Origin: an uncultured SAR86 cluster bacterium
GTDB taxonomy: Bacteria > Pseudomonadota > Gammaproteobacteria > Magnimaribacterales > D2472
Assembly: GCA_902586925.1 (NCBI GenBank)
Contig: CACIJE010000003.1
Coordinates: 1-62,551, forward strand
Direction of reading: 5' to 3'
DNA length: 62,551 nucleotides
The notes beneath the pieces were generated by a model that did no database searches, had not been told where the DNA came from, and saw only the letters and a list, made by a program, of their open reading frames with translations. Positions 1 to 62,551 of this stretch are shown piece by piece. A program made the position numbers and the translations under genes. Within the stretch, counting starts at the first letter, position 1; every line of letters begins with the position of its first letter.

Positions 1-830
<830 letters not shown>

Positions 831-832
831 TT

Positions 833-1264
833 TTAAAGACTATCGATTCCTTTATTTGCAAGAGCATCAGCTATTTCATTTTTTTGATGACCAGAGTGCC
901 CTTTTACCCAAGACCATTTTACGTTGTGTTGAGATATTAACTCATCTAGCTCAATCCAAAGATCTTTATTCTTTACATCTTTTTTTGATGAATTTTTCCA
1001 ATTATTGTTTTTCCAATTTTTTATCCATGATGTGATTCCATCCATTACATATTTTGAGTCTGTAGTTATATTTACATCGCATCTTTCTTTAAGAACACTA
1101 AGGCCCTCAATCGCAGCCTTCAATTCCATTTTATTATTTGTTGTATTTTTTTCACCGCCAAAATATTCTTTTGACACATCTTGATATTCAATTAGTACTC
1201 CCCAGCCTCCATTACCAGGATTTCCCCTGCAGGCACCATCTGTATAAATATTTACTGTTTTCAT
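833..1264 (-). CDS. rnhA: Ribonuclease HI
   Basis: 143 aa. The N-terminus IYTDGACRGNPGNGGWG is the RNase HI signature with the first catalytic Asp (D9). The conserved Glu follows in MELKAAIEGL and the second Asp in TTDSKYV. The His-loop and last Asp are in HSGHQKNEIADALAN. The enzyme cleaves the RNA strand of RNA-DNA hybrids, removing R-loops and primer RNA. It is divergent from gloB with only about 22 bases between the starts, so each gene's promoter must overlap the other transcript. It is the first gene of the rnhA-dnaQ-gltX run. Confidence 0.96.
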   Translation of the reverse strand: MKTVNIYTDGACRGNPGNGGWGVLIEYQDVSKEYFGGEKNTTNNKMELKAAIEGLSVLKERCDVNITTDSKYVMDGITSWIKNWKNNNWKNSSKKDVKNKDLWIELDELISQHNVKWSWVKGHSGHQKNEIADALANKGIDSL

Positions 1265-1286
1265 AAATATAAACTAGAATTTGTAT

Positions 1287-2051
1287 ATGTTAAAAGTAGA
1301 GCCAATAAATGCATATGAAGATAATTATATTTGGTTAGTAACAACTAATGAAGGGTCAATAGTTATTGATCCTGGTGAATCTAAAGAAATTATTAAACAA
1401 ATGGATAATAATCTTATCGACTTAAAGGGTATTTTAATAACTCATCATCATTTCGACCATACAAATGGTTTGTCAGATTTGTTGAATAAAAAAGACCTTG
1501 AAGTTTTTGGTCCAAAAAACAATATTAATGGAATTAATAACGTGGTCAAAGAATTTGATAAATTTTCTATCATAGGTATTCATTTTGAAGTTATTGAAAT
1601 TCCTGGCCATACTCTGGATCATCTTGCTTTTTATTCATTTAATGATGGAAATCCAATTCTTTTTTGTGGAGATACTCTTTTTGCTGGAGGATGTGGTCGG
1701 GTTTTTGAAGGCACATTTAAACAAATGTTTCAATCTTTAAAAAAAATAGCAAATTACCCCAAAGAAACAAAGGTTTATTGCGGGCATGAGTATACATTAG
1801 CTAACTTAAAATTTGCGTTAGAGGTAGATAGTAATAATAAAGATCTCAAAAATGAATACATGAGCATAGAGGATTTGATTTCAAAAAATATTCCTTCTTT
1901 GCCAACTACCATGAAAAAAGAATTAAAATTAAATCCGTTTTTGAGATGTAATGATATTGCCATAAAAAATAAAATTTTTGAAAAATTCGATATTATTGAT
2001 AATGAATTAGAAATATTTACAGCACTAAGAAAATGGAAAGACGATTTCTAA
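1287..2051 (+). CDS. gloB: Hydroxyacylglutathione hydrolase (glyoxalase II)
   Basis: About 254 aa metallo-beta-lactamase-fold enzyme. The binuclear metal site motif THHHFDH is present, followed by the downstream metal ligands in IPGHTLDH, the FCGDTLF segment and the CGHEYTLANLKFA helix that binds glutathione in glyoxalase II. It hydrolyses S-D-lactoylglutathione, finishing methylglyoxal detoxification. I chose the ATG at 1287 (MLKVEPINAYEDNY); a TTG two codons upstream at 1281 is also in frame but less likely. The end overlaps the start of mltD by 19 bases, so the two are probably co-translated. Confidence 0.94.
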   Translation: MLKVEPINAYEDNYIWLVTTNEGSIVIDPGESKEIIKQMDNNLIDLKGILITHHHFDHTNGLSDLLNKKDLEVFGPKNNINGINNVVKEFDKFSIIGIHFEVIEIPGHTLDHLAFYSFNDGNPILFCGDTLFAGGCGRVFEGTFKQMFQSLKKIANYPKETKVYCGHEYTLANLKFALEVDSNNKDLKNEYMSIEDLISKNIPSLPTTMKKELKLNPFLRCNDIAIKNKIFEKFDIIDNELEIFTALRKWKDDF

Positions 2052-3505
2052 AAAACCTTTTTATATTATTTTTCATTGTTGGATGTCAACAACTTGAGAT
2101 TGATCAAACTAATGAATCTACTTTACAAATTAGTCCTGATATAACCAAAGATATCTTTGCTCAAGAAAATATAAAGAAAAACGTTTGGCAATATATGCAA
2201 TTAAATAATAATTTAGAAGATGACTTTGTTATTGATGAACAGGTTCTGTCATACATGAACATCCATTTAAAAGATCTTGAAAAATTTGAAAAATACCTAA
2301 ATGATTCATATTACTTTATTTATTTCGTTGTTGATGAATTAGAAAAAAATAACCTTCCTGTAGAGCTTGCGATCCTCCCATACATTGAAAGTAATTATGA
2401 TCCTTTTTCAATTTCACCATCCGGTGCTGTAGGGATGTGGCAATTTATGCCTCGAACAGGAAGACTATATAAGCTTAATAAATCATGGTGGAACGAAGAT
2501 AGGCACGATCCTTTTAAATCAACAGAAGCTGCCGTTGAGTATTTAAAATATTTATATCAAAGATTTGATCAAGATATTTATCTTACAATTGCCTCTTATA
2601 ATGCAGGTCCCTCTCTGGTGGATAGAAGAATTAATCAAAATAAAAGACGAGGTGAAGATATAGATTTTTGGTCACTTAGTCTACCTTCTCAAACTAAGAA
2701 TTATGTCCCAAAATATATTGCTCTGCGAGAACTAATATTTAACTCAGAAAAGTATGGATTAAAAATGCCAGATATTCCTTACGAACCTGTTGTTGAAAAA
2801 GTGACGATACCAGGTCAAGTTGAAATACTAGCTTTGAGTGAGTTTTTAGAGATAAAGCCAGAGCTTTTGTATAAATTAAATGCAGGTTATACAAAGTGGG
2901 CTTCAGCACCAAAAGATGAAAGTGTTTTCTATATACCGATGGAAAAATATTATCTATTCATATCGGATAAAAATCCGTTCAACATAACTAATGACATAAA
3001 TTGGATATCGCACAATGTAAAAAAAGGTGACAATCTGTGGGATCTTTCAAAAAAATATGACACTGAAGTAAAAATCATAAAGGAAATAAATTACTTAGAT
3101 AGCAGCCTGTTATCTATAGATGATACTTTGCTTATACCTCTTAGCAAAAGTAAATCAAATACTTTTATTCCTTATGAAATGTATATCATATCTGAGGGTG
3201 ATACTTTATGGAGTATAGCTAAAAAATATAATTTAGATGTTCGTGACTTAGCGAGCATGAATTCGCTGAATACAAATGATTATCTTCAGCTTGGTCAGCA
3301 GATCTCCATTGGAAACAAAAATATTTATAGAAATATGGAATCAAAAAAAAGAACTATACTTTACTCAGTTAAACAAGGAGATAATTTATATAAAATATCA
3401 CAATTATTTGATGTAACTATTAAAAGTATTCAAGAAATTAATGATTTTAGCGAATCTACTTTAATGCCAGGTCAAATTATTAAGATTGCAATTAGAGCTT
3501 TCTAG
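2033..3505 (+). CDS. mltD: Membrane-bound lytic murein transglycosylase D with three LysM repeats
   Basis: 490 aa. A lipoprotein signal with lipobox ending VGC lies near residue 18. An SLT (GH23) domain follows, with the catalytic Glu in LPYIESNYDP and the fold motif SGAVGMWQFMPRTGR. Three C-terminal LysM repeats each start with a xGDxL core (KKGDNLWDLS, SEGDTLWSIA, KQGDNLYKIS). It cleaves the MurNAc-GlcNAc bond from the periplasmic face of the outer membrane, forming 1,6-anhydro ends. The gene overlaps gloB by 19 bases at its start and oppC by 4 bases at its end (convergent). E. coli MltD has two LysM repeats, so three is a mild elaboration. Confidence 0.93.
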   Translation: MERRFLKNLFILFFIVGCQQLEIDQTNESTLQISPDITKDIFAQENIKKNVWQYMQLNNNLEDDFVIDEQVLSYMNIHLKDLEKFEKYLNDSYYFIYFVVDELEKNNLPVELAILPYIESNYDPFSISPSGAVGMWQFMPRTGRLYKLNKSWWNEDRHDPFKSTEAAVEYLKYLYQRFDQDIYLTIASYNAGPSLVDRRINQNKRRGEDIDFWSLSLPSQTKNYVPKYIALRELIFNSEKYGLKMPDIPYEPVVEKVTIPGQVEILALSEFLEIKPELLYKLNAGYTKWASAPKDESVFYIPMEKYYLFISDKNPFNITNDINWISHNVKKGDNLWDLSKKYDTEVKIIKEINYLDSSLLSIDDTLLIPLSKSKSNTFIPYEMYIISEGDTLWSIAKKYNLDVRDLASMNSLNTNDYLQLGQQISIGNKNIYRNMESKKRTILYSVKQGDNLYKISQLFDVTIKSIQEINDFSESTLMPGQIIKIAIRAF

Positions 3506-4353
3506 TCATCAGAAGTTTTTGGATCAAGGGCATCTCTTAAACCATCACCAAAAAAATTTAAAGCAAACAAAGTTATTGTAAAGGTAATACCTGGATATAT
3601 TAGAAGCCAACTAAATTCTTCCATTGACTCAACACCGTCTTTTATTAATGTGCCCCAACTACTCATTGGAGGTTGAATGCCCAATCCAAGAAAACTTAAA
3701 AAGCCCTCTAGTAACATTACCTGAGGAATAGTTAATGTAGCATACACAGCAATTGGCCCAAGAATATTTGGAAGCAAATGCCTCCTAAACATAGATAAAT
3801 TTGATACTCCCATAGCCTTTGCAGCCATAACAAATTCTTGATTTTTTAATCCTATTACTTGTCCTCTAACAATTCTTGCCATTGTTAGCCACTCCACAGC
3901 ACCTATTGCGCCAAAGAGAAGCCATAAATTTCTTCCGAAAATTACCATTAGAAGAATTATGAAAATTATAAATGGAAGTCCATATAGAACATCAACTATT
4001 CTCATCATTATTGAATCAACGCCACCTCCTACATATCCCGCTACAATTCCCCAAGAAACTCCTATGATTAAAGCTACTCCTGTTGCAACAAAACCAACAA
4101 GTAAAGAAATTCTAGCTCCATACAGTATTCTGCTTAATAGATCTCTCCCTAAAACATCTGTCCCTAGAAGATGTTCTGATGAAGGGGGACTAGCGCCTAA
4201 GTTTAAGTCTTGATATGAATAGGAATATGGTGCTATCCATGGTGCAAGGACTGCGCAAATAATTAGCAAAATTAATATAAATCCTCCAAACATTGCTGCT
4301 CTATTTCTTGATAACCTATATAGAGCATCTGACCAAAGTGAATTATTATTCAT
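3502..4353 (-). CDS. oppC: Oligopeptide/dipeptide ABC transporter permease (OppC type)
   Basis: 283 aa from the ATG at 4353, which overlaps the oppB stop as TAATG; a TTG at 4383 would extend it but is unlikely. The N-terminal segment SRNRAAMFGGFILILL is the usual OppC_N transmembrane anchor. About five more membrane helices follow. The EAA loop that docks the ATPase is visible in the stretch around QEFVMAAKAMGVSN. With OppB it forms the inner-membrane channel for peptides delivered by OppA. No oppD or oppF ATPase gene follows: the next gene, mltD, converges with a 4-base overlap. Confidence 0.92.
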   Translation of the reverse strand: MNNNSLWSDALYRLSRNRAAMFGGFILILLIICAVLAPWIAPYSYSYQDLNLGASPPSSEHLLGTDVLGRDLLSRILYGARISLLVGFVATGVALIIGVSWGIVAGYVGGGVDSIMMRIVDVLYGLPFIIFIILLMVIFGRNLWLLFGAIGAVEWLTMARIVRGQVIGLKNQEFVMAAKAMGVSNLSMFRRHLLPNILGPIAVYATLTIPQVMLLEGFLSFLGLGIQPPMSSWGTLIKDGVESMEEFSWLLIYPGITFTITLFALNFFGDGLRDALDPKTSDD

Positions 4354-5273
4354 TATGAATCTCTTGATCTTGGATTCAACCAAAGTGCTGCTATGTCAGA
4401 CATCAAATTAAAAAATACAATCATTGCAGAAAAGAAGATTGTTGTTCCCAAAATCATTGTATAGTCTCTGTTAAAAGCAGCTTCGACATAAAACCTTCCA
4501 AGCCCTGGTATTTGAAAAATTGTTTCAACAACAAATGACCCCGCAAGAAGTCCAGCGATTGCTGGACCCAAAAAAGAAACTACTGGGATTAAGCCACCTT
4601 GCATGGCATGTTTAACAACAACCATTCTTTCGGTAAGTCCTTTTGCTCTTGCAGTTCTAATAAAGTCTTGATTAAGGACTTCCAACATACCTCCTCTACT
4701 TAAACGAGCTATATATGCTGCATAGGCAAATCCAAGAGTAATTGAAGGTAAAATCTTGTCGCCTGGTAATTGTCCCCAACCAGATACAGGAAGAATCTCA
4801 AGATTAATACCAAATATTAAAACAAGCAGAGGGCCCATTAAAAATGTTGGGACACAAATTCCAATCATTGCAATGGCCATTGGTATGAAATCTAAAAAAG
4901 TATTTCTTTTTAGAGCAGCTAAAACACCAGAAAAAATTCCAATTAAAAGAGCAATAATAATTGCATAAAATGCTAGTTCAAATGTTACAGGCAAACCAGT
5001 TGCAATCATTTCTGTTACAGATCTACCAGGAAACCTAAAGGAAGGTCCTAAATCACCTTGCAAAAGACCTGACATGTAATCTAAATACTGCTCCCAATTT
5101 GAAGCATCCAAATTATATGCTTCATTGAGATTTTTTAAAACTTGAGGTGACACAGCTTTATCAGCATCAAAAGGTCCGCCAGGCGCAATTTTAATTAAAA
5201 AGAAAGTTATGCTTGCTACAGCCAATAATACAGGTATCGCAACAAAAATTCTTCTTATAAAAATCGCTATCAT
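4353..5273 (-). CDS. oppB: Oligopeptide/dipeptide ABC transporter permease (OppB type)
   Basis: 306 aa, typical of OppB/DppB. The N-terminus has the canonical membrane helix followed by KIAPGGPFD, the hallmark of the family. Five further helices and an EAA-type loop (DFIRTARAKGLTERMV) follow. The C-terminal part (FVVETIFQIPGLGRFYVEA) is also diagnostic. It pairs with OppC to make the permease. It starts 7 bases after oppA and overlaps oppC, so oppABC form one translation-coupled unit. The substrate class (oligopeptides) is a family inference and cannot be narrowed from sequence. Confidence 0.93.
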   Translation of the reverse strand: MIAIFIRRIFVAIPVLLAVASITFFLIKIAPGGPFDADKAVSPQVLKNLNEAYNLDASNWEQYLDYMSGLLQGDLGPSFRFPGRSVTEMIATGLPVTFELAFYAIIIALLIGIFSGVLAALKRNTFLDFIPMAIAMIGICVPTFLMGPLLVLIFGINLEILPVSGWGQLPGDKILPSITLGFAYAAYIARLSRGGMLEVLNQDFIRTARAKGLTERMVVVKHAMQGGLIPVVSFLGPAIAGLLAGSFVVETIFQIPGLGRFYVEAAFNRDYTMILGTTIFFSAMIVFFNLMSDIAALWLNPRSRDS

Positions 5274-5279
5274 GCGAAG

Positions 5280-6899
5280 TTAATCTCTTTCTAAATAAAT
5301 AAACTTTGGATGATGGTGATCAAGAATGTGAGGATTAAACCCTTTTACATCTGAATGAAGCTGGTACACCCGAACATAGGTATAAAGAGGAATAATTGGC
5401 ATATTATCTATTAATATTTTTTCTGCCTCGTTAAGTAATTTATATCTTTCAGTTTGATTATTAATTGTGTTCGCCTTTTCAACCAAAGCATCAAAACTCA
5501 TATCTTCCCAACCAGTTTTATTATTTCCTCTGTTCGGCCTCATCAAATCCAAGAAAGTATTTGGATCTTCATAGTCTCCAATCCAACCTGCTCTGGATAT
5601 TTGAAAATCACCAACCATTTCTCTGCTTAAATAAACTTTCCAATCTTGGTTAACAAGTTCTACTTCAATACCAAGATCTTTTTGCCACATTTGTTGAATA
5701 GCTAGTGCAACTTTTCTGTGACCCTCGTTAGTATTAAAAAGAATTTCTAATTTAGGAAATGGATTATCTGATGTAAAACCTGCCTCCTCTAATAGAACTT
5801 TTGCCAATTCTGGATCATATGGGATTTCAGTTGTTGGTTGATAACCATTAGAACCTGGCGGCGTAAATGAATATGCTGGAATTTGACCACATTGAGTTAC
5901 TTTTTCAACCAAAAGTTTTCTATCAATAGAGTATGCTAATGCTTTTCTAACTCGAACATCACTAAGAGCTTCATTTTCTGTATTAATTCTATAAAAATAT
6001 GTTCCCATATATGGATCGATCTTTAAATTAGGATTCTTTTCTTCTATATATATTGGGCATTTTTGAGTTGGCATAGTTGAAGTAAGATGAAGTTGTCCTG
6101 CTCTAAACATCCTATCCTCTGTCATCACGTTAGAAACAGGATAGTAATGAATTTCATTAAGTCGAACCATAGACGCGTCATAGTAAAATGGGTTTTTTTC
6201 AACAACTATTTTATTATTGAGTTCCCAAGTTTTTAGTTGAAAAGGTCCATTACATACAAAATTTCCAGGTCTTGTCCATTCTCCATTTCTATCATCTATC
6301 TCACCATATTTTAAAACTGTTTCTTTATGAACTGGCCACGTGCTGTAATGACTTAAAAGACCTATAAAAAATGGTGTAGGATTTTTTAAATTAACTTTTA
6401 AAGTATGTTTATCGATTGCCTTTACACCGACATTATCAAAATCATCAATCAACCCATTGTGATATTCGTATGCACCTTCAAGGTAATAAAGCATATCTGG
6501 GTACTGTGATCCAAGACTTGCTGTAAGGATTCTTTTCCATGACCAAACAAAATCATCAGCTGTAACAGGGTCACCATTAGACCATTTAGCGTTTTTATTA
6601 AGATTAAATAAATACTCTTTGCCATCATCGCTTACAACCCAGGATTCAGCAGTGCCTGGAATGTATCCATCAGATTGACTAGGATTTGGATTAGGAATTG
6701 TTAAACCCTCACATAAGCTAATTAAGATGTGATGTTCTGGAACACCAGTTACTATATGCGGATCAATACCCTGAGGCTCAGAGCCATTTCCATGATGATA
6801 AATTTGATTTTCTAAACCAAATTCAACTGGCGATATATTTTCTGAACAACCATAAAATAAAACTAAAACTAAAAAAAATGAAATCGATTTTAAATTCAT
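5280..6899 (-). CDS. oppA: Peptide-binding lipoprotein of ABC transporter (OppA type)
   Basis: 539 aa, SBP family 5. The signal peptide ends in a lipobox (LFYGC), so it is probably anchored to the inner membrane. Family signatures include GSEPQGIDPHIVTG near the N-terminus, LNKNAKWSNGDPVTADDFVWSWKR in two adjoining pieces, and the C-terminal NMPIIPLYTY. The GSEPxxxDP opening matches periplasmic oligopeptide-binding proteins of the OppA/MppA group more than dipeptide DppA. It captures peptides for OppBC. It follows ppiD by 11 bases and may be co-transcribed with it. Confidence 0.92.
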   Translation of the reverse strand: MNLKSISFFLVLVLFYGCSENISPVEFGLENQIYHHGNGSEPQGIDPHIVTGVPEHHILISLCEGLTIPNPNPSQSDGYIPGTAESWVVSDDGKEYLFNLNKNAKWSNGDPVTADDFVWSWKRILTASLGSQYPDMLYYLEGAYEYHNGLIDDFDNVGVKAIDKHTLKVNLKNPTPFFIGLLSHYSTWPVHKETVLKYGEIDDRNGEWTRPGNFVCNGPFQLKTWELNNKIVVEKNPFYYDASMVRLNEIHYYPVSNVMTEDRMFRAGQLHLTSTMPTQKCPIYIEEKNPNLKIDPYMGTYFYRINTENEALSDVRVRKALAYSIDRKLLVEKVTQCGQIPAYSFTPPGSNGYQPTTEIPYDPELAKVLLEEAGFTSDNPFPKLEILFNTNEGHRKVALAIQQMWQKDLGIEVELVNQDWKVYLSREMVGDFQISRAGWIGDYEDPNTFLDLMRPNRGNNKTGWEDMSFDALVEKANTINNQTERYKLLNEAEKILIDNMPIIPLYTYVRVYQLHSDVKGFNPHILDHHHPKFIYLERD

Positions 6900-6910
6900 A
6901 TTTGTAACCC

Positions 6911-8785
6911 TTAAAATATTAAATTATTTAAATTTACTCTGGCAGAATCAAAAATATCTTTATTGATTATTTGATTCATCTTTGTATCCATAATTTGCTT
7001 ACTAAAATTGTCGTATTCTTCAAGCATATTATCAATATCAGTCTTTGAAGGCTGATTAAATTTTATTATATCAACAATGTATTTATCACCATTTAGGGAA
7101 TCTTGTGTGATTATACTTTGACTTGAAGAATTAAAAATAACATTTAATACCTCTCGCGGTAGCAAGGATGAATATCTTTTTACATCAACATATGTTTCAT
7201 ATTCAACATAGTCGTAAGCTTTGATAAATTTCATTCTCTCTTCTTCATCCGTGATAGCTTTTATTTCATCTGACATAAGCGAAATTTTTTCAAATGCTTT
7301 TGATTCAGAAAGCATATTTGCAATAGTATCTTCAATTAAATTAAACTCCTGCAAAGAAGGCTCGATAATATCATTAATTGCAAAAACAATAACGCTATCA
7401 TCAACCTCGAGAACTGACAGTTTATTTATCTCAGAATCTGCAGAAAATATATAATTACTAATCTCAGAGGAAGCGATTTCAAAATCAAAATTAGATTGAG
7501 AATATAATTCAGATTTATTAATAGTCTTTGACAAAACTTCAGCAATTTCATCTAAATCAATATTATCTGTAATCATATTTTCAATTTCAGCTAAATCATC
7601 TTGCAAAAGTGCATAAGATTCATTTTGCTTTAATTCACTTATTAATTCTTGTTTGATTTCATCCTCAGAAAGAGGTTCAAGAATATTTTTTTCAGTAATT
7701 TTTAGAATATGGAGTGTATCTTCAAGCTCAATAATTTCAGTAGTTTGATCTAAATTAAGAAATTGAATAGCATCTTTAAATTCTAATGGGAAAATTTCCT
7801 CATCAAAATACTCAAGATCGCCACCAATATCTTTAGTAACAATATCCTCACTGTAAGCACTAGCCAATTCGATGAAATCTTCACCACTCTCAATTAAATC
7901 TTGAACATTTTTAATTGCGTCATAAGCAGATTCGTTAGAACTATAGTTATTTTTATCAATCATAATATGAGATATTCTAATTTCATCTGAATTTTTGAAT
8001 GTATCTAAGTAACTTTGATATCCATTCTCTAAGTATGATTCAGGAATTTGAATAAGCTCCTCATAATCAGATCGATTAAGTAAGATATATTTAAAGCTTT
8101 TTAATTCCTCACTAAAAAATAATATCTCATTCTCTTTGTAATAATTTAATAATTCGTCATTTGAATTAACAATTTCAGATTTCATTTTGTTGAAATCTAT
8201 TTTTATAAAATCTATATCAGTAGATTTTTCTAATAAGCTTGCCATTTCAAATAACTCACTATCTGTTACAAAATTTACAGCTCCAAATGAAGATCTATAG
8301 AGATCTGATGCTATCAAGTTCGTCATAACATCAATATAGCTTTCTTTTGTAAATCCATTAGAGTTAACTTGAGCCTCAAATACATCCTCGCTAAATAATC
8401 CATCTATTTGAAATATTTGGCTTTTAATTATATTTTTTTTTGTTTCGTTTATAGTTGATTGATTTATGAATCCTAGAGATTTAGCTCCAGACAATAAAAC
8501 TTTTTGAATAATGAGTTCTTGTTTGATAGCTTCAGATTTAATCTGTTCATCTAACAAATCAAAGTCAAAATCTTCTCCGTATAAACTTTGAAATTTTCTT
8601 ACAGTTACATCTGATGCCATTTGAATATCAATCTCAGTTACATTTTCACCATTAATTTTTCCAAAGGAGTCGTTGAATACTGTACCAAGAGAAGATGTAC
8701 CCAAAAAAACAAAAGGAAGTGCGCAAAACAAAACTACTATTAATAACCTTGGGCCAGTTAAAAAATTTCTGAGAGAATCCATCAT
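6911..8785 (-). CDS. ppiD: Membrane-anchored periplasmic chaperone / peptidyl-prolyl isomerase (PpiD-like)
   Basis: 624 aa. The N-terminus carries one membrane helix (LLIVVLFCALPFVFLGT), so the bulk is periplasmic. A SurA_N-like chaperone region covers roughly residues 30-200. One parvulin domain follows at about 265-370, starting IRISHIMIDKNN and including GGDLEYFDEEIF. The C-terminal 250 residues are divergent. PpiD sits at the SecYEG exit and helps fold emerging outer-membrane proteins. Its place downstream of hupB matches the lon-hupB-ppiD order of Gammaproteobacteria. A TATAAT hexamer lies only about 8 bases before the ATG, suggesting a very short leader after the hupB terminator. Confidence 0.88.
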   Translation of the reverse strand: MMDSLRNFLTGPRLLIVVLFCALPFVFLGTSSLGTVFNDSFGKINGENVTEIDIQMASDVTVRKFQSLYGEDFDFDLLDEQIKSEAIKQELIIQKVLLSGAKSLGFINQSTINETKKNIIKSQIFQIDGLFSEDVFEAQVNSNGFTKESYIDVMTNLIASDLYRSSFGAVNFVTDSELFEMASLLEKSTDIDFIKIDFNKMKSEIVNSNDELLNYYKENEILFFSEELKSFKYILLNRSDYEELIQIPESYLENGYQSYLDTFKNSDEIRISHIMIDKNNYSSNESAYDAIKNVQDLIESGEDFIELASAYSEDIVTKDIGGDLEYFDEEIFPLEFKDAIQFLNLDQTTEIIELEDTLHILKITEKNILEPLSEDEIKQELISELKQNESYALLQDDLAEIENMITDNIDLDEIAEVLSKTINKSELYSQSNFDFEIASSEISNYIFSADSEINKLSVLEVDDSVIVFAINDIIEPSLQEFNLIEDTIANMLSESKAFEKISLMSDEIKAITDEEERMKFIKAYDYVEYETYVDVKRYSSLLPREVLNVIFNSSSQSIITQDSLNGDKYIVDIIKFNQPSKTDIDNMLEEYDNFSKQIMDTKMNQIINKDIFDSARVNLNNLIF

Positions 8786-8811
8786 GATGGCGATATTATA
8801 GAATAAAAAAA

Positions 8812-8832
8812 GGGTGCATAAGCACCCTTTTT
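8812..8832 (-). terminator. Intrinsic terminator after hupB
   Basis: A GGGTGC / GCACCC stem (8812-8817 with 8822-8827) and ATAA loop. On the minus strand it is followed by seven U (the A run at 8805-8811), and on the plus strand by five T. It lies between the hupB stop and the ppiD start and should end the hupB transcript. Confidence 0.85.
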
Positions 8833-8845
8833 AAAAGAAAAAAAT

Positions 8846-9133
8846 TTATGCAGGATTACCAGCTTTTACTGCATCTTTTAGTGCTTTACCAGCCTTAAAA
8901 CCTGGTACGTTAGAAGCTGATATATACATTGAAGCGCCTGTTTGAGGATTTCTGCCCTCTCTTGCAGCTCTATGTCTAACTGAAAATGTTCCAAAACCAA
9001 CTAAAGCAACTGAATCACCACTGCTTAAAGCCCCCGAAATGCCATCTAAAACTGCATCTACTGCATTGCCTGCTTGAGCTTTAGACATATCTGCACTACT
9101 TGCAACCGCATCAACTAAATCTGATTTATTCAT
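8846..9133 (-). CDS. hupB: DNA-binding protein HU, beta type
   Basis: 95 aa, slightly longer than the usual 90. It begins [11 protein letters not shown] and contains the HU/IHF signature region [20 protein letters not shown], including the DNA-minor-groove beta arm and its GRNPQTG tip. It bends and compacts chromosomal DNA as a dimer. The order lon-hupB-ppiD is the standard location of hupB rather than hupA or the ihf genes. An 88-base gap to lon and its own terminator suggest that it is transcribed on its own, as expected for an abundant protein. The SD AGGAG lies just before the ATG. Confidence 0.95.
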
Positions 9134-9178
9134 ATTTAAATACTCCTCTGTGATAAATAAATTATTAAATACTTCTCT

Positions 9179-9207
9179 ATGAAAAGCTTTTTATGGCTAA
9201 AAGTCAA
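9179..9207 (-). promoter_or_regulatory. Candidate sigma70 promoter of hupB
   Basis: On the minus strand TTGACT (complement of 9202-9207) and TTTCAT (complement of 9179-9184) are separated by 17 bases in the gap between lon and hupB. The -35 matches 5 of 6 consensus bases; the -10 is weak. It would give a leader of about 40 bases. Confidence 0.45.
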
Positions 9208-9221
9208 GCAAATAAAGGGTA

Positions 9222-11618
9222 TTAGTGAGGTGCCTTATTTTGTGATTTTCTTGCTGTTCTTGATTTTTGCTGCTTTATATTTTTAGAAAGTGGTGATGGT
9301 TCTTCAACAAGAGCTGAAGATATGACCTGATCAATCCATTCAACTGGAATTATATTGAGTGAACTGGTTATTTGTTTAGGTATTTCCTGAAGATCGGGTT
9401 CGTTTTCTTTTGGAATAATTACATTCTTAATTCCACCTCTTTTAGCAGCTAAAAGTTTTTCTTTCAGGCCACCAATTTTCAAAATTTGTCCTCTCAAAGT
9501 TATTTCACCTGTCATTGCAGTATCTGCTCTTACAGGTATTCCAGTAAATATTGAAATTAATGATATAGCCATTGCGCCACCTGCACTTGGGCCATCTTTT
9601 GGAGTAGCTCCTTCAGGAACATGTATATGTACATCATTTTTTTCATAGAAATTTGGTTTTATTCCAAGTGATTCTGCCCGTGATCTTACAACAGTAAAAG
9701 CGGCTTGAATTGATTCTTGCATTACATCACCTAAAGATCCTGTCTTGATAATTCTTCCTTTACCATCAATGTTTGAAGCTTCAATGGTTAGCAACTCACC
9801 TCCAACTTCTGTCCAAGCAAGACCAGTAACCTGACCAATTGCATTGTCTTTTTCAGCAACTCCATATTTGAATTTTTTTACACCAGAGTATTTTTCAAGA
9901 TTTTTTGACGATATAGATGTTAATTTTTTATCATCGTAATTATTCACCAGTCTTTCTTTAACAACTTTTCGTAATATCTTAGCAATTTGCCTTTCGAGAC
10001 CTCTTACACCGGCTTCTCTTGTGTAATATCTAATTAAGGATAGTAGTACATTTTTATTTAATTTTAGCTCAGCCTCTTTGAGACCATTTCTTTTCATTTG
10101 TTTAGGTAATAAATATTTTTCCGCAATATTTATTTTTTCATCTTCGATATACCCAGGAATTCTAATAATCTCCATTCTATCGAGAAGAGGTATTGGAATA
10201 TTTAAGCTATTTGCAGTACAAACAAACATTACTTCTGATAAATCATAATCAACCTCTAAATAGTGGTCGCTGAAGGTATTATTTTGCTCAGGATCAAGAA
10301 CTTCTAAAAGAGCAGAAGCAGGATCTCCTCTGTGATCCATTCCAATCTTATCAATTTCATCTAGAAGAAAAAGAGGATTTTTAACACCAACTTTTGATAA
10401 TTTTTGAATTATTTTTCCAGGCATTGAACCTATGTATGTTCGTCTATGGCCTCTAATTTCAGATTCATCTCTAACTCCACCTAGTGACATTCTTACAAAC
10501 TTTCTATTTGTTGCTCGAGCAATTGATTCACCTAGTGAAGTTTTACCAACTCCAGGAGGGCCAACAAGACATAAAACCGGAGCTTTCATTGCCTTTACTC
10601 TTTTTTGAACAGCAAGGTATTCAACAATCCTCTCTTTTACTTCTTCAAGTCCGTAATGATCTTCCTCGAGAATGCTCATAGAAGCTTTGATGTCTGACTT
10701 AACCTTAGACTTCTTCTTCCATGGTACATCAACTAAACAATCTAAGTATGTTCTAACAACAGAAGCCTCTGCTGAAGATGGAGCCATATGTTTAAATTTT
10801 GCAAACTCACTTTTTGCCTTCTTTAAGGCTTCCTTAGTCATTCCAACTTCATTAATCTTCTTCTCAAGGTTTTCTAATTCATCTCCTTCCTCACCTATTT
10901 CTCCAAGTTCTTTTTGAGCTGCTTTAATTTGTTCATTTAAATAATATTCTCTCTGAGACTTTTCCATTTGTTTTTTTACTCTGTCCCTAACTTTTTTCTC
11001 AACGTCAACAACATCTAATTGAGATTCGATGAAAGTAAGAACTCTCTCAGCTCTCAATTTTAAATCTGAAGATTCTAAAATTTCTTGTTTTTTTGATGTT
11101 TCAATTGGTAAATGCCCTGTTATGGTATCCATTAATCTCGAAAGGTCATCCAATGAATCAACAGTTGAGACAATCTCAGGAGGTATCCTTTTAGTAACGC
11201 TAATGTAGTCTTCAAATTTAGCCTTTATTAACCTTACTAAGTTTACTGATTCACTGTCTTTTAGTTCTAAATCAACTACTTCTGTAACCCTAGCAGTCGA
11301 ATATGAATCATTTTCAACAATCTTATTTATGAGACATCTTTTATGACCTTCTACGAGAACTTTCATCGTTCCATCTGGAAGTTTTATTAACTGTAACAAG
11401 TTACTTATTGTGGCATATTTATATACTTGATTATCTTTAGGATCTTCCTCAGATGCGTCTTTTTGGCTAACAAGGACAAGCTTCTTATTAGAAGTCATTG
11501 CTACATTAAGAGCTTCAACAGATTTTTTTCTTCCAACAAATAAAGTCGTAACAATTCCTGGGAAAACTACAACGTCTCTGAGGGGTATTAATGGCAAATC
11601 AGATTTTATTTCGGTCAT
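9222..11618 (-). CDS. lon: ATP-dependent protease Lon
   Basis: 798 aa, close to E. coli Lon (784). The N-terminal substrate-binding LON domain opens LPLIPLRDVVVFPG. The AAA+ module has Walker A GPPGVGKTS and Walker B FLLDEIDKIG. The C-terminal protease domain has the catalytic Ser in ATPKDGPSAGG and the catalytic Lys in the LKEKLLAAKRGG region, a Ser-Lys dyad. It degrades misfolded and regulatory proteins in the cytoplasm. A basic Ser/Lys/Arg-rich tail of about 20 residues extends the C-terminus. It sits 30 bases after clpX and upstream of hupB, the standard order. Confidence 0.97.
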   Translation of the reverse strand: MTEIKSDLPLIPLRDVVVFPGIVTTLFVGRKKSVEALNVAMTSNKKLVLVSQKDASEEDPKDNQVYKYATISNLLQLIKLPDGTMKVLVEGHKRCLINKIVENDSYSTARVTEVVDLELKDSESVNLVRLIKAKFEDYISVTKRIPPEIVSTVDSLDDLSRLMDTITGHLPIETSKKQEILESSDLKLRAERVLTFIESQLDVVDVEKKVRDRVKKQMEKSQREYYLNEQIKAAQKELGEIGEEGDELENLEKKINEVGMTKEALKKAKSEFAKFKHMAPSSAEASVVRTYLDCLVDVPWKKKSKVKSDIKASMSILEEDHYGLEEVKERIVEYLAVQKRVKAMKAPVLCLVGPPGVGKTSLGESIARATNRKFVRMSLGGVRDESEIRGHRRTYIGSMPGKIIQKLSKVGVKNPLFLLDEIDKIGMDHRGDPASALLEVLDPEQNNTFSDHYLEVDYDLSEVMFVCTANSLNIPIPLLDRMEIIRIPGYIEDEKINIAEKYLLPKQMKRNGLKEAELKLNKNVLLSLIRYYTREAGVRGLERQIAKILRKVVKERLVNNYDDKKLTSISSKNLEKYSGVKKFKYGVAEKDNAIGQVTGLAWTEVGGELLTIEASNIDGKGRIIKTGSLGDVMQESIQAAFTVVRSRAESLGIKPNFYEKNDVHIHVPEGATPKDGPSAGGAMAISLISIFTGIPVRADTAMTGEITLRGQILKIGGLKEKLLAAKRGGIKNVIIPKENEPDLQEIPKQITSSLNIIPVEWIDQVISSALVEEPSPLSKNIKQQKSRTARKSQNKAPH

Positions 11619-11648
11619 AACTAAAATATAGGGATAATTGATTAAATA

Positions 11649-12905
11649 TCAATTACCAGATGACGTTTTTTTTGATTTTGTCTTCAAAAGCTTAATCGGT
11701 TCTGATTTATTAGTGACAGATTTTTCGTCAATTACAACTTTTTCTAGATTTTCATCAGGCAAATTAAACATAGTGTCCATTAATATCTCTTCCAATATAG
11801 ATCTAAGGCCTCTTGCACCAGTTTTTCTTTTAATAGCTTGTTTAGCAATTTCTTCAAGGGCCTCATCTCTAAAAGTCAACTCTACGTTATCTATTTCAAA
11901 TAAATGACTGTACTGATTAACAAGTGCATTCTTTGGTTCTTTTAAAATTCGAACAAGTGAAGTTTCGTCAAGTTCATGAAGGTTTGATATAACAGGCAAT
12001 CTACCAACAAATTCAGGTATCAAACCATACCTTACTAAATCTTCTGGTTGAAGGTCATCAACGCTTTTAGAAATCTTGCTAACATTTGATTTTGAATCAA
12101 CTTCAGCACTGAAACCTATGCCAGTGTTATTAGTTCTTTGTTCGATAACTTTATCAAGGCCCGAGAATGCACCTCCACAAATAAAAAGAATGTTTGATGT
12201 ATCTATTTGAATAAATTCCTGTTGTGGATGCTTCCTCCCTCCTTGAGGTGGAATCGAAGCAACTGTTCCTTCGATTAGTTTTAGAAGTGCTTGTTGAACA
12301 CCTTCACCAGATACATCTCTTGTTATTGAAGGATTATCTGATTTTCTTGCAATCTTATCTATTTCGTCGATGTAGACAATTCCTAATTCAGCTTTTTCAG
12401 GATCATAATCAGCTTTTTGAAGTAATTTTTGAATAATGTTTTCAACATCTTCTCCAACATAACCTGCTTCAGTAAGTGTAGTAGCATCAGCTATAGTAAA
12501 GGGAACATTTAAAATTTTAGCTAAAGTTTGTGCGAGAAGAGTTTTCCCACTTCCTGTTGGACCTAAAAGTAGAACATTGCTTTTCTGAAGCTCAACATTA
12601 TCTTTTACTTTGCCTTTCTTCAAACGTTTGTAATGATTGTAAACAGCGACAGATAATACTTTTTTCGCTGTTTTTTGACCAATAACATATTCGTCAAGTT
12701 TTTTGTAAATTTCTTGAGGTGATAGTGATATATCTTGAGAAATATCATCATCGTTTTTAATCTCTTCGTCGATGATATCGTTACATAAATCTACACACTC
12801 ATTGCAAATATATACGCTAGGTCCAGCAATTAATTTCTTAACCTCATCTTGCGACTTACCACAAAATGAACAATGTAATTTATCCGTTTGTGCCTCTACC
12901 TTCAT
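11649..12905 (-). CDS. clpX: ATP-dependent Clp protease ATP-binding subunit ClpX
   Basis: 418 aa. The N-terminal C4 zinc finger is complete (CSFCGKS and CNECVDLC). The AAA+ domain has Walker [13 protein letters not shown], Walker [11 protein letters not shown] and the sensor region [11 protein letters not shown]-like segment. The IGF loop that docks on ClpP is present in [10 protein letters not shown]. ClpX unfolds substrates and feeds them to ClpP. Only one base separates it from the clpP stop codon, so the subunits are translated together. A lysine/serine-rich C-terminal tail is the only departure from the usual length. Confidence 0.97.
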
Positions 12906-12906
12906 C

Positions 12907-13506
12907 TTAGTTCCTTTGTTCTAATATTTTATCAACAATTCCATAAGCTTTTGCAGCATCAGCATCTAAAAAATTGTCTCTATCAGTATCTTTTTCAATC
13001 TTTTTTATTGTTTGCCCTGTATGTTTTGCAAGAATCTCGTTGACAATTTTTTTCATATGTAAAATTTCTTTTGCATGAATTTCAAAATCAGATGCCTGTC
13101 CCTGAAAACCACCAAGAGGTTGGTGTATCATAATTCTTGAATTAGCAAGAGCAAACCTTTTCTTTTTATCTCCACCTGCTAATAGTAATGCACCCATGCT
13201 CGCAGCTTGCCCTATGCACATTGTAGAAATTGAAGGAGTAATAAATTGCATAGTGTCATATATTGCCAAGCCTGCTGAAATACTCCCACCAGGCGAATTT
13301 ATATATATAGATATATCTTTTTCAGGATTTTCAGACTCCAAAAACAGCAGTTGTGCAACAACAAGATTAGATATGTAATCATCAATTGCACCAGATAGAA
13401 AAATCACCCTCTCTTTTAAGAGACGCGAATAAATATCAAAAGATCTCTCACCTCTTGGAGTCTGCTCTACAACCATTGGTATTAATGCTGATTGGAATTC
13501 TTTCAT
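12907..13506 (-). CDS. clpP: ATP-dependent Clp protease proteolytic subunit ClpP
   Basis: 199 aa. Serine protease with the nucleophile in [14 protein letters not shown], the catalytic His in MIHQPLGG, and the catalytic Asp in the DRDNFLDAD segment. The [12 protein letters not shown] and [18 protein letters not shown] segments are also diagnostic. Fourteen copies form the degradation chamber capped by ClpX. It lies 9 bases after tig and 1 base before clpX, in the classic tig-clpP-clpX-lon run. Confidence 0.97.
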
Positions 13507-13514
13507 AATTAAAC

Positions 13515-14810
13515 CTATCTATTTGCTAGTTCTGAAAATTTTATCACCTTATTCTTAGATTTAAGTACATTTTCTAAATTTTCAACTAGTTGTCTTTCTA
13601 AAACAATCATTCTAAATTGCTCAAGTTGTTGAGATTGACCAACTATCCATTTTTTGTATTGCTCTGGATCTTTGTATCTTTTTGATTCTTCTTCTATAAA
13701 ATCATCCACTTGTTGCTTTTCAACCTTTATTTCAAAATGGTTGATTAATTCAGAAAACAATAAATCAAGTTTAACCCTTTTTTCAGCCTTTTCCATAAAA
13801 CTATCAATAGGAAAAAGATCATCTCCTGCATTATCCTCACTGTGGCCAATTCTCATTAAAGCATCTTTTCTCATTAAGTCAGCTTGCTCATTTATTGTAG
13901 CTTTTGGTGTCTGAAAACTATTTGTTTTTAGAAGAGTTTCATACATTGACTCTTTTGTAAGTTCTTTTTCTTGAGCTGCTACTTCATTATTCATTCTTGA
14001 AATTATTTCATCTCTGAATTCTGATTCTTTTTTAATATCCATTTGGAGTTTGGTAAACAAATCTTTATCAATTTTTGCTTTTTTGATTTCTTGAATTTCT
14101 TTGAGATCAATTTCAAATTCAGCATTTACTCCAGCTAGATCTTTTTTAAAGTAATCTTCAGGAAATGAGCATTCAATTTTAAATTTAGATAATTTTTTTC
14201 CCACAATACTAGTTTCAAATCCTGGAATCATAGAATTACTGCCTAAAACTAATTTAAAATCTTTCGCTGAATTTCCTTCAAACTCTTCACCATCAATTTT
14301 TCCAAAAAAATCAATGATTACTTGATCATCTAATTTTGCCTCTCTTTTAACTTCATTCCACTCTCCATATCTTTTCTTAATATCATCTATTGCTGCATCA
14401 ATATCATTATCTTCGATTTCAATTTGATATTTGTCATAATTAGACCATCTTGAAAATTTTGGTTTTATATCTGGAAAGATCTCAATAGTTGCAGAGTAAA
14501 CTAAAGGCTTTGTTGGATCATCAGATTTAATTGAAACTTGCGGAGCGCAGGCAGCTCTAATTTTATTCTCAGATATAGCTCTCGGATATGACTCTTGTAT
14601 AAGCTCATTCAAAACTTCATTATGAATTGATGTACCATATCTTTGTTCTAAAACTTCTTTTGGAACATTTCCTTTCCTAAAACCGTCAACTTTTGCCTTT
14701 GATTTAATATTTTTTAATTTCGAATTAAATTTTCCTTCGTAATCTTCAACTGGAATCGTAATAATGATTTTTCTCTCTAAATCTTTTAATTTTTTTACTG
14801 CAACTTTCAT
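13515..14810 (-). CDS. tig: Trigger factor, ribosome-associated chaperone and prolyl isomerase
   Basis: 431 aa. The N-terminal ribosome-docking domain carries the signature [17 protein letters not shown] around residues 43-59. A central FKBP-like isomerase domain starts near [19 protein letters not shown] long helical C-terminal chaperone domain follows. It binds nascent chains at the ribosome exit tunnel. Only 19 bases separate its ATG from the 3' end of tRNA-His, with an AAGGA ribosome site between them. There is no room for a separate promoter, so tig is either co-transcribed with the tRNA or uses a promoter inside the tRNA gene. Confidence 0.96.
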
Positions 14811-14829
14811 TTTAATTATCCTTTACAAA

Positions 14830-14907
14830 TGGGGCGAGCGATGGGGTTCGAACCCACGGCCTCCGGAGCCACAATCCAGCGCTCTAACCAACTGAGCTAC
14901 GCCCGCC
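14830..14907 (-). tRNA. tRNA-His(GTG)
   Basis: 78 nt with encoded CCA. The extra G-1 opposite discriminator C73 that identifies tRNA-His is present (acceptor 5' strand G then GCGGGCG). Anticodon GTG lies in the loop ATTGTGG. The D arm GCTCAGTTGG and T arm GTTCGAA are normal. It sits between the GST-like gene and tig on the same strand. Confidence 0.97.
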
Positions 14908-14960
14908 ACAAGATTCGGTATTATAGTTTAAATAAAATTATTATCTATTTTTAAATAATT

Positions 14961-15602
14961 CTATGAGAAAAATACAGGCTTTGTATTTTCTTCCCACACG
15001 TCATACTTTTTCATTACATCTTTAAATAAATCTGAATTACTAAAATTTATAATTATATTTTTTATTCTTTTAATTTTATATTGACTATCAAACCATTCAA
15101 CATCTGCAATTCTGAACTGCCTTATAAAAGGTAAGATTGAAATATCTAGCTTATTTATCTCATTTCCTAAAATCCATTTATTATTTGATATCAAGCTATC
15201 TAAATAGATTAAAATTTCTAAGCAAGCTATCTTATGTTTCTCTTGATCAACTTTCTCATATCTACTTGAATACTTATATCTATCAAGGTTATATTTAAAT
15301 TTAGAGTCAAAAAGCTTTATTAATTCATTTGTAAGATCTGTATTCAGCTTGTCTAGATTGCCATCAAATACATTATTTTTACTTAATGCCCAGTCTATAA
15401 TTTCATTGCTTTCATCAATTACCTTGTTTTTCAGCACTAATACCGGAACTGTTCCTTTTGGCGATTGTTTTATCATTTGATAAGGTTTGTTGTTTAAACG
15501 TACTTCTCTGATTTCACATTTAATATTACATAGCTTTAAAGCCATTCTTGCTCTCATGGCATATGGACATCTGATAAACGAGTAAAGAATTGGGTAACTC
15601 AT
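14961..15602 (-). CDS. Glutathione S-transferase-like protein
   Basis: 213 aa. The N-terminal thioredoxin-like GST domain is clear: a CPYAMRARMAL helix (Cys-Pro-Tyr, as in omega/glutaredoxin-2-like members), SPKGTVPVLVL with the cis-Pro, and DESNEIIDWAL, the glutathione gamma-glutamyl binding segment. The C-terminal half is all-helical and weakly conserved. The CPYA motif suggests thiol transferase rather than classical conjugation activity. The gene lies 4 bases after trhO and is probably in the same transcript. The substrate cannot be told from sequence. Confidence 0.82.
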   Translation of the reverse strand: MSYPILYSFIRCPYAMRARMALKLCNIKCEIREVRLNNKPYQMIKQSPKGTVPVLVLKNKVIDESNEIIDWALSKNNVFDGNLDKLNTDLTNELIKLFDSKFKYNLDRYKYSSRYEKVDQEKHKIACLEILIYLDSLISNNKWILGNEINKLDISILPFIRQFRIADVEWFDSQYKIKRIKNIIINFSNSDLFKDVMKKYDVWEENTKPVFFS

Positions 15603-15606
15603 ATCA

Positions 15607-16539
15607 CTAATTCAATGTTTCCTCTTTTGGGCCTATATGATTTTGATTTCTTTCTTTTGCTAAATTTATTTGTTTTTGTCTACTCATGTAACGTAATTTT
15701 TGTACTTTAGTTTTATTATCAAAACAATTTGGACAGGAGACACCTTTGATATATTTTTCTGACCTTTTATTTGATTCAGTGATTGGCATTCTGCACCCAT
15801 GACACATATCGTAAGTACCTTCAGTAAGGTCATCTTTAAGAGATACTCTTTCATCAAAAACAAAGCATTCACCTTTCCATTTGCTCTTTTTATCAGAAAT
15901 CAACTCAAAATATTTTAGGATGCCTCCTTTTAAATGATAAACATTCTTAAAGCCTTTTTTTATCATAAAAGAGGATGCTTTTTCACATCTTATGCCTCCA
16001 GTACAAAACATTGCAATATTCTTTGTTTCCTTATCTTTTTTTGAAAACTTCTGTTTTTTAACCCATTTTGGAAACTCTCTAAATTTTTCAGTTTTTGGAT
16101 TAATCGAATTTTCAAAAGTGCCTATACAATACTCATAGTTATTTCTTGTATCTATTAATACAGTATTTTTATTTTCTAGTAACTTGTTCCAATCTTTTGG
16201 ATCAACATATTTACCAACAGATTCAGTTGGATCTATAGAGGTATCTCCGATTGTTACAATTTCTTTTTTTAATTTTACCTTCAATCTTATGAATGGATTT
16301 TTATATGATTCAGAATACTTTATATCTAAGTCATTTAATCCATCTATACTATTCAAATATTGAATCCCTTTATACAAATTATTTTCTTTAGATGATGCGA
16401 TTGTTCCATTAATACCCTCATTTCCAACAAGAATTGTGCCTTTTATTAAAAATTTCTTTAAATTTCTTCGGATATCATTATGAATCATAGATGGATTTGA
16501 GATCTTCGAGAATTTATATAGAGCTGCAATTTTATACAT
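15607..16539 (-). CDS. trhO: tRNA uridine(34) hydroxylase, rhodanese family
   Basis: 310 aa. The N-terminal domain has the GNEGINGTIA motif, and the central rhodanese domain has the active-site loop MFCTGGIRCEKAS with the catalytic Cys. A C-terminal Cys-rich part (CHGCR and CPNCFD) completes the TrhO/YceA architecture. E. coli TrhO makes 5-hydroxyuridine at the wobble position of tRNAs that read four-codon boxes, the precursor of cmo5U or mcmo5U. Here the gene begins 12 bases after tRNA-Arg(TCT) and close to tRNA-Pro(TGG), a tRNA of the class TrhO modifies. Confidence 0.92.
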   Translation of the reverse strand: MYKIAALYKFSKISNPSMIHNDIRRNLKKFLIKGTILVGNEGINGTIASSKENNLYKGIQYLNSIDGLNDLDIKYSESYKNPFIRLKVKLKKEIVTIGDTSIDPTESVGKYVDPKDWNKLLENKNTVLIDTRNNYEYCIGTFENSINPKTEKFREFPKWVKKQKFSKKDKETKNIAMFCTGGIRCEKASSFMIKKGFKNVYHLKGGILKYFELISDKKSKWKGECFVFDERVSLKDDLTEGTYDMCHGCRMPITESNKRSEKYIKGVSCPNCFDNKTKVQKLRYMSRQKQINLAKERNQNHIGPKEETLN

Positions 16540-16550
16540 ATCAAAATAAA

Positions 16551-16627
<77 letters not shown>

Positions 16628-16628
16628 T

Positions 16629-16705
16629 TGGTCGGGGTAGTAAGATTCGAACTTACGACCACTCGCTCCCAAAGCGAGTGCGCTACCAGACTGCGCTATA
16701 CCCCG
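16629..16705 (-). tRNA. tRNA-Pro(TGG)
   Basis: 77 nt with encoded CCA. Acceptor CGGGGTA pairs with TACCCCG. The anticodon loop TTTGGGA gives TGG. It is the first element of a tRNA-Pro, tRNA-Arg, trhO, GST run on the minus strand, with one base between the two tRNAs. Confidence 0.97.
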
Positions 16706-16784
16706 AGGATGCAAATATTAAGGTTAATATAATAAATAAGCAATCGCCATGGGCATAAATATTATTTAATGAGATAATACTAAC

Positions 16785-17621
16785 ATGGCAGCACTAGTTC
16801 TCGATGGCAAAGAGTTTTCAAGAATCTCTGAAAATATAATCAAAGAAAAAGTTGAGGAGCTTTCTAAAAAAAATATCACGCCATCCTTAGCTACAATTCT
16901 TGTAGGCAATGATCCTGCGTCTGAAACATATGTGAAAATGAAGAGAAATACTTGTGCAAGAGTTGGAATGAAATCTATAGCTGTTGAATTATCTGAGAAT
17001 ACTACAACTGAGGAACTTTTAAGCACCATAAAATCTCTTAATAATGATCAAAATGTTCATGGGATTTTACTTCAACATCCAGTACCAAGTCAGATTGATG
17101 AGAGATTATGTTTTAATGCTATTGATATAAAGAAAGATGTTGATGGAGTAACATGTCTTGGCTTTGGAAACATGTCTATGGGCATAGATGCATATGGATC
17201 ATGCACTCCAGCAGGAATAATTAGATTAATCAAACATTATAAACTTGACGTTCAAGGATTAAATGCTGTAGTTGTTGGTCGAAGTCCAATACTTGGAAAA
17301 CCAATGGCTATGATGTTATTAAACATGAATGCAACAGTAACAATTTGTCATTCAAGATCACGAAATATAGATACAATCATCAAAAATGCTGATTTGGTTG
17401 TTGGTGCTGTTGGCATACCTAAATTTATTAAGTCTGAATGGATTAAAAAAGGAGCAATTGTTATAGATGCCGGATATCATCCTGAAAAGTGTGGAGATAT
17501 TGATTTAGATAATATAGAAAATATCGCTAGCGCCTATACTCCTGTTCCTGGCGGTGTTGGCCCAATGACAATTAACACTTTAATATTACAGACACTTCAA
17601 TCTGCCGAAAATACTGCTTGA
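16785..17621 (+). CDS. folD: Bifunctional methylenetetrahydrofolate dehydrogenase / cyclohydrolase
   Basis: 278 aa. The substrate helix [12 protein letters not shown] contains the catalytic Lys. The [11 protein letters not shown] segment, the NADP-binding [17 protein letters not shown] loop and the C-terminal [16 protein letters not shown] signature are all present. It interconverts 5,10-methylene- and 10-formyl-tetrahydrofolate in the cytoplasm. The latter is the formyl donor used by PurN, whose gene is in this window. It is convergent with the DUF4389 gene, with one base between the stops. Confidence 0.96.
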
Positions 17622-17622
17622 C

Positions 17623-17955
17623 TTAATTATCTTGTTTTTGAGAACTATCCACTACCTCGTCAGCTTCGATAATTACCTCATCTTCAATAGCATTATTTTT
17701 AAAAGGAAATGGCTTTTCTTCAGTTTGAAATAACAAAAAAGCTAAAGAGTCATCAAAAAATTCAATAATATAAGAGTTTATGTTTGCAATTGATATATTA
17801 ACCTTGGAAGTGAAAAGGACAAACAGAAATTGAACAAATGCAAGACCAATTGAAATTGTTAAAGCAAAGTTAATTGCGAAAGCATAAACCACCATAAATA
17901 AAAATCTTATCCACTTACTTGATTTTAAAATCTCGTCTTTATTAATTGCATTCAT
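17623..17955 (-). CDS. DUF4389 family small membrane protein
   Basis: 110 aa. Two hydrophobic stretches (about residues 17-50) are followed by the FQTEEKPFPF motif, which recurs in DUF4389 proteins of Gammaproteobacteria. The C-terminus is strongly acidic. The function is unknown. It lies 3 bases after gpsA on the same strand and is probably co-transcribed with it. Assignment to DUF4389 rests on pattern recall, not a search. Confidence 0.72.
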   Translation of the reverse strand: MNAINKDEILKSSKWIRFLFMVVYAFAINFALTISIGLAFVQFLFVLFTSKVNISIANINSYIIEFFDDSLAFLLFQTEEKPFPFKNNAIEDEVIIEADEVVDSSQKQDN

Positions 17956-17958
17956 AAT

Positions 17959-18969
17959 TTAACTCTCAAATTCTACATCAACTTCGTTAGGATTATTAAC
18001 TAAATCTTCAATTAATGATTCAGGTAATGCTTTATCAATAAGTATATTATACATTGACTCAACAAGAGGCATTTTAATATTCAACTTTTTTGACTCATTT
18101 CTTGTTGCTTTTAAAGTTCGAATGCCTTCTGCTACTTGACCTACTTTATTTTTTGCATCAATTAAACTCATACCCTTCCCTAAGTTAAATCCTAACTGAT
18201 AATTTCGTGATAAATTTGACATGCATGTCGCCACAAGATCTCCCATTCCTGATAAACCAAGGAATGTAATTGGATCTGCTCCTTTTGCAACAGCAAACCT
18301 GCTCATTTCAGCCATGCTTCTTGTGAGAATTAATCCAATTGCGTTCTCACCCACATTTAAAGATTCAGCCATCCCACATATTAGTGCATAAATGTTTTTC
18401 AGAGCTCCAGCAAGTTCTACTCCATGCATGTCATTACTAGAATAAATTTTAAAAGTTTTAGAAGATAGAACAAACTTTACCAAACTAATTACATCTTCAT
18501 TTGGGCTGGCTATTACGGTGCCTGCAATCTTATTATCTGCTATTTCTTTTGCTAAATTAGGGCCACTGAGAACCCCAATTGGATTTTTGCAATCATTAGA
18601 AATTACTTCTGACAAAAGTCTAAATGGATTTTCTAGAATACCCTTAGTACATGAAATTAAGAATGTATTTTCATCAATGCAATTTGATAAACGATTTACA
18701 ATTTGTTCAAAAATAATGCTTGGAGTAGCAATAAAAACAATCGAAACATTCTTAACAACTTCTGATAAGTCTTCTGATGCCAAAATATTTTCAGAAAGCT
18801 TTAATTCAGGATGATAAGAAGTATTAGCTCCCTCCGAATTTATTCTTAAAGCTTGCTCAGAATCTCTTACCCATAATGAAACTTTATATCCATTTGAGGC
18901 AGCTAAATTTGCTAGAACGGTTCCAAAACTACCCCCTCCTAAAACAGCTACTTTGTTTATTGAATTCAT
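17959..18969 (-). CDS. gpsA: NAD(P)-dependent glycerol-3-phosphate dehydrogenase
   Basis: 336 aa. The N-terminal Rossmann motif is GGGSFGTVLANLAA, followed by IATPS and the SCTKGI segment. The C-terminal domain has the catalytic Lys in ELAGALKNIYAL and the motif GLSGMGDLVATC. It reduces dihydroxyacetone phosphate to sn-glycerol-3-phosphate for phospholipid synthesis, upstream of PgsA, also encoded here. It follows the DUF4149 gene by about 11 bases. Confidence 0.96.
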   Translation of the reverse strand: MNSINKVAVLGGGSFGTVLANLAASNGYKVSLWVRDSEQALRINSEGANTSYHPELKLSENILASEDLSEVVKNVSIVFIATPSIIFEQIVNRLSNCIDENTFLISCTKGILENPFRLLSEVISNDCKNPIGVLSGPNLAKEIADNKIAGTVIASPNEDVISLVKFVLSSKTFKIYSSNDMHGVELAGALKNIYALICGMAESLNVGENAIGLILTRSMAEMSRFAVAKGADPITFLGLSGMGDLVATCMSNLSRNYQLGFNLGKGMSLIDAKNKVGQVAEGIRTLKATRNESKKLNIKMPLVESMYNILIDKALPESLIEDLVNNPNEVDVEFES

Positions 18970-18980
18970 AAATTTTGGAC

Positions 18981-19388
18981 TTATAGAGTTGTAACTCTAA
19001 ATATTTGGAGTACAGCAACAATCATTATGACTAAGGTGTTAAACACACTTAAATTATGTAACCACTTAAATAGCTTATTCCAACCTCTGTCTCTGGCAAT
19101 ATTGGTCAAAGGAATAATAATATAACCGATGAAAGCAAAACTTGTTGCAACAAGAGCAGCATATACGTCAAATTTTTTGAAAAATAAAAATGATATTAAC
19201 AGAGCTAAAATTGTAATCAAAAAAAGAAGTAAATAGTACCTAGGGAAGATCTTTCTTAAAAACTTAGAAGCATTTTGATTATCTAGAACTTTAAACACAA
19301 CTGGTGCTGTAAGAAGAACCTGAGCAAAAATAATACCTAATACTAAAGAGTAACAAAGTATTAGCAAGCTTATTATTAAAGTATTCAT
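18981..19388 (-). CDS. DUF4149-like membrane protein
   Basis: 135 aa with four predicted membrane helices. Features resembling DUF4149 (TMEM205-like) proteins are the helix-one GIIFAQVLLTAPVVFKVL segment, an FPRYYLLLF turn, and the C-terminal W-x-x-LHNLS-x-x-N motif. The function is unknown. It lies between tRNA-Asp (13 bases upstream) and gpsA, so it may be read from the tRNA promoter. The family call is moderate; the membrane topology is clear. Confidence 0.7.
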   Translation of the reverse strand: MNTLIISLLILCYSLVLGIIFAQVLLTAPVVFKVLDNQNASKFLRKIFPRYYLLLFLITILALLISFLFFKKFDVYAALVATSFAFIGYIIIPLTNIARDRGWNKLFKWLHNLSVFNTLVIMIVAVLQIFRVTTL

Positions 19389-19401
19389 TTATATAAAATA
19401 G

Positions 19402-19476
19402 TGGCGGTCCGACGGGGAATCGAACCCCGAACGCCGCCGTGACAGGGCGGAATTATAACCGTTTAACTACCGGACC
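19402..19476 (-). tRNA. tRNA-Asp(GTC)
   Basis: 75 nt with encoded CCA. Acceptor GGTCCGG pairs with TCGGACC. The anticodon loop CTGTCAC gives GTC. It lies 48 bases after tRNA-Val(TAC) and just before the DUF4149 gene. Confidence 0.96.
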
Positions 19477-19524
19477 ACATATTAGGCTGCATATTATATG
19501 TTATACATAAAAGTTCAACCTAAA

Positions 19525-19601
19525 TGGTGGGTGATGACAGGTTCGAACTGCCGACCCTCTCGGTGTAAACGAGATGCTCTACCAAACTGAGCTAATCACC
19601 C
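19525..19601 (-). tRNA. tRNA-Val(TAC)
   Basis: 77 nt with encoded CCA. Acceptor GGGTGAT pairs with ATCACCC. The anticodon loop TTTACAC gives TAC. This is also a four-box tRNA of the kind modified by TrhO. Confidence 0.97.
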
Positions 19602-19668
19602 TAACCTTCTTAATAAGTAATTAAGGTTGCTAATAATACTATCAATAGAAAAAAAATAACATGATTTG

Positions 19669-20565
19669 TTAAGTTTGTTTTTGATGGACTCCAGAAAGAT
19701 TAATTCTTGCTAAATATATTCCAAATAGCGCTACAAATACAAAAATTATTTGAGTGATATTTAGAATTTCACCAAAAATAATTGCTGCAAGAATGGTAGC
19801 AGTTATCGGTTGCATTAATAAACCAATTGAGCCTTCTGATGGAGAAATGTTACCGATACCATGAGTAATTAAATACTGACCTCCAAGCTGACAGAGTACT
19901 GCTAGCATTAATAAATTTATCCATTCAAATTGAGTTGAAGGAATTATATTTCCACCATGTATTAACATTGGAATTATAGAAAATATGCAACAAAAGAGAG
20001 TCGTATAAAAGATAATACTTAAAGAATCCTCTTTACCTAATTTTGCTATGATTACTAAGTATAAAGCATAAAAAAATGCTGCAACAAAACATAAAATATC
20101 ACCAATAATTTTGCCATTAGCATAATTACTTGAATAATAGATTAACCCTATGATTCCTATATATGTTATTAAAAAAGATATTAAAAAAGCTTTTGAAAGA
20201 ATGTCTTTAAAGAATAAAAATCCAATTATTGCAACAAAAATAGGAGCAGAATTCACAATAATGGTAGCATTTGAAACTGATGTAATAGTTATTGAATAGT
20301 GCCAAAGTGTCAAATCAGTTGTGAATGACAAAGATGCCAGTGCTGCATATAAAATTGTTTTCTTATTTTTTACGGCAAATTCATGTTTGTTGTAAAGCTT
20401 ATAATTTAGTATATACAAGAATGGCAAGGTTAAAAGCATTCTATAAAATGTTATTGCTGGTGGAGACATTGTGCTCAATTTTACAAAAATTGGAGCAAAC
20501 CCAATTAATGTTGCTCCTAGCATTAATATTAGAAAGTAATTTGTCCGATGAAAATTAATTTTCAT
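19669..20565 (-). CDS. EamA/DMT family transporter
   Basis: About 298 aa from the ATG at 20565; an in-frame TTG at 20580 is less likely and would almost touch xseA. Ten membrane helices are arranged as two EamA repeats. The first carries FAPIFVKLSTMSPPAITFYR, the usual helix 1-2 motif, and the second ends with the AAIIFGEILNITQIIG-like helix pair. Members export amino acids, nucleobases or other metabolites across the inner membrane. The substrate cannot be inferred. It is divergent from xseA with about 17 bases between starts. Confidence 0.85.
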   Translation of the reverse strand: MKINFHRTNYFLILMLGATLIGFAPIFVKLSTMSPPAITFYRMLLTLPFLYILNYKLYNKHEFAVKNKKTILYAALASLSFTTDLTLWHYSITITSVSNATIIVNSAPIFVAIIGFLFFKDILSKAFLISFLITYIGIIGLIYYSSNYANGKIIGDILCFVAAFFYALYLVIIAKLGKEDSLSIIFYTTLFCCIFSIIPMLIHGGNIIPSTQFEWINLLMLAVLCQLGGQYLITHGIGNISPSEGSIGLLMQPITATILAAIIFGEILNITQIIFVFVALFGIYLARINLSGVHQKQT

Positions 20566-20582
20566 AAAGTTATAATTCAAAC

Positions 20583-21944
20583 ATGTCCGATAACATTTTA
20601 GTCCATAATGATGAAATTATCTCAGTTGGAGAATTAAATAAATCTGCAAAATATTTATTAGAAAATAGTTTTAGTAACGTATCGGTAATTGGAGAAATTT
20701 CAAATTTATCTAAACCTAGTTCGGGACATATCTACTTCACATTAAAAGATGAGGAAGGAGCAATTAGATGTGCAATGTTTAGAAATCAAAATATTAAATT
20801 AAATTTTTCACCTGAAAATGGAGACCAATGTTTACTTAAGGGTCAAGTTAGCATCTATGCACCTAGGGGTGATTATCAATTAATCGTAAAAACTATTGAA
20901 CCCGCTGGAACAGGAAATTTGATGCAGCAATTTGAAAAATTAAAAAATAAGCTTGAAAAAGAAGGATTATTTGATTTAGATAGAAAAGCTGAAATACCTC
21001 AATCGCCAAAGCATATTGGTATTGTGACATCTGCATCAACAGCTGCCTTTCAAGATATTATCTCAACTATTAAAAGAAGAGCACCAAATTCTCAAATTTC
21101 ATTGAGTAATGCCATAGTTCAAGGTGATACTGCTCAAGCAAGTATTATTAATGCACTAGATAGAATAACTTTTTTTAATGAAAATAATCCTGATAACAAA
21201 ATTGATGTAGTAATCCTCTCAAGAGGAGGTGGATCAATAGAAGACCTTTGGTGTTTTAATAATGAGGAATTGGCTAGAGAAATTTTTTCTTTTCCAATTC
21301 CAACAATATCTGGAGTTGGTCATGAAATTGATTTTACTATCTGTGACTTTGTGTGTGACATAAGAGTCCCCACTCCGACTGCTGCAGCTGAACTTGTAAC
21401 TGAATTTAATTTTAAACTTCTTGATAGGTTTGATGAATTTAAATCTAAGATATTTAAAAGTACAAATATATTTATAGAAGATTTGAATCAAAAACTAAAT
21501 TTAAGTCTTTCTAAGTTAAGAAGTCCATTAGCTTTGTTAAGGGAAAAGAATCAGCATTTGGATAATTTAGACTTAAGGATTCGACAGCAACAAAAAACAA
21601 TTTTAGGACATAAAAAAAATAAAATTGAAAAAATTGATTCACAGATAGGTTATAACAATCCAATTTCAAAACTAAATTTAATAAAAGATAAAATAAAACT
21701 TATATCTGAAGATTTCCATAGAAATATCAATCAAAAGATTTCGCTTAACAAAAATTCTCTTGCTAAATTATCTAAAAATATTGAAATACTTAATCCTCTT
21801 TCAATTTTAGATAGAGGATATTCCATAGTTACAAATCAGAATGGCAAAGCTATCAAGTCATCATTAGAGGTTAACGAAGGAGAGACTCTCTCAACAAGAT
21901 TTAGTCATGGCTCAATTAAAGTAGAAGTAAAAAAAAATGAATAG
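20583..21944 (+). CDS. xseA: Exodeoxyribonuclease VII large subunit
   Basis: 453 aa. The N-terminal OB fold runs from VGELNKSAKYLLE through VIGEISNLSKPSSGHIYFTLKD. The catalytic domain contains GIVTSASTAAFQDI, the VVILSRGGGSIEDLW block and ISGVGHEIDFTICD with conserved His and Asp. A long coiled-coil region (about 280-410) and the ILDRGYSIV C-terminal barrel segment complete the family layout. It degrades single-stranded DNA with XseB, which is not in this window. Its end overlaps the M23 peptidase gene by 8 bases. Confidence 0.95.
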   Translation: MSDNILVHNDEIISVGELNKSAKYLLENSFSNVSVIGEISNLSKPSSGHIYFTLKDEEGAIRCAMFRNQNIKLNFSPENGDQCLLKGQVSIYAPRGDYQLIVKTIEPAGTGNLMQQFEKLKNKLEKEGLFDLDRKAEIPQSPKHIGIVTSASTAAFQDIISTIKRRAPNSQISLSNAIVQGDTAQASIINALDRITFFNENNPDNKIDVVILSRGGGSIEDLWCFNNEELAREIFSFPIPTISGVGHEIDFTICDFVCDIRVPTPTAAAELVTEFNFKLLDRFDEFKSKIFKSTNIFIEDLNQKLNLSLSKLRSPLALLREKNQHLDNLDLRIRQQQKTILGHKKNKIEKIDSQIGYNNPISKLNLIKDKIKLISEDFHRNINQKISLNKNSLAKLSKNIEILNPLSILDRGYSIVTNQNGKAIKSSLEVNEGETLSTRFSHGSIKVEVKKNE

Positions 21945-22728
21945 CTGTTTTAAGTATATAAGTTTTCTTTGTTTAGTTTTTCAGTTTAATTATATTTATT
22001 CTGATAGATTTGGAGATCCTGGTGAAGTAATTGCTATTGAAGCAATTTCAAGTGACGCTGAAAATAACTTAACTATAATAATCGATGATTCATTATATAA
22101 GCTAATACCTCTTCCATTTGATAAGCAAAACAGTTTCATTGAGACTAGTGGACAAAGAATAAATATAAACCAGAAAGATTTTGGTGAATCTAGAATAAAG
22201 ATTGAAAATAAATCAATGGTAAATTTAAGTAAATTAGATTCTGAGAGAACATTTAAAGAATTTAAAATGATTCAAAAAGCAGTAAATTCATTTTCAAAAT
22301 CATTAAAACCAGATTTAAATTTTATAAAACCAGTCAAAGGAGTAATTTCTAGTCGTTATGGGAAGAAAAGATTTATTAATGATCAACCCAGATCACCTCA
22401 TTTAGCATTGGATATTGCAGCTGAAGAAGGAACAAAGATAATTTCTCCATCAAAAGGTTTAGTCATTTTGATTGGAGATTTTTTTTATTCTGGTAATTTT
22501 GTTGTTATCGACCATGGATTTGGTCTTGTTAGTTCATATAGCCATATGTCTAAAATAATAGTTAAAGAAAATGAATTAATTGAAAAAGGGCAAAAAATTG
22601 GTGAGGTGGGTTCAACTGGTCGAGTTACCGGACCGCATCTTCATTGGACTGTATATTTGAACAAAGTGAAGATAAATCCAGAGTCATTGATACAAGAAAA
22701 TTTTTTAGCCAGCCTGCTTCAAATCTGA
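21937..22728 (+). CDS. M23 family murein metallopeptidase (LytM fold)
   Basis: 263 aa with a signal peptide (first ~22 residues). The C-terminal LytM domain has SRYGKKRF, the zinc ligands in HLALDIAA (H and D), the HMSK strand and the HLHWTVY motif with the catalytic and metal-binding His. All ligands expected for an active Zn endopeptidase are present, so it is more likely an active cell-wall hydrolase than an EnvC/NlpD-type activator. It is coupled to xseA, a common neighbourhood in Gammaproteobacteria. It converges on the TlpA-like gene with a 24-base overlap. Confidence 0.87.
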   Translation: MNSCFKYISFLCLVFQFNYIYSDRFGDPGEVIAIEAISSDAENNLTIIIDDSLYKLIPLPFDKQNSFIETSGQRININQKDFGESRIKIENKSMVNLSKLDSERTFKEFKMIQKAVNSFSKSLKPDLNFIKPVKGVISSRYGKKRFINDQPRSPHLALDIAAEEGTKIISPSKGLVILIGDFFYSGNFVVIDHGFGLVSSYSHMSKIIVKENELIEKGQKIGEVGSTGRVTGPHLHWTVYLNKVKINPESLIQENFLASLLQI

Positions 22729-23157
22729 GAAGATTTTATTGAGAGCATCTTTTGTTTGAGGTCTAAATAATGAGAGAACAAGATTACCATCTGGATTAAT
22801 AAAAAAAGTAGCTGGAACCGCTGGAGGAGTTTGAATCCCCCAAATATCTCTTGGATGACTGATCAATGATGGAACTTGAATATTAAATTTCTTAGCAATA
22901 GGAGCAAGTTCTTCTTCATCAAGTTGATCAAAATTGAATGTATAAACTAACAAATCTTTATTTTCATATGCAAACTCATTTAGTTCAGGAATCTCCTTAA
23001 TACAAGGTGCACACCAGTCAGCCCAATAATTGATGACTATCCAATTTCCATTAAGTTTATCTATACTTGAATCAGGACCGTTATAAACATCGATATCATT
23101 ATTTTGACAACTAATAATTATCAATAAACAGAAAAGTTGTATAATTCTTTGCTTCAT
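22705..23157 (-). CDS. TlpA-like thiol-disulfide lipoprotein (thioredoxin fold)
   Basis: 150 aa from the ATG at 23157; an ATG at 23166 is also in frame, but it overlaps a TATAAT hexamer that looks like the -10 box. The signal peptide ends in a lipobox (IIISC). The thioredoxin fold has the active-site motif WADWCAPCIKE and the cis-Pro loop PPAVPATFFI. It is predicted to act as a periplasmic, membrane-anchored thiol-disulfide reductant. The DsbD-like protein at 35372 could supply its electrons; this link is inference from co-occurrence. Confidence 0.84.
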   Translation of the reverse strand: MKQRIIQLFCLLIIISCQNNDIDVYNGPDSSIDKLNGNWIVINYWADWCAPCIKEIPELNEFAYENKDLLVYTFNFDQLDEEELAPIAKKFNIQVPSLISHPRDIWGIQTPPAVPATFFINPDGNLVLSLFRPQTKDALNKIFSDLKQAG

Positions 23158-23193
23158 TGCAAACATATTATAGTTAAAACTGTAGATATAAAC

Positions 23194-23790
23194 ATGGAAA
23201 AAAATTTTTTATTAATTTTATTTTACTCAGCTTCAGGTTCAGTTAAGAATCTTGCTCATGCAATTGCTGATGGTGTTGAGGATGCAGGTCATAGTGTAAA
23301 AATAAGGACAGTACCAAAAATTTCATCAAAAATTGAGAAAATAGAAACAATTATTTCTGAATCTGGTGAATTATATTGTTCCAAAGATGATCTTATAAAC
23401 TGCAGTGCTCTTGCTCTGGGGTCTCCAACTAGATTTGGATCAATAGCATCACCAATGAAGTATTTCCTAGATTCTACTGGTGACCTTTGGGGCACAAATG
23501 CTTTAGAGAATAAACCTGGAATGGTTTTCACCTCAACAAGTTCGATGCATGGCGGTCAAGAAACAACTCTTTTTAGTTTAATAACATTCATGCTTCATCA
23601 TGGAATGATAATTTCAGGAACTCCATATTCTATTGATGAGCTTAATAAAACGAAATCAGGTGGCACACCCTATGGACCAACTCATGTAGAAAATTATAAT
23701 TCTTCGAGTGAATTAACAAGAGATGAATATGAGATTGCTAAAAAAACTGGATTTAGGTTTGCTAAGTTAGTAAACAAGATTAATGATTAG
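23194..23790 (+). CDS. wrbA: Flavodoxin-like NAD(P)H:quinone oxidoreductase (WrbA family)
   Basis: 198 aa from the ATG at 23194 (MEKNFLLILFYSASGS); an upstream in-frame ATG would add a 19-residue non-family extension. The FMN phosphate loop is YSASGSVKNLA. GSPTRFGSIASPMKYFLDST and FTSTSSMHGGQETTL are WrbA hallmarks. It performs two-electron reduction of quinones in the cytoplasm. The stop overlaps the start of the DUF2069 gene by 8 bases, a conserved pairing. Confidence 0.9.
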   Translation: MEKNFLLILFYSASGSVKNLAHAIADGVEDAGHSVKIRTVPKISSKIEKIETIISESGELYCSKDDLINCSALALGSPTRFGSIASPMKYFLDSTGDLWGTNALENKPGMVFTSTSSMHGGQETTLFSLITFMLHHGMIISGTPYSIDELNKTKSGGTPYGPTHVENYNSSSELTRDEYEIAKKTGFRFAKLVNKIND

Positions 23791-24115
23791 TTCAACAAAA
23801 TATATATATATAACAAATTCAATTTTCATTGCGCTTTTTTTGACAAAACTATTAAACGTAATTCTTGAGAGAATAGACTTAATAATGTTTTTATTTTGGT
23901 TGTTGCCATTAATAATATTTTACGTTTTTGTGAATAAATTCTTAATAAGGGCTTATCAATGGTTATGTTTCCTATTAATCATTTATTTTTTGTTTTCCTC
24001 TTTGAGAGTATTTGGCACAACACCTTTTTGGCTTGATGTTTTAGAATTGTTGTTACTGATATCTTTATTTATAAATATAATGTTTGGGCCAAAAGTTATT
24101 AATAATATGCAATAA
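23783..24115 (+). CDS. DUF2069 family membrane protein
   Basis: 110 aa, four predicted membrane helices. The FGTTPFWLDVLELLL stretch near the C-terminus resembles DUF2069 proteins, which commonly sit next to wrbA. It overlaps wrbA by 8 bases and is surely co-translated. Function unknown. Confidence 0.78.
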   Translation: MISSTKYIYITNSIFIALFLTKLLNVILERIDLIMFLFWLLPLIIFYVFVNKFLIRAYQWLCFLLIIYFLFSSLRVFGTTPFWLDVLELLLLISLFINIMFGPKVINNMQ

Positions 24116-24165
24116 TATGTTAATAATTTCTTTTCACGAAAATCATTATTTTTGGAGTAATCTAA

Positions 24166-26004
24166 ATGAGTAAAGTTCAATCACTATGGTCAAAAGCTGA
24201 TAGATTTCTGTCTCTATCAAGAAAAATATTGATTAATTCCTTAACAGCAATATTTTTAATAGTAATTACATTTGCTATTTTGGCCGGTATCGGTTCTTCA
24301 TTTGTTCCTGAGGAGAAAATTGATACAAAAAATAAAATTTTATGGTTCAAGCCAATTGGAGTTGTTGTAGATAATTCTGTGGGTTCCTCGTATTCTTTAG
24401 ATTCATTGTTGCTTGGATCTGCAGATATTAAACAACATGAGCTTGATGACCTTTTAGAAGTTTTGAACACTGCTGCTACTGATGAAAACTTAAGCGCAGT
24501 TTATATTAATGTTACAGAACTTGGTATGTATTATGCATCTGCATTTGAAATAGCAAATGCAGTAAAAAATATTAGAGATAATGGTAAAAGAGTTATTGCA
24601 TATGGTGAAAATTATGGAAATCAGGCTTATTTAATTAGCTCCCAAGCTAATGACGTGATACTTAATAAATATGGTCAATTGTCATCATTTGGATTCTCTC
24701 GAAAACGAGAGTATGTTAAAGACTTATACAAAAATATCAAACTAAATCAACATGTTTTTATTGCAGGGGAATGGAAAACGGGACTAGAACCATTTACTAG
24801 AAATGATATGTCCGAAGAGGACAAAACTCAATGGAATGACTTTGCAGTTCCTCTTTGGCAAAAAATGACAGATTTCATGGAAGAAGGAAGAAATTTAACA
24901 AATGGGGCGATGCAAGAATATGGAGATGGCTTTTGGAAATTAGCTTTAAGCGAATCAGAAGTTTCTCAAATAGCATTTAATTCAGGATTAGTTGATTATG
25001 TATTTACCTCTGAAGAGTTAAGAAAATGGTTTTTTGAAGAGTTTCCTAATGCAGAAAATGATATAAATAAATTACCAGATTCAATATCTATATATGATTA
25101 TTTATCAACAATAGAATCAGTGAAAAATGATTCCAAGAACAAAATTGCGATAATTAATATTGAAGGTGCTATTGCAACTGGTGAATCTTCCTATGGAATT
25201 GCTGGCTCAGATACAATTGTAAAAAATATAAGAAAAGCTATAAAAGACAATTCAGTAAAAGCTTTGGTTTTAAGAGTTAATAGCCCAGGGGGTGGAGTCT
25301 ACCCAAGTGAACTAATAACAAACTCACTAAAAGAATTTAAAGAAACTGGTCGACCAATAGTAAGCTCGATGGGAGATATAGCAGCTTCAGGCGGTGTTTG
25401 GGTTACAACTCTCTCTGATGAAATTTGGGCAAAAAAAGAAACTCTTACTGGTTCAATTGGTGTTTATGGATTACTTACAACTATCGAAGGATTATATGAA
25501 TGGGCTGGAGTCCAAGTTGATGGTGTTAGTTCTACTGAAGCAGCTCAATGGGATACTAGATCAGATATGCCTGAAAATGTTACAAATGCAATTCAAGCAA
25601 GTGTTGATAGTACCTATGAAAAATTTGTTACCAAAGTCTCTGAAAATAGAGATATGAGATATGAAGAAGTTCATGCAGTAGCAAAAGGAAGAATTTGGTC
25701 AGGTGAAAAGGCTTCTCAATTAGGGCTTGTTGACTTCTTAGGTAGCTTAGATGATGCAGTAAGCTCTGCATCCAATCTTGCCAATCTTAAAAATTACAAG
25801 GTAATAACTTACGTGAAAGAATTAGACCCATTTGAAGTTTTCTTATCTGAATTATTAGACAGTTTAGATATAAAAATAAACTTAAGTCAAAAAACAAAGA
25901 CTATGATAAATTTTTTTAGTGATCAATATAATTTTATTGATGTCGATAAAGATATCAACATAACCTCATATTGCTTTGAATGTGAGTATTTTTTTACTAA
26001 ATAA
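24166..26004 (+). CDS. sppA: Signal peptide peptidase SppA, 67K type
   Basis: 612 aa, the long two-domain form. One N-terminal membrane anchor lies at residues 23-45. The first S49 domain carries the catalytic Lys in the region after NAVKNIRDNGKRVIAYGEN. The second carries the nucleophile Ser in GDIAASGGVWV and the RVNSPGGGVYPSE motif. It cleaves remnant signal peptides in the inner membrane, acting as a tetramer. The SD GGAG is 8 bases before the ATG. Its 3' end overlaps hda by 8 bases in convergent orientation. Confidence 0.94.
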   Translation: MSKVQSLWSKADRFLSLSRKILINSLTAIFLIVITFAILAGIGSSFVPEEKIDTKNKILWFKPIGVVVDNSVGSSYSLDSLLLGSADIKQHELDDLLEVLNTAATDENLSAVYINVTELGMYYASAFEIANAVKNIRDNGKRVIAYGENYGNQAYLISSQANDVILNKYGQLSSFGFSRKREYVKDLYKNIKLNQHVFIAGEWKTGLEPFTRNDMSEEDKTQWNDFAVPLWQKMTDFMEEGRNLTNGAMQEYGDGFWKLALSESEVSQIAFNSGLVDYVFTSEELRKWFFEEFPNAENDINKLPDSISIYDYLSTIESVKNDSKNKIAIINIEGAIATGESSYGIAGSDTIVKNIRKAIKDNSVKALVLRVNSPGGGVYPSELITNSLKEFKETGRPIVSSMGDIAASGGVWVTTLSDEIWAKKETLTGSIGVYGLLTTIEGLYEWAGVQVDGVSSTEAAQWDTRSDMPENVTNAIQASVDSTYEKFVTKVSENRDMRYEEVHAVAKGRIWSGEKASQLGLVDFLGSLDDAVSSASNLANLKNYKVITYVKELDPFEVFLSELLDSLDIKINLSQKTKTMINFFSDQYNFIDVDKDINITSYCFECEYFFTK

Positions 26005-26674
26005 CATCCTTAATCATAGGAATAGTTATTTTTCTTTTTAACTGAACTGATAATTTATCCAGTTTTTCAATTGTCTTAAGTAAATCAGAGATATTTCTTT
26101 TTGAATATGTAATTAGATAATTTATTTCTTTTTCACCAATATTAATGGACCGCAAATCTATAATAAATTTTAAAGCTTCATATAACTTATTTTTACTAAT
26201 TGGCAGTAACTCAATACTTTCAATTTTCTTTATTCTTGATGAGAGGTCTTCAAGTTTAAAATATATAGTTGATGGATTTATAGATGAAGAAAAAATTAAT
26301 CTACATTTAGAAAGCAGAGAATTGTTAATAAGATTAAAGATAGCAATTTCCCAATCTTTGTTGTTTTTGATTAGGTCTATATCATCGATACAAACTACGT
26401 CGAGGTTATCTAATGAGTCTAAGAAATCTGTATTTAATTTGATGGCCTCTTTTATAGGAACGTATAAGGAAGATTTTTTTTCGCTCCCATAAAAATTGCA
26501 AACAGCTTGAAGTAAAAAAGACTTGCCGACTTCTTCAATGCCATACAAGAAAATATCTTGATTGCTTTTGAGAGCATGTTTAATTTCAGAGTTTTTACTC
26601 TCAAAGTAAAAATCACTAAAAGTAAATTTATTTACTTTGCTCCAAGGCAATATTAACTGTTCGGGATTATTCAC
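25997..26674 (-). CDS. hda: DnaA regulatory inactivator Hda
   Basis: 225 aa, starting with GTG at 26674. Near the N-terminus QLILPW matches the beta-clamp-binding motif of Hda. A DnaA-like AAA+ domain follows, with a degenerate Walker A GIEEVGKS and Walker B VVCIDDIDLI. The C-terminal sensor-2 region is weak. Hda bound to the sliding clamp stimulates ATP hydrolysis by DnaA and prevents re-initiation. The gene overlaps pgsA by 8 bases; this order with the CDP-alcohol transferase and DUF2066 genes is common in Gammaproteobacteria. Confidence 0.88.
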   Translation of the reverse strand: MNNPEQLILPWSKVNKFTFSDFYFESKNSEIKHALKSNQDIFLYGIEEVGKSFLLQAVCNFYGSEKKSSLYVPIKEAIKLNTDFLDSLDNLDVVCIDDIDLIKNNKDWEIAIFNLINNSLLSKCRLIFSSSINPSTIYFKLEDLSSRIKKIESIELLPISKNKLYEALKFIIDLRSINIGEKEINYLITYSKRNISDLLKTIEKLDKLSVQLKRKITIPMIKDVI

Positions 26675-27218
26675 TATTATATATAATTAGGTCTCTGACC
26701 CACTGATCAGCATAAACAATTAAACTTATTATTGTGATGAATAAAACAAAAATATCAAAAAATATCATATAAAAATCTAATTCAAAAATTACTTTTATGA
26801 AAATAACTATGATATAGATAATCTGAGCTGTAGTAGTTAATTTACCAAGCAAATTTGGTTTTGGAGTTTCTGACTCAATAATAGTCATTTTAATCGAAGC
26901 TCCTATTAAAATTAGTACATCTCTGGAAAAAAATACTATAAAAATGTAGAAAGGAATTAATTGATTAATCCAGAATATAAAAATCGATCCTGATAATAAA
27001 ATTTTATCTGCAACAGGATCTAATAAGGTACCTAATTCAGTCTGCCAATTCATTTGTCTTGCAATAAAGCCATCAAGCCCATCAGTTATTGATGCAATGG
27101 CAAAAAACAATATACTTAACTCAAAATTTCCCTCATATATATTTTTGAGAATAGGATATACCAAAGCTATTCTTATTAATGTTAATAAGTTAGGAATAAA
27201 AATAAAAAATTTAGTCAT
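26667..27218 (-). CDS. pgsA: CDP-diacylglycerol--glycerol-3-phosphate 3-phosphatidyltransferase family protein
   Basis: 183 aa. The CDP-alcohol phosphatidyltransferase motif is complete: DG-x2-DG-x2-AR-x8-G-x3-D-x3-D, seen from DGLDGFIAR to LLDPVADK. Multiple membrane helices surround it, and LTLIRI near the N-terminus is typical of PgsA. It would make phosphatidylglycerol-phosphate. The start overlaps the DUF2066 stop as ATGA. Many genomes carry a second paralogue, so the gene in this hda-linked position may be PgsA or a close relative; the reaction is likely but not certain. Confidence 0.85.
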   Translation of the reverse strand: MTKFFIFIPNLLTLIRIALVYPILKNIYEGNFELSILFFAIASITDGLDGFIARQMNWQTELGTLLDPVADKILLSGSIFIFWINQLIPFYIFIVFFSRDVLILIGASIKMTIIESETPKPNLLGKLTTTAQIIYIIVIFIKVIFELDFYMIFFDIFVLFITIISLIVYADQWVRDLIIYNSE

Positions 27219-28234
27219 TTAGAATATATTATATTTATGTTTAAGGTTTCTTTATTAAAGCTTTCAATTTTAAAAAAATTGTTTTCAGATATCTCCTTTA
27301 GAAAAGATTGAAATTCTCCATAAACATTCAATTGATAAAAAACTTTATCATTATCAAACTTATTTATATCTATGTCTTTAAAAACGATTAAATCCTCTAA
27401 AATTTTCTTAGAGTATTTGTAGTCTTCAAATGAAGAAATGTTATTGATAGAAACATTTAATAGTTCTGTTTTAGAGGTATCAATCAGAAAAGTTTTTAAG
27501 GAATCATTGATTGATTGATTTACATATTTTTCAAATTCATCAATAAAAAAATCTGGAAAATTTTCATTGCTAATTGTTATATCGACTCCTCCAGTTATTT
27601 GCCATGAATTTATACCTGTTTTAACAACATTCAATTCAATAAAATCATTGTAAGTATAATTTTCATCAATTAAGTCCTTTAATCCAATTACTTTCCTATA
27701 ATTAATTAAATTTTTAACATCAAGAAGATCTAATTCAGGTAGTTCAAGAAATATGCCCCTTGATGATGATATATTTTTTAATACATTCTTAATTGAAAGG
27801 TCCAAGCTAGACTGAACCGTTGAATTTGTTAAATAATATGGCTCATTAATCCCAGTATCAATTTTTATAAGAAATAATGTAACTGGTCTTGAATTGCCAA
27901 TTAATGGTATTGATAAATTGTTAAATGTTTTGATTAGTTTATCTTTATTAAAGCTTACCTCTAAGTAACTTTTTTCATCGAGATTTTTTATTGAATAACT
28001 TTTTATGTAATCTTTTCTGGAATTTCCTTCGTTAATTATTTTCCAAATATTTGATGGTGTATTACTACCACTTAATCTATAAATCATTGTATTGAATGAA
28101 TTATTTAATGATTTCTCTATTTGCGATGAATTTATAATTGGTTCAAGAACTACAAAAAGTTTATCAAACTCCTTTCCAAAGCATGTATTAGAAAAGATAA
28201 TAAGGCAAAATATAAATTGTTTACTTAATCTCAT
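27215..28234 (-). CDS. DUF2066 family periplasmic protein
   Basis: About 339 aa from the ATG at 28234; a TTG at 28249 is in frame but unlikely. The signal peptide is MRLSKQFIFCLIIFSNTCFG. The rest has no catalytic motif that I recognise. Its position divergent from purM and upstream of pgsA-hda matches the DUF2066 gene of many Gammaproteobacteria, and features such as the FNTMIYRLSG segment fit. Function unknown. The pgsA start overlaps its stop by 4 bases. Confidence 0.72.
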   Translation of the reverse strand: MRLSKQFIFCLIIFSNTCFGKEFDKLFVVLEPIINSSQIEKSLNNSFNTMIYRLSGSNTPSNIWKIINEGNSRKDYIKSYSIKNLDEKSYLEVSFNKDKLIKTFNNLSIPLIGNSRPVTLFLIKIDTGINEPYYLTNSTVQSSLDLSIKNVLKNISSSRGIFLELPELDLLDVKNLINYRKVIGLKDLIDENYTYNDFIELNVVKTGINSWQITGGVDITISNENFPDFFIDEFEKYVNQSINDSLKTFLIDTSKTELLNVSINNISSFEDYKYSKKILEDLIVFKDIDINKFDNDKVFYQLNVYGEFQSFLKEISENNFFKIESFNKETLNINIIYSK

Positions 28235-28262
28235 GTATAAAGTGTCCAATAAGGTATTCTAA

Positions 28263-29294
28263 ATGACAAAAGAAATTATAGAAAATGATCCGTACAAATC
28301 TGCCGGTGTTGACATAAGTGCAGGAAATGAATTGGTTAATATAATTAAAAAAGATGTTGCTTCTACACATAATGAAAACGTTTTAGAGAACATTGGCGGC
28401 TTTGCAGGAATGTATAGTCTTGATAAAAATATAGAAAATCCCGTTCTAGTAGCCTGTACTGATGGGGTTGGTACAAAAGTATCTCTTGCACAGCAATACA
28501 ACAATTTAGATGGGATTGGACAAGATCTAGTTGCAATGTGTGTTAATGATTTGATCGTTTGTGGAGCTAAACCGCTTTTTTTTCTAGATTATTTTGCAAC
28601 ATCAAAACTCAATATTGATGAAACATCAACTGTTGTAAAGAGCATTGCAAATGCGTGTATTGAGTCAGATTGTGCCCTTTTAGGAGGCGAAACTGCTGAA
28701 ATGCCAGGTCACTATATTGATAATAATTTTGATCTGGCTGGATTTTCAGTTGGTTGTGTAAATAAAGATCAAATTCTTAAAAATGAGAATGTTGTTAAGG
28801 GAAATGTTCTCATCGGTATTGAATCCAGTGGCCCACATTCAAATGGCTTCTCATTAATTAGAAAAATTATAGATGAATCTAATATTTCGAATGAAGAAAA
28901 AAATAAAATTGTAAGCATGACGCTAGTTCCAACCTCTTTATATCCAAAATTGATAATGAATTTAATAGATAATTTCAAAATTAATGCTATATCTCATATA
29001 ACTGGTGGCGGCATTACAGAAAATCTTCCTCGTTCAATACCAAAAGATCTTGGGATAAAAATAAATACGAACTCTTGGGAAATGCCTTATATTTTTAAAT
29101 GGCTTCAGGAACATGGAAAAATTAGTAATTCTGATATGTATAGAATTTTTAATTGTGGTATTGGCATGATTGTAATTGTTGATGCAGAGGATTCTGAAAC
29201 AATTTCAAGTGAAATTACAAAACTTGGATATAAAAATTTTATAATTGGGACGGTTGATGAAATGACTTTAAAAGAATCAGTTACATTTATATAG
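28263..29294 (+). CDS. purM: Phosphoribosylformylglycinamidine cyclo-ligase (AIR synthetase)
   Basis: 343 aa, standard length. It starts with the YKSAGVDISAGNELV motif. The ATP-grasp-like PurM fold is marked by ACTDGVGTKVSLA, GQDLVAMCVNDL and LLGGETAEMPGHY. GIESSGPHSNGFSLIR and HITGGGITENLPR complete it. It closes the imidazole ring to form AIR in purine synthesis. It is followed by purN 8 bases downstream and divergent from DUF2066. Confidence 0.97.
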   Translation: MTKEIIENDPYKSAGVDISAGNELVNIIKKDVASTHNENVLENIGGFAGMYSLDKNIENPVLVACTDGVGTKVSLAQQYNNLDGIGQDLVAMCVNDLIVCGAKPLFFLDYFATSKLNIDETSTVVKSIANACIESDCALLGGETAEMPGHYIDNNFDLAGFSVGCVNKDQILKNENVVKGNVLIGIESSGPHSNGFSLIRKIIDESNISNEEKNKIVSMTLVPTSLYPKLIMNLIDNFKINAISHITGGGITENLPRSIPKDLGIKINTNSWEMPYIFKWLQEHGKISNSDMYRIFNCGIGMIVIVDAEDSETISSEITKLGYKNFIIGTVDEMTLKESVTFI

Positions 29295-29302
29295 ACATAT
29301 AA

Positions 29303-29956
29303 ATGAAAAGAATCGTTGTTTTGATTTCAGGAAGTGGTTCTAATTTGGAGGCCATTGTGAATAGTTGTAATTCTAACAATATTAATGGCGAAGTTATAAA
29401 AGTGATATCGAACAATCCTTCTGCATATGGACTTAAAAGAGCAAGTGCTCTTGGAATATCATCAGAAATAATAGATCATAAAAAATATAATAATCGAGAT
29501 GATTTTGAAAATTCGTTAGAAAAATACCTCGATCAATTAAATCCAGACTTGATAGTTCTTGCAGGATTTATGAGAATACTAGGCTCGAAAATTACTAATA
29601 AATATCAAAAAAAAATGATTAATCTTCATCCTTCATTACTGCCAAAATATCCTGGATTAAACACTCATGAGAAAGCATTATCAAATAATGATAAATTTCA
29701 TGGAGTTTCTATTCATTTTGTATCATCTGAATTAGATGCTGGACCACTAATCGCTCAAGGCATCATTGATATGAAAAGAAATGATAAATTAGATGAGGTT
29801 ATAAATCGTATCCATAAAATTGAGCATCAGCTTTTACCTAAAATTATCAGTGAAATTTGTAAAGGAAATATATATTTAGATCAATCAAATAAGATTAATT
29901 ATTTAAATATTAATTTAAAAAATCAAAAAATTTTAAAAATAAAATATGAACATTAA
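29303..29956 (+). CDS. purN: Phosphoribosylglycinamide formyltransferase
   Basis: 217 aa. The N-terminal loop GSGSNLEAIV binds phosphoribose. LAGFMRILG and INLHPSLLPKYPGLNTHEKAL contain the catalytic Asn-His and the folate loop, and the catalytic Asp lies in the SELDAGPLIAQG segment. It transfers the formyl group of 10-formyl-THF (product of FolD) to GAR. It lies 8 bases after purM and its end overlaps the DUF3108 gene by 11 bases. Confidence 0.96.
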   Translation: MKRIVVLISGSGSNLEAIVNSCNSNNINGEVIKVISNNPSAYGLKRASALGISSEIIDHKKYNNRDDFENSLEKYLDQLNPDLIVLAGFMRILGSKITNKYQKKMINLHPSLLPKYPGLNTHEKALSNNDKFHGVSIHFVSSELDAGPLIAQGIIDMKRNDKLDEVINRIHKIEHQLLPKIISEICKGNIYLDQSNKINYLNINLKNQKILKIKYEH

Positions 29957-30629
29957 AAAATTAAATCTAATGATTATTGCAGTCTTTTCATATTCAGTGT
30001 TTTCAGATCTACCTCTTTACTCTGCAAAATATAACTTTGAATCAGATGAAATCTCCATTACTGGCATAAGAGAGCTAGTCAAAGAAGGAGAAATTTACGA
30101 ACTAAAATTTAGTGCATCAAATTTAATTGCTAGTTTATATTTTTCCTCTAAGTTTAAAATATCTAAAGATAAGGTGATTCCAGAAAGTTATGACATAAAA
30201 ATAAGACCAAAATTTCTTGATAGAGACCAATCATTAAAATTTAATTACTTGACTAAAGAAATAACTTCAATTGGTTCGAATGAGTGGGTATCTCCAATAG
30301 GTGAAAAGTTAATGCTTGATCCCCTTAATGTGCAAATTAAGATAAGAAAGCAAATTAAAAGTGGTATGCAAAAATTTGATCTAAAAATTGTTGATATGGA
30401 AAATGGTGGGTCGCGATCTTACAACTATAATGTAGTTAGTACCAGTGAGTGTGTTTTAAATTTGGAAACATATAATTGTATAATTCTTGAAAGGACACAA
30501 GATGACAACCTTAGAAAAGTGACCTACTATCTAGCAAAAGAATTAGATTTTATGTTTATTAAGATTATCGATGTTAATCAGGATAAAACTAATAAGCTAG
30601 AGATTGGTGAGTTATTAAGTTTTGGGTAA
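29946..30629 (+). CDS. DUF3108 family exported protein
   Basis: 227 aa with a signal peptide ending near SVFSDLP. The mature part is beta-rich. The segments [15 protein letters not shown] and a late [21 protein letters not shown] fit DUF3108, which typically follows purMN in Gammaproteobacteria. No catalytic residues are recognised. It overlaps purN by 11 bases and converges with dcd, overlapping by 15 bases. Confidence 0.75.
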
Positions 30630-31184
30630 TGTAACACCTGTTTGTCCTTGATATTTTCCTTTACGATCTTTATAACTAATTTCACATTCCTCATCAGATT
30701 CAAAGAAAAGCATTTGAGCAACTCCCTCTCCTGCATATATTTTTGCAGGCAAATTTGTTGTATTTGAAAATTCTAGAGTTACATGTCCTTCCCATTCTGG
30801 TTCTAGTGGAGTGACATTAACAATAATTCCACATCTTGCGTATGTAGATTTTCCAAGACATATGGTGAGTATATTTCTAGGAATTTTAAAATACTCGATA
30901 GTTCTAGCAAGCGCAAAAGAATTTGGAGGAATGATACAAACATCTGAATTGATGTCAACAAAGCTTTTATCATCAAATGATTTTGGGTCAACAATTGCAG
31001 AATGAATATTTGTAAATACTTTAAATTCATTTGAACAACGCACGTCGTAACCATAACTTGAAACACCATATGAAATTAATTTATTGCCCTGATCATCAAG
31101 CCTCACCTGATTCTTTGAAAAAGGTTTTATCATATTATGATTCTTTGACATATCTTGAATCCACTTATCTGACTTAATCGACAT
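30615..31184 (-). CDS. dcd: dCTP deaminase
   Basis: 189 aa. The family core is clear: [13 protein letters not shown] near the N-terminus, [12 protein letters not shown], the [10 protein letters not shown] segment with the catalytic Arg/Ser, and [17 protein letters not shown] with the catalytic Glu. It deaminates dCTP to dUTP, feeding dTMP synthesis. There is no sign of the bifunctional DCD-DUT variant beyond the shared fold. The start overlaps the recR stop by 11 bases, so the two are co-translated. Confidence 0.94.
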
Positions 31185-31770
31185 TAATTTCTACCCTGCC
31201 CTCTATTGCTCGTGCAATTGTTGTTCCATCAACATACTCTAACTCTCCACCGATAGGAATTCCATATGAAATTCTTGAAACTTTTGCATTTTTAACATGG
31301 TCTTTTATAAAAATTGCTGTTGCATCTCCCTCAACTGTGCTACTTGTTGCAAGGATAACTTCTTTTACATCATTACTTTCGATGTTTTTTATTAAATCAT
31401 CTATTCCAAGATCCTCTGGACCAATTCCATCAATCGGTGAAAGTCTTCCTAATAATACAAAGTAATTACCCCTAAAACCCCCAGTTGATTCAATTGCTAG
31501 TACGTCAGAGGGACTTTCAACAACGCAAATACTACTTTTATCTCTTGATGTATCAGAACAAACTCCACAAATTTCATTTGAAGTAAGCATTCTGCATGAT
31601 GAACATCTTTGAATGTCCTTAACCGCTTGATCAAGAACATTCGCTAATATACTTGCTCCGTCTTTATTTCTATCTAGTAAATATAAAGCCATCCTTTGTG
31701 CAGATTTTTTGCCAACACCTGGAAGAATTGTTAAAGCATTTATTAACTCTGATAGTAAATCTTGATTCAT
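31174..31770 (-). CDS. recR: Recombination mediator RecR
   Basis: 198 aa. An N-terminal helix-hairpin-helix ([20 protein letters not shown]), a C4 zinc finger (CSSC and CGVC) and a Toprim domain ([17 protein letters not shown]) are in the expected order. RecR works with RecF/RecO in loading RecA at gaps. The gene begins 2 bases after the dnaX stop. In most Gammaproteobacteria ybaB lies between dnaX and recR; here it is missing from that position. Confidence 0.96.
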
Positions 31771-31772
31771 TT

Positions 31773-33341
31773 TTATTTTATTGGTTTTACACTATCTTCT
31801 TTAATTTTACCTTTAAACTTTTTTAAAAAGCTTTGAATATCTTTATTATTATTAATGTCTGCAGTTGCACTATCCTGATCAAGCTTTTTCTTTTTTTCTT
31901 CAAAATCAATTGGACAATTCATGACTTTGCCTATTCTAATTTCTATATCAATAGCTTTTGAAAATTTACTTTCAAGTACGCTCTTGAATTCAGTAGAAAT
32001 ATTTTCTGGGATTTGCCCTATATTTTCATTAGCAATAAAAACTAAGGTTGAATTAACTTGCGAATCAAAAGACATGCTTCCAAAATAGCTCCTAGCGAAA
32101 GGACTTAGATCTAGAGAATTAAATAACTTTATCCAATCATTATTTTCATTGATCAAAAAATTTTTTTTTGGGATATCTTTACTTTGATTTGAATTTATTT
32201 CTTTTTTAGGAGTTTTTTTTTCAACAATATTTTTTTCATTGATAGAGTTATTAGAGTCTGAAAGTTTTTGAAGTGGATTAAATGCCAACATTCTCAAAAG
32301 ACATATTTCTAATGATTCTTTTGGATTTGGGTGCACAGAAAATTTACTATAGGCATTCATTGAGATTTCATAAAGTAATTGACAAAATTCTTTATCAATC
32401 TTGTTTGCTAATGACTTAATATTTTTGTTCTCTGAATTTGAAAGTACCTGTTCAAGTGATATTTTGTGAAGAATAGAGATTAAATCTTTTAAAATTACAT
32501 CGTATTCTGGAGTCAGTTCCTCAATTTTTGACAACAAATCAAAAACCTTCTTTCCATCTCCAATAATTATATGCTCAATTAATTCTATTAATAAAGTGTC
32601 GTCGATTGTTCCAAGAAGTGACTTAATCTCATTTTCAAGAAGTTCGCCATTTCCATATGCAATTGCTTGATCCAATAGAGTAAGTCCATCTCTTACAGAA
32701 CCATTTGAAAAATTAACAATTAATCTCACGCTTTCATCGTCAAATTTAATTTTTTCTTTTTTTAAAATTTTTTTAAAATGATCAAAAAGTACATCATCGC
32801 TTACAGTTTTAAGATTTAGCTGTAAGCATCTTGATTGCACGGTTTTTGGAATTTTTTCGGGATTGGTAGTGGCAAAAATAAATATTACGTGAGCTGGAGG
32901 TTCCTCAAGTGTCTTTAGAAGTGCATTAAAACTGGCAGTAGATAGCATGTGGACTTCATCAATTAGGTATATCTTAAATCTCCCTTTTGCAGGCTTATAT
33001 TCTACTGTTTCAATTAGATCTCGAATTTTATCAACTTGTGTATTGGAGGCTGCGTCAATTTCAAGAAAATCAACGCTTCTTCCAGAACTAATCTCAATTG
33101 TATTTGAGCATTTGTTACATGGTCTTGACGTTGGCTTTGTATCACTCTCACAATTCATACATTTTGCTAAGATCCTAGCTAATGTTGTTTTACCAATACC
33201 CCTTGTGCCCGCAAATATATATGCCTGATGCATTTTTTCGGCATTAATTCCATTCACTAATGCTTTTACAATATGATCTTGACCAATCACTTCTGCAAAG
33301 TTTGTTGGTCTATATTTTCTTGCTAAAACCTCATACGACAT
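31773..33341 (-). CDS. dnaX: DNA polymerase III tau/gamma subunit (clamp loader)
   Basis: 522 aa from the ATG at 33341 (MSYEVLARKYRP); the longer in-frame start would add a 14-residue non-family extension. The AAA+ module has Walker A GTRGIGKTT, a C4 zinc module (C61, C64, C75, C78), Walker B LIDEVHML and the SRC sensor. Domain III ends near residue 355. A lysine/serine/asparagine-rich linker and a shorter domain V follow. Two runs of nine A in the linker could produce a truncated gamma form by -1 slippage (see separate entry). It loads the beta clamp and couples polymerase and helicase. Confidence 0.95.
   Translation of the reverse strand: MSYEVLARKYRPTNFAEVIGQDHIVKALVNGINAEKMHQAYIFAGTRGIGKTTLARILAKCMNCESDTKPTSRPCNKCSNTIEISSGRSVDFLEIDAASNTQVDKIRDLIETVEYKPAKGRFKIYLIDEVHMLSTASFNALLKTLEEPPAHVIFIFATTNPEKIPKTVQSRCLQLNLKTVSDDVLFDHFKKILKKEKIKFDDESVRLIVNFSNGSVRDGLTLLDQAIAYGNGELLENEIKSLLGTIDDTLLIELIEHIIIGDGKKVFDLLSKIEELTPEYDVILKDLISILHKISLEQVLSNSENKNIKSLANKIDKEFCQLLYEISMNAYSKFSVHPNPKESLEICLLRMLAFNPLQKLSDSNNSINEKNIVEKKTPKKEINSNQSKDIPKKNFLINENNDWIKLFNSLDLSPFARSYFGSMSFDSQVNSTLVFIANENIGQIPENISTEFKSVLESKFSKAIDIEIRIGKVMNCPIDFEEKKKKLDQDSATADINNNKDIQSFLKKFKGKIKEDSVKPIK
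32161..32221 (-). other. Candidate programmed slippage sites for tau/gamma in dnaX
   Basis: On the coding strand two runs of nine A occur in the linker after domain III: codons E374-K375-K376 (complement of 32213-32221) and P391-K392-K393 (complement of 32161-32169). A -1 shift at the first gives Asn-Ser-stop, so a 378-residue product. At the second it gives Lys-Phe-Phe-Asp-Gln-stop, so 398 residues. Both products would keep domains I-III and lose the polymerase-binding domain V, like the gamma subunit of E. coli or Thermus. Confidence 0.5.
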
Positions 33342-33351
33342 ACTTTTTGAA

Positions 33352-33804
33352 TCATAACATGTCCTCATTAAAAACTGATTCAATTTCTTTAAATCTGAAT
33401 CCTCTATTTTGCAAAAAGCTTTTTTGTTTTAACTGATCTTTAGTTTCACTACAAATTCCGTCTTTGTATTTTTTAGCAAAAGTAGATTTTGCAACCTGCT
33501 CCCAATCATCGCTCTCAGCAATTATTGCCTCCGATATTGACTCCTTAACACCTTTTGAAAGAAGTTCATAAATAATTTTTTTTGGTCCAAAGCCTCGTTT
33601 TTTTCTGAATGAAACATAGCTTTCTGTAAAGCGTGAATCGTTGACTAAGTTGTTTTCCAAAAGTTTAACAAGAACTGAGTCTATTAATTCTTTATTTTCA
33701 AATCGAAGATTGAGTTTTTCTTTAATCTCTTTTTTTGAATGTTCTCTTCTTGATAGAAGATCTAAAGATTTGTTATAAATCGAATTAAATAAATCATCTG
33801 ACAT
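33352..33804 (-). CDS. recX: RecX family regulatory protein
   Basis: 150 aa, all-helical. The conserved N-terminal LLSRREHSKKEIKEKL and the VNDSRFTESYVSFRKKRGFGPKKI segment are RecX signatures. RecX caps RecA filaments and limits recombination. Unusually, it is not next to recA but lies 10 bases upstream of dnaX, in a run with dnaX and recR. One base of overlap joins it to the preceding lipoprotein gene. Confidence 0.87.
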   Translation of the reverse strand: MSDDLFNSIYNKSLDLLSRREHSKKEIKEKLNLRFENKELIDSVLVKLLENNLVNDSRFTESYVSFRKKRGFGPKKIIYELLSKGVKESISEAIIAESDDWEQVAKSTFAKKYKDGICSETKDQLKQKSFLQNRGFRFKEIESVFNEDML

Positions 33805-34265
33805 TATTCAAATGGTATTACCCTAGATTTACCATTTCTCTTAATAATTCTAACTTTCTGTCCAATGTTATAAGAAAAATCACTTACTTCTTGGATAATA
33901 GATAAATAGTTGTTTGAATCAGTTTTTATTAGTAGCTCAATGCCTTCTTTCTTGGTTATAGATGATCCAATTTCAGATCCAACTGCTGAGCCAATTAATC
34001 CGCCAACAACTGTAGCTATGTCTGATTCAAGATCAGAATCGGTTGAATTTTTTCCAATAGCACCACCAATAGCAGCCCCAGTAGCAGCACCAATCTCTCT
34101 GTCACCTTCAATAGTAACTTTTGTAACATCACTAATGACACCAAAAACAACATATTGTTGCTTTTGAGCATCAGATCTAGAGACAACATCAGGTTGTAAA
34201 GATGTATTTACGCATGCTGATGCAAATATAATACTAGTAATAATAATTAAAAAAATTTTATGCAT
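33804..34265 (-). CDS. SlyB-like glycine-zipper outer-membrane lipoprotein
   Basis: 153 aa from the ATG at 34265; upstream starts add residues before a clear signal peptide. The lipobox is FASAC. The mature region begins with a Gln/Asp-rich stretch, then VVFGVISDVTKV, and a glycine-zipper 2TM segment (GAATGAAIGGAIG and GGLIGSAVGSEIG) separated by an acidic loop. A C-terminal beta part resembles SlyB/PcpY. Such proteins stabilise the outer membrane. It overlaps the 135-aa protein upstream by 8 bases. Confidence 0.8.
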   Translation of the reverse strand: MHKIFLIIITSIIFASACVNTSLQPDVVSRSDAQKQQYVVFGVISDVTKVTIEGDREIGAATGAAIGGAIGKNSTDSDLESDIATVVGGLIGSAVGSEIGSSITKKEGIELLIKTDSNNYLSIIQEVSDFSYNIGQKVRIIKRNGKSRVIPFE

Positions 34266-34665
34266 TATCTTTCTCCATAAGCTTGAAGTCATTTATAAGA
34301 TCTTTTTTAATTACAAAGAAATTTCTATTTTTTTCAAACCCATCTAAAAGCTCAACTTCATATATTTTTTCAAGATGTTTTGACTTAATAACCTTTATTC
34401 TATCTCCTTTGTTAAGTCTGACTAAATTTCTTGAATCTATAATTGAGAAAGTATCCCAATCTGAAAACTTTCTTGCACGATATGTATTATATGCGTCAAC
34501 TGAAAAGAAATATAAAACCTTACTGTTTGAAAGTGAGCTTTTATTGCTCCTTGCGTCAAGATACCAAGTTTGGCCAGGCTCTACAATCGACATATTTTCA
34601 TCTCCATAAAAAAATGGAGTAATAAAAAATACTAAGAAATATATTGCTAGTTTTCTAATAATCAT
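34258..34665 (-). CDS. Exported protein of unknown function
   Basis: 135 aa. A signal peptide (about 20 residues, ending FFYGDE) precedes a mature region rich in aromatic and charged residues. A stretch such as LNKGDRIKVIKSKHLEKIYEV looks like a small beta barrel of SH3 type, but I do not recognise the family. It is the first gene of the run leading through the SlyB-like lipoprotein and recX to dnaX, and overlaps the lipoprotein gene by 8 bases, which suggests a shared envelope role. Confidence 0.7.
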   Translation of the reverse strand: MIIRKLAIYFLVFFITPFFYGDENMSIVEPGQTWYLDARSNKSSLSNSKVLYFFSVDAYNTYRARKFSDWDTFSIIDSRNLVRLNKGDRIKVIKSKHLEKIYEVELLDGFEKNRNFFVIKKDLINDFKLMEKDNA

Positions 34666-34735
34666 TATATTTTAGACAAATAAAGAAACAGTAAGTTCTA
34701 TTACAAGCATATTTTAAATTTGATAAAAAATAAAG

Positions 34736-34762
34736 CTTGAAAATAACAAAAAAGCACCTAAA
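34736..34762 (+). promoter_or_regulatory. Sigma32-like heat-shock promoter of the Hsp20 gene
   Basis: A perfect CTTGAAA -35 element (34736-34742) is followed after 12 bases by CACCTAAA (34755-34762), close to the sigma32 -10 consensus CCCCATNT. Transcription would start near 34769, giving a 5' UTR of about 90 bases. Confidence 0.7.
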
Positions 34763-34773
34763 TATAAGTAGAT

Positions 34774-34858
34774 GAAGATGTCATAACGAATCTTCGCATT
34801 AATATGTGTAGTCTAGTTTAGATACACACAACATAAGTCGCTTTTAAGGAGGACTATT
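34774..34858 (+). promoter_or_regulatory. ROSE-like RNA thermometer in the Hsp20 5' UTR
   Basis: The leader folds into three successive hairpins. Hairpin 1: GAAGAT (34774-34779) with ATCTTC (34790-34795). Hairpin 2: TGTGTA and TCTA (34805-34815, one bulged G) with TAGATACACA (34819-34828). Hairpin 3: TCGCT (34838-34842) pairs with AGGA (34847-34850) inside the SD AAGGAGG. The U(U/C)GCU-to-AGGA pairing with a bulged G is the ROSE hallmark. An alternative register pairs AGTC (34836-34839) with GACT (34852-34855). Melting on heating would free the SD. Confidence 0.65.
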
Positions 34859-35311
34859 ATGATACTTAATTTTACAGACCCATTTTTCACAACACGTGTA
34901 TTAGGGTTCGAACCATTGTTTGATAGATTGCAAAGACTTTCTGAGTCTAATGATCGATCATCAAGCTATCCACCATACAACATAAGTAAAGATGGTAATT
35001 TATTTGCCATCGAAATTGCTGTTGCTGGTTTATCTAAAGATGATATTCAAATTGAACTTGCAGAAGGCGTTCTTTCTGTTAGTTATGACGGACCAAAAAC
35101 AGAAGTTGTGAATGGTGATAATCAAGTTGTTTATCAGGGTATAGCTCAGCGAGCATTCAAACAACAATTTACCCTTTCAGAAGATGTTGTTGTTCAAGGT
35201 GCTGAGCTGGTAAATGGTTTATTAACCATAAGCCTTGAGAAAATCATTCCTGATGAAAAGAAACCTAGAATGATTGAGATTAAATCACCGAAAAGAATCT
35301 CAAGCAAATAA
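34859..35311 (+). CDS. ibpA: Small heat shock protein, Hsp20/IbpA family
   Basis: 150 aa. An N-terminal arm (PLFDRLQRLSES) resembles IbpA. The alpha-crystallin domain runs about residues 38-130, with YPPYNISKDG, the AVAGLSKDDIQIEL strand pair and NGLLTISLEK. The C-terminal IxI-type motif is in PRMIEIK. It holds unfolded proteins for refolding by DnaK/ClpB. The SD AAGGAGG is strong but predicted to be masked (ROSE-like leader), and a sigma32-like promoter lies upstream. A hairpin follows at 35332. It is monocistronic. Confidence 0.94.
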   Translation: MILNFTDPFFTTRVLGFEPLFDRLQRLSESNDRSSSYPPYNISKDGNLFAIEIAVAGLSKDDIQIELAEGVLSVSYDGPKTEVVNGDNQVVYQGIAQRAFKQQFTLSEDVVVQGAELVNGLLTISLEKIIPDEKKPRMIEIKSPKRISSK

Positions 35312-35331
35312 TACTCCACAAAGAGTAAATG

Positions 35332-35350
35332 GGGGTGCATAATGCACCCC
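35332..35350 (+). terminator. Hairpin terminator after the Hsp20 gene
   Basis: An 8-bp GC-rich stem (35332-35339 with 35343-35350) and a TAA loop. No clean T run follows, so termination may be partial. The stem core is almost the same as that of the hupB terminator. Confidence 0.6.
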
Positions 35351-35371
35351 TAAGTATATTGATTTTAACAA

Positions 35372-37336
35372 ATGAAGTTTTTTAAGTTATTTTTCTTACT
35401 GACGCTTTTTATCCATCTAGAGTCAGAGACTATAAATACTGGTCATGCTAATGTTTCTTTAGTTAAAATTAACGATGAATCAATTTCTCAAAATAATCTT
35501 ATCGGCATCAAGATGGATATGCAGAAAAATTGGCATACCTATTGGAAAAATCCTGGAGATTCTGGTGGACCAATTAAAGTTCAATGGAAAACCTCAAATA
35601 ACATTGAAATTGGCAATATTAAATGGCCTTCACCTGAGCTAATTCCATATGAGCCACTGATGACTTATGGTTATACAGATTTTGTAATTTTTCCATTTGA
35701 TTACAAAAAAATTGATGAAAATGACTCATCGATCGAAGTAAATGTTGATTTTTTAATTTGTGATGACATATGTGTTCCAGAAAAGGCATATATAAAAACA
35801 ACTCTTGAACAAATTAAAGAAGATTCATTATTAATTGAATGGGATAAGTATGTTCCAAATGTTGTATTACCTGTTTTAGTAAAATTAAATAATGAATTTA
35901 TTGAAATCAGATTTTCAAATAATAACGTCATAAATGATATAAATTTTTTTATAGAAAATACAAATACTGTTAATCATTCTCAAGAACAAATTTTAATTAA
36001 AGAAGAAAATAATTGGCTTTTAAAAGTTCCTTTAAATGATAGTTATGCAGAAATTAAAAAAATAAAAGGAGTTTTATCTGTAAATAATTCTGATTTCTAT
36101 CTTGTTGATGCTGAAATAGAAAAGTCTACAAGTAATTCGATTTCACTTATTCAAGCTATTCTATTTGCTTTTATTGGAGGCCTTATTCTTAATTTAATGC
36201 CTTGTGTATTTCCTATTATTTCTTTGAAAATTTTAAGTTTTGTTTCACTAGGAAATGAGTCCACACAAAAAATTAGAATGCATGCACTTACGTTTTGTTT
36301 GGGAGTTCTATTATCTTTTATTTTGATAGGTTTTCTATTGATAGCCTTAAAGCAGACAGGAAACTATTTAGGATGGGGCTTTCAGCTTCAGTCTCCAGTT
36401 ATTGTTGGATTTTTATGTATTCTGATGTTTATCATTGGAGTTATTTTGCTAACAGATACCGATATTGGAAGTTCTTTTTCAAGGCTAGGACAATATGGAT
36501 CTAACAGTATGTCAGGTTCATTTTTAACAGGAGTTCTTGCTGTTGTTGTTGCATCACCTTGCACAGCCCCTTTCATGGGCGCTGCACTCGGATATGCACT
36601 AATACAGCCATCAAGCGTAACATTGCCTATTTTTATATCGCTTGGAATGGGCTTTGCCGCTCCTTACTTTGCATTGTCGTTGTCACCAGGTTTAGTAAAT
36701 AAATTACCAAAACCTGGACAGTGGATGGTTACATTAAAAGAATTTTTTGCTTTCCCGATGTTTGCAACTGCATTATGGCTGCTTTGGGTATTCAGCTTAC
36801 AAACAAATATTGATCTACTTATAGGTCTATTGATATCAATTTTATTTATTTCAATGCTTTTTTGGATACTAAATAGAGTTAATAAAAGAATTTATAAAAC
36901 AATAATATTATTTACGCTGATATGCGTAATTGTTTTTGTAATGCAAAAAATATTATCTTTTGAAAATGACTTATCAGAAGAAGGTAATGTTTCAAATTTA
37001 TACTCAGATAGTGTCAAATGGGATAATGAAATTGAAAGGAATTATAGGGAAAAAGGTCAACCATATCTTATTAACTTTACTGCAGCATGGTGTATTACCT
37101 GTCAAGCTAATGACAAAATTGCCCTCTCAAGACCAAAGGTAAAAGAATATTTTAATAAAAATAACGTGGAGTATATTGTTGCTGACTGGACGAACAAAGA
37201 TGATGAAATTCTTCAAACACTTGAATCATATAATAGGAGTGGAGTGCCTCTGTACATATATTGGAAGCCAGGAATGAAAGAGCCAGCCATTTTGCCTTCG
37301 ATATTAACCGAACAAATTTTGCTAGATAGTTTCTAA
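35372..37336 (+). CDS. DsbD-family thiol:disulfide interchange protein
   Basis: 654 aa. A signal peptide precedes an N-terminal periplasmic domain of the DsbD_N/ScsB type, with GIKMDMQKNWHTYWKNPGDSGGP and the Cys pair CDDIC (about residues 127-131). A membrane core of about eight helices follows, with Cys in LMPCVFPII and in ASPCTAPFM. A C-terminal thioredoxin domain has AWCITCQANDK. Electrons pass from cytoplasmic thioredoxin through the three Cys pairs to periplasmic partners. The N-terminal domain favours the ScsB/DipZ-like branch over classic DsbD. The TlpA-like and thioredoxin-like proteins in the window are possible clients. Confidence 0.87.
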   Translation: MKFFKLFFLLTLFIHLESETINTGHANVSLVKINDESISQNNLIGIKMDMQKNWHTYWKNPGDSGGPIKVQWKTSNNIEIGNIKWPSPELIPYEPLMTYGYTDFVIFPFDYKKIDENDSSIEVNVDFLICDDICVPEKAYIKTTLEQIKEDSLLIEWDKYVPNVVLPVLVKLNNEFIEIRFSNNNVINDINFFIENTNTVNHSQEQILIKEENNWLLKVPLNDSYAEIKKIKGVLSVNNSDFYLVDAEIEKSTSNSISLIQAILFAFIGGLILNLMPCVFPIISLKILSFVSLGNESTQKIRMHALTFCLGVLLSFILIGFLLIALKQTGNYLGWGFQLQSPVIVGFLCILMFIIGVILLTDTDIGSSFSRLGQYGSNSMSGSFLTGVLAVVVASPCTAPFMGAALGYALIQPSSVTLPIFISLGMGFAAPYFALSLSPGLVNKLPKPGQWMVTLKEFFAFPMFATALWLLWVFSLQTNIDLLIGLLISILFISMLFWILNRVNKRIYKTIILFTLICVIVFVMQKILSFENDLSEEGNVSNLYSDSVKWDNEIERNYREKGQPYLINFTAAWCITCQANDKIALSRPKVKEYFNKNNVEYIVADWTNKDDEILQTLESYNRSGVPLYIYWKPGMKEPAILPSILTEQILLDSF

Positions 37337-37393
37337 ACTGCCATACTTAGGTAATATAATTATTCATAATAAAATTGAATAGGAAAATATATT

Positions 37394-38095
37394 ATGTTTG
37401 GAACTCAGTTTGAAATATTTGGTGTCATTCATCTGATAACAATGTTCGTAATAATTATTGTTTCAGTTTTTCTACCAAAGTTTTATAAAGATAAGACTGA
37501 AAGTCAAAAGTCAATAATGAGTAAAATTATTGCAGGTATAATAGCTGCTCATGTAATCATATCTCCATATAAAGATCTATATTTGCTAGCTAATCCATAT
37601 GATTGGCGAGAAACAATACCTTTGCATATGTGTGATCTTTCAGAAATCTTTTTAATATGGTTTTTACTAGGCGGACCAAAAATTCTCTATCTATGTGCTT
37701 TTTTCTGGGGACTAGGTGGTGCAACAATGGCGATTTTAACTCCAGATATTAGTCATCATGATCTTGATTACATATTTTTCATGATTGGCCACGGAATGAT
37801 AATTGTTGGAATAATGTATGCAACAGTCAGTCTAGGTAATCGTCCTTATGCAAAAGATATAATCAAAGTTTCCTTAATAACAGCATTTATTTTATTACCT
37901 ATTGTATATGTAATTAATATGCTTCTTGGAGAACCAGCTAACTTTTGGTATTTAATGGCAAAACCTGATGGTGCTTCTTTGATGGACGTTTTCCCCGAAC
38001 CACCTATGCACTTACTAGTAACAACTCCAATTGCAATTGCTGTTTTTTACCTAATATATATACCTTATTTTATTAAAGATAGAGCAATAAGATAG
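37394..38095 (+). CDS. YwaF/TIGR02206-like integral membrane protein
   Basis: 233 aa, seven predicted membrane helices. The TIPLHMCDLSEIFL motif in helix three and the HDLDYIFFMIGHGMIIVG segment with conserved His fit the YwaF (TMEM164-like) family. Function unknown; eukaryotic TMEM164 relatives are acyltransferases, but that cannot be carried over here. It stands alone between dsbD-like and mscS genes, all on the plus strand. Confidence 0.72.
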   Translation: MFGTQFEIFGVIHLITMFVIIIVSVFLPKFYKDKTESQKSIMSKIIAGIIAAHVIISPYKDLYLLANPYDWRETIPLHMCDLSEIFLIWFLLGGPKILYLCAFFWGLGGATMAILTPDISHHDLDYIFFMIGHGMIIVGIMYATVSLGNRPYAKDIIKVSLITAFILLPIVYVINMLLGEPANFWYLMAKPDGASLMDVFPEPPMHLLVTTPIAIAVFYLIYIPYFIKDRAIR

Positions 38096-38145
38096 TCAAA
38101 TATTTACAATAATAATTAAAATAGACATAAAATAAGATAAGAATT

Positions 38146-39231
38146 ATGGATAACTTTATTAAATTAGTTACTGAAGTCTGGAACAGTGGGTTCTTGGGCA
38201 TTGATCTTGGCTCAATAATTTCATCGTTAATAGTTATATTGATAGCATTTCTATTTAGAGGTTTTATTATCTCAATAATTTTAAATGCGCTTAGCAGATT
38301 GGCTGAAAGCACAGAATCGAAAATTGATGATGAAATTCTTAATGCTTTAAGAAGGCCTATTGGTTTAATTCCAATTACAATTGCTTTATATATCTGCACA
38401 TTGATTCTTCCCCTTTCAGGTTTGATAGGAGATATTGCAACAAATATTGTAAAGGCATTTGTAATATTTACGATTTTTAGTGCTCTTGCAAATAGTGTAA
38501 AGCCAATATTTGAAGCTTTATCAACAAGTTCGTGGCTTACAGCTTCAATGCAGATGTGGCTTGAAAGAGCGTCTAAATTTATCGTTTGGGTAATAGGAGT
38601 TGCTATTATCTTAGATATTTTTGGAATTCAGATTGGTCCGTTGGTAGCAGGGTTAGGATTGTTTTCAGTAGCAGTTGCACTTGGAGCTCAAGATTTCTTT
38701 AAAAACTTAATATCAGGAATATTAATAATTGGTGAGCATAGGTTTCAGCCAGGGGATAGAATTGAAGTAAGTGGACAATTGCATGGGATAGTTGAAAGTA
38801 TTGGATTTAGATCTACGGTAATAAGAACTTTTGACACTGCTCCGATGGTTATACCGAATAAAGACTTATCCGATGTGAAAGTTATCAACCATGGTGAAAT
38901 GATTAATAGAAGAATTAATTGGAAAATTAATTTAATCTATTCAACTAGTGTTGAACAACTTGAGGCAATAAGAAATGAAGTAAAAGAGTACATAATATCT
39001 AGTAAGGACTTTTCAACTGAAGGTGATCTTGATCCAGTTGTAAGAGTCGTTGAACTTGGTGGAAGCTCAATTGATCTATTAGTTGTTGCCTATGCAGATC
39101 CTATGGGATTTGCTGCATTTAATAAGGTAAAAGAAAATTTAATTTTTAATATTATGAAAATTGTTAAGAATAATAAATCTGAATTTGCATACCCATCAAC
39201 TTCTTTGTATGTTGAATCAATGCCAAAATAA
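38146..39231 (+). CDS. mscS: Small-conductance mechanosensitive channel, MscS family
   Basis: 361 aa. Several N-terminal membrane helices lead to the pore helix GLGLFSVAVALGAQDFFKNL, the Gly/Ala-rich TM3 of MscS. The beta domain follows (RFQPGDRIEVSGQLHGIVESIGFRSTVIR and VIPNKDLSDVKVINHG), then the alpha-beta C-terminal domain. It opens on membrane tension to release solutes in hypo-osmotic shock. The slightly longer N-terminus resembles MscS relatives such as YbdG-like forms. It is followed 12 bases later by the SLC13-type transporter. Confidence 0.9.
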   Translation: MDNFIKLVTEVWNSGFLGIDLGSIISSLIVILIAFLFRGFIISIILNALSRLAESTESKIDDEILNALRRPIGLIPITIALYICTLILPLSGLIGDIATNIVKAFVIFTIFSALANSVKPIFEALSTSSWLTASMQMWLERASKFIVWVIGVAIILDIFGIQIGPLVAGLGLFSVAVALGAQDFFKNLISGILIIGEHRFQPGDRIEVSGQLHGIVESIGFRSTVIRTFDTAPMVIPNKDLSDVKVINHGEMINRRINWKINLIYSTSVEQLEAIRNEVKEYIISSKDFSTEGDLDPVVRVVELGGSSIDLLVVAYADPMGFAAFNKVKENLIFNIMKIVKNNKSEFAYPSTSLYVESMPK

Positions 39232-39243
39232 TATAGATGTATT

Positions 39244-41010
39244 ATGAACGATCAAATAGTTCTTTCAATCACAATAGTTGCCCTCCTTTGTCTTTTCATA
39301 TCTGGTAAAATTAGATACGACGCACTTTCAATTGGTGCTCTATTTATTTTAGTTGTTCTAGAAATAATTCCTGCAAATCAAGCATTTTCAGGTTTTGCTC
39401 ATCCAGCAGTAATTACTGTAGCACTTGTTTTGGTTATAAGTCAGGGTCTGAGTAATTCTGGTATCGCTGGCCTAGTGGGTAAGATAATAGGTGGAAAAGA
39501 ATTCTCAGAAGTTCAATTTATGATTTTCTTGTTGCTTATTGCGGCTGTTCTGTCCTCATTTATAAATAACATTGGCGCATTAGCTATTCTTTTACCAATA
39601 ACGCTTAACATATGTCAGAAAATGGAATGGCATCCGTCTAAGTTTTTAATGCCCTTAGCTTTCGCATGTATTTTGGGTGGAATGAATACTGCAATTGGTA
39701 CACCGCCAAATATTATAATTTCTGAATATAAAGCGACTATTTCAGATTCAGGCTTTAGTTTTTTTGATTTCTCTTATGTTGGACTTGTAATAACAGTTGT
39801 CTGTATTTTGTTTATTGCTTTTATAGGTAATAAGTTAATTTTTTTAAGGAAGGAGATTCCTTCAAATGAACATCTTATTGATCTTAAGGGATACTTATTT
39901 GAAGTCCAAGTAAATAATGATAGCTCATCAATTGGCATGACTTTGTATGCATTTAAGCAGAGAGCCGGTGAAGATACAGAAATACTTGGAATTGTCTCTG
40001 AAAGTGGTTCTATAAAAAAGGTACAAAATAATATGAGGATTAAGGCTGGACAAATCCTTGTAATAAAAACTCCACCCGATGATTTAGGAAACATTTTAAG
40101 TATTTTTGACTTCTCAATTCCTGAAGAACTTCATTCATTTAACGAAGATGACCTTGAAGAAATCGAAGTTATGATTACTCCTGGTTCAAGATTAATTGGT
40201 AGAAAATATGATTTCTTTTTAAAACTAGCATTTGAAGAATTAAATCTGTTAGGTTTATGGAGAAAAGGCTCTAAATATAGAACAAGACTTACTAGGGAAA
40301 AGTTTAGAGCTGGTGATGTTTTGCTTTTAGGTGTGAGAGATCTTGCTGAAGAAGATGTATCTAACAAAATTAAACATCTAGGCTTAATGCCAATAAGACA
40401 AAGGGAACTTCAAACAATACCTAGTAGAAGTAGGCTTATTAAAGGATTGATATTTTTTGGATTATCAATTTTTTTAGTTTCATTTAATTATTTAAGCGCA
40501 GCAGTAGCATTTCTGCTATGTGTTCTTGCTTTTGCGAGAATTAGGATAATTGATAATGATTTTTATAGGAAGATTGATTGGCCGATCATAGTTATGTTGG
40601 CTGCGATGATTCCAATAGGAACTGCAATTCAAACAACTGGTCTTAGTAGCCTAATAGCAATCTCAATCTCTGAATATGCATCTAGCTTAAGCTTGTTTTG
40701 GATATTATTAATTATTTTAATAATTACTATGATTACCACTGACATAATAAATAATGCTGCTACTGCAGTGATCATGGCGCCAATTTCAGCAGGAATTGCA
40801 TTTGAGCTTGGTTATGCAGTTGAACCCTTTTTGATGGTTGTTGCTGTTGGAGCAAGTTGTGCCTTCTTAACCCCTATTGGACACCAATGTAATACAGTTG
40901 TAATGGGGCCTGGTAACTATAAATTTACAGATTATTGGAGGATGGGATTACCTATGGATATCTTAATTATTATTGCCTCTATTCCGATGATACTCTTTGT
41001 CTGGACTTAA
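39244..41010 (+). CDS. SLC13/ArsB-superfamily permease with TrkA-C domains
   Basis: 588 aa. About ten membrane helices split by a central cytoplasmic region (about residues 210-390) that looks like two RCK_C/TrkA-C domains (MTLYAFKQRAGEDTEILGI and MITPGSRLIGRK). The SLC13 signatures NNIGALAILLP and GTPPNIIIS are present in the first half, and NNAATAVIMAPIS with GHQCNTVVMGPG in the second. Relatives transport sulfate, dicarboxylates or cysteine with sodium. The ion specificity cannot be told. Its stop overlaps the next ATG as TAATG. Confidence 0.87.
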   Translation: MNDQIVLSITIVALLCLFISGKIRYDALSIGALFILVVLEIIPANQAFSGFAHPAVITVALVLVISQGLSNSGIAGLVGKIIGGKEFSEVQFMIFLLLIAAVLSSFINNIGALAILLPITLNICQKMEWHPSKFLMPLAFACILGGMNTAIGTPPNIIISEYKATISDSGFSFFDFSYVGLVITVVCILFIAFIGNKLIFLRKEIPSNEHLIDLKGYLFEVQVNNDSSSIGMTLYAFKQRAGEDTEILGIVSESGSIKKVQNNMRIKAGQILVIKTPPDDLGNILSIFDFSIPEELHSFNEDDLEEIEVMITPGSRLIGRKYDFFLKLAFEELNLLGLWRKGSKYRTRLTREKFRAGDVLLLGVRDLAEEDVSNKIKHLGLMPIRQRELQTIPSRSRLIKGLIFFGLSIFLVSFNYLSAAVAFLLCVLAFARIRIIDNDFYRKIDWPIIVMLAAMIPIGTAIQTTGLSSLIAISISEYASSLSLFWILLIILIITMITTDIINNAATAVIMAPISAGIAFELGYAVEPFLMVVAVGASCAFLTPIGHQCNTVVMGPGNYKFTDYWRMGLPMDILIIIASIPMILFVWT

Positions 41011-41216
41011 TGAACAATAGTTATAAAAGAATAAATATAGAAACTGGAAAGCCATTTGAGCCTGGTTTTGAGGATGAAAATGGAAGATTCTTTTTAAGAT
41101 ACCTTAGCAAACATGGTAATGATGGCTACCTATTAGAAGAATGGAAAAAGGATCTTGAAAGCTTTATGATAAAAGCAAAAGAATTAAATATTAATTTCGA
41201 CTTAAATCAGCAATAG
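41010..41216 (+). CDS. Small conserved-looking hypothetical protein
   Basis: 68 aa, starting with an ATG that shares the TAATG overlap with the permease stop, which strongly suggests translational coupling. It is soluble and charged, beginning MNNSYKRINIETGKPFEPGF and ending in a predicted helix (LLEEWKKDLESFMIKAKEL). No family recognised. The tail overlaps the convergent serine hydrolase gene by 26 bases. The codon use and reading-frame integrity look genuine. Confidence 0.6.
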   Translation: MNNSYKRINIETGKPFEPGFEDENGRFFLRYLSKHGNDGYLLEEWKKDLESFMIKAKELNINFDLNQQ

Positions 41217-42372
41217 ATTCAATAACTTCGGGATATTTAATATAGAACTCATAAGATTCTCCATCCTCATTTGTGTAAGGAGTTATTACATCAGTTCCAG
41301 CACTAATAGAGCCGTTATCTATCAATTTTCTTCCCATATTAATAGCATTTTCTATTCCAGCCCATTTTAAATATCTCATCACCCCCCATTTTTGAGTAGA
41401 GCCAGAATCTTGCTGTGAGTATTTGGATATTCTAGTAACCACTACATCATTTTCTCTATCTACAAATGTGTATTGTCCAAATCTTCCACTTGTATTAAAA
41501 ATTTTTGATTCGTCATCATATTTTGATATCCACCAATGAAGTGAATAATATCTTTTATAGTCAGTAAATCTACTTGGAGTTTCCCAGACAATTTTAAATG
41601 TTTCATCAATGAATTCTTTTGGGATTATTTGTTCTTCTCCCCATAATCCATTTCTTGAAAATAATAATCCTATTTTAGAATAATCCCTTGCAGACATATC
41701 AACACAACAGTAAGTCATAACATTACCTTTCTCATCTTTCCATAACTTATAGTCATTTATGCCAAGTGGCTCTAGGATTCTCTCTTCAAAAAGAACATCT
41801 GCTTTTTTACCAGTAGCCTGAAGTAAAATTTCTCCTAAAATCATTGAATTAACATTGTTGTATTCAAACTTTTCACCTGGATTTTTTTCTAAATTAACTT
41901 TTTTTGCATATTTAAGATGATCTACCTGAAAGAACATTTTTTCGTGTTCATGGCTTGGAAAATCTAGGCCACTAGACATATTTAATAAATCTCTAATAGT
42001 TATTTCTGATCTTTTATCATTATAGTATTCGAGATAATTTGAAACTTTTTCATCTAGGCTTTCAATTTCTCCAAGATTAATAGAAATTCCTATTAAAGCA
42101 GCATAATAGCTTTTTGCCATTGACCAAGACGTACCATGTGAATTTTTATCATAACCTTCTGAGTATCTTTCAGAAATAATTTTTCCATTTTTTACAATAA
42201 CAACAGCTTGTGTGGCATCATCTGAAAATGATAAATCCATTAATTTATCAACTTTTTCTTGATTAATACCCTCTATTTCTGGATTTGATATATTCCAACT
42301 GTCTGATTCAGGATAATATTGAGTAAAAGAAAATAATGAAAAAAATAATAAAAAATAGATCTTCGCGTACAT
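41191..42372 (-). CDS. Serine hydrolase, beta-lactamase / 6-aminohexanoate-hydrolase-like
   Basis: 393 aa with a signal peptide (to about residue 21). The class C penicillin-binding fold has SxxK in TSWSMAKSYYAALIG, the Tyr motif as KFEYNNVNSMILGE (YxN) and a late FGQYTFVDRENDVVV strand where the KTG-equivalent lies. These proteins are periplasmic esterases, amidases or peptidases rather than antibiotic-resistance enzymes. The closest pattern is the 6-aminohexanoate-dimer hydrolase/EstB group. The natural substrate is unknown. It is divergent from the pseudoazurin gene. Confidence 0.83.
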   Translation of the reverse strand: MYAKIYFLLFFSLFSFTQYYPESDSWNISNPEIEGINQEKVDKLMDLSFSDDATQAVVIVKNGKIISERYSEGYDKNSHGTSWSMAKSYYAALIGISINLGEIESLDEKVSNYLEYYNDKRSEITIRDLLNMSSGLDFPSHEHEKMFFQVDHLKYAKKVNLEKNPGEKFEYNNVNSMILGEILLQATGKKADVLFEERILEPLGINDYKLWKDEKGNVMTYCCVDMSARDYSKIGLLFSRNGLWGEEQIIPKEFIDETFKIVWETPSRFTDYKRYYSLHWWISKYDDESKIFNTSGRFGQYTFVDRENDVVVTRISKYSQQDSGSTQKWGVMRYLKWAGIENAINMGRKLIDNGSISAGTDVITPYTNEDGESYEFYIKYPEVIESIADLSRN

Positions 42373-42431
42373 ATTCGTCTTAAGGCGTATGTTAGTTATT
42401 TGAAATATATGATTAATATAGCCATTTTAAA

Positions 42432-42457
42432 TATATAAGCAACTAATTGCTTATATA
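42432..42457. repeat. Perfect 11-bp inverted repeat between divergent genes
   Basis: TATATAAGCAA (42432-42442), loop CTAA, TTGCTTATATA (42447-42457). It lies in the 126-base gap between the serine hydrolase and pseudoazurin starts, so it is better placed as an operator than as a terminator, and it is AT-rich with no T run after it. Confidence 0.6.
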
Positions 42458-42498
42458 GATTTTATTGATATATGATTATAAATAATTATAATAATGCT

Positions 42499-42939
42499 AT
42501 GAATAAATTATTATTAATATCTCTTGTTGTTTTCACTCAAATTAATCTTTCTTCCGCTGATTTTGTAGTAAAAATGTTAAATCAAAGCTCAACAGGTGTT
42601 ATGGTTTTTGAGCCTGCTGTTTTGGAGATTGAGGTTGGCGATACAGTAACTTTTCAATCTACTGATGCTGCTCACAATTCAGCTTCTATTCCTGGCATGA
42701 TTCCAGATGGAGCGTCTGCATGGAATGGCCAGTTAAGTAGAGATACTTCAGTTACCTTTGATATACCTGGCATTTATGGATATCAATGTACGCCCCATGC
42801 AATGATGGCTATGGTTGGCGTTATTAAGGTAGGTGGTGACTCTTCTAACAAAGATAGTGTTCAAGCTGCAGCAAAACTATACAAATCTACATTTGTGATG
42901 AATCAGACAAGATTAGATGATTATTTGTCAAAAATATAA
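42499..42939 (+). CDS. Pseudoazurin-like blue copper protein
   Basis: 146 aa from the ATG at 42499 (MNKLLLISLVVF), chosen because it starts a clean signal peptide; an upstream ATG adds nine polar residues. The cupredoxin fold has all four type-1 copper ligands: His in DAAHNS, then Cys, His and Met in QCTPHAMMAM. KMLNQSSTGVMVFEPAVL and IPDGASAW match pseudoazurins. It carries single electrons in the periplasm, for example to nitrite or nitrous-oxide reductases or cytochrome peroxidase. None of these partners is in the window. A 25-residue C-terminal tail is helical. Confidence 0.88.
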   Translation: MNKLLLISLVVFTQINLSSADFVVKMLNQSSTGVMVFEPAVLEIEVGDTVTFQSTDAAHNSASIPGMIPDGASAWNGQLSRDTSVTFDIPGIYGYQCTPHAMMAMVGVIKVGGDSSNKDSVQAAAKLYKSTFVMNQTRLDDYLSKI

Positions 42940-42976
42940 TTCATACCTTTTTTTATGTTAAATTACTCCTCAATTT

Positions 42977-43053
42977 GGGCGAGTAACTCAGCTGGTTAGA
43001 GTGTCTGCTCGACACGCAGGAAGTCGGGAGTTCGAATCTCTCCTCGCCCACCA
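42977..43053 (+). tRNA. tRNA-Val(GAC)
   Basis: 77 nt with encoded CCA. Acceptor GGGCGAG pairs with CTCGCCC. Anticodon stem TCTGC/GCAGG encloses the loop TCGACAC, so the anticodon is GAC (GUC/GUU codons). It complements the tRNA-Val(TAC) at 19525. Confidence 0.96.
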
Positions 43054-43058
43054 TTTAA

Positions 43059-43802
43059 TTAATCAGCTAATTGCTCTGAAACCCAACTTAATGACCAATT
43101 ATGTCCGAGCCTTCTCCCTTTGTAAGTATCAGGTAATCTAACTACAGTGCTTCCTTCAAGATCGATTATTTGTGGATCATATTTTAATTCGTTGAATGCT
43201 CCGTCTAATTCTTTAATTGTTCTCCATTGAAAGAAATCTATGTTGTCTCTAATGCTTTTTGGAGGTGAATAGTCACATATTTTACTAAAAAGGCTTGACT
43301 TTAAAGATGCAGAAATAGGTCCTGTAAGAGGCCCTGCAACTGAGTGGATAATTAATTCCACATCATTTATCCATCTCTCAGAAAACATTGCGACTATCAT
43401 TGCTCCATAGCTATGCCCCATCAAGATAACTTTTTCAATATTTTTATTGGTTTCTATAGCTGAACTGATTTCTTTAAGAAGTTTTAAATAAATATTTTCT
43501 GGGCATAGATTATCGTTATAACGAAAAAATGAGACTAAATTTTCAGAAGAGTCTAATACAATTAAAGGATATATCCATTCATATCCCTGACTATCGCTTC
43601 CATGAACTGCAATGAACAGTGTATTTTGAGATTCTGATTTATCTTCAAGATAATGCAAGCCATTGTCAATCGACATTAAGTTTCTTCCACTATTTAATAC
43701 ATCGTTAAGATCAAAATCATTAATTGATATATCTGATTTAATAATTGAAGAATTTATAACAATACTCAAAATCACATAGAACTTAAAATTGAATTGTTTC
43801 AT
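43059..43802 (-). CDS. Exported alpha/beta hydrolase-like protein
   Basis: 247 aa with an N-terminal signal peptide or anchor (about 22 residues). The oxyanion strand ends AVHGSDSQGYEW, and the nucleophile elbow is GHSYGAMIVAMFSE, a standard G-x-S-x-G. A late RRLGHNWSLSWV probably supplies the catalytic His. The substrate is unknown. It sits 3 bases after sbcB on the same strand, probably only by transcriptional convenience. Confidence 0.77.
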   Translation of the reverse strand: MKQFNFKFYVILSIVINSSIIKSDISINDFDLNDVLNSGRNLMSIDNGLHYLEDKSESQNTLFIAVHGSDSQGYEWIYPLIVLDSSENLVSFFRYNDNLCPENIYLKLLKEISSAIETNKNIEKVILMGHSYGAMIVAMFSERWINDVELIIHSVAGPLTGPISASLKSSLFSKICDYSPPKSIRDNIDFFQWRTIKELDGAFNELKYDPQIIDLEGSTVVRLPDTYKGRRLGHNWSLSWVSEQLAD

Positions 43803-43804
43803 TG

Positions 43805-45202
43805 TTAACTTTTCATTGATAAAAGTTTTTCTTTTGTAGCCAAAAGAATATTAAGATCTTCTTTTTCTGATGTTTCATCCATAAGCTTTTCAATCTCTTG
43901 AAGAGATTTTTCTAATGAGCCCCACTTACCCTCTGTTTCAACTCTTTCATGAATAAGGTCATCGAATCTAGTTTTGATATCTTCAGGGATTTCAGCCTGA
44001 TGTTTGCTACAAATAATTCGTTCTGCTAAAAAACGAAATCTTTCATCTTCAAAATTTCTTGAAATTTTAATTAGTTGCTCAAGATTATCTGAAAGATGAA
44101 ATTCTTTCATTAAATCCTGATCTCTATAGGAAGGGAATCCTCCTGAATATATTGTTCCCTCAATATATGCCGGTTCAGGGAAATTCATTATTCTGTCCTC
44201 CATGGCTTGAGATACTTTAGTAAAAAAATCTTTATTTCCATTAACAATATTTGCTCTTCTCTGCAATTCTTCGTGGCTAATGTCGAAATGATTGTTTTCT
44301 GTCAGAAGTTTGCTTGAACATATAGGTATCGTCTTATTTATCTTATATTTCTTCAAGGGTAAGTCTCTTCCACCAGACTGAATTATTTTGTTGATCTCAG
44401 AAAAATCTAAATCAATAATTTCTTCAGGATCAAAGCTTAGATCAAAAAAACATATGTCATTTGGTCTTGATTTATCAGCCCCACAAATAACAACTGGGTA
44501 TTTGAAAGGATGTCTCCTGTAAATTTCGCCTAAAGCGAGAAATTCATTTGAATATAAAAGATTTTTAATGCCCTCTTTTGTAGATATATTCATAAAAGAT
44601 TTAAAAACGTCTGGAATTTTTTCTTTAATAACCCTGCATAAACCAATCATAAATTTACAATCAGAAATAGCATCATGCGCGTCACTGACATCGATACCAT
44701 GTTCATCTGCAAGATGTTCTAACTTGATACTTAAAGCAGGTCCATCTTCAAATAACGGAATTGATATCTGATCAGAAAAAAAACAACCAATGTTATGAAT
44801 CATTAACATCAAATCAAGTCTTCCATTTTGATTTGTATTTGTTATGTAAGGTTCTAAAAGATTGCACCAAAATTGTCGTCTTATTAGTTCTTCATCGAAA
44901 GCATGTCCATTATAAGTAATAAATATTGAGGGTGATTCAACACACCACTCTTTCCATTGAGATTGAATATCTTTCATCATTTCATAATGTGAAACATTTG
45001 ATTTAAAGGAATTGATTTTTTTATTTGTAAGCATCGCTTTTGGTTGAGGTATCACCCATGGCAATGGCTTGCAACCTATATTTTGTTCATCAATAGTATT
45101 TAAAAAACTGTCTGTAAAAATTGATCCACATTGAATAATTTGGCTAAAATCCTTATGGATGCCTGTTGTTTCTGTATCGTAGAATATTAGATTACTAGAC
45201 AA
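43805..45202 (-). CDS. sbcB: Exodeoxyribonuclease I
   Basis: 465 aa, near the E. coli length of 475. It is a DEDDh exonuclease: IFYDTETTGIHKDFSQIIQ, then TYNGHAFDEELIRRQFW, and the DAHDAISDCKFMIGL block with the last His and Asp. The C-terminal SH3-like and helical regions (with RRANIV and the FPSYRDQDLMKEFH segment) are typical. It degrades single-stranded DNA 3' to 5' and acts in recombination and mismatch repair. It follows an acyl-CoA dehydrogenase gene by 6 bases. Confidence 0.95.
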   Translation of the reverse strand: MSSNLIFYDTETTGIHKDFSQIIQCGSIFTDSFLNTIDEQNIGCKPLPWVIPQPKAMLTNKKINSFKSNVSHYEMMKDIQSQWKEWCVESPSIFITYNGHAFDEELIRRQFWCNLLEPYITNTNQNGRLDLMLMIHNIGCFFSDQISIPLFEDGPALSIKLEHLADEHGIDVSDAHDAISDCKFMIGLCRVIKEKIPDVFKSFMNISTKEGIKNLLYSNEFLALGEIYRRHPFKYPVVICGADKSRPNDICFFDLSFDPEEIIDLDFSEINKIIQSGGRDLPLKKYKINKTIPICSSKLLTENNHFDISHEELQRRANIVNGNKDFFTKVSQAMEDRIMNFPEPAYIEGTIYSGGFPSYRDQDLMKEFHLSDNLEQLIKISRNFEDERFRFLAERIICSKHQAEIPEDIKTRFDDLIHERVETEGKWGSLEKSLQEIEKLMDETSEKEDLNILLATKEKLLSMKS

Positions 45203-45207
45203 ATTCT

Positions 45208-46425
45208 TTAGCTCATATATTTACCAAGCTCATATCTAGCTACAGCCCTTCTATGAACTTCATCTGGGCCATCGGCAAGTCTGAGTGTTCTCATGTGTGC
45301 ATACATCGAAGCTAAAGGTGTTAATTGTGAAACTCCTTCCCCTCCATGGATTTGAATAGCTCTATCAATAATTTTTAAAGCGACATTAGGGGCAAAAACT
45401 TTAATCTGCGCTATTTCACTAGCAGCAACTTTATTTCCAACAGTATCCATTTTTGCAGCAGCGTCTAATGTTAAAAATCTAGCGGCATTAAGTTCAATTC
45501 TAGATTCAGCAATATAGTCAAAATTTGCTCCAAGTTGAGCTAAATTTTTCCCAAAGGCTACCTTATTTGGATCTATTCCCCTTTTACACATTAGCTCTAA
45601 AGCAACTTCTCCAGCACCTATTGCTCTCATGCAGTGGTGAATGCGCCCAGGCCCCAAACGTCCTTGTGCAATCTCAAATCCCCTTCCCTCTCCTAAAAGA
45701 AGATTTTCTTTGGGTACTCTTACATTGGTAAATTTCATATGGGCATGTCCATGAGGCGCGTCATCATATCCAAAAACATGCATCATTTGTTTAATTTCAA
45801 CTCCCTCGGTTTCCATGGGAACTAGTATCATTGAATGTCTCTGATGTTTCGGGTTATCTGGATTAGTTACACACATAAAAATTAAAATTTTACATCTTGG
45901 ATCACCTGCACCTGATGTCCACCACTTTTCACCATTAATGACATACTCGTCACCATCTAATACAGCAGTAGCTTGCATATTTGTTGCATCTGATGATGCT
46001 GTTCCAGGTTCTGTCATACTAAAGGCAGATCTTATATCGCCATTAAGTAAAGGTTTAAGCCATTCCTCTTGATGACTATCATTACCATATCTAGCTATAA
46101 CTTCCATATTTCCAGTATCTGGCGCACTGCAATTCATTGCCTCAGAAGCAATATGAGATTTACCCATTTCTTCTGCGAGATGAGCATATTCGTAATTAGA
46201 CAGACCAGCACCAAATTCGCTTTCAGGCAGAAATAAGTTCCAAAGTCCTTCAGCTTTTGCTTTATCTTTTAGTTCATCAATAATTTCTGGATAATGATTC
46301 CATCTCTCCGAACCTACTTTAATCTGCTCATGAAAAAGATGCTCTTTTGGTAAAACTTCGTCAGACACAAAAGATTTTACCTTTTCTAATAATGAAATTG
46401 CTTCAGGTTTTAGTTCAGGCATCAT
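45208..46425 (-). CDS. Acyl-CoA dehydrogenase, ACAD10/11-like
   Basis: 405 aa. The FAD/substrate motif is [17 protein letters not shown], followed by [18 protein letters not shown]. The C-terminal helices contain [11 protein letters not shown] and [18 protein letters not shown], the pattern of the ACAD10/11-type family rather than short- or medium-chain enzymes. It oxidises acyl-CoA to enoyl-CoA with electron transfer to ETF. It is divergent from a LysR regulator across 159 bases, so it is the likely target of that regulator. Substrate chain unknown. Confidence 0.9.
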
Positions 46426-46584
46426 TGGCTTAATCCCCCGTTATATGAAAAATTTTGTTACTATTATAAATGCTATGAATAGTATATTTACTATAATTAA
46501 CTATAATAGCTTTATGTTTTGTACAAATCCATAAACATTTATTGATAAATAAAACATATTTAAGTGATTTTCGAGGCTACATAA
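46426..46584. promoter_or_regulatory. Shared control region of acyl-CoA dehydrogenase and LysR regulator
   Basis: A 159-base very AT-rich gap between divergent starts. It holds ATAGTA-TATT-TACTAT (an inverted repeat) followed by ACTATAATTA / ACTATAATAG in tandem (about 46477-46510). This is the expected place for LysR-type binding sites. Boundaries are inferred. Confidence 0.45.
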
Positions 46585-47487
46585 ATGAAAATAAGTTCTT
46601 TTGATCTAAATCTTTTCGTAATATTAAACGCTATATATACCGAAGGTAGCCTTACAAAGGCTGCTGAAGTAGTTGGCATTACTCAGCCCGCAGTTAGCAA
46701 TGCTTTATCAAGATTAAGAGAAAAGTTTAATGATGAACTTTTTGTTAGAACTGGTTCAGGTATGGTCCCAACTCAAAAAACTGAGAACATGATTCAGGAT
46801 GTTCAAAATGCTCTTACATTAATCCAGCAAAGTGTAAATGAACCCGATACATTTGATAACTCTTCTACAAAAAGAAACTTTAAACTCTCATTAGGAGATG
46901 TTTCTGAAGGACGTGTTTTGCCTTTCATTATGAAAGAAATTTACGAAGAGTCTCCAAACATTTCAATTGGTAGCTATGCTTATTTAAGAAATGATCAGGT
47001 GCACGCTCTGTCTACAAATAATCTTGATTTTGTTGTAGATCCGATCATACCTAGATCTGATGAAATAAATTCAATGAAAGTATTCGAAGATGACTTTGTT
47101 GTAATGCATAGGGATGGTCATGATTTAGCATCAAACAATAATCCAACAGTTGACGATATTCTTGAACAAAAACATTTACATGTTTCAGGAAGAAAAAGAG
47201 GACTCCATCTTATAGATGTAGAATTAGATAAGATTGGCTACAGAAGAAAGGTTGCTTTGAGATGTCAGCACTTTTTAATTGCTCCGACAATCATTCAATC
47301 AACAGATCTTGTATTAATGGGAACAAGAAGTTTTGCAAACAGAAATAATCTTCCCTATGTTGAAATACCAATTGAGATTCCGTCAATGGAGTACTTCTTA
47401 ATATGGCATAAAAGCGATGAAGGTGATGGCGGCCATATTTGGATGAAAGATCTTATTATTAGAGCTTTTAAAGACGCACAAAGATAA
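46585..47487 (+). CDS. LysR-type transcriptional regulator
   Basis: 300 aa. The N-terminal winged helix-turn-helix is clear: LNLFVILNAIYTEGSLTKAA followed by GITQPAVSNALSRLR, then DELFVRTGSGMVPT. The effector domain resembles the NodD/SyrM/LeuO-type branch (LSLGDVSEGRVLPFIM). It probably controls the divergent acyl-CoA dehydrogenase and perhaps itself; the inducer is likely an acyl or related compound, which is inference. It is convergent with the SDR gene with only one base between the stops. Confidence 0.92.
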   Translation: MKISSFDLNLFVILNAIYTEGSLTKAAEVVGITQPAVSNALSRLREKFNDELFVRTGSGMVPTQKTENMIQDVQNALTLIQQSVNEPDTFDNSSTKRNFKLSLGDVSEGRVLPFIMKEIYEESPNISIGSYAYLRNDQVHALSTNNLDFVVDPIIPRSDEINSMKVFEDDFVVMHRDGHDLASNNNPTVDDILEQKHLHVSGRKRGLHLIDVELDKIGYRRKVALRCQHFLIAPTIIQSTDLVLMGTRSFANRNNLPYVEIPIEIPSMEYFLIWHKSDEGDGGHIWMKDLIIRAFKDAQR

Positions 47488-47488
47488 A

Positions 47489-48286
47489 TCAACTTAGATT
47501 GTGGTTAGCCGTTTTTACGATTCCTCCATCTGATGTTATGGTCTCGCCGACTGTATATGCACCTGCTCTAGAGCATAAGAAAATTGCTAATCCTGCCATA
47601 TCTTCTGGAGTGCCTACTCTTTTTCTTGGATTTCTTTTTGCGATCTCTGTATAGTCATGATTTACAGCAGAACCAAGCATATTGCTAGGATAAGGCCCTG
47701 GGGCAATAGCATTTACTAAAATATTTTCATTTACCAATTTAGCTGCTAAGACTCTAGTTAAATGATGAACAGCTGCTTTTGACGCGCCATATGAATAAGT
47801 TTCCATAGATGGAACATTTAATCCATCAATTGAACCTATATTAATTATCCTAGATGGATCTGATTCTGTAGCTTTTTGTGAAAGCAAGTTTTTAAACTTT
47901 TGTGTTAAAAAAAATATTGACTTTACATTAAGGTCCATTACTTTGTCCCAACCTTTCTCTGAGAAGCTTTCAAGTGGTTCTCCCCATGCAGCCCCTGCAT
48001 TATTTATCAAAAAATCAATGCCTGATTCATTTTTTTCTACAGCATTATAAAACTCATCAATTCCTTCGCTTGTGCTCAGATCGCATGGTATTGCAATGCA
48101 CTCTGCATCATATTTTTTTGATAACTCATTTGCTTTTTCAAGCAATGCTGGTGCTTTCCTTGCAGAAATATAAACCTTTACTCCGTTGGCTAGAAAGCCT
48201 GCAGTGATCATCTCACCAATACCTCTGGAGCCTCCAGTTACAACTGCTACTTTATTTTCAACGTTAAATAAATCATTAATTTTCAT
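47489..48286 (-). CDS. SDR-family oxidoreductase
   Basis: 265 aa, classical short-chain dehydrogenase. The cofactor motif is TGGSRGIGEM, NNAGAAWG marks the fold, and the catalytic triad is Ser in IINIGSIDG with YSYGASKAA (Tyr and Lys). The C-terminal VGETITSDGG is the FabG-like ending. The acid residue pattern after beta-2 (SARKAPALL, with Arg/Lys) suggests NADP. It resembles the RhlG/FabG-like group. The substrate is unknown, but the neighbours suggest lipid metabolism. Confidence 0.87.
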   Translation of the reverse strand: MKINDLFNVENKVAVVTGGSRGIGEMITAGFLANGVKVYISARKAPALLEKANELSKKYDAECIAIPCDLSTSEGIDEFYNAVEKNESGIDFLINNAGAAWGEPLESFSEKGWDKVMDLNVKSIFFLTQKFKNLLSQKATESDPSRIINIGSIDGLNVPSMETYSYGASKAAVHHLTRVLAAKLVNENILVNAIAPGPYPSNMLGSAVNHDYTEIAKRNPRKRVGTPEDMAGLAIFLCSRAGAYTVGETITSDGGIVKTANHNLS

Positions 48287-48377
48287 AATTCTTATCCTAG
48301 ATACAAATGTTAATTATATTGTATTGTAAGTAAAACAAACATAATCTATTTAATTGATAACTAAGGTAAAATAAAGC

Positions 48378-49328
48378 ATGGATTTTCTAGTAAATTTCCT
48401 TTTATTAGGCTTGTCTCTGTCTATTTTGATTTGGGGAGCAGATAAATTTATTGATAATTCCTCGATTATTGCAAAAAAACTTGGAATTAATGAGCTAACA
48501 ATTGGTCTTACAGTTGTTGCTTTGGGCACTTCTGCACCAGAAATATTTGTAGGAATTTCATCAATTGTAAATAACACTGAAGTATTAGCGATGGGAGCTG
48601 TAGTCGGATCAAATATTTCAAATATTGCTCTTATTTTTGGTGTCTCTTGTATTGGTATAACTTTAGTGCCTCATAAGACAAAATTTATTCAATTCATTCC
48701 TTTTCTATTATCTGCTGTATTGCTTGGCTATGCTTTATATGATCTTAAAATAAGCTCTATAGAAAGCATTTTGATGCTAATAGTTTTTATTTATTTTTTA
48801 TTTGTGATATTCAAAAATAAATCATCTGAAGTGTTGATATCAGATGTTTTGCCATCTGATAGTAATTCAATTTATCTGACAGCTATGTTGGTTGTTGGTT
48901 TATTTGCTCTCGTAATTGGTTCAAATTATGCAGTCGTATATGCTGAAAAGATTGCAATACTTTTAAACATATCTGAGGTAATAATAGGTTTGACAATAAT
49001 TGCTATAGGTACAAGTTTGCCTGAATTGGCTGCAACAATAAGTGCGGTTTTAAAAAATAAAACAGATATGGTTGTTGGAAATGTAATTGGGTCTAATGTT
49101 TTAAATATTACTTTGGTAGTTCCAATAATTGGATTTTTTTCAAATACTCAACTCGATCAAATACTTTTTGAAAGAGATTATTTAGTCATGATTATTTTAA
49201 GCATTCTTTTCACTATTTTAGCAATTCAATTTATGCATACTGCATCAATTAATTTTATACGTTTAATAGGTTTCTTATTAATTTTTGGATATATAGGATA
49301 TATCTTAAGCTTAAGTGGATTGATCTAG
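48378..49328 (+). CDS. Calcium/sodium antiporter, YrbG-type CaCA family
   Basis: 316 aa with ten membrane helices in two inverted repeats. The alpha-1 repeat has GLTVVALGTSAPEIFVG and the alpha-2 repeat has GLTIIAIGTSLPELAAT, each with the conserved ion-binding Glu. GSNISNIALIFG and GSNVLNITLVV follow, as in YrbG/NCX_Mj. It exchanges Na+ or H+ for Ca2+ at the inner membrane. It stands alone and is convergent with a DUF4345 gene with an 18-base overlap. Confidence 0.9.
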   Translation: MDFLVNFLLLGLSLSILIWGADKFIDNSSIIAKKLGINELTIGLTVVALGTSAPEIFVGISSIVNNTEVLAMGAVVGSNISNIALIFGVSCIGITLVPHKTKFIQFIPFLLSAVLLGYALYDLKISSIESILMLIVFIYFLFVIFKNKSSEVLISDVLPSDSNSIYLTAMLVVGLFALVIGSNYAVVYAEKIAILLNISEVIIGLTIIAIGTSLPELAATISAVLKNKTDMVVGNVIGSNVLNITLVVPIIGFFSNTQLDQILFERDYLVMIILSILFTILAIQFMHTASINFIRLIGFLLIFGYIGYILSLSGLI

Positions 49329-49733
49329 CTTTTTTTGAAAGTACAAAAGAATAATGCCAATAATAAAAGCTGAAATCTCAAAAATAAAATAAGAGTTGTA
49401 AAAACCTGGTGTTGTAGGCAGTAACGAAAATATTACTCTTCCAAATGCAATAGAGCCAACAAGAAAAGTAATAAATTTTATTGAAAAAATACCAATATTT
49501 TTTTTAAAAATTCCTACTAAACACGTAAGTCCAATACATAAGTTCAAACCTCCATAGATACCAGCTATTTCAGAATATCCAAGTGGGGATGTTACTGATA
49601 ATCCAACAGCATTTAAGAAACTAGGATATCCTAATTCTAGAGCTCCAATTAATGGATCAAATATGGCCCATACACCTATAAGAAAATAAACAAAAGCCAT
49701 AAAAAATAAATATAGTCTTATTAACCAAATCAA
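49311..49733 (-). CDS. DUF4345-like membrane protein
   Basis: 140 aa with four membrane helices. The GYSEIAGIYGGLNLCIGL segment between helices two and three resembles DUF4345 proteins. Function unknown. Its 3' end overlaps the antiporter gene by 18 bases. It is divergent from the thioredoxin-like gene with 33 bases between starts. Confidence 0.68.
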   Translation of the reverse strand: MIWLIRLYLFFMAFVYFLIGVWAIFDPLIGALELGYPSFLNAVGLSVTSPLGYSEIAGIYGGLNLCIGLTCLVGIFKKNIGIFSIKFITFLVGSIAFGRVIFSLLPTTPGFYNSYFIFEISAFIIGIILLYFQKKLDQST

Positions 49734-49766
49734 CTTATATTCCCCAGTTTTTTAAAATAAAATAAT

Positions 49767-50270
49767 ATGATTATGAGTTTAGCCAAATATTTAAAGATTT
49801 CATACTTATTTTTATATTGTATAAATATCCAAGGAGATATTATGCTCAATGATGATGACAAACTAGCAACGCCTCTTCCTCTTCCATATGATGGAAAAAT
49901 TTATAGCATAGGTGAGCTTAATGATTTTGTAAGTGGATCAGTAGCTTCAGGAAAGCAGCCAATAATTATTTTTGGAGCTAATTGGTGCCCAGACTGCAGA
50001 ATATTTTCAGGAACAATGGATATTCCTAAAATAAGCAAATTCATAGATAAAAGATTTAATATTCTTTATATAGACGTCTTAAGGTACGAGATTAATATGC
50101 AATTAATGGAAGAATACGGTATACCGTCAGAAGAAGGCATTCCAAGAGTACTTGTATTTGATAAAGATAAAAACGTTATTAATAATTCAAATACAACTGA
50201 GTGGAGGACTGCCAGAGATAGAACTTCTCAGGAGATATTTAATTTTTTTCAAGATATGTCTATTAACTGA
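49767..50270 (+). CDS. Exported thioredoxin-like protein
   Basis: 167 aa. A short hydrophobic N-terminus (SYLFLYCINIQG) is probably a signal peptide. The thioredoxin fold starts near residue 50, with the active site ANWCPDCRIFSG and the cis-Pro loop EEGIPRVLVFDKD. CPDC is a reducing-type CxxC sequence. A periplasmic role is inferred from the leader. It is convergent with the MFS transporter gene, 7 bases away. Two more periplasmic thiol proteins are encoded in the window. Confidence 0.8.
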   Translation: MIMSLAKYLKISYLFLYCINIQGDIMLNDDDKLATPLPLPYDGKIYSIGELNDFVSGSVASGKQPIIIFGANWCPDCRIFSGTMDIPKISKFIDKRFNILYIDVLRYEINMQLMEEYGIPSEEGIPRVLVFDKDKNVINNSNTTEWRTARDRTSQEIFNFFQDMSIN

Positions 50271-50277
50271 TAATCAA

Positions 50278-51552
50278 TTATTCAAATTGTTCTTTTGCAC
50301 TAGCAAATATTAAATAAAAGGTTCCGCCAAAAGTTAGAATTCCAACACAAATATAGAAAATAGAATCCCAAGTATCTGTGATCTCTAAAACATATCCAGC
50401 AACAATTGGACTTAGAATTGCAGCAATCATGCCTATGCTTCCTGAAATGCCTACCAGAGATCCTGTATATTTTGGGCCTAGATCAGCATGATTCACTCCA
50501 AATCCACCAGCACAAATACCTGAACAGATATTTATAAGACATAATAAAATTATGACATTTATAAGAGAGTCTTCTAGAGAAATTAAATATAAAAAAATTG
50601 CAGAGCCGAAAAAACCTATCGAATTGACACTTTTACGAACCTTTAAAATACCATGGCCATTTTTGATCAAATTATCTGCTAAATATCCTCCAAGAATTAA
50701 AGAGATCATCGATACAAGACTTGGAATTAAAATGGAGTATATAAAAATATTTGAACCAAGGTCTATTCCCATACCGCCTTGTGCCAAAGGAGCATTTATA
50801 TATTTTGGTAAGTATGAAAGAAATGTATATAAAGACCAATTATTGCAAAATGTAGCAATTGCGATTGCCATAAAAGGAGTATTTCTGATTAATCTCAACA
50901 AAGGTATTTTAGGAGCTGTTTCTTTGGAGGGAGCTTCAGATTTAATAATAATTAATTCGTCTTTAGAAATATACTTATTATCTTCTGGATAAGAAGTCAC
51001 TATTTTATTCCAAAAGAAATACCAAAAAACTCCTATTAAACCAAATGAATAAAATACCCACTCCCAAGAATAGTTGGCTATTATTAGTGCGGCAACTGCA
51101 AATCCAAACAGTGTTCCAGCAGCAATACCACTGTTTGTAAATCCTACTGCTCTTGTTCTTTCTTTAAATGGTATCCATCTAGCATAAATTGAGTGCCATG
51201 ATGGAAATGTAACTCCCTCGCCTAGTCCCATTAAAATTCTTACTAGAATTAGCCACCACAGACCTTGATATGCAAATAATGGTGTAATTATTGTAAATAA
51301 TGACCATATCAATAATGCATATCCAAGAACCTTTTTACCGCCATACTTATCAGCTAGATATCCACCAACTGTCATAGTAATCATATAGCCAAAATAAAAT
51401 GATCCTAAAATAATTCCAACTTGTGACTCCGACCATCCAAATTGCTCCTGCATTGGAATAATGGCTACAGAAATATTTACTCTATCTATATAACAAATAA
51501 ATACAGCTAGAAAAGATAAGAAGACAACTTTGAATCTATAAGGAATCATCAT
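50278..51552 (-). CDS. MFS transporter, anion:cation symporter (ACS) type
   Basis: 424 aa, 12 membrane helices. ICYIDRVNISVAI at helix 1, GGYLADKYGGKKVLG between helices 2 and 3, and GLGEGVTFPSWHSIYARW in helix 4 are the signature of the ACS family (sugar acids, phthalate, sialate, SLC17-like). It moves organic anions with protons or sodium across the inner membrane. It lies 46 bases downstream of the GH16 glucanase gene on the same strand, suggesting a linked sugar-related substrate, although family members generally carry acids rather than neutral glucans. Confidence 0.88.
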   Translation of the reverse strand: MMIPYRFKVVFLSFLAVFICYIDRVNISVAIIPMQEQFGWSESQVGIILGSFYFGYMITMTVGGYLADKYGGKKVLGYALLIWSLFTIITPLFAYQGLWWLILVRILMGLGEGVTFPSWHSIYARWIPFKERTRAVGFTNSGIAAGTLFGFAVAALIIANYSWEWVFYSFGLIGVFWYFFWNKIVTSYPEDNKYISKDELIIIKSEAPSKETAPKIPLLRLIRNTPFMAIAIATFCNNWSLYTFLSYLPKYINAPLAQGGMGIDLGSNIFIYSILIPSLVSMISLILGGYLADNLIKNGHGILKVRKSVNSIGFFGSAIFLYLISLEDSLINVIILLCLINICSGICAGGFGVNHADLGPKYTGSLVGISGSIGMIAAILSPIVAGYVLEITDTWDSIFYICVGILTFGGTFYLIFASAKEQFE

Positions 51553-51598
51553 TTTTGTAATTATAGTTGATACATATAATGCTTGCTTAATAAGAGTT

Positions 51599-52576
51599 TT
51601 AGAGAGTTTCGTATTCTATCCAATCAACAATGAATCTATGTTTGTCAGGGTCTGACTTGTTAGAGCATTTCTCATCATTACAGAAGGAATTTTTATCTAC
51701 TAAGTAGTCATCATATTTACCTCCAACAGCAACATTTAAAATCATGTAGTATTCTCTATTAAAAGGATATTCATATTTATCGAATTCTTTATTACTTGAA
51801 TCGACAATAAAATATGGTTGCTCAGAATTATCAAGATAAAAAGATATTGAATTCTCTTTCCATATCAATGTTATAGAGTGAAATTTGTCTTGAAATCTCA
51901 CGTTAGGAGGTATTAATGCTTCGCCAACAAGAGTAGACTTTTTATCCCATCTTTTACCAAAATGTAAAGCAGAGCTGGAAATATTTGATATTCGTCCCCT
52001 GTTTTCAAGAATGTCGATTTCACCACCTTTTGGCCATTTAACATTATCTACAGGCATCATCCAAAAAGCTGGCCAAAAACCAGTTCCTTTTGGAACTTTA
52101 AAGCAAATTGATATTTTTGAAGGAAATGAAAAATTTTTTAAATTCTTTGTATTTATTCTTGCTGAAGTAAAGTTATAGCTGCTTTCATTTTTGCTAATTC
52201 GTGATCTTTTGTCTTTATAAATGGGTTGGATTTTTAGAAACCCGTTTTCAATTAAAAGATTTTTTGAAATATTTAAATTTTTATTATCATGAGATGGTTG
52301 AGTATAGTACTGAAGTTCTCCATTACCCCATCCACTAATATATTTTCTTCCATCATAAAATCCATTTGTTGTGGAGTAATGCCATGTGTTTGATGAGAGG
52401 CTATTTTCGTTAAATTCTTCGGACCATATTAAGTTTTCTTTTTTTGCCCTTTCCTTGCAATACGATAATTTATCTTTGGAATAAGACTCTAAGTTAACTA
52501 TAGAGGTCTGAACAATGTCATCATTTTCAGAAATAATATTTAAGGGAAAAACTAACAATATAAAAAGATATATCAT
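51599..52576 (-). CDS. Glycoside hydrolase family 16, beta-glucanase (laminarinase-like)
   Basis: 325 aa with a signal peptide (MIYLFILLVFPLNIISEN). The catalytic motif is E186-I-D-I-L-E191, the ExDxxE of GH16, preceded by GFWPAFWMMP and followed by the ALHFG strand. WSEEFNENSL near residue 51 and the NREYYMILNVAVGG segment complete the beta-jelly-roll core. It hydrolyses beta-1,3 or mixed beta-glucans such as algal laminarin. It lies between the TonB receptor and MFS genes on the same strand, forming a small glucan-use locus. Confidence 0.91.
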   Translation of the reverse strand: MIYLFILLVFPLNIISENDDIVQTSIVNLESYSKDKLSYCKERAKKENLIWSEEFNENSLSSNTWHYSTTNGFYDGRKYISGWGNGELQYYTQPSHDNKNLNISKNLLIENGFLKIQPIYKDKRSRISKNESSYNFTSARINTKNLKNFSFPSKISICFKVPKGTGFWPAFWMMPVDNVKWPKGGEIDILENRGRISNISSSALHFGKRWDKKSTLVGEALIPPNVRFQDKFHSITLIWKENSISFYLDNSEQPYFIVDSSNKEFDKYEYPFNREYYMILNVAVGGKYDDYLVDKNSFCNDEKCSNKSDPDKHRFIVDWIEYETL

Positions 52577-52607
52577 TTAATAATTCTAATTATTCTTTAA
52601 AAAAGAA

Positions 52608-52629
52608 TGAAGGGATAAAAATCCCTTCA
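52608..52629 (-). terminator. Intrinsic terminator after the TonB receptor gene
   Basis: A 9-bp stem TGAAGGGAT / ATCCCTTCA (52608-52616 with 52621-52629) and AAAA loop. On the minus strand it is followed by TTCTTTTTT. It separates the TonB receptor from the GH16 gene, so GH16 either has its own promoter or depends on read-through. Confidence 0.8.
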
Positions 52630-52643
52630 CTCAACAAACAAGA

Positions 52644-55007
52644 TTAAAAATCAAATGTATATTTCAGACTAATAGTTCTAGGTGGAATCCATTGCATCCA
52701 GTTTCTTGGTCTCCACGACGTATCATCTACTGCATAAATATATGCCTCAGTTCTCTCGTCTGTAAGATTATCTATTGAAATTTGTAGCTTAGAATTATCG
52801 CTAAGATCAAGACCAAGATTGAAATTTAATTTAGTATAATCTGGAGAGCTTGAGGCAGGATTTTCTGCAAAAGTATTAAAACTATCTCCGTAGTAGTTTA
52901 CATCTAACCTCGCATAGGATGGATATGAAAGAATTGTTGTGTCATAAACCAATCCTAAGTTCCATTGACTTTCGACTGTATTAGGAAGCCTATCTCCAGC
53001 TGATGCACCTAATGAAGTGATATCAATTGATGTTTCAGCAGTCATAGAGCTTCCTGCAAAATCAACAGATAACTCATCATTAATTGCATAAGTGAAATCA
53101 ACCTCCCAGCCAGAGGTCTCCGCTTTACCACCGTTAAAATTATATCTCCAACCACAACCTGGTGTTACTTGAATAATTATCCCATCCCAATCAACATCAA
53201 AATATGTAACATTGGCAGTATAATTTTCGCCTCTTGCCTTAACTCCAAATTCTGTAGTCTCGGCTTCATCTGAATTAAATCTTCTAGAAAAGTTTTCTTG
53301 TGCAGCTTCATCACTACTGCAAAAAGGTGGAAGTGGAGCCTGATTACCACCAGGTCTATATCCTGCTGCCTGTGTTGTATATAAAGTTAAGTCTTCATTT
53401 ACCTTATAGCTCACTGCATATTTCATCCTCGTGTCTGATTCTGAACCAGCTAAAACGGCGCAATCTGTTCCCGCTGGATCATTGCCAACACAACCAGTGC
53501 TATCCATGAAAAAGATTCCATACTGAAATGTTTTTGATCTATCTTCAATTTCATAATCTCTAATACCAAATGTAAGTGTTAACTTTTCACTTACGTTAAA
53601 GTCAAATTGACCATAAAATGAGTTCTCTTCTTGCTCGTTGTACTCAGTATAGGATCCGTAATAAAAATATGGGTAGCCCATATGTCCTTCACAGAAAGGA
53701 GGACAATAAATTGTTGCATCATATTCACCAGGATTTAAACCAGCTGCATAAAGCATTACATATTCTAGCCAACTCTGGTCCACCGCATATTGAGTTTGCG
53801 ATACTGAATTAGGTTCTTCGTTGAACTCATAATGATAATAACCAACAGTCCACTCAAATTTTCCTGGTTTTGAGATGAATCTTAGTTCAGTTGTTTCCTC
53901 ATAATATTTGTCACCATCTACGATAAGTGGTGCAGGAACGTAATCATCCATATCAATTCTGGCCCAATCAGTAACTGAATCATCAGTTACTGTTCTATCA
54001 GAAATAATTAAGTTTGCATCGAAAGCACCAAAATCATATTTAATGTTTGCTACAAGAGTTTTTCTAGTGATATCCTCAGATTCATCTGCTGCTAATGCGT
54101 GTGCAAATCTTGGATCGTAATTTGTAAGAACACCATCTACACCTTCACTTGATGCATATGTTGAGATTGCACTAAGACGTGAGCATGTTGGATCACCATC
54201 AAAATTGTAAAACCAACTAGTTGCTGGAGGACATCCCTCGACATAGACATCTGCACTTCCTGGTTTACTTTGACCTGGCTCTAAAATACCAAATGCTTTG
54301 TTATTGAATTCAATGTAACGTATGCTTCCTGTTAAATTGCCACCATTATTAAATCCTAAGGTCATCATCAATTGAGAATCATCTTCTTCTCCAACAGTAT
54401 TACCTGTTTGAATATTCTTATAAATGCCTGGAGAAACCAATTGAGAGTAAACAGTTCTAAGTGCAAGACTATCCGACAAAGATAGGTTGTACATCATTTC
54501 AAGACTTTTTTCTTGATCTTTTGCCTTTACTTTATCGCCTCGACCAATTCTAATTTTCCCATAAGACGCACTTGTGTCTGGTTTATTAGTAACATATCTT
54601 ATAGTACCACCGATAGCATTTGATCCATATAGTGTGCCTTGTGGTCCTCTCAAAACCTCAATACGTTCAACATCAAATAAACCCATCAATGAACCACTTA
54701 TCTCATCAATATAAGTTGAAGATGTCCCAGAAGAACGTTGTGAAGTAGATGTGTTTAAACCTCTAAAAGTATAATAGTTAGAGCCTCCAGGAGTTGAGAC
54801 GCCTGCTATAGATCTTAAGTAATCCTCAGGATTTATAATACCTCTCTCATCTAAAGCAGATTCAGTAATTACAGATATATTCATTGGAATTTCCTGTAAT
54901 GTCTCAGCTTTTTTATTGGCTGTAACAATAACTTCTTCAACTTCCTGACCAATTAAAAAAATTGGAACCAGCAGAAAAAAAATATACAAATTATATGTGT
55001 TTTTCAT
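52644..55007 (-). CDS. TonB-dependent outer-membrane receptor
   Basis: 787 aa. A signal peptide ends near FLIGQ. The TonB box EEVIVTA follows immediately. The plug domain includes IPMNISVITESALDERG and IEVLRGPQGTLYGSNAIGGTIRYV. A 22-strand beta barrel follows, ending in aromatic TISLKYTFDF. No SusD partner is adjacent. Its size and plug resemble receptors for plant or algal sugars and other organics in marine Gammaproteobacteria. The linked GH16 enzyme suggests oligoglucan uptake (inference). The leader contains an intrinsic terminator directly before the SD (see 55023-55069). Confidence 0.92.
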   Translation of the reverse strand: MKNTYNLYIFFLLVPIFLIGQEVEEVIVTANKKAETLQEIPMNISVITESALDERGIINPEDYLRSIAGVSTPGGSNYYTFRGLNTSTSQRSSGTSSTYIDEISGSLMGLFDVERIEVLRGPQGTLYGSNAIGGTIRYVTNKPDTSASYGKIRIGRGDKVKAKDQEKSLEMMYNLSLSDSLALRTVYSQLVSPGIYKNIQTGNTVGEEDDSQLMMTLGFNNGGNLTGSIRYIEFNNKAFGILEPGQSKPGSADVYVEGCPPATSWFYNFDGDPTCSRLSAISTYASSEGVDGVLTNYDPRFAHALAADESEDITRKTLVANIKYDFGAFDANLIISDRTVTDDSVTDWARIDMDDYVPAPLIVDGDKYYEETTELRFISKPGKFEWTVGYYHYEFNEEPNSVSQTQYAVDQSWLEYVMLYAAGLNPGEYDATIYCPPFCEGHMGYPYFYYGSYTEYNEQEENSFYGQFDFNVSEKLTLTFGIRDYEIEDRSKTFQYGIFFMDSTGCVGNDPAGTDCAVLAGSESDTRMKYAVSYKVNEDLTLYTTQAAGYRPGGNQAPLPPFCSSDEAAQENFSRRFNSDEAETTEFGVKARGENYTANVTYFDVDWDGIIIQVTPGCGWRYNFNGGKAETSGWEVDFTYAINDELSVDFAGSSMTAETSIDITSLGASAGDRLPNTVESQWNLGLVYDTTILSYPSYARLDVNYYGDSFNTFAENPASSSPDYTKLNFNLGLDLSDNSKLQISIDNLTDERTEAYIYAVDDTSWRPRNWMQWIPPRTISLKYTFDF

Positions 55008-55022
55008 TATTATTCTCCTCTC

Positions 55023-55069
55023 AAAAAAAAACCCAGTCTATGCTGGGTTTACTAAATAAAATACCCAGC
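55023..55069 (-). promoter_or_regulatory. Candidate transcription attenuator in the TonB receptor leader
   Basis: Read on the minus strand: GCTGGGT (55069-55063), then AAACCCAGC (55050-55042), then CTGGGTTT (55036-55029) followed by a U run to 55023. The middle segment can pair with either flank. The later pairing is a strong intrinsic terminator, 8-bp stem plus U run, ending just before the SD GAGGAG (55020-55015); the earlier one (7 bp) would prevent it. Transcripts of the receptor from any upstream promoter must pass this point. Confidence 0.6.
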
Positions 55070-55182
55070 TATTATTTATCTGCTCCCCGTATTTTATGTA
55101 AGTTTAGTACTAACACTCTTTAAGTATATCCTCACAATATTAAATAACAACCATTAAGGTAAAATTAAATTTTAAATATTTG

Positions 55183-55267
55183 TGGTAGGGATGGAGGGAG
55201 TCGAACCCCCACACCTTGCGGCACTTGGTTCTAAGCCAAGCGTGTCTACCAATTCCACCACATCCCC
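55183..55267 (-). tRNA. tRNA-Leu(TAG)
   Basis: 85 nt with encoded CCA and a long variable arm (TGCCGCAAGGTG region), as in class II tRNAs. Acceptor GGGGATG pairs with CATCCCT. The anticodon loop CTTAGAA gives TAG. It lies 175 bases upstream of the TonB receptor gene on the same strand. Confidence 0.96.
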
Positions 55268-55315
55268 AAAAAATCCAATTATATAGATATATTTATGTAT
55301 ATAGTAAAATATAAT

Positions 55316-55717
55316 TTATAAATCGTATGATATTTGATTTCTTCTCTTTCTTCTTTCTAATAGCAGGATAAAAAGAGTTCCTAGGCCTATGAAGAAAATA
55401 ATTAAAGATCTTTGATTAATGCCCTCATAAAGAAAACCAGAAAATTTTCCGACTAACATAAAAGCAATCAAGTAAATCAAAACTGTTCCAAGTTGAACTC
55501 TTGATGAAGAAAAAATAAATCTAAGTAAAATATAGCCTCCTGCAGCAAATAAACCAGAAATTGTTCTAATAAATGTTATTAAGTTTTTCTGGTCACTTTC
55601 TACATAAAATGTAAGTAAATAACTATTAACATCTGGAGAAAACATCATATAAAAACCACAAACCATTGAAAAAAGTGCAACAGAAATCAAATAGCCTTTT
55701 ATTAAAATTTTCGTCAT
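55316..55717 (-). CDS. DUF4345-like small membrane protein
   Basis: 133 aa from the ATG at 55717 (MTKILIKGYLISVALFS); an upstream start would add a non-matching segment lying inside the preceding gene. Four membrane helices and a basic C-terminus (ERRKRRNQ) are seen. The layout resembles the DUF4345-like protein at 49311, including the helix-two FSPDVNSYLL region and the IRTISGLFAAGGYILLRF segment. Function unknown. The start overlaps the stop of the 70-aa gene upstream by 4 bases. Confidence 0.6.
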   Translation of the reverse strand: MTKILIKGYLISVALFSMVCGFYMMFSPDVNSYLLTFYVESDQKNLITFIRTISGLFAAGGYILLRFIFSSSRVQLGTVLIYLIAFMLVGKFSGFLYEGINQRSLIIFFIGLGTLFILLLERRKRRNQISYDL

Positions 55718-55926
55718 AAAATTCCTAACATATACAAGGCTAGCAAAAATGACAATGTACCAAGCGCAATCCAAATATACATTTCATTATAATTGTTAAA
55801 TTTATAGGAATTTATTGCAAGAAAACAACAGAATATTGGGGCTACAACGAGAATTCCATAACCAATCAAAATTGCCAATGGGATAAATGCTAAAAACAAA
55901 AAGAGCTGTAAAATAAATTTGTTCAT
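55714..55926 (-). CDS. Small two- or three-helix membrane protein
   Basis: 70 aa, almost entirely hydrophobic: helices at about 4-20, 22-38 and 50-68, with polar KFNNYNEMYIW between. No family recognised. It overlaps the DUF4345-like gene by 4 bases (ATGA) and lies 18 bases after the coiled-coil membrane protein, so the three are probably one transcript. The overlap and intact frame support a real gene. Confidence 0.55.
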   Translation of the reverse strand: MNKFILQLFLFLAFIPLAILIGYGILVVAPIFCCFLAINSYKFNNYNEMYIWIALGTLSFLLALYMLGIL

Positions 55927-55944
55927 ATTTTTAGAATCAATGCA

Positions 55945-56586
55945 TTACTCATTTTCTACCATGTTATCATTTATTGAATTTTGAACGTTTGATATTTGTG
56001 TTTGAATTTCTAATATTACTTGGTTCAGTTGATTTTTATAACTATTTAAAGCTTGAACAGAATCATCTAGTAACATTTGCTGAGTATTAATATTGCTTAA
56101 GCTTAACTTAAGTGCGCCTAAATCTTGAGATGATAGGCCCAATTCATCAATTTTAGTTATATTTTTGTTTATATTTTTTTGCAGGAGTGTCAATTTATTC
56201 TGATTCATATTTATATCGTTTTTAATAACTAATAAAAGACTTTCAATTTCATCTGTTTGGTCTGAGAGTTTCTGAATATCTACTTTGTTACGTTTATTAC
56301 TTAGATCCCATAATTTTCTTATTTCCTTATCTAAGAACTGTATCGAAGATGAAATATCTGTCATAGAATCACTGTTAATTTCGTCTGCAATATTTATTTG
56401 TTCTTCAACTAAAGTTAATCTTTCGTCAACAGAAATCAGTGAGGATTTATTATTCTCAGATTCAAAAGTTTGCCATAATGCAAGAAATAGAATGCTCATA
56501 AATACTGCAACATAAATAAAACCAACAAAAAGACCTCCTCTTTCAGATCTACTCAAATAAGATGGACTCTTCTTTTCAATTTTCAT
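55945..56586 (-). CDS. Membrane-anchored coiled-coil protein of unknown function
   Basis: 213 aa. A basic N-terminus (SRSERGG) is followed by one membrane helix (FVGFIYVAVFMSILFLALW, about residues 22-42). The remaining 170 residues are predicted periplasmic and helical, rich in Ile/Leu/Asn/Gln with heptad spacing, so a long coiled coil. No catalytic motif is seen. The single anchor plus coiled coil is reminiscent of cell-envelope or septum spacer proteins, but nothing specific can be claimed. First gene of a three-gene membrane run. Confidence 0.65.
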   Translation of the reverse strand: MKIEKKSPSYLSRSERGGLFVGFIYVAVFMSILFLALWQTFESENNKSSLISVDERLTLVEEQINIADEINSDSMTDISSSIQFLDKEIRKLWDLSNKRNKVDIQKLSDQTDEIESLLLVIKNDINMNQNKLTLLQKNINKNITKIDELGLSSQDLGALKLSLSNINTQQMLLDDSVQALNSYKNQLNQVILEIQTQISNVQNSINDNMVENE

Positions 56587-56664
56587 TTTATTTCATGGTA
56601 ATTAAAATTCATCAGCATTTAGCATATAATGAATGTCTATTTTACCTTAACTAATACTTTTTTT

Positions 56665-57777
56665 ATGAATTTAGATTTTTCAAATGATCAAAAGTTTCTT
56701 CAAGAAGAGGCTAGAAAATTTCTTGAAAAAGAAGGCGCACTGTTGAGAAACAGAAATGTTTTAGAGAATAAATCATATATTGATATAGAATTATGGAAAA
56801 AAATTGTTGAACTTGGATGGACTGGTATCAGAATCCCTGAAGAGTATGATGGCCTAGGATTAGGTCATCTTGAATTATGTGTAATTGCTGAAGAACTTGG
56901 AAGATTTTTAGCACCCGTGCCCTACTCATCCTCTGTGTATTTATTTACTGAATCAATAATAAACTATGGCAATGATCAAATTAAAAAAGAATTTCTACCT
57001 AAATTAGTGAGCGGAGATATTGTTGGAACACTTGCTGTGACAGAAGCACTACATGCGCCATCTGCCTCAAATATAAATGTAACATATGAAAGTGGGAGGC
57101 TTAATGGTAAAAAGATTGCTGTACCTGATGCAAATGTATCAACTCATGCTTTGGTGGTTGCAAAATCATCTAAAGGCATAAGCCTTCAAATTGTTGATTT
57201 ATCATCTAACGGAGTTTCAATTGAGCATCAAGAGACAATTGATGAGAGTAGAGGTCATTTTTCAATTACATTTGATAATGTAGAAGCAGAGTTAATTGGT
57301 GATGAAGTTTCTGGTTGGGAAATATACGAATCAATAATTAATCAAGCTGCAGTTCTTTTTAGCTATGAACAGATAGGTGGTTCACAAGCCTCCCTTGATA
57401 TGGCTGTAAATTATGCTAAAGAAAGATATGCCTTTGGAAGACCAATTGGTTCTTATCAAGCAATAAAACATAAATTGGCTGACATGTATATTGCTCTTAC
57501 TTTAGCAAAATCCAATTGTTACTATGCAGCATGGGCATTATCTACTGATGCTTCAGATTTGCCCTCAGCATCTGCAACTGCAAGAGTAAGCGCTACAAAA
57601 GCATATCAGCTATGTTCCAAAGAAAATATTCAAACACATGGTGGTAATGGTTTTACATGGGAGTATGATTGCCATATGTTTTACAGAAGATCTAAGTTGT
57701 TATCATTAAATATAGGTTCGCTAAATAATTGGAAAGAAAAATTGGTTACAAGCTTAGAACAATCAAATATTAATTAG
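56665..57777 (+). CDS. Acyl-CoA dehydrogenase, first member of an adjacent pair
   Basis: 370 aa from the ATG at 56665 (MNLDFSNDQKFLQEEARKF); an ATG at 56629 adds 12 non-family residues. The N-terminal helical domain, a TEALHAPSASN loop where FAD-type enzymes have T-E-P-x-A-G-S-D, and the C-terminal FGRPIGSYQAIKHKLADM and IQTHGGNGFTWEYD are seen. The altered TEA-type loop and short C-terminus suggest a divergent, perhaps non-catalytic, subunit. It is 8 bases before a second, more canonical enzyme, the arrangement of heteromeric (alpha2beta2) dehydrogenases. Confidence 0.87.
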   Translation: MNLDFSNDQKFLQEEARKFLEKEGALLRNRNVLENKSYIDIELWKKIVELGWTGIRIPEEYDGLGLGHLELCVIAEELGRFLAPVPYSSSVYLFTESIINYGNDQIKKEFLPKLVSGDIVGTLAVTEALHAPSASNINVTYESGRLNGKKIAVPDANVSTHALVVAKSSKGISLQIVDLSSNGVSIEHQETIDESRGHFSITFDNVEAELIGDEVSGWEIYESIINQAAVLFSYEQIGGSQASLDMAVNYAKERYAFGRPIGSYQAIKHKLADMYIALTLAKSNCYYAAWALSTDASDLPSASATARVSATKAYQLCSKENIQTHGGNGFTWEYDCHMFYRRSKLLSLNIGSLNNWKEKLVTSLEQSNIN

Positions 57778-57785
57778 GAAAAATT

Positions 57786-59006
57786 ATGGATTTTAAAGAT
57801 ACTAAAGACGAAGCTAAATTTAGAAATAAATGTCTAGATTGGCTTGAAAAAAACGCTTCATATAAAGACGAATCAACTCCTCAAAATGATGATTTTGCTA
57901 ATAAAGACAAAATAGCGGCTGCAAAAGCCTGGCAAAAAAAGAAATATGATGCAGGATGGGCAATGCTTCACTGGCCAAAGGAATATGGTGGAATTGGAGC
58001 TAGTTCTATGGAAAGAATAATTTGGGCTAATGAAGAGTCAAAATTTGATGTACCAAAGGGTATCTTTGAAATTGGGCTTGGTATGTGCGGTCCTGTAATG
58101 ATGGAATATGCCACAGAGGAACAAAAAGGAAGATATTTGCCTGCAATGGCTGAAGGAAAAGAAATTTGGTGCCAACTTTTTTCAGAACCGTCAGCTGGAT
58201 CTGACGTAGCCGGTTTAAAAAGTAAGGCAATTCAAGATGGTGACAAATGGATTATAAATGGTCAAAAAGTATGGACATCCGGAGCGCACTTTTCTGACTT
58301 TGGAATACTTGTCGTTAGACATGATCCAAATGAAGCAAAACATAAAGGTATGACTTTCTTTTTTGTTGATATGAAATCGCCAGGAATTGAAGTAAAACCA
58401 ATTAAACAAATAACTGGAGGATCTAGTTTTAATGAGGTTTATTTTACGGATGTTGAGATACCAGATTCACAACGCTTAGGAGATATTGGTGATGGTTGGA
58501 AGGTTGCTATTACAACTTTAATGAATGAAAGATTGGCAGTTGGTGATGCAGATGGAGCTGATGTAGAGGATGCATTTAGGTGGGCTAAAACCCAAGATAG
58601 TCAAGGTGAACCACTTCTAAATAATGGAGCAGTGAGAGATTCAATTGCTGATTGGTATTGTCAAAAAAGTGGTTTAAAAAATACAAAACTTAGAACTATG
58701 TCTGCACTTTCCAGAGGAGATACTCCTGGTCCAGAGGCTTCAATTACTAAAATTGTTAGCGCTGGAAAGCTTCAAGATATTGGAAACTTTGGCATTGATT
58801 CGTTGGACATGGCAGGAATGTTAAGAGCTGATAGCATGGACATTAAAGGTTTTCAAAATGCATGGTTGGGTGCACCAGGACTAAGAATTGCTGGTGGTAC
58901 TGATGAAATTCTAAGAAATATTATTGCTGAGAGAGTTTTAGGTCTCCCACAAGATCCTAGGGCTGATAAAGGCATACCATTTAAAGACATACCCACAGGA
59001 AACTAA
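57786..59006 (+). CDS. Acyl-CoA dehydrogenase, second member of an adjacent pair
   Basis: 406 aa. The FAD/substrate loop QLFSEPSAGSDVAGLKSKA is canonical, followed by WIINGQKVWTSGAH. The C-terminus has the APGLRIAGGTDEILRNIIAERVLGLP motif, in which the position of the MCAD-type catalytic Glu is not Glu, as in enzymes that use another Glu. It follows the 370-aa dehydrogenase by 8 bases. Such pairs form mixed tetramers in degradation of sterol side chains and other branched acyl-CoAs. The substrate here is unknown. Confidence 0.9.
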   Translation: MDFKDTKDEAKFRNKCLDWLEKNASYKDESTPQNDDFANKDKIAAAKAWQKKKYDAGWAMLHWPKEYGGIGASSMERIIWANEESKFDVPKGIFEIGLGMCGPVMMEYATEEQKGRYLPAMAEGKEIWCQLFSEPSAGSDVAGLKSKAIQDGDKWIINGQKVWTSGAHFSDFGILVVRHDPNEAKHKGMTFFFVDMKSPGIEVKPIKQITGGSSFNEVYFTDVEIPDSQRLGDIGDGWKVAITTLMNERLAVGDADGADVEDAFRWAKTQDSQGEPLLNNGAVRDSIADWYCQKSGLKNTKLRTMSALSRGDTPGPEASITKIVSAGKLQDIGNFGIDSLDMAGMLRADSMDIKGFQNAWLGAPGLRIAGGTDEILRNIIAERVLGLPQDPRADKGIPFKDIPTGN

Positions 59007-59016
59007 TAGTATAAGT

Positions 59017-59529
59017 TTATAAAAAGCTCACCATAATCTCATCAACCAACATATTTGATGCGTCGTCATAAGATATTGACCTATTCGAACCTTGTCTCCA
59101 TATGGTCACAACTGTCCAAAGTGTCTTTTCATCGTCAAGATCCTTTAGATTAACTCTCAGAATATTTTGGGTCACATTATAAACGTTATCTCTTAAACGA
59201 TAATAATCATAGTAATATCTCGAGTAGTGAAAATTCAAATTATCTGATTCAACAGTTTCCTTTGTTGAAAAGTTTATATCAAAAACAATATTTGAATCTT
59301 TATTGTATATAAGACCCCTATCCTCAATAGCGGATTTAAGATTTTCTTTAAACCTCTCAAGAGCTATAGGATTAACCTCTGCACTCAAATTTGTAGTATT
59401 TATCTTTATATTAAATTGGTTATAATTACTCAAACTAAAAGTATCAATTGAATCAATTTTAAGATTTGATTGAGTAGTGGAACATCCAACTAAAATTACA
59501 AAAGTTAAAAGTGTTATTATTTTTTTCAT
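59017..59529 (-). CDS. DUF4136-like lipoprotein
   Basis: 170 aa. The signal peptide ends in the lipobox ILVGCS. The mature part starts with a beta strand and has a conserved-looking KENLKSAIEDRGLIYNKDSNIVF segment, in two adjoining parts, as in DUF4136 lipoproteins (an alpha/beta fold with a paired-helix region and late WRQGSNRS). Function unknown. It is divergent from the M16C gene with 20 bases between starts. Confidence 0.75.
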   Translation of the reverse strand: MKKIITLLTFVILVGCSTTQSNLKIDSIDTFSLSNYNQFNIKINTTNLSAEVNPIALERFKENLKSAIEDRGLIYNKDSNIVFDINFSTKETVESDNLNFHYSRYYYDYYRLRDNVYNVTQNILRVNLKDLDDEKTLWTVVTIWRQGSNRSISYDDASNMLVDEIMVSFL

Positions 59530-59549
59530 AGATTGTTTATTATTAGATT

Positions 59550-61175
59550 ATGTTTAATTTAGAAGATCAAAAATATATAAAATTATTAGACCTTAATGCA
59601 CAAATATATACCGAATCTGAATTCAATTGCAAGCATATTCATTTAGATTCTTCTAGTGAAGAAAAAGTCTTTATGGTGGCCTTTAGAACCATACCTGAAG
59701 ATTCTACTGGTGTGGCTCATATTCTTGAACATACAGCATTGTGTGGCTCAAAAAAATATCCTGTTAGAGATCCTTTTTTTATGATGATAAGAAGGTCATT
59801 GAATACTTTTATGAATGCTTTCACTTCAAGTGATTGGACGGCATATCCTTTTGCAACTCAAAATGACAAAGATTTTAATAATTTATTAAGTGTATATTTA
59901 GATTCCTCATTTTTTCCAAATTTAAATGAATTAGACTTTCTTCAAGAGGGTCACAGACTAGAATTTTCTGAGAAAGATAATTCTGATAGTGATTTAGAAA
60001 TCAAAGGAGTTGTTTACAATGAAATGAAAGGTGCGATGAGCTCAATAACTAGTCAGCTATGGGCTGGATTATCCAGGCACCTATATGAAACATCAACTTA
60101 TAAATTTAATAGTGGTGGAAATCCTGAAGACATATTAGATTTAACACATGACTATTTGGTAAATTTTCATAAAAAACATTACCACCCTTCAAATGCAACT
60201 TTTTTTACATTTGGAAAATTAAATCCTGAAGATATTCAAAATTATATACAAGAAAATGTATTAATAAATTTTGAACCTTCGAAAGAGATAATTAATGTAA
60301 GAAATGAAAACAGAATATCACAACCTAAAGTGGTTACTGAATACTATAATCCCATGCCAAATGATGAAAACAATCATCATGTGGTCTTGAGCTGGCTTTT
60401 AGGAGAAAGTCACGATCCTGTTGAACTTTTAGAATCATATTTAATGTCTAATATTCTCTTGGATAATTCTGCTTCTCCACTAAGAAAAGCTTTAGAAAAT
60501 ACCAAATTAGGAAAATCATTATCTCCATTAACTGGTTTGGAGGCTGATCATAAAGAGCTTGTTTTTGCTGCAGGACTTGAAGGTGTAGATTCTGATAAAC
60601 AATTAGAAGTTGAACAATTAATATTGGATTGCTTAAAAGATGTTGTTTTAAATGGAATTTCAGAAGACCTTATTAATTCATCTCTACATCAATTAGAAAT
60701 CAAACAAAGAGAGATTTCTGGATCAGGCCTTCCATATGTTTTGATGTCATTTGTTTACCAAGAATCAAGCTTTCAAGCAGATGCAAGACCTGAAAGAGAA
60801 AAAGTTCTTGGTTTTATACCTTGGTTTAGATCTTCTTCAGCTGTTGGATATTCTCAAGCACTAACAAAAACTTGGGAAGATTATAAGGACGAAACTGGAA
60901 ACACACGAGCCAGTAGAAAAAACTTTCAAGATTCCGCTGATTTTATTGGTTGGTATGCTAGCAAGGGTTATTATCAGGGATTTGAAAAAACAGATGCAAG
61001 GTCACTTTATCTTGCTTATCATGAGGGTTACACAGGCTTCAAAAAAAAGACATATAGAAAGAAACAGTGGTTAATAAAAGTTGCTGATAGAGTTCAAGAA
61101 AGATCTACAAAATATCAGAAGCAATATTGGGGTTGCTCTAAAGAACTTAAAAGAAAAAGGTTTTTCTTTTTTTAA
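59550..61175 (+). pseudogene. Chimeric ORF: N-terminal part of an M16C (PreP-like) peptidase joined to C-terminal part of an SLT transglycosylase
   Basis: 541 aa in one open frame, but of two unrelated families. Residues 1 to about 395 are the N-terminal M16C region: zinc motif H57-I-L-E-H61, distal Glu158 in VVYNEMKGAM, YLVNFHKKHYHPSNATFF, and LHQLEIKQREISGSGLPY. The M16C sequence then stops abruptly. Residues about 396-541 are the C-terminal part of a Slt-type protein, with catalytic E405 in YQESSFQADARP, GFIPW, AVGYSQ, DFIGWY and LAYHEG. The normal second half of the peptidase is on the other strand (61176-62551). The product is unlikely to be a working fusion. Confidence 0.8.
60732..60749. 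other. Junction between the M16C and SLT segments
   Basis: The family identity of the translated sequence switches within residues 395-400 (GLPYVLMS), where both families have a similar short stretch. An inverted repeat AGAAATC / GATTTCT (about 60696-60720) lies just upstream. No transposon or direct-repeat scar is visible. Confidence 0.65.
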
Positions 61176-62551
61176 TCAAATATTTTTGATTTCTAAGCCC
61201 AAATCTGTCATTTCTTCTATGTAGTTTTCGCCTGCAATAACAGATTTTTTTGATTCATTGAACAAATATTTACGTGAAACATTAGTTAAGTCTTTCAAAG
61301 TACATTCTTTAACTTTAGATCTGAAATAAAGCCTTTTTTCTTTATCTTTGTTATCAAGATTATTTGAGAAATCACTCATTGCCTCACCAAAAGGTGATAA
61401 TGGCTTATCAATACTTGATATTATGCCTAAAATTCCTTCATCAAGTTGATCTTGAGAAATATCTTTTAATGACCACGCCCTAGATTTTTTAAAATCATCA
61501 AAAGTATTTCGACATCTTGGATCACGATAGGAGAAAAATTTAAATACTTTGTTATTAGAATCTTGCATAGCACCAGAACCATATGCTCCACCTTTTTCTC
61601 GAATTGCAGTATGAAGATACCCATTTCTCAATACTGCTCCTAAAACACTTAATGCAGCAGCATCATCGTGTAAAAAATCAACTGTAGGAAAAGCTTCTGC
61701 ACAATAACTTACTTGAGCACCTGTGATCCATCCTATAGATTTTTGTTGTATATCAAAATAATCTTGAGTTTCAACAACATCTTTAAATTCATTAAATTCA
61801 AAATTAATGTTTGATTTATTTATGTCTAATGATGAAGCTGTAAAAGAATAAATGGGACTTGAGCTAATCTTATTTTTAATACTATTTAATAATTCAACAT
61901 AACGATTAATTGCTGATGAGGTATCTATACTTTTTGATAGCTGTCCTGTATTGGAAATATAATTTAAACCAGATGTGAAATCATTTGTTGAAGATATATT
62001 ATTAATTTGAGCAGCTGCATTACTCATAGCCAAAATATGACCATTTTGAATAAGCGATTTATCATTATCCGAAGATATAAAATTAAGCATATCCTTAATT
62101 CTATTTTTATCAGAGAAGTTCGCATCCTTAGCTGTATCAATCATAAGCTCTTGCATATTTTTTTCGTTTTTCTCAAGTGATTTCGATGTAATTTTGAGTG
62201 CTAAAGTATGCGCAGACGCATCTTTGTTAGGTATGAGTGAAAAACTTGATGAAATTCCTCCAGTCAATGCCGACTGAATTTTTTGTATTTCTTCATAACT
62301 TTTATTTCCAATTCCAACATCAGTTAATGTGTTAGTAAATAACGATGCAACCTTAAATTCATCCATTGAAAGATTCTTACACGGCAATAATATTGAATGA
62401 TATGTAATTCCATTTGTCCCAACATTGTAAAAATAATTTTTGTTATCATTTTTATATGTTTTTGAGCTTGGATAACTTCTTATTTCTGGAATATCGTCTT
62501 TAGTAACCTTGGGTAATACATCAGGATTATCAACTTTTTCTTGCCTTTGTT
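61176..62551 (-). CDS. M16C (PreP-like) peptidase, C-terminal half, open to window edge
   Basis: The frame is open from the right edge (first full codon at 62549) to the stop at 61176, about 457 residues. It begins inside the family at QRQEKVDNPDVLPKVTKDDI and continues YNVGTNGITYHSILLPCKNL, both typical of the PreP middle. Later segments are ALTGGISSSFSL, TAIREKGGAYGSGAMQ and RDPRCRNTFDDF, with the Arg/Tyr pair that helps substrate binding in M16 C-domains. No ATG suits as a true start, so it is a fragment of a larger gene. It complements the N-terminal part found on the plus strand, less about 115 missing residues. Confidence 0.88.
   Translation of the reverse strand, partial: QRQEKVDNPDVLPKVTKDDIPEIRSYPSSKTYKNDNKNYFYNVGTNGITYHSILLPCKNLSMDEFKVASLFTNTLTDVGIGNKSYEEIQKIQSALTGGISSSFSLIPNKDASAHTLALKITSKSLEKNEKNMQELMIDTAKDANFSDKNRIKDMLNFISSDNDKSLIQNGHILAMSNAAAQINNISSTNDFTSGLNYISNTGQLSKSIDTSSAINRYVELLNSIKNKISSSPIYSFTASSLDINKSNINFEFNEFKDVVETQDYFDIQQKSIGWITGAQVSYCAEAFPTVDFLHDDAAALSVLGAVLRNGYLHTAIREKGGAYGSGAMQDSNNKVFKFFSYRDPRCRNTFDDFKKSRAWSLKDISQDQLDEGILGIISSIDKPLSPFGEAMSDFSNNLDNKDKEKRLYFRSKVKECTLKDLTNVSRKYLFNESKKSVIAGENYIEEMTDLGLEIKNI

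Follow-up and report, generated by a model that had tools for sequence, protein, structure and literature searches.

An inverted PreP–SLT join at the end of a SAR86-type contig that most likely arose during sample preparation or assembly

The right end of the window analysed here, which is the entire 62,551-base contig C3 of a draft genome, raises the question of whether an open reading frame that begins as a peptidase and ends as a transglycosylase encodes a genuine fusion protein, records a real rearrangement, or was created while the sequence was being prepared. The genome comprises 1,182,387 bases in 9 contigs (each at least 2535 bp), is 94.6% complete with 0 contamination, and has SAR86-type gammaproteobacteria as its closest public relatives among the matches listed. 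In our assessment, the join at about position 60735 is an artefact with a probability of roughly 0.8, namely an inverted amplification chimera or, less specifically, a library or assembly misjoin, that was kept as the end of C3.

The initial annotation described the plus-strand frame as PreP-like up to about residue 395 and as the C-terminal part of an SLT transglycosylase thereafter, with the C-terminal half of PreP on the minus strand and the two stop codons abutting at 61175/61176, and this layout is borne out by the open reading frames and by Pfam. The plus-strand frame (59550–61175, 541 aa) meets, stop to stop, a minus-strand frame (61176–62549, 457 aa) that is still open at the window end. 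Codons 1–395 of the former (59550–60734, plus strand) represent the N-terminal part of PreP, an M16C presequence-protease-like peptidase, with matches to Peptidase_M16 (residues 49–132) and Peptidase_M16_C (197–382). These are followed by SLT_4 (396–529) in a segment (60738–61175, plus strand) that supplies the C-terminal 145 residues and the stop codon of the transglycosylase, its N-terminus being missing; the match covers about positions 50–184 of the 184-position profile, so the N-terminal part of the profile is absent. The minus-strand frame matches M16C_assoc, PreP_C, and Peptidase_M16_C and provides the C-terminal 457 residues of PreP plus its stop codon, ending at the contig end. NCBIfam gave no match above its cut-offs. 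The M16, M16_C, M16C_assoc, and PreP_C domains are all present, but they are split over two strands rather than held in one frame, and PreP is a single frame of 945–976 aa in most relatives of the family. PreP-N, PreP-C, and SLT-C have one match each in the genome itself, in which no second copy of either gene was found.

The order of these genes in relatives was surveyed in a set of 60 genomes and in a scan of public genomes, two samples that overlap (the closest relative, G011, is in both). With the present genome counted, SLT was found in 53 of the 60 genomes and the PreP C-terminal part in 38; with it left out, 37 genomes carry PreP, one of which (G002) breaks off at a contig end at this point and lacks an SLT match. 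In all of the other 36, which give both genes, PreP is convergent and neighbouring with SLT (36/36, coordinates compared by eye). The public scan returned at least 73 distinct loci with PreP. Among the matches listed, SLT lies on the opposite strand just past the PreP end in 41/41 loci with SLT, no SLT was found in the available stretch of 32 of the 73, and in 72 of the 73 PreP-N and PreP-C lie in that order on one strand, the exception (L148) having no PreP-C match. The earlier supposition that PreP and SLT faced each other in the ancestor is confirmed at every locus that yielded both genes. Gene order is unchanged even in three drafts in which PreP is interrupted, by an in-frame TGA in G011 (6916–6918 of its locus, L062), by a TAG in G014 (contig C21), and by division into two pieces in G016 (contig C1), these interruptions reflecting either errors in the drafts or genuine decay of a gene that can be dispensed with. 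The PreP C-terminal part had no match in 22 of the 60 genomes, among them every genome of families f2 and f3 (8 each). SLT was found in all four families sampled and the PreP C-terminal part was matched only in f1 and f4; the convergent pair may be lineage-limited.

Locus L062 of G011 served as the reference for the rearrangement. Window positions 54067–60738 are colinear with L062 2–6673 (87% identical), and positions 60728–62551 are the reverse complement of L062 8797–6974 (90% identical), the SLT part corresponding in reverse complement to the stretch of L062 between the SLT stop codon and 8797, and the PreP C-terminal part to that between about 6974 and the PreP stop. A single block of ~2.1 kb (L062 about 6674 to 8797) is flipped, with its last 300 bp missing, in agreement with the original idea that flipping a segment holding both 3′ ends yields this layout. 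Such a block is also what would be expected from a real, very recent ~2.1 kb inversion through short inverted microhomology, private to the cell or its lineage and breaking both genes. The missing middle of PreP, first put at ~115 residues, amounts instead to ~100, i.e., 300 bp in G011 (L062 6674–6973) and 303–307 bp in most public loci.

At the join, the window reads TCCATATG; read in the window direction, so does the SLT site of G011, and the PreP site of G011 reads TCCTTATG. The shared letters lie at 60731–60738, which overlaps the left edge of the range first assigned to the junction (60732–60749). The microhomology is at least 4 bp, common to both G011 sites, and would be 8 bp if the genome's own PreP read CCATATG like that of G008. 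Of random inverted pairs (200–6000 bp apart, within 20 kb of contig C14 of G011), 2.8% match over 4 bp or more and 0.05% over 8 bp or more, which corresponds to chances of about 0.03 for at least 4 bp and 0.0005 for at least 8 bp and speaks for a real inversion as well. Microhomology is also found at real rearrangements, and since amplification and genuine microhomology repair would both show it, it does not separate the two.

The flank that C3 lacks beyond its end (62551) was located on contig C4: positions 38616–41228 (of 41230), at the right end of that contig, match L062 12500–9888, which is the flank beyond SLT. The two contigs therefore face each other at the locus; they are adjacent in G011 and in G016, and the locus also supports a scaffold link from C3 to C4 for this genome. 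Only 2 bp of C4 follow its last match to the flank opposite C3, and C3 runs on for 1.8 kb beyond the junction before it stops. A search of the genome's own assembly did not find the ~1.4 kb between them (~300 bp from the middle of PreP, and ~1.09 kb that holds the N-terminal part of SLT and some of the gene after it), a result that is not absolute because 40 of 156 candidates were scored and two of the nine contigs read only as N. The second, reciprocal junction of a real inversion would lie in precisely this missing stretch, at which both contigs stop, and it is not in the assembly.

Repeats or overlaps sought among the genome's own contig ends and small contigs were only local repeats, in the ends of C1 and C2. 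Among C3 and C4 matches of at least 200 bp, the junction is the only within-contig change of orientation relative to G016 and, where covered, to G011, which covers C3 only from 20051 onward; insertions and deletions are present in this comparison. The four large contigs have seven further ends (the left end of C3 and both ends of C4, C1, and C2, with 6 kb each for C1 and C2), all of which are colinear with at least one relative, without an inverted tail (7/7). For this reason, the notion of a chimera-rich sample gains no support, and the clean ends fit a real inversion.

Two of these ends showed features of their own. On C1 (L068), a tRNA-Asn (GTT) at 5554–5628 stands exactly where colinearity with 5/5 relatives searched stops (5628–5638, 6 kb query), and within the 6 kb taken from this left end the final 362 bases matched no relative searched. 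By eye, the open reading frames beyond the tRNA have the look of a foreign island, presumably encoding a MoxR-like ATPase, a VWA-type protein, a WYL-type regulator, and a peptidase-type repressor. The last 6 kb at the right end of C2 (L151 14001–20000) is 99% identical to G008, compared with 80–84% at three other contig ends, for which possible explanations are a recent transfer event or a mobile stretch common to both genomes.

Neither gene shows signs of decay, which counts against a real inversion. Relative to G011, dN/dS is 0.046 for PreP-N, 0.038 for SLT-C, and 0.096 for PreP-C; relative to G008, the values are 0.062, 0.032, and 0.098, and as synonymous sites are near saturation these ratios are rough. 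Purifying selection on the parts of both genes is apparent in 6/6 comparisons (dN/dS 0.032–0.098), and no internal stops were found in the gene parts. Judging from this coding pattern, PreP and SLT either kept their function until very recently or have it still.

The fusion itself appears confined to this one assembly. A 131-residue probe spanning the junction, searched in 107 genomes of the family, found a full-length match (1–131) only in the genome itself. Among the other 106, 91 matched and 15 were without a match; none of the matches listed spans the junction, each covering one side only (about 1–70 or 63–131), and these extend down to about 75 bits, below the level expected of a spanning match. 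The fusion is likewise absent from the 73 public loci (0/73, among the matches listed).

Because relatives carry both genes adjacent and facing each other, and because the contig breaks exactly there, the fusion is most likely an artefact of preparation or assembly, and the order in the cell is most likely PreP on the plus strand followed by SLT on the minus strand, both intact as in relatives. A real inversion need not coincide with a gap in the assembly, yet contigs stop on either side of this locus; the chance that a large-contig end falls within 1.8 kb of an independent real inversion is ~1% (8 × 1.82 / 1182 kb). The initial annotation left the choice between inversion and chimera open, and the contig break on both sides, the uniqueness of the join, and the intact selection pattern now tilt it towards a chimera. 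The joined points are inverted neighbours ~2.1 kb apart (L062 6673 to 8797), within the 10 kb that separates most joined points of published inverted chimeras.

Isolate codes beginning with AG-, AH-, or AAA, which we take to be single-cell genome codes, occur in 27 of 42 SAR86-type public loci (the 41 with SLT and L078; among the matches listed), and we infer amplification of the sample, and a chimera mechanism, as the source of the join. During amplification, synthesis of a strand would have run across the 3′ half of PreP and on into SLT before the strand was displaced near L062 8797. Its 3′ end, CATATGGA, would have annealed to TCCATATG in the PreP sequence of another displaced strand that lay close by and had the same polarity; extension would then have proceeded to the left, across PreP-N and the genes next to it. 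The end of C3 would then lie approximately where the chimeric amplicon began, and the SLT N-terminal flank would have been left as the end of C4. Against a chimera, the assembly is not visibly chimera-rich, given the seven other large-contig ends, and the contig holds no reverse copy of 59550–60740, the direct sign of a fold-back, stopping ~300 bp short. One SCGC protocol trims 100 bp off contig ends and keeps contigs >2000 bp (PMC5519541), with which the present assembly (9 contigs, at least 2535 bp each) is compatible, and for the GORG workflow a benchmark figure of 1.5 misassemblies per 100 kb is quoted (PMC11247762).

A real inversion is, on balance, unlikely. Loss of PreP might be tolerated, in that the gene may be dispensable in the order (no PreP C-part match in 22/60 genomes, interruptions in the G011, G014, and G016 drafts), but the same event would have broken SLT, whose loss would be unusual because it is found in 53/60 genomes, and no other genome searched carries the inversion. 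If it were nonetheless true, the flip would have knocked out PreP together with an SLT_4 transglycosylase that is widely retained elsewhere, in a streamlined genome of the SAR86 type, and so recently that decay had not begun. A natural, functional in-frame PreP–SLT fusion protein is highly improbable: the frame is indeed open over 541 aa, but an in-frame join is expected in 1/3 of cases by chance, PreP is cut ahead of its second half, SLT_4 is without its first 49 profile positions, and the junction occurs in 1/107 family genomes, its own, and in 0/73 public loci (among the matches listed). A programmed reversible inversion, i.e., a phase-variation or shufflon-like switch swapping the 3′ halves of both genes, has just as little in its favour, for although the segment is bounded by a short inverted match (TCCATATG/CATATGGA), this is just 4–8 bp long and falls within Pro-Tyr codons that are conserved in both proteins, inspection by eye revealed no recombinase-like protein among the open reading frames (80 or 100 aa and longer) of window 39–62.5 kb, and the flipped state occurs in no relative examined. 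Both of these readings were rejected because no other occurrence was found.

Returning to the artefactual join, the frame at 59550–61175 should not be annotated as a fusion, and PreP and SLT are probably split by a misjoin rather than being pseudogenes. The original advice against a fusion annotation therefore stands, as the fusion is in no other searched genome and no separate PreP copy was found in the assembly; the accompanying statement that both genes are disrupted holds for the assembly but probably not for the cell. Annotation is thereby spared a spurious M16C–SLT fusion protein and two spurious pseudogenes. Contig ends, together with the synteny of relatives, can expose inverted joins in drafts of uncultured marine bacteria.

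Compared with known systems, both PreP parts of the window match the PreP/M16C family (Peptidase_M16, Peptidase_M16_C, M16C_assoc, PreP_C), with 94% and 91–92% protein identity to the PreP of the closest relative, but the gene is cut in two on opposite strands and ~100 middle residues are missing. The C-terminal 133 residues of the SLT part match SLT_4 (PF19489) to the profile end and are 96% identical to the relative, whereas about 50 N-terminal profile positions were not found in the assembly. For the join itself, the closest parallel is the inverted chimera of phi29 multiple displacement amplification. In the published single-cell study, 85% of chimeras were inverted (406/475), 83% of inversions (337/406) had join points <10 kb apart, 93.5% of those <10 kb inversions had short complementarity (range 2–21 nt), and about one chimera arose per 22 kb (Lasken and Stockwell, 2007; PMC1855051). 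Those chimeras were shown on reads against a known reference, whereas the window join is known from an assembled contig end alone; it is like them in its inverted second segment, its ~2.1 kb spacing, and its short complementarity.
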